A DNA stretch of 20,104 nucleotides, taken from positions 1 to 20,104 of the IMG/VR virus record IMGVR_UViG_3300037258_000191, one strand, 5' to 3'. The first letter of the stretch is position 1, and each line of letters starts with the position of its first letter. Shown here piece after piece: positions 1-20,104 of the stretch. The DNA comes from a virus. The position numbers and the translations under genes are program-made. A model generated the notes under the pieces. The model had not been told where the DNA came from and searched no databases. It worked only from the letters and a program-made list of their open reading frames with translations.

Positions 1-3000
1 CACCCGCCGCGTTCGAGGTGCCCTTGGCGTAGCCGGGCATGCTGGCATGCATGGCCAGGACGCGCTCGGTGGCCGCATGTGGCAGCACGGTCTCGCCGCC
101 GCGCATGCGGACGAGCTCGCGGCCCTTCTCCCCGGTGACCGCCCAGCCGGGAGCCGCCCCGCCGGTCCCGGCCGCGTACCAGGCCGGGGAGTGCGAGTTC
201 TCGAACGCGTAGGCATGTGCCGGGGTGCCGTAGCTCGACTTGATGTACCCGGCGCCCCATCGCATCTGGGTGACGGGGTTGGTCCGCCAGTCCGCCCCGG
301 CGGCGGCCATCTTGCTGCCCGGGTCGGCCTGCGGGATGCCGTAGGCCGGGGAGGTGGGGTTCTGGGCGTTGTACCGCCAGCCGCTCTCCTCGTTCCACAG
401 GGCCAGCAGCGGAGGCCACTGGCTCGCGCCCCATCCCCAGTCGCCGAGGTGCGCGCGCATCCAGCCCTGGGCCGTAGCGGCACCGGGCCCGACGGAACCT
501 CCGCCCGGGTAAGAGGCGGACGCGGATGCGGCGGCGGCGGCCTTGGCGGCAGAGGTCTCGGAACTCTTCAGCGCGGACGTCATCGCGTTTTTCATGGCGC
601 TGGTCACGTCGCTGTCGAACGCGGCATTGAACTGGGTCGCCTGCGATGCCAGCGACCCGGCGCCCGCGACCTGTCCGCCTGCCGCGAACCCGGGGAGCCG
701 GCCGCGCAGGTGATCGACCGCGCCCGCCCGGACCATGCCCGTCGGCACGACCACCTCGCCGGGCATTGCCGCGATCAGGACGGAATCCTTGCCGGGTACG
801 CCGCCCGTGATCATGCCGCCGGCGGCTTTCGGTGCCGCCACTCCCGCAGGGATGGGGACGCTGATCTTGCCGGCGCTGCTGATCTGCGAGATGGAGAACT
901 GGCCCTTGCCGGTCTCGTTCAGCGTCGCCGAATAGGGACTGCCGGCGGCAACCTTGTGCAGCGACGTCCACAGGTTGTCTGCCTGCGTCTTAGTCTTGCC
1001 GAGCTGGGCGGCGAACTTCTCGAACTGGCCTTTCGACTCGTTCGCCTTCGACGCGGTGTCCAGCAGCAGCTGATGAGACAGGGACGTCCACAGCTGGTCC
1101 GCGGCCGACTTGGACTGCCCGAGGCCGGTCACCGCGAAGTCAACGAAGTTCTTCTTCGCCGTCGCCGCGTTCCCGGACTGGGCCAGCAGCGACGCGATGA
1201 CGTTCGTTCCCTGCTGGTCGAACACGGCACCAGCGGTCTTGCCGTCGAGGACGGACTTGGCGAACCCGTCGAACGCCTGCTGGCCGCCGTGGGCGTTGAC
1301 GACCGCCTGGGCCATCATCGCGTTGAGATCCTGGCCGAGCACCCCGGCGAGCTGGGCGGCCGAGCCGGTGGTCTTGTCGATGATCGTCTTGAACCCCGAC
1401 ATGGACGTCGAGTTCTGCCCGGTCCAGCCGCTCAGGCTCTTCATCGAGACGGTGCCGGGCCCGAGGGCGTTGTTGACCAGCGCCACGACCGACGCGCGGG
1501 CCGCGTCGTTGTGGCCGGCGTAGGCGAGCATCTGCTGCGCCTCGGTCGCGACGACCGTGCTCAGGTCCTTAGTGCTGATCTGCTGGTCCTGTACCGCGTC
1601 GATGACTTTCTGCGCGGCGGGGATCACGGTGCCGTAGAAGCTGTTCCCCAGCGCCAGCGACTGGGTGTTCAGGCCGCTCATCGACGCCCCGGCGGTGTTC
1701 GCCGCGCCGGCGAGGCCGGTACCGCCCGCGCCGAGCTTGGCGGCGGCGGTCCCGATGCCCTGCTCGAACGCGATGAACGCCGTCTCGCCGCCGGTAATCA
1801 CGCCGATCAGGGCGTCCTCGGCCCCGGTGATCTTCTGCATCGCGGGCAGCAGCGTGGTGACGAGCTTGTCGCCCTGCGCGTTGGAGGCGGCGGTGGTGCG
1901 GCCCGTGCTGAGCGCGAGCGCCTTCTGGGCGGCGTCGGCGGCGGCGATCTCGACCTGGGCCTGCGCCCACGCGGTGCCGTTCTTATCGGTGATCTGCGCC
2001 GAGGTGATGCCCGCGTCGTTCAGCAGCGCCAGCGCCGCGGCGGTCCCGCCGTACTTCTGGCCGAGATCCTGGACCCGGCCGCTGACGAGCGCGGCCTGCT
2101 GCTGCAGCTGGGTCAGGCCCTGCTGGTAGTGCGCCTGGGTCTCGGCGGCGTGGTCGAGCGCCGGGTTGTAGTCCTGCTCGAAGTGCCCCGCGACGCCGGT
2201 TATTACCGGGCCCTGGTCCTTCATCGCGGCGCTGACCGCCCGCGTCGAGGTCGTCAGCTTCTGCTCGGTCTGCACCATCGAGGCGAGGATGGTGGCGTCC
2301 AGGTTGCCCAGCGACGACTTGCTGATCGTGTCCTGGATGGAGGTGTTGAACTGCTGCGCCGCGTCCTTGGCGGTGGCCAGCTTGATCGCCAGGGCGCCGA
2401 TCGCGACAGCGGCGGCGGCAGCCCAGACGACCGGGTTGACTTCGGCGAGCAGGCCGCCTGCGGTAGCGGCAGACGTCTCGGCGACAGTCAGGCCCTCCAT
2501 GGACACCGCTGCCGCCGCAGCGCCGGCTGCCTCGGCATCGAGGCCGGCGCCGACGGCCGCGTCGAATGCGGCGTTGGCCTTCGCGGCGAGTGCCGCCGTG
2601 CTGAACTTGGTGACCGCCCCGGTGATGCTGTCGAACTTCGCGGCAATGTCGAGGCCCATCAAGGCCGTGACCGGCTTATACAGCGCCAGGGCCGCGACTG
2701 CCGCGTCCGTCAGGAACGGCGAGAATCGCGTCAGGCCGTTCACGGCGGACAGCAGCCCGGAGGCAAAGTGCAGCGTGGCGACCGCCAGCGGGTTCAGGTC
2801 CGTCACCAGCGACTCGAGCAGGTGCACGACGGGCGGGATCAGCCCGGCGACGGCCGCCATGTCCGGGCCGATCTCCTGGCCGAGGAAGTGGCTGAACTGC
2901 TTCGCCTGCGGGTCGGTGGCCACGGAACCCAGCGTGCGCACCAGGTAGGCGACCGCATCGCCGCCCTCCTTGGCGAGCGGCACCAGGTGCGGCAGGATCG

Positions 3001-3913
3001 TGTCCGCTGTCCCGAGCGCCTCGTTGAAGACGGTCAGAACCTGCGGGGCCACTGCGGCGGACAGCTTCTTGTACGAGGTCTCCAGCTGCCCCACGTTGGC
3101 CGCGGCGATCTTCTGGGACTGCGACAGGTTCGCGTACTCCTGCGCCGCCCCGGCCGCACCGGACTTCAGGTCCGTCTGCGCCTTGACGACCTTCTCGACC
3201 TGCGGTACCGCGAGCGCCGCGAATGAGGCGACGCCGGCCCCGGCGACGACCATGGCGGGCGCGACCGCCGTAGCGGCGCCGATGAGGGTCAGCATCCACG
3301 AGCCGGCCTCTTGCGCGCCGTCGGCCTTGACCTTGACCTGCGCCGTGGTGCCGTCGACCTGCTGGAGGCCCTGCTGGAGCTTGCCCAGGTCCGCCTGGGC
3401 CTTGAGCAGGTCCGCCGAGGCCTTCACGCGGATCTCGGTGTCCCGGGTTTCCAGCCGGTCGAGCTTCGCGGTCAGGTCGTCGATCTTCGCCTGCGCGGCG
3501 GCGGTGTCCGCCGTGACCTTCGGCGTCGGGTCTTTCTTGCCGAGCTCGTCGAGCTGCTTGTTCAGGGCGTCGAGCTCGGTGTAGGCCTTCTGCGCGTCGG
3601 GGCTGACCTGCGGCCGGGCGACGATGTTGTTCAGCCGCTGGATGCGCGCCTGGACCTGCGCGATCCGCGCGGTGGTCTGCGCGTCGTCGACGGCGACCTT
3701 GACCGTGGGCGAGGACTTGCCGAGCTTGTCCGCCTTCGCCTGCGTGCCGGTGATGGCCTTGTCCGCGGCAGTGGTGTCGGCCTTGACCTTGGCGGTGTAG
3801 TCCTTACCGCTGAACTTGTCAGCGTCGGCCTTGGCTTGGTCGAGACCACGGTTGAAATCGGAGCGGTCTAGGACAAGCCGGCTCTCGATGGACCCAGCGT
3901 CGAACGTGGACAT
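1..3913 (-). CDS. Tail tape measure protein with C-terminal lytic-transglycosylase-like domain (partial)
   Basis: Scaffold that sets tail length and travels with the DNA during injection. The reading frame is open from the ATG at 3913 to the left edge (at least 1304 codons; I checked much of it codon by codon and found no stop), so the C-terminus lies outside. GGTGAG precedes the ATG by about 5 bases. Residues 1-200 are coiled-coil-like with imperfect repeats built around KVKAD, KVAVDD, KVTAD and RVKAS. Hydrophobic stretches lie near residues 207-235 and 490-512, as is usual for tape measures. Residues about 1148-1245 resemble the SLT/lysozyme-like domain of actinophage tape measures, with a candidate catalytic Glu in NEESGW (1174-1179), followed by AYGIPQADPGSKM and TNPVTQMRWGAGYI. 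That domain would open peptidoglycan at infection. It follows the tail chaperones and a lipoprotein gene, the expected position for a tape measure. Confidence 0.93.
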   Translation of the reverse strand, partial: MSTFDAGSIESRLVLDRSDFNRGLDQAKADADKFSGKDYTAKVKADTTAADKAITGTQAKADKLGKSSPTVKVAVDDAQTTARIAQVQARIQRLNNIVARPQVSPDAQKAYTELDALNKQLDELGKKDPTPKVTADTAAAQAKIDDLTAKLDRLETRDTEIRVKASADLLKAQADLGKLQQGLQQVDGTTAQVKVKADGAQEAGSWMLTLIGAATAVAPAMVVAGAGVASFAALAVPQVEKVVKAQTDLKSGAAGAAQEYANLSQSQKIAAANVGQLETSYKKLSAAVAPQVLTVFNEALGTADTILPHLVPLAKEGGDAVAYLVRTLGSVATDPQAKQFSHFLGQEIGPDMAAVAGLIPPVVHLLESLVTDLNPLAVATLHFASGLLSAVNGLTRFSPFLTDAAVAALALYKPVTALMGLDIAAKFDSITGAVTKFSTAALAAKANAAFDAAVGAGLDAEAAGAAAAAVSMEGLTVAETSAATAGGLLAEVNPVVWAAAAAVAIGALAIKLATAKDAAQQFNTSIQDTISKSSLGNLDATILASMVQTEQKLTTSTRAVSAAMKDQGPVITGVAGHFEQDYNPALDHAAETQAHYQQGLTQLQQQAALVSGRVQDLGQKYGGTAAALALLNDAGITSAQITDKNGTAWAQAQVEIAAADAAQKALALSTGRTTAASNAQGDKLVTTLLPAMQKITGAEDALIGVITGGETAFIAFEQGIGTAAAKLGAGGTGLAGAANTAGASMSGLNTQSLALGNSFYGTVIPAAQKVIDAVQDQQISTKDLSTVVATEAQQMLAYAGHNDAARASVVALVNNALGPGTVSMKSLSGWTGQNSTSMSGFKTIIDKTTGSAAQLAGVLGQDLNAMMAQAVVNAHGGQQAFDGFAKSVLDGKTAGAVFDQQGTNVIASLLAQSGNAATAKKNFVDFAVTGLGQSKSAADQLWTSLSHQLLLDTASKANESKGQFEKFAAQLGKTKTQADNLWTSLHKVAAGSPYSATLNETGKGQFSISQISSAGKISVPIPAGVAAPKAAGGMITGGVPGKDSVLIAAMPGEVVVPTGMVRAGAVDHLRGRLPGFAAGGQVAGAGSLASQATQFNAAFDSDVTSAMKNAMTSALKSSETSAAKAAAAASASASYPGGGSVGPGAATAQGWMRAHLGDWGWGASQWPPLLALWNEESGWRYNAQNPTSPAYGIPQADPGSKMAAAGADWRTNPVTQMRWGAGYIKSSYGTPAHAYAFENSHSPAWYAAGTGGAAPGWAVTGEKGRELVRMRGGETVLPHAATERVLAMHASMPGYAKGTSNAAG

Positions 3914-3976
3914 GGCGACTCACCGCCCTGTCCTGCGTAGATTCCCCTGAGTGGCGGCCGTTGAGGACCGCTTCAG

Positions 3977-4411
3977 CTAGCCGCCGAAGGTCAGGCTGAC
4001 GGCCCTGTCAAGCTGCGCCCTGGTCGCGTTCACCACGGCGCGCTGCCCCTGGACCTGAAGCCCGTACGAGGCGTACCCGCCGGGCACGCCGCCGATGGTG
4101 AAGGCGCTCACGCAGTCGCCGTAATCCCCGTCCGCGACGCGGCGTCCCGTGGCGGCAACGTGCCCGCTCGCGACCTGGACGCTGCGTCCGCCTGTGGTGG
4201 CCAGCACGATGACCGTCTCGTCATCTTTGCAGCGGGTCGCGCTCACCGGAACCGGCAGGTTAGCGCCGTCCGGGTCGGCCCCGATGCTGGCCTGGTTCCT
4301 GACCGTGCCGTGAACGGTGATCGCCCGCGCGGCGGGAGGTGCGCTACTGCCGCAGGCGGCCAGGAGGATGGCCGGGGCCGCGGCGAAGGCTGCGATGATG
4401 ATCGGGCGCAT
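3977..4411 (-). CDS. Putative lipoprotein encoded between tail chaperones and tape measure
   Basis: A 144-residue secreted protein. The N-terminus is a short hydrophobic signal with a lipobox LAAC at residues 17-20, so Cys20 would be lipidated after signal peptidase II cleavage and the protein anchored to the outer face of the membrane. The body is a small domain with two Cys and the pattern DCVSAFTIGGVP...Y, reminiscent of short secreted proteins of actinobacteria rather than virion proteins. It lies 52 bases after the chaperone stop and 63 before the tape measure start, in the same direction. AAGGA sits only one base from the ATG, so the start is imperfectly supported. No phage structural role is recognised. 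Lipoproteins that block superinfection by acting on the tape measure are known from streptococcal phage TP-J34 (Ltp); a similar role here is inference. Confidence 0.78.
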   Translation of the reverse strand: MRPIIIAAFAAAPAILLAACGSSAPPAARAITVHGTVRNQASIGADPDGANLPVPVSATRCKDDETVIVLATTGGRSVQVASGHVAATGRRVADGDYGDCVSAFTIGGVPGGYASYGLQVQGQRAVVNATRAQLDRAVSLTFGG

Positions 4412-4463
4412 GTCCTTGAAGACGCCGCATGCCGCCCCTGAGTGGTCACGCGCGCCCGTATCG

Positions 4464-4796
4464 TTACCCGTTCGCCGCTCGCTGCGCCGCCTGCGAGTCA
4501 GCGATCAGGGACCTGATGTCGATCACGTCGGCGCCTGCCTCGGCTTGCCGGGCCGCGATCTGCGGCAGCCCCTCGCTCAAGGGTGCCTCGTCCACGCGGA
4601 TCAGGCCCTCGGTGACCATGCCGTCCCAGTAGGACCGCTGCACGGTCCACGGGAGCGCGTCCCATTCACCCTCAGACAGGCTCAGGTGGCGCCGCGCCAT
4701 GTACAGGATCAGGCGGCGGCTGCGGACGGCCGGGTCTGACCCGGCGTCCTCCCAGCGCCGCTCACGACTTCCGGGCCGAGTTCTCCTCGCACCCAT
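4464..4796 (-). CDS. Tail assembly chaperone, T-part expressed by -1 frameshift
   Basis: The minus-one frame downstream of the G-like chaperone. The recognisable part runs from DPAVRSRRLILYMARRHLSL through EWDALPWTVQRSYWDG, the pattern of T extensions in actinophage tail chaperones (a basic helix, then EW.xLPW and an aromatic-rich helix). It is 110 codons if read from the first ATG, which follows directly after an in-frame TGA, so most of the protein should be made as a G-T fusion entered in the 88-base overlap. Tail chaperones of this type coat the tape measure during tail polymerisation. Independent initiation at 4796 cannot be excluded. Confidence 0.8.
   Translation of the reverse strand: MGARRTRPGSRERRWEDAGSDPAVRSRRLILYMARRHLSLSEGEWDALPWTVQRSYWDGMVTEGLIRVDEAPLSEGLPQIAARQAEAGADVIDIRSLIADSQAAQRAANG
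4709..4796 (-). other. Probable -1 ribosomal frameshift window between chaperone G and T
   Basis: The T frame is closed by TGA immediately before 4796 and the G frame by TGA at 4709, so any -1 shift must occur in these 88 bases. I see no canonical A/T-rich slippery heptamer. The most tolerable slip I can find is C CCG GAA at 4775-4769, where a P-site proline tRNA could re-pair from CCG to CCC. The exact site is not settled. Confidence 0.55.
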
Positions 4797-5125
4797 TCAG
4801 CCCAGGCGGAGAACACGCGGTGCGGAAGTTTCTCCAGTTCCTCCGCCGCCGGGATGCCGGAGCACAGGGCGGAGTAGATCTCCGCGTTCCGCTTCACCGT
4901 CGCCTCGACCTGCTCCGGGCCGAGCCGTTTCAGGGTGTCCTCGAGCGGCTCGTCCTCGGGAAGGTTCGCGAGTTCCTTCCGCAGCAGGTCGCCCTCGGTG
5001 ATCAGGCCGTTGACGAACGCCTGCACCTGGAGCGTGGACGGCTCCGGGATGACCCGGTACTCATCGCCAGGTTTGAACCGGAACCGCATCGGGTCGACGA
5101 CCGCTTCCGCGTCGAAGCTGGGCAT
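4709..5125 (-). CDS. Tail assembly chaperone, G-part
   Basis: A 138-residue acidic, helical protein located between the tail tube and tape measure genes, the fixed position of gpG-type chaperones. The N-terminus contains MRFRFKPGDEYRVIPEPS, followed by a helical core with LPEDEPLEDTLKRLGPEQ. The last 29 codons overlap the T frame and are low-complexity, as expected for a tail that is replaced on frameshifting. Its ATG follows the TGA of the upstream zinc-ribbon gene by one base (TGACATG), so the two are probably translationally coupled. It works with the T extension and the tape measure. The fold assignment rests on position and pattern, not on a catalytic motif. Confidence 0.82.
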   Translation of the reverse strand: MPSFDAEAVVDPMRFRFKPGDEYRVIPEPSTLQVQAFVNGLITEGDLLRKELANLPEDEPLEDTLKRLGPEQVEATVKRNAEIYSALCSGIPAAEELEKLPHRVFSAWAEWVRGELGPEVVSGAGRTPGQTRPSAAAA

Positions 5126-5126
5126 G

Positions 5127-5291
5127 TCAGCCTCCCACGTGCACGAACGTACCGTAGACGCCGCCGCACTCCGGTTCCCAGGTCCACCGCTCGCAGCGAG
5201 GGCAACGGCCCATCACGGTCTGCGCGAGCACGGTGTCCTCAGGGTTTCCGGTGGCGGCCATGCTGCCCGGGACGGACGCAGAGGTGGCCAT
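5127..5291 (-). CDS. Small zinc-ribbon-like protein upstream of tail chaperone
   Basis: A 54-residue gene with a very good ribosome binding site: GAGGAG seven bases before the ATG at 5291. The product holds CPRC at residues 30-33, a third Cys at 42 and a His at 51, enough ligands for one zinc knuckle. The first 26 residues look disordered. The TGA is one base from the start of the chaperone gene. The function is unknown. It is the third small protein of this late operon with a Cys-x2-Cys/His pattern (see 17311 and 18977). Confidence 0.7.
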   Translation of the reverse strand: MATSASVPGSMAATGNPEDTVLAQTVMGRCPRCERWTWEPECGGVYGTFVHVGG

Positions 5292-5330
5292 GGTGACGCT
5301 CCTCACAAGAGCCAGGTCAACCGTCAGGCG

Positions 5331-5336
5331 TATATT
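5331..5336 (+). promoter_or_regulatory. Candidate -10 element for the small membrane gene
   Basis: TATATT is an isolated AT-rich hexamer in a GC-rich 69-base divergent gap, 24 bases before the ATG at 5361. No convincing -35 is visible at the usual distance, so this is weak support for a plus-strand promoter. Confidence 0.35.
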
Positions 5337-5360
5337 GCGCGTCTAGCCAGTTGAGGGGTG

Positions 5361-5504
5361 ATGGAGATGTTTCTCTATCTGGTCAAGCGAGCCGACCGGC
5401 GGTCCAAGCCGCTCAGCAGGGCGCACCGCAGGCAGGCTGCGGCCTGGACGTGGCTGATTGCCTTCGCGGTCGTGCTGGCCGTCGTGCTGGCCGCCGCAGG
5501 CTAG
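5361..5504 (+). CDS. Small single-pass membrane peptide (moron-like)
   Basis: A 47-residue plus-strand ORF in a gap of the minus-strand tail operon. GAGGGG lies three bases before the first ATG; a second ATG two codons later would have better spacing. The product has a basic N-terminal half (KRADRRSK, RAHRRQ) and a C-terminal hydrophobic helix of about 17 residues beginning WTWLIAFAVV, so it should insert N-in as a tail-anchored or single-pass peptide. Its TAG and the TAG of the converging tail tube gene are the two strands of one CTAG (5501-5504). The function is unknown; holin-like, exclusion or membrane-sensing roles are all possible. Short length limits certainty, but the filled gap, ribosome site and exact stop-to-stop fit argue for a real gene. 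Confidence 0.62.
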   Translation: MEMFLYLVKRADRRSKPLSRAHRRQAAAWTWLIAFAVVLAVVLAAAG

Positions 5505-6103
5505 CTCGTGGCGACCGCCGTCAAATCTATGACCTGGATGGCCGAGTAGGGACACACGGTGGAGAGCGTGCAGGGGTAGAGCCTCTGCGACGCGGAGCGC
5601 CTGAAGTCGGTCTTTACGGATGCCGTGCTCATCACGCCCGGGATGTTGAACACCCGCGCGAACCCGAGCTGGTTCTTGCCGACCACCGCGCACGCCAGCG
5701 TCGGGAGGGTGGTGGACAGGGACAGGACCGACTTGCCGGGCTGGCCCGCGCCCGCCGCCGTGACCGCGATGGTGCCGGTGCTGCCGTAGGCCATGTTGAT
5801 GTTCGACAGCGTCTCTTCGCTGAAGTCGAACGAGACCTCCAGGGTCGCCTTCTCGATAAGCACCGCGACCGGGGTCGGCTGCTCCTCGATGTTGATGTCC
5901 TGCGTGGACGGGTTCCAGTTCAGCGACACCCCGGAGTCGGTGGCGCCGATGAACGACCAGCCGCCGCCGGTCCACGCGGACCCGACGCCGAGGCTGGCAT
6001 CCGAGGGGAGGGCGGTGTTCAGCGGGGCGGTGAATACGGCGGCGAGGCCGACGACGACGTTGCCGGTGTTGACCGCCGGCGGGGTGTACGAGAGCGTGGG
6101 CAT
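5501..6103 (-). CDS. Major tail tube protein
   Basis: A 200-residue beta-rich protein in the tail tube slot, before the chaperones and tape measure. Typical features are the N-terminal TGNVVVGLAAVFTAPLNT, then a mid-region IEEQPTPVAVLIEKATLEV followed by FSEETLSNINMAYG, a pattern I associate with tube proteins of actinobacterial siphophages (homologous to the gpV-type fold). It should polymerise as hexameric rings around the tape measure. GGAGGAG lies five bases before the ATG at 6103, one of the strongest ribosome sites in the window, consistent with high output. A GC-rich hairpin lies 25 bases upstream. The gene converges on the small plus-strand membrane gene with a four-base overlap. Confidence 0.88.
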   Translation of the reverse strand: MPTLSYTPPAVNTGNVVVGLAAVFTAPLNTALPSDASLGVGSAWTGGGWSFIGATDSGVSLNWNPSTQDINIEEQPTPVAVLIEKATLEVSFDFSEETLSNINMAYGSTGTIAVTAAGAGQPGKSVLSLSTTLPTLACAVVGKNQLGFARVFNIPGVMSTASVKTDFRRSASQRLYPCTLSTVCPYSAIQVIDLTAVATS

Positions 6104-6128
6104 GCGGTCTCCTCCGGGAACGACGAAA

Positions 6129-6152
6129 CCCCGGCCGTGTCACGGTCCGGGG
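6129..6152 (-). terminator. Terminator-like GC hairpin just upstream of the tail tube gene
   Basis: Read on the minus strand, CCCCGG, one bulged A and CCG pair with CGG and CCGGGG around a short loop, and TTTCGTCG follows. It looks like a weak intrinsic terminator, but only 25 bases separate it from the tail tube ATG, which leaves no room for a promoter. A processing or 5'-protecting structure is therefore equally likely. Confidence 0.55.
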
Positions 6153-6177
6153 CTCGGGAGTTGCGGCTGGTGGGGGG

Positions 6178-6507
6178 CTAGATCTCGCGGAGGGTGAACC
6201 CGGCGAGCCGGGCCGCCTCGTGTGCGCGCAGGGCGGTCGCGTCATCGACCTCAGTCCCGTCCGCGGTGATGGTGACCGCCTCGCCGCCCCCCTCGAGCGG
6301 CGGGACGGTCAGCGCACCCATCGGCGCCCGGGTCGCGAGGGTGACATGGCCGGGACGCGCCGGCTTCGCGGGCTGCGGAACGACCGGGGCCGGGGCCTCG
6401 GGGAACCCCGTGGGGATGGGCGGCGGCGAGTCCTGTGCCGCAGTGGTGCCCTCGGCGGGCCGGGCGGCCGGCGCCGGCTCCTTGGCTTCCTGGCTTCCTG
6501 ATGCCAT
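6178..6507 (-). CDS. Proline-rich small protein of the tail/neck region
   Basis: About 109 residues. The first 50 or so are Pro/Ala-rich and probably disordered. The C-terminal half is ordered-looking, with GEAVTITADGTEVDD followed by the helix ALRAHEAARLAGFTLREI. I chose ATG 6507 over the adjacent GTG 6510 because AGGAGG then has six-base spacing. That ribosome site overlaps the stop of the preceding gene (6518), indicating coupling. It is followed by a hairpin and then the tail tube gene. Small proteins of this shape are common between tail terminator and tube in actinophages. The function is unknown; a virion accessory or tail-tube partner is inference. Confidence 0.75.
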   Translation of the reverse strand: MASGSQEAKEPAPAARPAEGTTAAQDSPPPIPTGFPEAPAPVVPQPAKPARPGHVTLATRAPMGALTVPPLEGGGEAVTITADGTEVDDATALRAHEAARLAGFTLREI

Positions 6508-6517
6508 CACGTGCCTC

Positions 6518-6883
6518 CTAGCTCGCCGGGACCAGCTGGTAGAGCGTCACGCTGATGTTGGCCTGCGCGCCGCCGAAGTCGATGTACTGCATGCCGGACC
6601 CGTCGAGCTGGGTGTAGTCCTTCGCGGACCACGGGCCGAACTTGTAGTTGGTGCTGGCCGTCAGCGCCACGGCGGATACGGTCGGGGCGATGCCCTGGAC
6701 CTTCCCGCCGATGTTCTGCGTGATGGTCTGGCTGCCGGTCCCGTTGTAAACCACCAGGTAGACCAACCCGTTGCTGACGAACTGGACCCCGGTGAAGCCG
6801 GACAGGGACTGTGCCCCGGTCGAGGGGAGGGTCAGGCCGCCCGCTCCCGCGAGCGTGACCGGCGTGAGGGTGACGCGCGCCAC
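6518..6883 (-). CDS. Small beta-rich virion protein
   Basis: 121 residues from GTG 6883, with AAAGG eight bases upstream. The sequence alternates hydrophobic and Thr/Ser/Gly residues throughout (TGVQFVSNGLVYLVVYNGTG; later NYKFGPWSAKDYTQ and ISVTLYQLVP), typical of a jelly-roll or beta-sandwich virion protein. It lies between the tail terminator and tail tube genes with a similar neighbour at 6919. No catalytic motif is present. Decoration of the head, neck or tail is the likeliest role, but the exact place in the particle cannot be told from sequence. Confidence 0.75.
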   Translation of the reverse strand: MARVTLTPVTLAGAGGLTLPSTGAQSLSGFTGVQFVSNGLVYLVVYNGTGSQTITQNIGGKVQGIAPTVSAVALTASTNYKFGPWSAKDYTQLDGSGMQYIDFGGAQANISVTLYQLVPAS

Positions 6884-6918
6884 GATGGCCGCCTTTCAGA
6901 TGATGACGGTCAGGTGGG

Positions 6919-7365
6919 CTAACTGTTATCCGGGATCCTTTTAGCGAAGTCGGCGGTGATACCGAGGGTCACGCTGGTGCCCGTGACCACGTAGACCGCG
7001 ACGCGGAACAGGTTCCCCGGGAAGGCGTTCAGGACCGTGGTGTACTTGCCGACCACGGGCGTCGTCCCGGCGGTGAACAGCGCCTGGTAGCCGGGGACCG
7101 TCGAGGAGGACGGGTAGCCCGCGGCAGCGAGAGTGGCGGCCGCATCCGGGTACCAGGTGGTGCCGCCGTCGGGGCTGTTCTGCAGCAGTACCGCGACGAG
7201 GCCGGTGGTGGTCCACGTGCCCGCCTGGGCGGTCAGGTTGATCCGCAGGAGGCCCTTATCGAAGTCGGATCCGGCGAACTGGTTGCCGACGGGCGCGACG
7301 GTCAGGCCGGCGGCGCACACGGTGGCGGCGGGGAGGAGGGTCAGGGTGGAGCTCTCGTAGCCCAA
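6919..7365 (-). CDS. Beta-rich virion protein, TTG start
   Basis: 148 residues. The only usable start that matches the ribosome site is TTG 7365: AAAGG lies seven bases upstream and no ATG fits. The product is beta-rich with LLQNSPDGGTTWYPD, a motif often seen in sandwich-fold decoration or carbohydrate-contacting virion proteins, and a C-terminal strand run VYVVTGTSVTLGITADFAKR. It lies between the tail terminator and another beta-rich small protein. A structural, possibly surface-exposed role is inferred; nothing shows an enzyme. Confidence 0.75.
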   Translation of the reverse strand: MGYESSTLTLLPAATVCAAGLTVAPVGNQFAGSDFDKGLLRINLTAQAGTWTTTGLVAVLLQNSPDGGTTWYPDAAATLAAAGYPSSSTVPGYQALFTAGTTPVVGKYTTVLNAFPGNLFRVAVYVVTGTSVTLGITADFAKRIPDNS

Positions 7366-7422
7366 TGGACTGCCTTTCGGGTGAGGAGAGCGCGCGGCCC
7401 TCTGATGTGGGGATTGCGGGTG

Positions 7423-7833
7423 TCAGGTGCTGGCGATCAGGACGTACGACGAGATGTACTCGGACCTCTCGGCCACGTCAGGCGTCGCGGAGAGCGGCGA
7501 TGGCGGCCCTCCGAGGCGATGACAGTGCACGATCGTCTTGCCGCCCACCACCGCCGGGAACGATGCGCTGAAGATGAGCGCGTCGAACTGCAAGGCGAGC
7601 GACTCGGCAGCGTCCTGGTCGTTCTGGGGGCCGCGGACGCGCGCCTGGAACGCGGAGACGTCGGCCGCGCCTTCCATCTGGTAACCGGGTCCGGGTGTCG
7701 CGGTGATCGTGACGCACCTATCGGGCATCGGCTGGATGTAGGGACCCTTGAACAGGGGTGCGCCGGTCTCCTGGGTGGCGTCCCAGCCGAGGGAAAGCAG
7801 CCACGTCAGCAGGCTTGCGGTCGGCAGCGGCAC
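7423..7833 (-). CDS. Probable tail terminator / minor capsid-type protein
   Basis: 136 residues from GTG 7833, with GAGGTGA six bases upstream. The N-terminus LLTWLLSLGWDATQETGAPLFKGPYIQ and the mid-region PGYQMEGAADVSAFQARVRG followed by AAESLALQFDALI match the tail terminator/tail completion family, in which a small alpha-beta protein caps the tail tube and joins it to the head. Position agrees: after the connectors and before the tube gene. A separate HK97 gp10-like adaptor is not visible between it and the connector at 8541; that gap instead holds two plus-strand genes. Its 5' region is shared back to back with the plus-strand gene at 7864, with 30 bases between start codons. Confidence 0.75.
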   Translation of the reverse strand: MPLPTASLLTWLLSLGWDATQETGAPLFKGPYIQPMPDRCVTITATPGPGYQMEGAADVSAFQARVRGPQNDQDAAESLALQFDALIFSASFPAVVGGKTIVHCHRLGGPPSPLSATPDVAERSEYISSYVLIAST

Positions 7834-7851
7834 GTCCGGTCACCTCGCCGT

Positions 7852-7863
7852 TAAGCTGGAGAG
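7852..7863 (+). promoter_or_regulatory. Candidate leaderless promoter of the protease-homologue gene
   Basis: TAAGCT (TANNNT type) ends six bases before ATG 7864, placing the transcription start at or next to the A of ATG. GGAGAG fills the spacer but is too close to serve as a normal ribosome site. The same arrangement, with GCTGG and AGATGAGCGA in common, precedes the plus-strand gene at 12793. Confidence 0.5.
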
Positions 7864-8301
7864 ATGAGCGAATTGACGACTGCAGGCGAGTACCTCTGGC
7901 GGAAGCAGATCCTGTCGTTCGGGAAGATCACCTACGGCCACAGAGAGGTTGACCTGACGCCCGGCTACCTCGGAAATCTCGCCGACGCTTTCTCGCGGAA
8001 GGCGCTCGATCTAGTCCCGTTCCTCCGCATGGCGGCAGGTAGCTATGCGAGCAACGACCCGGAGCTGTGCCTAGGTGCTGTCCGCGCCCTTGAGATGACG
8101 GCCGACGGCATGGACGCGCTGGTGGCAATGGGGCGCGAGGGCGACGACCTGATCGGTGCCGACGTGAACTTGCCCGTGGCGGCCGGGATCATCGAGGACT
8201 TCATCGCCTCGGATGGCCGGCAATTCCCTGCGGTGCTGCGGCATGTGGTCACGACCGGAAAGCCGATCCTGACCGGCCTGCATCCTTGGCGGCGCGCTTG
8301 A
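7864..8301 (+). CDS. Stand-alone homologue of the prohead protease domain, catalytic residues replaced
   Basis: 145 residues, encoded against the direction of the operon. Residues 11-142 align without gaps to residues 20-151 of the protease-scaffold at 11529-12764, with about 55 identities by hand count. Shared blocks include LWRKQ, ALDLVPF (AYDQVPF in the protease), NDPE, DGMD (DGLD) and the FPA...HV run. The protease segment with His68 and His71 is replaced (here Gly59 and Ala62), and Ser115 in GVSARIVED is Ala106 in PVAAGIIED. If those are the catalytic residues, this protein is inactive. It has no scaffold part. Dimerisation with, or substrate competition against, a phage protease is inference; regulation of capsid maturation or exclusion of related phages are candidate roles. 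It is probably co-transcribed with 8298-8519. Confidence 0.85.
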   Translation: MSELTTAGEYLWRKQILSFGKITYGHREVDLTPGYLGNLADAFSRKALDLVPFLRMAAGSYASNDPELCLGAVRALEMTADGMDALVAMGREGDDLIGADVNLPVAAGIIEDFIASDGRQFPAVLRHVVTTGKPILTGLHPWRRA

Positions 8302-8519
8302 GCGCGGCAGGCGCCCGGATCATCGGCAGCCGCGAGCACAAGATGTTCCGCAGCGACCGCTGCGGAGACGAGCGCGCCGACTTCGAGGTGACCGGGGTCG
8401 GCCGCCGCGAGTACTGCAGCTATCCCGACCACACTCCGCGCATCCGGATCTCCTGGCTGTACGGGCGTCCGCGCATCTGGCTGAAGCCGTGGCTGCCGCG
8501 ATCGTTCTGGAATGCGTGA
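8298..8519 (+). CDS. Small unknown protein coupled to the protease homologue
   Basis: 73 residues if started at TTG 8298, which overlaps the upstream TGA as TTGA, suggesting translational coupling; a TTG at 8286 in the same frame is the alternative. The product is basic and aromatic, with SREHKMFRSDRCGDERADFE in the first half and RIRISWLYGRPRIWLKPWLP near the end. I recognise no family. Its stop is 21 bases from the stop of the converging connector gene (8541). The unusual start and short length keep confidence moderate; the Trp/Arg-rich C-terminus looks like real protein rather than antisense noise. Confidence 0.55.
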   Translation: MSAAGARIIGSREHKMFRSDRCGDERADFEVTGVGRREYCSYPDHTPRIRISWLYGRPRIWLKPWLPRSFWNA

Positions 8520-8540
8520 CCAGTTAGTTTCGCGACGCGC

Positions 8541-9056
8541 TCAGCGGTGGATGACGTTGAGCGGGCCCGGCTCCCGTGAGCCGTGCCCCTCGCCGCGCTT
8601 CCAGCCGCCCCCTGTGAGCCGGTCGAGCGCATCCCTGGCCTTGCCCTTGGCCTTGAGCTCTTCCTCGGACAGGCGCGCTACGCGAGGTGCCCGGTCGTAG
8701 ACCGTCTCCCCATCGCTGGTCACGGTCGGATGGCCGGACGCTCGCAGGTCGTCAAATTCGACCGGAGCGTACCGTGCGACCCCGCCATCTTCGGCTAGGT
8801 CTTCGACGGCCGAGATCATCTCCCGCTTGCCGCCATCGTCCAGGACGGTCTCGGCGATCTTCTGCAGGTAGCTTTCGTGGTGTTCCATGACTGGCTGCCG
8901 CAGGTACATCGCCTGGCCACCGCGAGGATGCACCAGGTCCAGATCCTCATGCTGATACCGGGCATACACCTGGTCGACGGTCACGGATCCGGTCAGGTCA
9001 CCGCGACCGACGCGCTCCTTGAGCTCATCGATTCTCGCCCCGAAGTCACCAGCCAC
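8541..9056 (-). CDS. Conserved head-tail junction protein
   Basis: 171 residues from GTG 9056, overlapping the previous stop by 11 bases. A longer frame to ATG 9131 exists, but its extra residues are low-complexity Arg/Gly/Ala and overlap the upstream gene. The conserved-looking core is DFGARIDELKERVGRGDL, YQHEDLDLVHPRGGQAMYLR and VMEHHESYLQKIAETVLDD, ending in a charged tail with LSEELKAK-like sequence. Proteins of this kind sit between the connector and the tail terminator in many actinophages; the biochemical role is not known to me. A Gly/Arg-rich end and a plus-strand insertion downstream separate it from the tail terminator gene. Confidence 0.75.
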   Translation of the reverse strand: MAGDFGARIDELKERVGRGDLTGSVTVDQVYARYQHEDLDLVHPRGGQAMYLRQPVMEHHESYLQKIAETVLDDGGKREMISAVEDLAEDGGVARYAPVEFDDLRASGHPTVTSDGETVYDRAPRVARLSEEELKAKGKARDALDRLTGGGWKRGEGHGSREPGPLNVIHR

Positions 9057-9552
9057 CGCGACCGCCCCAGCCCGAGCCGCGCGCCCGCTGCGCCTCGAGC
9101 CTGCCACCCGGCCCGAACTCCACGCCTGCATCCTCGGGCCCGAAGGCCCGGGGAATGGTGTTGATCACGCGAGGGGCGCTCGGCTGCGGCGGCGTCCCGC
9201 CCGGGTCGGGCGGGACCGGCACCACTGTGATGCTGCCCGACGAGATGCCCTTCAGCGTGGCCATCGCGTCCTGATACCCGAGGTAAACCGGGTCGGTCGG
9301 CGCGAGATCCCGGCTCTTGCGGTACGTCAGCGTCGCGTAGTACGTCGCCAGCTGCACCGTCAGGTCAAAGATCAGGTCCGGGACCGCATCCGGGTCATAA
9401 GACGAGCCCGTCCACGCGCTCACCCGTGCCGATGCCCTCCCGATGGCTGCGGCCAGCTCAGGGTTGTCCAGCTGGGCGCATGTCCCCGCGCCCAGGTCCG
9501 TGCCCGCCACGTTGTCCCGGACGTCCGCGGGGGTGATGTAGTACGTCGGCAC
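9046..9552 (-). CDS. Head-tail connector protein (gp6-like)
   Basis: 168 residues from GTG 9552. The N-terminal 100 residues, with YYITPADVRDNVAG, NPELAAAIGRASARVSAWTG and a helix PDLIFDLTVQLATYYATLTY, have the helical arrangement of the HK97 gp6 / SPP1 gp15 connector family, which binds under the portal ring. The C-terminal third is Pro/Gly-rich (VPVPPDPGGTPPQPSAPRV) and probably flexible. It follows the capsid gene and one small protein, as expected. The family call rests on pattern and position. Confidence 0.78.
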   Translation of the reverse strand: MPTYYITPADVRDNVAGTDLGAGTCAQLDNPELAAAIGRASARVSAWTGSSYDPDAVPDLIFDLTVQLATYYATLTYRKSRDLAPTDPVYLGYQDAMATLKGISSGSITVVPVPPDPGGTPPQPSAPRVINTIPRAFGPEDAGVEFGPGGRLEAQRARGSGWGGRGGW

Positions 9553-9582
9553 CGTGACCCCCTGCGGACTGGTCGGCTACTG

Positions 9583-10026
9583 CTAGGACCGGGTGCGGCG
9601 CGTGCGGGCCGTGGCACCTTCGTTGCCCGCGTCCGGGTCGGTCACCTCGGGGGCGTTCGCCTCCGGGTGGCTCGCCGGGTCACCGGAGTCCACGTGGCCG
9701 ATCTTCGACTCGTTGGTCACGTCGAGCGCGGCCGAGCCTTCCGGAGCGGGTGGCGGGGCAGGGCGGCCCTTCGCGCCGAACAGGCCGGCGGCGGTGATGC
9801 GCGGCATCGGCTCGTGCTTCTCCGACGCGGGCCTGATCACGGCGGTCTTGTGGCGCGACGGGTCGAGGAAGCCGGCCGCCTCTTCCTCGGTCAGCCAGAT
9901 GGTCTCGCCCTTGTTGACGAAATCGGCGGCCTTCTCCTTGTCGCCGCGCCTGCCGATGGACAGGTGAGTGAGCGCCTGGTACTCGGCGCGCTTCGGCTCG
10001 GTCCGGGTAGCGGTATCCGCAGTCAT
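9583..10026 (-). CDS. Small head protein downstream of the major capsid gene
   Basis: 147 residues, ATG 10026, with GGAG seven bases upstream. The ordered N-terminal half has EYQALTHLSIGRRG, KAADFVNKGETIWLTEEEAAGFL and a short strand TAVIRPAS; the second half is a disordered Pro/Asp/Glu-rich tail ending in a basic TARTRRTRS. Proteins with this N-terminal pattern (FVxxGExVxLTxxEA) are frequent right after the capsid gene in actinophages and are usually called head or head-tail proteins without known role. Confidence 0.75.
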   Translation of the reverse strand: MTADTATRTEPKRAEYQALTHLSIGRRGDKEKAADFVNKGETIWLTEEEAAGFLDPSRHKTAVIRPASEKHEPMPRITAAGLFGAKGRPAPPPAPEGSAALDVTNESKIGHVDSGDPASHPEANAPEVTDPDAGNEGATARTRRTRS

Positions 10027-10050
10027 GTACTGTCTCCGTTTCGTATCCGG

Positions 10051-10962
10051 CTAGACGCCGCTGATCACGACGACCGACAGGGGCTGGTCCAGGCCGGTCG
10101 CGGCGGCACGCTGGACATCCGACCTGAAAGCCTTACGGCTCTCCTGACGGTAGAGCGGGGACGCCTGCATGGGCAGCTCGTCGGCCATGAAGCCGGCCCG
10201 GCCGCGCTGCATGATGATCGCGTTGCCCGAGGGCATCTGGTGGGTCAGCAGGACGTCCAGGTTGAAGATCTTGTTCGGCAGGACGCCCGTGTACTGGAGG
10301 TTCTCGCTCGCTATGTCGCCGATGTAGGGCGCGGCGAACGAGGACGACTGCATCAGGGTGTTCTTCGTGCCGTACCCGATGATCATCGTGTCGGCCTCGA
10401 AGCCGAGCGGCTGCTGGAACCCGATGCTGCTGCTGATGTTCGCCGTCTCGATCAGGCTGACGGCGTTGGCGATGTCCGCGCGGATCGTGGCATTGCTCGA
10501 CGCCCACGGGTTCGCCACGGCGAGGGTCTGCACGCTGGCGTTCGAGGTAACCACAGAGAAGAACGCGGTGTTCCACGAGTAGACCATCGTGTTCTGAACC
10601 TGCTGGAGCTGCATGTTCACCGGGTCGACGACCCGCCGCCGCCGCATCTCGTCGCTGACCATGATGGCCATCGCCCGCTCGTGCGCGAACACGACCTTCG
10701 GGATGCCGGTGCTGGTCGGGACGACGGGCACCTCGGCGAACTCGGCGCGGATCTCGGGGGTGTCGTCCGCGTACAGCGGGGTGCTCTCCCAGTACCTGAC
10801 GGCACCGCTCTCGGCGAGGCCGCCGGGCCGGAGCACCGCATCCACGATGAACCGGTTCTTGGTCATGTCGAGGATCAGCGCGGGAATGTTCAGCGGGTCC
10901 TTGAGAAGGGCGTCGACGGTGATCCGGGGACCGTCGAGGCTGGTGTAAGCCGCAGTCGGCAT
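10051..10962 (-). CDS. Major capsid protein
   Basis: 303 residues forming the icosahedral shell. The pattern is that of HK97-fold capsid proteins of actinophages: N-arm MPTAAYTSLDGPRITVDALL, then RYWESTPLYADDTPEIRAEF (E-loop region), the strand KVVFAHERAMAIMVSDEM with helix QLQQVQNTMVYSWNTAFFS (spine), and a C-terminal run LLTHQMPSGNAIIMQRGRAG. The order protease-scaffold, decoration, capsid also fits. AAAGGAGG six bases before the ATG is the best ribosome site in the window. No obvious long N-terminal delta domain is present, which agrees with scaffold being supplied by the fused protease gene. Confidence 0.93.
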   Translation of the reverse strand: MPTAAYTSLDGPRITVDALLKDPLNIPALILDMTKNRFIVDAVLRPGGLAESGAVRYWESTPLYADDTPEIRAEFAEVPVVPTSTGIPKVVFAHERAMAIMVSDEMRRRRVVDPVNMQLQQVQNTMVYSWNTAFFSVVTSNASVQTLAVANPWASSNATIRADIANAVSLIETANISSSIGFQQPLGFEADTMIIGYGTKNTLMQSSSFAAPYIGDIASENLQYTGVLPNKIFNLDVLLTHQMPSGNAIIMQRGRAGFMADELPMQASPLYRQESRKAFRSDVQRAAATGLDQPLSVVVISGV

Positions 10963-10969
10963 GGCCGAC

Positions 10970-10977
10970 CTCCTTTT
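10970..10977 (-). promoter_or_regulatory. Strong ribosome binding site of the major capsid gene
   Basis: On the minus strand the sequence is AAAGGAGG, a near-perfect match to the 16S anti-Shine-Dalgarno, with ideal six-base spacing to the ATG at 10962. It fixes the start and fits the very high output needed for the shell protein. Confidence 0.75.
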
Positions 10978-10995
10978 ACTGGTAGGGGGTGTCGG

Positions 10996-11442
10996 CTAGC
11001 CGAAGATCCGGGCTCGGCCTACGGTGGCCCCGGCGGCGACGCCGCCCGGCTGGGTGCAGCGGCCGACGATGAGGCCGGCGGCGTCGCTGCCGGAGATCCA
11101 CGGGGTGACCTGCCCGGACGCGGCGGACTTCAGCAGCGCGCCGAACGTGGCGGCGGCGGCGTAGGTGAGCCGGATGTCAACGTTGCGGTGGACGGCCACG
11201 TAGTCGGGCAGGACGCTGACGTCGAGCAGCGTGTCGCCGTAGCTGGTCGTGTTCCCGGTCTGGTCGACGATGGGCGCCGCGTCGTTGCCGGCGACGCCGA
11301 GGACGAGCGCCGACCCGGCGCCCGCCGTGGACACGGTGGTCGCCGAGGACCCGTCAGCGACGACGAGGGTTCCGCCGTGAACCAGGGCGCTGACCTGGTA
11401 ACTGTCCGGGCCGGTCGTGTAGTGAGGGAGGCTTCCCGCCAT
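10996..11442 (-). CDS. Capsid decoration protein
   Basis: 148 residues just before the capsid gene, the usual place of lambda gpD-like or DUF2190-like decoration proteins. The pattern agrees: HYTTGPDSYQVSALVHGGTLV (start of a beta-tulip-like fold), SALVLGVAGNDA, then GDTLLDVSVLPDYVAVHRNVD and GLIVGRCTQPGGVAAGA. AAGGAG is six bases before the ATG. It would bind three-fold axes and stabilise the mature shell. A tandem hairpin region lies directly upstream. Confidence 0.85.
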   Translation of the reverse strand: MAGSLPHYTTGPDSYQVSALVHGGTLVVADGSSATTVSTAGAGSALVLGVAGNDAAPIVDQTGNTTSYGDTLLDVSVLPDYVAVHRNVDIRLTYAAAATFGALLKSAASGQVTPWISGSDAAGLIVGRCTQPGGVAAGATVGRARIFG

Positions 11443-11463
11443 CGGTTGCTCCTTGCATGCGAA

Positions 11464-11485
11464 AGCCCCGGACGCGGCCGGGGCT
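11464..11485 (-). terminator. Perfect GC hairpin upstream of the decoration gene
   Basis: AGCCCCGG and CCGGGGCT form an 8-bp perfect stem with a 6-base loop, followed on the minus strand by TTCGC (GGGGCTTTCGC overall). The ATG of the decoration gene is 21 bases further on. It resembles the element before the tail tube gene at 6129-6152 in both stem and TTTCG flank. Terminator, attenuator or 5' mRNA stabiliser are all possible. Confidence 0.6.
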
Positions 11486-11496
11486 GAACGGGGGGA

Positions 11497-11513
11497 CGGC
11501 GGGATAGCCGCCG
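11497..11513 (-). terminator. Second hairpin after the protease-scaffold gene
   Basis: CGGCGG and CCGCCG pair around a 5-base loop, 15 bases after the TAG of the protease-scaffold gene and 11 bases before the larger hairpin. Together they make a tandem structure between the scaffold and decoration/capsid genes. There is no U-run after this one. Confidence 0.45.
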
Positions 11514-11528
11514 CAGGGGGGTCGGGGG

Positions 11529-12764
11529 CTATAGGGCGTGCGCGCTGCGGTATGCCTTCACGAAGTCGCCGCGCTCGGACGCCTCGGACTCGGCGCGCTG
11601 CGCCTCGGTGTCGGCGCCTTCAGCGTTGCCGAGCTCGACGTCCATGCCGAGGGACTGCATGGTCTTGCCGAACTCCTTGATCAGGTTCCGGACGATCGCC
11701 CCGGCGTCGGTGGACTTGCCGTTGGCGAGTTCCACGGTGCGGCCGGAGCCTTCCAGGAGCTCGCGGGCCAGGTCGGTGATCCGGGCGGGGATGCCGAGGA
11801 CACGCTGGTAGTGGTCGCGTTCCCGCTCGTAGGTGGCCCGGTCGAGCTGGGTGCGGGTGCGCCGCGCCTCGGCCATGGCTTCCTCGGCGCGGGCGTTGGC
11901 CGTCTCGATCGCGGTCTGCGCCTCGTTGCTGAGGGATGCGCCAGCAGTGGCGGGCTCCCGCTCGGGCTCCGTCACGGCGTCGGTGGCGGCGGTCTCGGTG
12001 TCGATGTCCGCGAGCATCTGCTCGAGCGCCTCGTCGGTCAGCTCATCCTCGGCCTCGCCCGTGACGTTCCCGGTGTCCTCGTCCTGCGGCTGCGCGGTGA
12101 TCAGGGCGTCGAACTGGTCCTTCGGGAGGTCCAGCAGCGCCTTCAGCCGGGCCTCCTGCTCGTCGGTGAAAGCCATGCCGGCCTCCCCTTCCTGCGCCGT
12201 AGGCGCGTTGTCCGGCTCGGCCTGCGCCTTCGCCGGGGGTTCGGTTGCGTACTCCATGACAGTCAGGTCGATGACCTCGCCGTCGTCCTCGTTCGCGGCC
12301 TCCACGGCCTGCCAGGGCCGCATGCCGGGGATGCGCGGGTCCAGGGTGCCGAGCACGTGCTGGATCGCGGCGGGGAAGTGCCTGCCGTCGGCGCGGGCGT
12401 AATCCTCGACGATCCGGGCGGACACGCCGAGCGCGGGATTCTTCGCCAGCAGCGCGGAGCCGTCCTCGGTGGCGGCGATGATGATGTCCAGGCCGTCCTG
12501 GGTGAGCTCGACGCCCTTAACCTCGCCCCGGAAGCGTTCCGGGTCGTTGGTGTGGGTGTTGTGGGCGTCGGCGAGCTGGAACGGCACCTGGTCGTAGGCG
12601 CGGCCGTTGAACGCCTGCGCGAGCCTGGCGAGGTAGGGGCGGTCGAAGACGATCTTCCGGCCCTTGTAATCGATCTCACCGACCGGCAGGAGCTGCTTGC
12701 GCCAGAGAGTGGCGCCGGACGGGCGGGCTTTACCCTTGTCGACGGGCGTCAGGAGAGCGGTCAC
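11529..12764 (-). CDS. Prohead protease fused to scaffold (Mu gpI-like)
   Basis: 411 residues from GTG 12764; AAAGGAGG lies about nine bases upstream. Residues 18-155 form the protease domain (LWRKQLLPVGEIDYKGRK; ADAHNTHTND with His68 and His71; GVSARIVEDY with Ser115), the arrangement expected of Mu gpI-type maturation proteases, which share a His/Ser site with herpes-like assemblins. Residues about 155-290 are acidic and disordered, and 290-400 contain a coiled coil (QTAIETANARAEEAMAEARR) like a scaffold core. It therefore probably acts as both scaffold and protease, directing shell assembly and then digesting itself. VELAN near the C-terminal part resembles a motif repeated in the 667-residue head protein. 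It starts 28 bases from the divergent HTH gene. Confidence 0.88.
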   Translation of the reverse strand: MTALLTPVDKGKARPSGATLWRKQLLPVGEIDYKGRKIVFDRPYLARLAQAFNGRAYDQVPFQLADAHNTHTNDPERFRGEVKGVELTQDGLDIIIAATEDGSALLAKNPALGVSARIVEDYARADGRHFPAAIQHVLGTLDPRIPGMRPWQAVEAANEDDGEVIDLTVMEYATEPPAKAQAEPDNAPTAQEGEAGMAFTDEQEARLKALLDLPKDQFDALITAQPQDEDTGNVTGEAEDELTDEALEQMLADIDTETAATDAVTEPEREPATAGASLSNEAQTAIETANARAEEAMAEARRTRTQLDRATYERERDHYQRVLGIPARITDLARELLEGSGRTVELANGKSTDAGAIVRNLIKEFGKTMQSLGMDVELGNAEGADTEAQRAESEASERGDFVKAYRSAHAL

Positions 12765-12780
12765 CGCCGCTCACCTCCTT

Positions 12781-12792
12781 TACGCTGGGAAG
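12781..12792 (+). promoter_or_regulatory. Candidate leaderless promoter of the HTH gene
   Basis: TACGCT (TANNNT type) ends six bases before ATG 12793, the same spacing as at 7852-7863. It overlaps the AAAGGAGG ribosome site of the divergent protease-scaffold gene (12776-12783 on the other strand). No clear -35 is visible. Confidence 0.5.
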
Positions 12793-13104
12793 ATGAGCGA
12801 CTTGACAGACCTGGTTGCGGCACTCGGCCGGTTTGATTCACTGCCTCCAGTCGAACGCGCCAGGCTCGCGCCGAGCCTCATCGATCAAGCCAAGAGCGCT
12901 TTGTCTGTCGCGCGAGCCGCAGCGATGAGCGAGGCGACCAGTGACGGCGGCATGTCGCAGGCACAGTTGGCCCGTGAGCTTGGCATCAGCCGGTCCAAAG
13001 TGAATGAGGCCCTGCAAAGGCTGCTCCGAAAAGCGAATCACGCAGCCTTAGCCGTCGCCTTGGCGTGCATCGACGCTGCCCGTTTGGCCAGCGCCATCGC
13101 CTGA
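12793..13104 (+). CDS. Small helix-turn-helix protein on the opposite strand (moron-like)
   Basis: 103 residues from ATG 12793; a longer frame starts at 12697 but runs through the protease gene. Residues about 54-80 (MSQAQLARELGISRSKVNEA) are a clear helix-turn-helix of the MarR/Xre-like or sigma-region-4-like kind, with a preceding helical segment LIDQAKSALSVARAAAMSEA that may dimerise. It fills the 273-base gap between the head protein (stop 13038) and the protease (start 12764), and its 3' end overlaps the converging head protein gene by 67 bases. It likely binds DNA; the operator is unknown, though its own start region overlaps the protease ribosome site and is an obvious place to look. 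Its first residues (MSDLTD) and leader resemble those of the gene at 7864. Confidence 0.78.
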   Translation: MSDLTDLVAALGRFDSLPPVERARLAPSLIDQAKSALSVARAAAMSEATSDGGMSQAQLARELGISRSKVNEALQRLLRKANHAALAVALACIDAARLASAIA

Positions 13105-15041
13105 GCGGGCTTCATGCCCTTGGCGATCAGCTTCCGGTAGACCTTCTGCACCTCGGCGGACACGCCGCCTGCCGCGCTGACGGTCTTGCCCGTGGCCGTC
13201 TTGATGCTCGTCGCCCCGCCAGAGCCGCCCATCGTGGTGACCCTCGGCCCGTCCGAGGACGTGGCAGCGGACGTGTACGGCAGCGCCCCGGCCAGTTCCA
13301 TCGCCGCCTCATGCGCGGCCATCGCGTGCACCGAACCCGCAGGCTCAGCGGACGGCATCGACGCCGCCACCTTGTTGTGAACGCCGATCAGCCCCGACAG
13401 CGCCCCGGCCATCGACCCGGACGCAGGGGACGGCTTACCCGTCGCGTGCGTCCCGGCCCAGCCGCCGTGCTGCGCGGACTTCAGGGTGCCGATCCGCATC
13501 CCGGTCGGCTTGTGGGTCACCGTGACCTCGCCGGGGCCGGTGCGCTTGCACGACACGTCACCGGGGCCGCGGACACGGGCGGTCTTCATCATCATGGCCA
13601 GCTCGATCCCGCCGCCGTCGTTCGCCATGGCGTGCAGCCGCTTCGGCAGGGGCTTCGCCTTGTACGGGACACCCATCGCCTTAGCGGCCATCTCTTTCTT
13701 GAGTTCGCTGAGATGATGCGCGGCCGACTTGTCGGTCACGTGCTGGAGCGCGTTGCCGAGGTGGTTGATCGCGTCCGCGTGGCGTCCTTCGGCGTCGGCC
13801 TGCTTCGCCTTGGCAATGTGCTCGTCCGCCGCACCGCCAACCTTGATCCAGCCGTGCTTGTACCGGTAGGCCAGTTCGATCGCCTCGCCGCCGTTCGCGC
13901 CCTCGAACGCCCACGTTCCCTTCACGCCCGGCTCGTCCATGGCGTTCAGTTCCCGGGCCCGCTTGCGGATCAGGGCCTTCAGCGCAGGCCGCCTGGAGGC
14001 AGGAGCGCGGCCGACCGACCGGATGGCCTTCTTCAGGTAGGCCAGGTCCGGAATCGGGAACGACCCGTCGTCCAGGGCGTCGTCGCTGGCCGCGAGCTTG
14101 GCACGTCCCGCCGCACGCTCCGGTGCAGGCGTCTTCACGGCCAGTTCCACCGCCGGGCCGTCGCTGGCGAGCTTCAGGTGGGATGCCTGCGCGTCCAGGG
14201 CCTTCGCCTGCGTCATCAGGCTGGCCGCCTTAGTCCGCAGCTGGGTCCGCTTCGTCTTCAGCTGCGCCGTAGTGACCTTCTTGGCGGCCTTCTTGGTCGT
14301 GGACTTCTTCGCCGTCTTGGACGGGGCTTTCTTCGCCACGGCCTTGCCTGCCGCCGTTCCCGCAGCCTTCGCCTTGGTCTTCGCGGCAGCAGCAGCCTTA
14401 GCGGCGGCTGCCTGGTTAGCCTTGATCTGGGTGTTGATGCCCGCGATCTGCTTGAGCAGTGCGTGAGCCTTAGTCCGGTCGGCTTTGGCCTGGGCGTGGA
14501 GCTTCGCGGCCTTGGCGCGATTGGCCTTCAAGGTGGCGGCGCTGACGGCTGGCTTCGGTGCCGTCTTGGCCATGGGCTTGGCCGGAGGCTTCCCGGCCGG
14601 GGCCGGCTTTCCCTTGGCGGGCTTCGCTGCGGGCTTGGATGCGCTCGCCGCAGCGGAACCGAACTGGCCGCCATTCGAGGCGCCGGCCGCTACGCGGGGA
14701 TGGAGAGCGGCATTGAATGCGCCGGCCAACTCGACCGCCTCCTGATCGTTGCTGTGAGCGTGGCTGGCGGCGCGCTTGGCTTCCCAGTCCGCGAGAGCAG
14801 CGGCAGCAGCGGCTTGCACCTGCGGGCGGACATGATCGCCTCCGGCAGCCCAGCGCTTGATCGCCGCGACGGCGAGGCGGATCGCGGTTGCCTCATCCTT
14901 GGCGCGACCGGTCCGGAGCAGGGCATGACTAACGCCACGGATGTAGGAATTCAAGCCTCCGGTGCGGGCCACCCAGTTGTCCGTCGTGCTCGAGGAAAAC
15001 GGCGACGTGTCCATCGGGCGGCCACCGGGCGAGACGGCCAT
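13038..15041 (-). CDS. Large modular head protein with H1-like Lys/Ala-rich region
   Basis: 667 residues. Order of parts: 22-92 a helical domain (WVARTGGLNSYIRG; later IKRWAAGGDHVRPQVQAAA) seen in actinophage head proteins; 113-128 HPRVAAGASNGGQFGS; 130-290 Lys/Ala/Pro-rich, histone H1-like, with helical segments that could bind DNA; 324-366 DDGSFPIPDLAYLKKAI with a basic helix; 392-480 and 483-580 two small domains; 627-660 a C-terminal helix VYRKLIAKGMKPAQAMALAK. A short motif (V/I/M)ELA recurs at 103, 298, 388, 479 and 581, each at a domain boundary. It lies between the ParB/2H gene and the protease. An internal head protein processed during maturation and perhaps ejected with DNA is inference. 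Its ATG overlaps the previous stop (TGATG). Confidence 0.8.
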   Translation of the reverse strand: MAVSPGGRPMDTSPFSSSTTDNWVARTGGLNSYIRGVSHALLRTGRAKDEATAIRLAVAAIKRWAAGGDHVRPQVQAAAAAALADWEAKRAASHAHSNDQEAVELAGAFNAALHPRVAAGASNGGQFGSAAASASKPAAKPAKGKPAPAGKPPAKPMAKTAPKPAVSAATLKANRAKAAKLHAQAKADRTKAHALLKQIAGINTQIKANQAAAAKAAAAAKTKAKAAGTAAGKAVAKKAPSKTAKKSTTKKAAKKVTTAQLKTKRTQLRTKAASLMTQAKALDAQASHLKLASDGPAVELAVKTPAPERAAGRAKLAASDDALDDGSFPIPDLAYLKKAIRSVGRAPASRRPALKALIRKRARELNAMDEPGVKGTWAFEGANGGEAIELAYRYKHGWIKVGGAADEHIAKAKQADAEGRHADAINHLGNALQHVTDKSAAHHLSELKKEMAAKAMGVPYKAKPLPKRLHAMANDGGGIELAMMMKTARVRGPGDVSCKRTGPGEVTVTHKPTGMRIGTLKSAQHGGWAGTHATGKPSPASGSMAGALSGLIGVHNKVAASMPSAEPAGSVHAMAAHEAAMELAGALPYTSAATSSDGPRVTTMGGSGGATSIKTATGKTVSAAGGVSAEVQKVYRKLIAKGMKPAQAMALAKRAASMHAKATAKAA

Positions 15042-15352
15042 CAGTCAACTCGTGCGGGCCAGTGCCAGGTACCGCCCCGGTAGTTTCGCGCGTTACACAG
15101 GTGCGTGAGGCTCTGTGCGTCCTCGGTGCCCTGATCCGGCCGGATGTTCTGGCTAAAGAACTGCCCGGTGGGGTTGAGAACGCACAGCGATAGCTCGGGC
15201 TCTATGCCGCCGAGGTGCGACGATGCATGCTGCGGGCCAACCTCGGTGACGATTGCCGCCCGGCACTCGCTGGTGTACGCCTGCGAGCCGTCAGGCTGTA
15301 CCGGAGAACCGTGGCTGACGTAATGCACCACGCGTCCAATAGATGGCCTCAT
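15041..15352 (-). CDS. Small conserved phage protein of unknown function
   Basis: 103 residues, overlapping the upstream gene by ATGA (15349-15352) and the downstream one by a base, so tightly coupled. The N-terminus RPSIGRVVHYVSHGSPVQPD, a middle ECRAAIVTEVG and LSLCVLNPTGQFF, and the end RGGTWHWPARVD form a pattern I recognise as frequent in actinophage head regions without known role. It looks like a small beta-barrel. There are no catalytic signatures. Confidence 0.75.
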   Translation of the reverse strand: MRPSIGRVVHYVSHGSPVQPDGSQAYTSECRAAIVTEVGPQHASSHLGGIEPELSLCVLNPTGQFFSQNIRPDQGTEDAQSLTHLCNARNYRGGTWHWPARVD

Positions 15353-16311
15353 GCCTGTTCCTTCCCGGTGCCGAGCGCGAACCGCCGCACGTCATCGCCG
15401 CGATGCACCGACAGGTGAGTGAACCGGACGGGCGTCGGGGGGACCGGACGCGGTAGCGGGTCGTCTTTGCCGACGTATGAGAGGGTGACGTGCGGCTTCC
15501 AGTCCTTGAACTCGCTGGCCGACAGATCCTCGAGCCCGTCGCGGATCGGCTGCGCGCCCTTGAGTGCCACCTTGGCGAACGCCGGGCGCTTGCCGTCACT
15601 GCTGGAGGATGGCGGGAACGAGTCCACGCCGCCGACCACGCCGGCCATCGGGCCGGGCGCGGACTTAGCGACCGCCTGAGCGCGGCTGCAAGCCTGAGCG
15701 AACGCGTCGTCGTCCACGTCATCGCCGAGGAACACGACCGTGATGTGATGCGAGGTGACGCCACCCGGAACCGGCTTGACTGTGCCCTTCGGCAGGTCGA
15801 GCGAGATCATGCCCGAACCGGACCTGACCACGCCTGCCGGGTAGCCAGCGGCGGCGAGATCCAACGCGGCACCGCCGTTCGCCAGCTGCTTGTGATGCGT
15901 CGACTGCCACGGCCCGCGATCCGTCTTCGCTACCCCGATCCACGCCGTGACCGGCTGGCCGATCTGAGCGCAGGCGGTCACCCGCGTATGGCCGTCCACG
16001 GCGTACGTGAGCCGTCGGCCCGGCGTCTTCACCAGGACGGCCGGCTTGCGCCAGCCAGCGGCGATCCTGCGGGCGAACGCGGCCACTTTCCGCTTGTCCG
16101 CCGACGCTGACCAGTCGCCAGAGTTCCGGTCGATCTGGTTCACGGGGACGAGTTTCGGCCCGGACCATTCCAGGTCATCGACCCACGACAGAGCACCCGG
16201 CGGGTAGTCGCGCTGGAGCTGTGCCTTCACCCGGTCGGCTACGGAGGTGCCAGAGTGTGCGGGAGCGGTGATGACGTCCGAGGGGGCGGCGGTCGTCGTG
16301 GCCACGGTCAC
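15349..16311 (-). CDS. ParB-like domain fused to 2H phosphoesterase
   Basis: 320 residues from GTG 16311; a GTG two codons later is also possible. Residues about 50-130 resemble a ParB/Srx-fold domain, with LVPVNQIDRN, a helix AAFARRIAAGWRKPAVLV and the signature DGHTRVTACAQIG (106-118). Residues about 165-310 are a 2H phosphoesterase: two HxT motifs, HIT at 189-191 and HVT at 274-276, each in a typical strand (HITVVFLG, HVTLSYVG). Both motifs are intact, so phosphodiesterase activity on 2',3'-cyclic or 2'-5' linked nucleotides is plausible. NGGAALDLA (145-153) joins the domains and resembles the ELA motifs of the neighbouring head protein. Such domain combinations occur in phage polyvalent proteins delivered with the genome; delivery here is inferred from its place among head genes. 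Confidence 0.8.
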   Translation of the reverse strand: MTVATTTAAPSDVITAPAHSGTSVADRVKAQLQRDYPPGALSWVDDLEWSGPKLVPVNQIDRNSGDWSASADKRKVAAFARRIAAGWRKPAVLVKTPGRRLTYAVDGHTRVTACAQIGQPVTAWIGVAKTDRGPWQSTHHKQLANGGAALDLAAAGYPAGVVRSGSGMISLDLPKGTVKPVPGGVTSHHITVVFLGDDVDDDAFAQACSRAQAVAKSAPGPMAGVVGGVDSFPPSSSSDGKRPAFAKVALKGAQPIRDGLEDLSASEFKDWKPHVTLSYVGKDDPLPRPVPPTPVRFTHLSVHRGDDVRRFALGTGKEQA

Positions 16312-16318
16312 CGCCTCG

Positions 16319-16993
16319 TCATCGTGCGCCGAGCCCGGGCATGACCGGAGCGCCGGGCCACGGGGGAACGGGGATGCAGCGGCAAGCCGGATGTACCGCC
16401 CCCGGTATCGATGGCGAACCTTCGATGACGGGCGGGTCGCTGGCCCGGAAGTTCAGGCCGGACGCCCGCAAACACCCCGGCGAGCACCTACCGTCCTTGA
16501 CGGCTTGCCAACCAAGCAGGTCCCCGTGAGCGCTGGCCATCCCGTCAACCGCCATCGCCGCTGACACGCGTCCTTGCGAAGCGCCGACGTGAGCCGCGAA
16601 CCAGCGTTTCTCCGCTTGGATCTGCGCGCCGATCGCGTCGCTGACCGGCTCGCCTTGCGCCTTCGCCTCGTCAGCGGCCCGCTGGATCCTCCGCACGCTG
16701 GCAAGCGTGAATGCCGCCCGCCTCAGCTCGTTCTGGCTCACAGCGAATCTGGTGGCCGGGCCGGTGCCTTCCATCGGCTGCTGCGGCATCGACAGCACCA
16801 GGGCGACCACGGCCTTGAGGGCTGACGGGCTGATCCCGGCACGGGAGAACGGGGCGCGGAGACGGTCCGTGATCGCCTTGGCGGTATGCAGGAGCAGGAA
16901 CGCGGCGATGATGGCCGCGATCAGGGCGGCGTCGGACGGGGCGTCCTGTTGCTGGGCTTGAGGCTGCGGCGGCGGGGCGGTCGGCGTGGTCAT
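16319..16993 (-). CDS. MuF-like minor head protein
   Basis: About 224 residues from ATG 16993, preferred over GTG 17002 because GAGGTGG then has suitable spacing. The N-terminus is Pro/Gln-rich, then a hydrophobic helix (AALIAAIIAAFLLLH). The diagnostic part is near the C-terminus: SAHGDLLGWQAVKDGRCSPG, a second Cys, then a Pro-rich stretch and GAVHPACRC, the Cys/His zinc-like motif of Mu gpF/SPP1 gp7-type minor head proteins. These bind the portal and are packaged in small number. It is shorter than most family members, so the N-terminal portal-binding part may be divergent. Confidence 0.78.
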   Translation of the reverse strand: MTTPTAPPPQPQAQQQDAPSDAALIAAIIAAFLLLHTAKAITDRLRAPFSRAGISPSALKAVVALVLSMPQQPMEGTGPATRFAVSQNELRRAAFTLASVRRIQRAADEAKAQGEPVSDAIGAQIQAEKRWFAAHVGASQGRVSAAMAVDGMASAHGDLLGWQAVKDGRCSPGCLRASGLNFRASDPPVIEGSPSIPGAVHPACRCIPVPPWPGAPVMPGLGAR

Positions 16994-17011
16994 CGTGACC
17001 ACCTCGCTCGA

Positions 17012-17314
17012 TTAGGCGCGCTGGACCTTGACTGGCATGTGGTCGTCAGGCAGCGCCGGAGACGTGATGGCGTACCCCATCTCGCGGAACTGGGGCCGGA
17101 TGTCCACGATGCCGAGCAGTCCGTCCTCGGTCTCGAAGGGTCCGTGGACGTCGTTGTGGTGCTCTTCGCGGTCCCGCTTCGCGCTGGCCTCGAAGTACTC
17201 GCGATCCGGGTAGATGAACGCCACGGCGTCGAGCGGGTGGATCTCACCGCGCAGCCCGGCCCGGCGCAGTGCTGCCGCCGTATCCGTCCGTACCGCGCGG
17301 TGCTCGTCGGTCAT
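17012..17314 (-). CDS. Small protein of unknown function in the portal-MuF interval
   Basis: 100 residues. The ATG overlaps the stop of the upstream zinc-ribbon gene (ATGA at 17311-17314), indicating coupling. The sequence has an N-terminal helix (TDTAAALRRAGLRG), a central acidic/basic segment YFEASAKRDREEHHNDVHG and a C-terminal GLLGIVDIRPQFREMGYAI. I recognise no family. It is a reliable ORF because of the overlap and the protein-like composition. Confidence 0.7.
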   Translation of the reverse strand: MTDEHRAVRTDTAAALRRAGLRGEIHPLDAVAFIYPDREYFEASAKRDREEHHNDVHGPFETEDGLLGIVDIRPQFREMGYAITSPALPDDHMPVKVQRA

Positions 17315-17508
17315 CTGCTGTTCCCCCTCGCTCGCGTCCCGCCGCTGAGGTCCGGCGCGGTATCGCCGTCCTTCATCTGGGTAGCCAGCCGCCGCATATC
17401 CTCAAAGGTCAGTTCGCGGCCGCATGTCTCGCAGCGCCAGAGCATCACGGTGGCGCGGTAGGGCATCCGCCCGTGGCCGGTGCACTCAACCGTGACCTTG
17501 ACCCCCAT
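17311..17508 (-). CDS. Zinc-ribbon-like small protein
   Basis: 65 residues. CTGH at 9-12 and CETC at 26-29 form a Cys-x2-His / Cys-x2-Cys pair, the layout of a zinc ribbon, with a basic disordered end (GTRARGNSR). It lies 11 bases after the portal C-terminal fragment and is coupled to the next gene by ATGA. No strong ribosome site precedes the ATG. The role is unknown; nucleic-acid or protein binding is possible. Confidence 0.65.
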   Translation of the reverse strand: MGVKVTVECTGHGRMPYRATVMLWRCETCGRELTFEDMRRLATQMKDGDTAPDLSGGTRARGNSR

Positions 17509-17519
17509 GGACGGCGAGC

Positions 17520-18029
17520 CTAAGCCTTCGTGCCGCTGGACAGGTTCGGCACGTCGAACGGCTGGCTGATGTCCTCCGGCAGCGGCGCCTTGCCTGCCGC
17601 CTTCAGCGCCTGCTGGGTGAGCTTCGCCGCTGCATTCACGCCGCCCGCGAGCCTGCCGACACCCGCCGCTGCCGCCTTCGGCATCCCGTCCGGTGCCTGC
17701 GCGACCGCCTGCGCCTCACGTGCCTTCGCGCCGGCCTCCACGATCTGGTGCACGGCATCCATGGGGAGATTCAAGTACGTGGCCAGCCGCTCGGTGATGA
17801 TGTCCAAAATGCCCGTCGGGACTTGGAGGGCAGGCGCCACCGCGAGAGCCTGGAACAGGGATACCAGCGACGCGCCACTCTCGTCGGTGAGCGCCCCGAA
17901 CCTGAACGACGGGTACGACGCCGACGGGCCGAAGTTCAGCGTCACCAGCGGCGGGCGAGGGAGCCGCGGCCGAGGCTGGCCAGCGACGACAGGCCCATGA
18001 AACCGGCCAGGACGCTGCTGGTCTGCCAC
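17520..18029 (-). pseudogene. Portal protein, C-terminal fragment in a shifted frame
   Basis: The frame holds PPLVTLNFGPSASYPSFRFG and the run QVPTGILDIITERLATYLNL, which read as the C-terminal part of the portal family (LV.LNFG..A..P.FRFGPLTDE). It is in the -1 frame relative to the portal ORF that overlaps it (17942-18029), and the first 29 residues are merely the alternate frame of the portal. A GTG at 17945 overlapping the portal TGA (GTGA) would allow re-initiation at VTLNFG. The end (AAKLTQQALKAAGKAPLPED) is an ordinary portal tail. Either the portal gene is broken here or the window contains a sequence error. Confidence 0.72.
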
Positions 18030-18952
18030 GTCTCCAGGAACGACAGGGCGTCCTGGAACTGGGACGCTCCCTTGCCGCTGGACTCGAGGATGTCGAACGA
18101 CTTCTGCTCGCCCTGGATGGTCTCGAACCCGACAATGCCCGACGCGCGCATGGACGCCACGTCGTCGGCACGCTGGTTGGCCTCAGGCTGGGACTGGCCG
18201 TAGACGATCACCTTGGGCAGCGACTGCGCCTCAAGGTAGGTCAGCCAGAGATACAGCAGCTTCGCCTTCGTACGCCAGCACCAGTAGGAGATCTGAAGCT
18301 CGGACGTGCCCGTCAGCGGGTTGCGGTGCTTCCCGTTGAGGTACACCCACGCTTTCGGTCCGTCGATATCGACCCATCCCGGCATCTTCGCCTTGCTGAC
18401 CGCCTTGGGCTGCTCGCCGAAGAGCCATACCTGCTGCTTGAACCCCGTCAGGGCCGCCGTGCGCGGATCCCGCTTGATCTCGCATGTCGCCGATGGCCGG
18501 AACGCCAGCTTCTCGTAGATGATCCGGCCGTCCTCGTCGCGGACGGCGAAGCACTTCTCGAAGAAGGCGCGGCGGTACGTCTGCGCCGACGTCAGCTGGC
18601 CGATCACGTCCTGCAGCGGGGTCTTCATCCCGCCGCCCGTGTGCGGGGTCATCAGCACCGACCGGGCGAACTCAGCTTCGCCGTTGTCCCCGCCGGCCTT
18701 CTCGATCGACCGGGACGCCTGCCGGATCGGGAGCGTCAGCACGGCCTCGATCGCCGCGGCCTGGCCGTCGCGTTCCAGCATGACCGTGATGTCCCGGTCG
18801 TTGAAGTCGCCGTAGTCGAGCAGGTCCCCGTCGCCCGTGTAGGCGAACATCCCCTCGCGGGCGTCGAACTGGGTGCCGATCTCGCCCTGAAGCAGCTGCT
18901 TCTGCGTCTTAGGGCTCAGGTCGGGGAACTTGACCACGCGGGCGGGGGGCAT
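17942..18952 (-). CDS. Phage portal protein, N-terminal two-thirds (truncated)
   Basis: 336 residues from ATG 18952, with a G-rich ribosome site five bases upstream. Portals form the dodecameric DNA gate at one capsid vertex and dock the terminase. The sequence follows the DUF935/gp29-like portal pattern: AAAIEAVLTLPIRQASRSIE, the helix QLTSAQTYRRAFFEKCFAV, LAFRPSATCEIKRDPRTAAL, LTGTSELQISYWCWRTKAKL and a late SSVLAGFMGLSSLASLGRGS. It then ends abruptly in LARRW. Family members continue after the GRGS/GKGS point with a conserved SYALS-type segment of about 30 residues before LV.LNFG; that segment is missing here and the remainder is in the -1 frame. The protein as read should not make a complete portal. 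Confidence 0.85.
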   Translation of the reverse strand: MPPARVVKFPDLSPKTQKQLLQGEIGTQFDAREGMFAYTGDGDLLDYGDFNDRDITVMLERDGQAAAIEAVLTLPIRQASRSIEKAGGDNGEAEFARSVLMTPHTGGGMKTPLQDVIGQLTSAQTYRRAFFEKCFAVRDEDGRIIYEKLAFRPSATCEIKRDPRTAALTGFKQQVWLFGEQPKAVSKAKMPGWVDIDGPKAWVYLNGKHRNPLTGTSELQISYWCWRTKAKLLYLWLTYLEAQSLPKVIVYGQSQPEANQRADDVASMRASGIVGFETIQGEQKSFDILESSGKGASQFQDALSFLETWQTSSVLAGFMGLSSLASLGRGSLARRW

Positions 18953-18976
18953 CGGGCACCCCCATGCGGGATCAGG

Positions 18977-19267
18977 TCAGCGTTTGCTCGCCACCCACTC
19001 ATGGCAGTCCGGGCAGACGCCCTTGCCATGGATGCGCGGGTGGTTACAGTTCTCCGGTGAGCGCTCAGGCTCAGGTCCGGGCGAGACGCCGATCCGCTGC
19101 AGGATCCGCTCGCCCCAGCCGTCCAGCAGGCGCGTCAGCGCGACCTCGGCGGGCTGCGGCTCGCCGGCGTCCAGGCCGCGCCGCACGAGCTCGGATATCG
19201 GCAGGCCCGACGCTTCCATGCGGCCGACCAGATCGTTGCTGAGGTAAACGCTCGTCTTTTTGCCCAC
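18977..19267 (-). CDS. Ribbon-helix-helix protein with C-terminal zinc motif
   Basis: 96 residues between terminase and portal. Residues 4-31 (KTSVYLSNDLVGRMEASGLP and the helix ISELVRRGLD) are a ribbon-helix-helix DNA-binding fold. Residues 74-89 contain CNHPRIHGKGVCPDCH, a zinc-ribbon-like cluster. The start is GTG 19267; no good ribosome site precedes it. A small DNA-binding protein in this place could be a terminase small subunit-like factor or a late-gene regulator; both are inference. The combination of RHH and zinc cluster in one short protein is uncommon. Confidence 0.75.
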   Translation of the reverse strand: MGKKTSVYLSNDLVGRMEASGLPISELVRRGLDAGEPQPAEVALTRLLDGWGERILQRIGVSPGPEPERSPENCNHPRIHGKGVCPDCHEWVASKR

Positions 19268-19308
19268 GTCAGGAGTGTGCCGTGCGACGTACCGTCATAC
19301 CGCGAGCC

Positions 19309-20104
19309 CTACCGCCACGTCCTGACGTTGCCGCGCCGCTTCGGCACGTCCGGCTGAGGCGCGAAACTGTCCGCGTCCCAAACGTCCGCCGGGTCGTCGG
19401 GCTCACGTCGTCTCGGGTCACGGGGACTGTGCGGGGACTGCCCGATCCGGGCCAGGTCAGACGAGCCGGCCCACTGCCTCGGACCCGGAGCGCGGACGAC
19501 CTGCGGGCCGAACGTCATCTCCAAGAACGGCGTCGCCGACCACACGAGGCTGTCCATGCGGTCCGGGCTGCGTTCGCCAGCCGCCCCCGTGAAGGCGCAC
19601 AGCTGATCTTCAAGCTCAACGTGCGGCCCGTTGACGTGACGCACGACACCACGCTCGTACAGGGCGGCGACCGGCTCGGCGCGGGTCCGCTTCGCCTGCG
19701 AGGCGTGCACCACCTGGTACGGCACCGATACATCTAGGTCTTTCATCACCTGCCGGAGCGTCGCCACGAGGTATGCCCCGCCGTGGTTCTTCTCCAGGAT
19801 GATCGTCGCATTCCACCGCTGCGCCGCATCCACGACCTTACGCAGGAACGGGACAGGGCCCATCGTGCCGCCCCACGACTCGGGGACGTACAGGTAGCCG
19901 TCCCCCGCGAGGCCGCACACCGTGTAGGCCTGCTCGTCGCTCTCGCTGGTGCCGTCGGACGGGTCGACACCGATGCAGCAGCGGCGGAACCCGGGCTGCT
20001 CGGGGTTGCTGCCGGGGATCTCGTCGGCCTGGATCGAATCCAGCAGGTCACGGGTCCACAGTGCGTTCTCGGCGTCATCGAGAAGCTCGCCTTCGAGCTC
20101 CTGC
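19309..20104 (-). CDS. terL: Terminase large subunit, C-terminal part (partial)
   Basis: Packaging motor and headful/cos nuclease. The frame is open to the right edge, so the ATPase domain and start lie outside; about 264 residues remain. They begin with an ELLDD...LWTRDLLDS linker typical of terminases. The RNase H-like nuclease follows: CIGVDPSDGTSESDEQAYTV (first acidic motif), IILEKNHGGAYLVATLRQVM (second) and SPDRMDSLVWSATPF (third Asp). All three acidic positions are present. The last 50 residues are Pro/Arg-rich and probably disordered. It is followed 41 bases later by the RHH gene. Family assignment is firm; cos or pac type is not determinable here. Confidence 0.92.
   Translation of the reverse strand, partial: QELEGELLDDAENALWTRDLLDSIQADEIPGSNPEQPGFRRCCIGVDPSDGTSESDEQAYTVCGLAGDGYLYVPESWGGTMGPVPFLRKVVDAAQRWNATIILEKNHGGAYLVATLRQVMKDLDVSVPYQVVHASQAKRTRAEPVAALYERGVVRHVNGPHVELEDQLCAFTGAAGERSPDRMDSLVWSATPFLEMTFGPQVVRAPGPRQWAGSSDLARIGQSPHSPRDPRRREPDDPADVWDADSFAPQPDVPKRRGNVRTWR

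Follow-up and report, generated by a model that had tools for sequence, protein, structure and literature searches.

A stand-alone prohead-protease domain, predicted to be catalytically dead, as an accessory gene among phage structural genes

Why should a phage carry, on the strand opposite its structural genes, a separate copy of its own prohead-protease domain in which catalytic residues are replaced? The question is raised by the window, i.e., the whole 20,104-nucleotide stretch of the viral record IMGVR_UViG_3300037258_000191 that was analyzed, whose minus strand encodes in order a terminase, a portal, a MuF-like protein, a protease-scaffold protein (P0002), a phrog_673 head protein and a capsid protein, followed by an adaptor, a connector, a tail tube and a tape measure protein. 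The copy (P0001) and the protein that it resembles are laid out as follows:

7864..8301, plus strand: P0001, stand-alone prohead-protease domain predicted to be catalytically dead, 145 aa, ATG start with GGAGAG just upstream
8047..8049, plus strand: Ala62 codon of P0001, where P0002 has the invariant catalytic His, H71
8179..8181, plus strand: Ala106 codon of P0001, in place of the invariant nucleophile Ser115 of P0002
8242..8244, plus strand: His127 codon of P0001, the retained third invariant His (H136 of P0002)
11529..12764, minus strand: P0002, protease-scaffold protein, 411 aa, protease domain at about 20-154 and helical scaffold-like part at about 200-411
12552..12554, minus strand: H71 codon of P0002, invariant
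12420..12422, minus strand: S115 codon of P0002, invariant

In a previous sequence-only reading of this DNA, P0001 and the protease domain of P0002 had been placed in an ungapped alignment, which was reproduced over residues 16-152 of P0002, with 56 of 137 positions identical and 84 of 137 positive (again ungapped, E = 1e-35). When P0001 was compared with the window by tblastn, P0002 was matched at 3.9e-33 and no further match was found, while Pfam, PHROGs, PADLOC and NCBIfam returned nothing meaningful for it. P0001 consists of the protease domain alone and, as had been noticed, has no scaffold part; it is an inserted cassette outside the strand of the head gene block. An origin of P0001 from the structural gene by mere splitting, already doubted in that reading, or by a frameshift is ruled out because P0002 is intact and lies on the other strand.

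The family was collected from IMG/VR by alignment, and second copies were sought in about 120 whole records. The invariant positions among P0002 relatives include H71, S115 and H136, all kept in 109/109 full-length proteins (among 111 distinct domain sequences), in a His-Ser-His order which we take to be that of the herpesvirus assemblin triad. P0001 carries A62, A106 and H127 at these positions. The replacement of Ser115 by Ala106, noted from the sequence, therefore concerns a residue kept by every one of the 109 distinct full-length relatives; of the two histidines which had been singled out together with it, H71 is likewise invariant and is A62 in P0001, whereas the importance given to His68 did not stand, the position being occupied by A, Q, D or K among relatives.

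The AlphaFold2 model of P0001, computed from an alignment of 84 domains with two rows of the annotated phage collection left out, reached a pLDDT of 90.9 and a pTM of 0.84. Its top matches in the PDB were herpesvirus maturation proteases, the best with E 6.7e-4 (the single match at E <= 0.001) and a TM score of about 0.5, and 110 of the predicted viral proteins in BFVD were matched at E <= 0.001; where these carried a name, it was in many cases that of a prohead protease or a protease-scaffold protein. PDB sequences searched with a profile yielded chance matches only. Structure prediction, which had been proposed as a check, thus returned no different fold, the model resembling herpesvirus assemblins and phage prohead proteases. 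Model and structure matches together assign P0001 an assemblin-like fold, in which the Ser and His expected of a prohead protease are missing (S115 to A106, H71 to A62), and P0001 is confidently predicted to be a prohead-protease domain that keeps the fold without the nucleophile and the catalytic His.

The P0002 model contains a domain of the P0001 type followed by a mostly helical, partly disordered remainder, and it matches the same solved herpesvirus proteases. PHROG 976 (head maturation protease) was matched by 8 of 84 members of the P0002 family (best 9.5e-7) and the Pfam family Mu-like_Pro, weakly, by 1 of 84. In light of the shared fold, the common matches to solved proteases and these family matches, P0002 is a protease-scaffold protein like Mu I/Z or P2 gpO, of which P0001 represents only the protease domain. 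A separate capsid maturation protease elsewhere, as the annotation of gp8 of Streptomyces phage Marky (L083 1952-2599) would imply, was also considered and rejected, since gp8 is homologous to the MuF-like gene of the window (41%), and P0002 therefore remains the sole protease candidate. Marky gp14 (L083 7941-9047) is annotated as hypothetical, yet it is a relative of P0002, the real protease-scaffold protein.

The position of P0001 is informative in itself. The insert and its flanking genes are arranged as follows:

7834..8540: insert of 707 bp holding P0001 and a 73-aa ORF, on the strand opposite to the structural genes
8298..8519, plus strand: 73-aa ORF, whose TTG start overlaps the TGA of P0001
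7423..7833, minus strand: flanking head-tail connector / tail terminator gene, left of the insert
8541..9131, minus strand: flanking structural-region gene, right of the insert

In 43 of 50 relatives the flanking genes overlap, abut or lie at most 41 bp apart (with a 4-bp overlap in 28 of those), and in the other 7 the two genes are separated by inserted stretches of about 200-740 bp in which other ORFs lie. Because the genes adjacent in 43/50 relatives are separated here by 707 bp, the P0001 insert is a moron-type insertion, and P0001 is accessory by position. The 73-aa ORF, likely a translationally coupled partner of P0001, had no relative in the phages or viral contigs searched. At the same junction a close relative (L006) carries a different opposite-strand gene pair, of which the 79-aa gene is related (37%, E = 1e-8; L006 12282-12916, L085 7643-8078) to the gene just upstream of P0003, the second stand-alone copy described below. 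The junction therefore takes up accessory genes, and the P0001-type gene and these two related genes seem to be drawn from one pool. The promoter of its own that had been ascribed to P0001 found no counterpart in a simple sigma-70 scan of 7300-8800, nor did a simple scan reveal a terminator, although actinobacterial promoters may be missed in this way; only 30 bp lie between the P0001 ORF and the divergent gene, so any P0001 promoter must overlap the latter.

Two other genes of the window deserve mention. The first (15349-16311, minus strand; 320 aa), flanked by the MuF-like gene and the protease block, matched 2H-phosphoesterase (LigT / 2'-5' RNA ligase) weakly and the anti-CBASS protein Acb1 marginally, and is present in 26/151 fetched loci, some of them from one record. 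The second (3977-4411, minus strand), directly before the tape measure gene, encodes a putative lipoprotein (signal peptide, AACG lipobox) with no relative in any fetched locus, and at its site L006 carries on the opposite strand an unrelated ORF with a membrane segment; both could be superinfection-exclusion genes.

Stand-alone copies are rare in the family. Only two were found among the 111 distinct domain sequences, P0001 and P0003, and both lack the Ser; under random assignment the chance that the two Ser-less sequences are the two stand-alone ones is 1 in 6105, a figure to be read with the sequences not being independent. P0003 (89235-89642, minus strand) lies on a 127.8-kb viral contig (G017), about 42 kb away from the normal protease of the same contig (46414-46833). 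It has kept the His and replaced the nucleophile (S115 to A), and it sits in an operon, where a probable GTG start overlaps the stop of the preceding gene (GTGA) and gives about 143 aa. Alignment scans detected no stand-alone copy besides these two, and exact-peptide scans of viral and genome contigs detected no close relative of P0001. The comparison with homologues suggested by the sequence-only reading thus ended with all full-length homologues intact and the sole other stand-alone one dead as well. A plasmid hit (Saccharopolyspora, 28%) was also obtained.

The tree joined P0001 and P0003 (95/89), but on long branches and with a warning, the branch of P0001 amounting to 3.7 changes per column; leaving one out shifted their placement, and a grouping of P0003 with its own phage's protease was not rejected. 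The two dead copies may share an origin or have arisen independently. P0001 has a Cys at position 69 (8068-8070) and P0003 a Cys in the same column, where 81/82 full-length proteins have another residue; this may be chance or a common trait. Such dead copies of the protease seem to form an infrequent yet genuine class of accessory gene.

The sequence of P0001 was compared with neutral expectation through 2000 simulations run to the observed identity (substitutions only, phage base composition, HKY-type changes). Since 248 of the 2000 remained without a stop, the open frame alone is weak evidence; the similar-residue fraction of P0001 (0.613) exceeded that of every simulation (maximum 0.599). 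P0001 retained 34 of 56 conserved (>=90%) positions as compared to 22 of 89 others (p = 2e-5), and P0003 37/56 as compared to 27/88. Retention was uneven along P0001, at 15/18 in the N-terminal part, 7/13 in the Ser segment and 3/8 in the His segment, which had rightly been singled out as the most divergent. The codon positions look coding (GC3 0.81). Judged from its sequence, the divergence of P0001 is other than neutral drift, although part of the conservation could predate the loss of catalysis.

An action during lysogeny, one of the roles first considered, was weakened by the distribution of the family. A pattern scan of 84,980 GTDB bacterial and archaeal species genomes detected one relative, and a profile search detected a relative in 1/395 genomes sampled from the class of that relative. 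A tyrosine integrase was absent in 27 of the 34 records searched (mostly larger ones) and a serine recombinase of the resolvase family in all 34, IMG/VR records being possibly fragments; an integrase is present on the contig of P0003, and none was found in the annotated parts examined of Streptomyces phage Marky. With the family nearly absent from bacterial genomes and most records integrase-less, P0001 is not favored as mainly a lysogenic immunity gene.

We tentatively prefer, with a probability of about 0.42, to see P0001 as a non-cutting mimic of the active protease, most likely aimed at related phages that infect the same cell. P0001 would pair with the active protease domain, or occupy the sites at which scaffold and capsid protein are cleaved; through this competition capsid maturation would be lowered or delayed. 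As hardly any relatives carry P0001, and its transcription is separate from that of the structural genes, the most likely target would be related phages sharing the cell through co-infection or superinfection; a mild brake on the maturation of its own phage would be the second choice. Proheads of phage D3 with an inactive protease (H141Q) remain uncleaved Prohead 1 (PMC12749128), hence maturation could be slowed by a dead copy that gained access to the prohead or to its substrates. The satellite protein Rcm is a proposed scaffold competitor that interferes with phage reproduction (PMC12409344), and satellites disturb the heads of their rivals via other small proteins too (PMC12409344, PMC10945586). 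Against the mimic speaks the missing scaffold part, by means of which P0001 would be expected to enter the prohead. Its identity is 41% to the protease of its own phage and up to 45% to those of other phages, so that the comparison gives no sign of a selective action on rivals; together with the missing scaffold part, this is what chiefly speaks against a selective attack. Binding of P0001 to protease, scaffold or substrate is our inference.

As the main alternative, P0001 could serve counter-defence as a decoy: it would occupy a host sensor (e.g., a CBASS cyclase) that normally responds to the active prohead protease, and a late-acting defence would stay off. A prohead protease does interact with a CBASS sensor according to a review (PMC12409349), and the title of a 2026 preprint, as cited in PMC13424991, speaks of CBASS activation by phage proteases. 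The sparse accessory distribution and the loss of the catalytic pair on a retained fold would suit such a decoy, which would also be workable for a virulent phage, as the scarcity in bacterial genomes suggests. No defence system was seen, however, P0001 had no PADLOC match, and we know of no example of such an immune decoy; we consider this explanation unlikely.

It is rather unlikely that the fold has been put to a use unconnected with the protease, e.g., binding another phage or host protein: the very long branch of P0001 and its pairing with an unrelated 73-aa ORF speak for a new activity, but the N-terminal half and the core stay protease-like, as the 15 conserved positions kept out of 18 illustrate. 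Somewhat more doubtful is a structural or regulatory part for the dead domain in its own prohead or virion, tuning scaffold or capsid geometry. P0001 derives from a head protein and lies in the head-tail connector region, yet it is on the strand opposite to the structural genes and is missing from nearly all relatives that share the head genes, and P0003 is far from the protease gene of its own phage. That P0001 is a relic, a duplicated protease domain drifting without function, is improbable: the gene is known from a single sequence, some conserved residues are gone and an open frame is easily kept by chance, but its similarity lies above every neutral simulation, the conserved core and coding-type codon positions are retained, the ORF is domain-sized with a confident fold, and another stand-alone dead copy, P0003, sits in an operon.

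In the open-access literature searched, no account was found of a natural dead prohead-protease copy existing as a stand-alone protein. Accessory phage genes acting on head assembly or defence are already known; what appears new here is an accessory gene made out of an inactive version of the maturation enzyme. If the mimic is real, such copies would be a new route to interfere with the capsid maturation of rivals, while as a decoy P0001 would hide the prohead protease from a defence that responds to it. Herpesvirus proteases require dimers, and P0001 may be a natural probe of whether such phage proteases need partners.

Compared with known systems, P0001 shares fold and homologous domain with the prohead protease-scaffolds of the Mu I/Z and P2 gpO type (assemblin fold; PF10123, phrog_976), but it is a separate accessory gene without the nucleophile, the first catalytic His and the scaffold tail. 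Like phage morons such as superinfection-exclusion genes, it is an extra opposite-strand gene amid structural genes and variable among relatives; a promoter and a terminator of its own, as expected of a moron, were not detected in the simple scans, by which actinobacterial promoters may be missed. To our knowledge, no other moron is a dead copy of its phage's own maturation protease. Like the satellite proteins Rcm, CpmB (SaPIs) and TcaP (PLE), P0001 would disturb the head assembly of another phage by competition (PMC12409344, PMC10945586); those proteins act on capsid or scaffold and are no protease copies, whereas P0001 lies on a phage contig that is no satellite. The engineered inactive proteases (D3 H141Q and the HCMV S134A structures) resemble P0001 in having a dead site on an intact fold, but they are laboratory mutants of the structural gene, whereas P0001 is a natural and separate gene.
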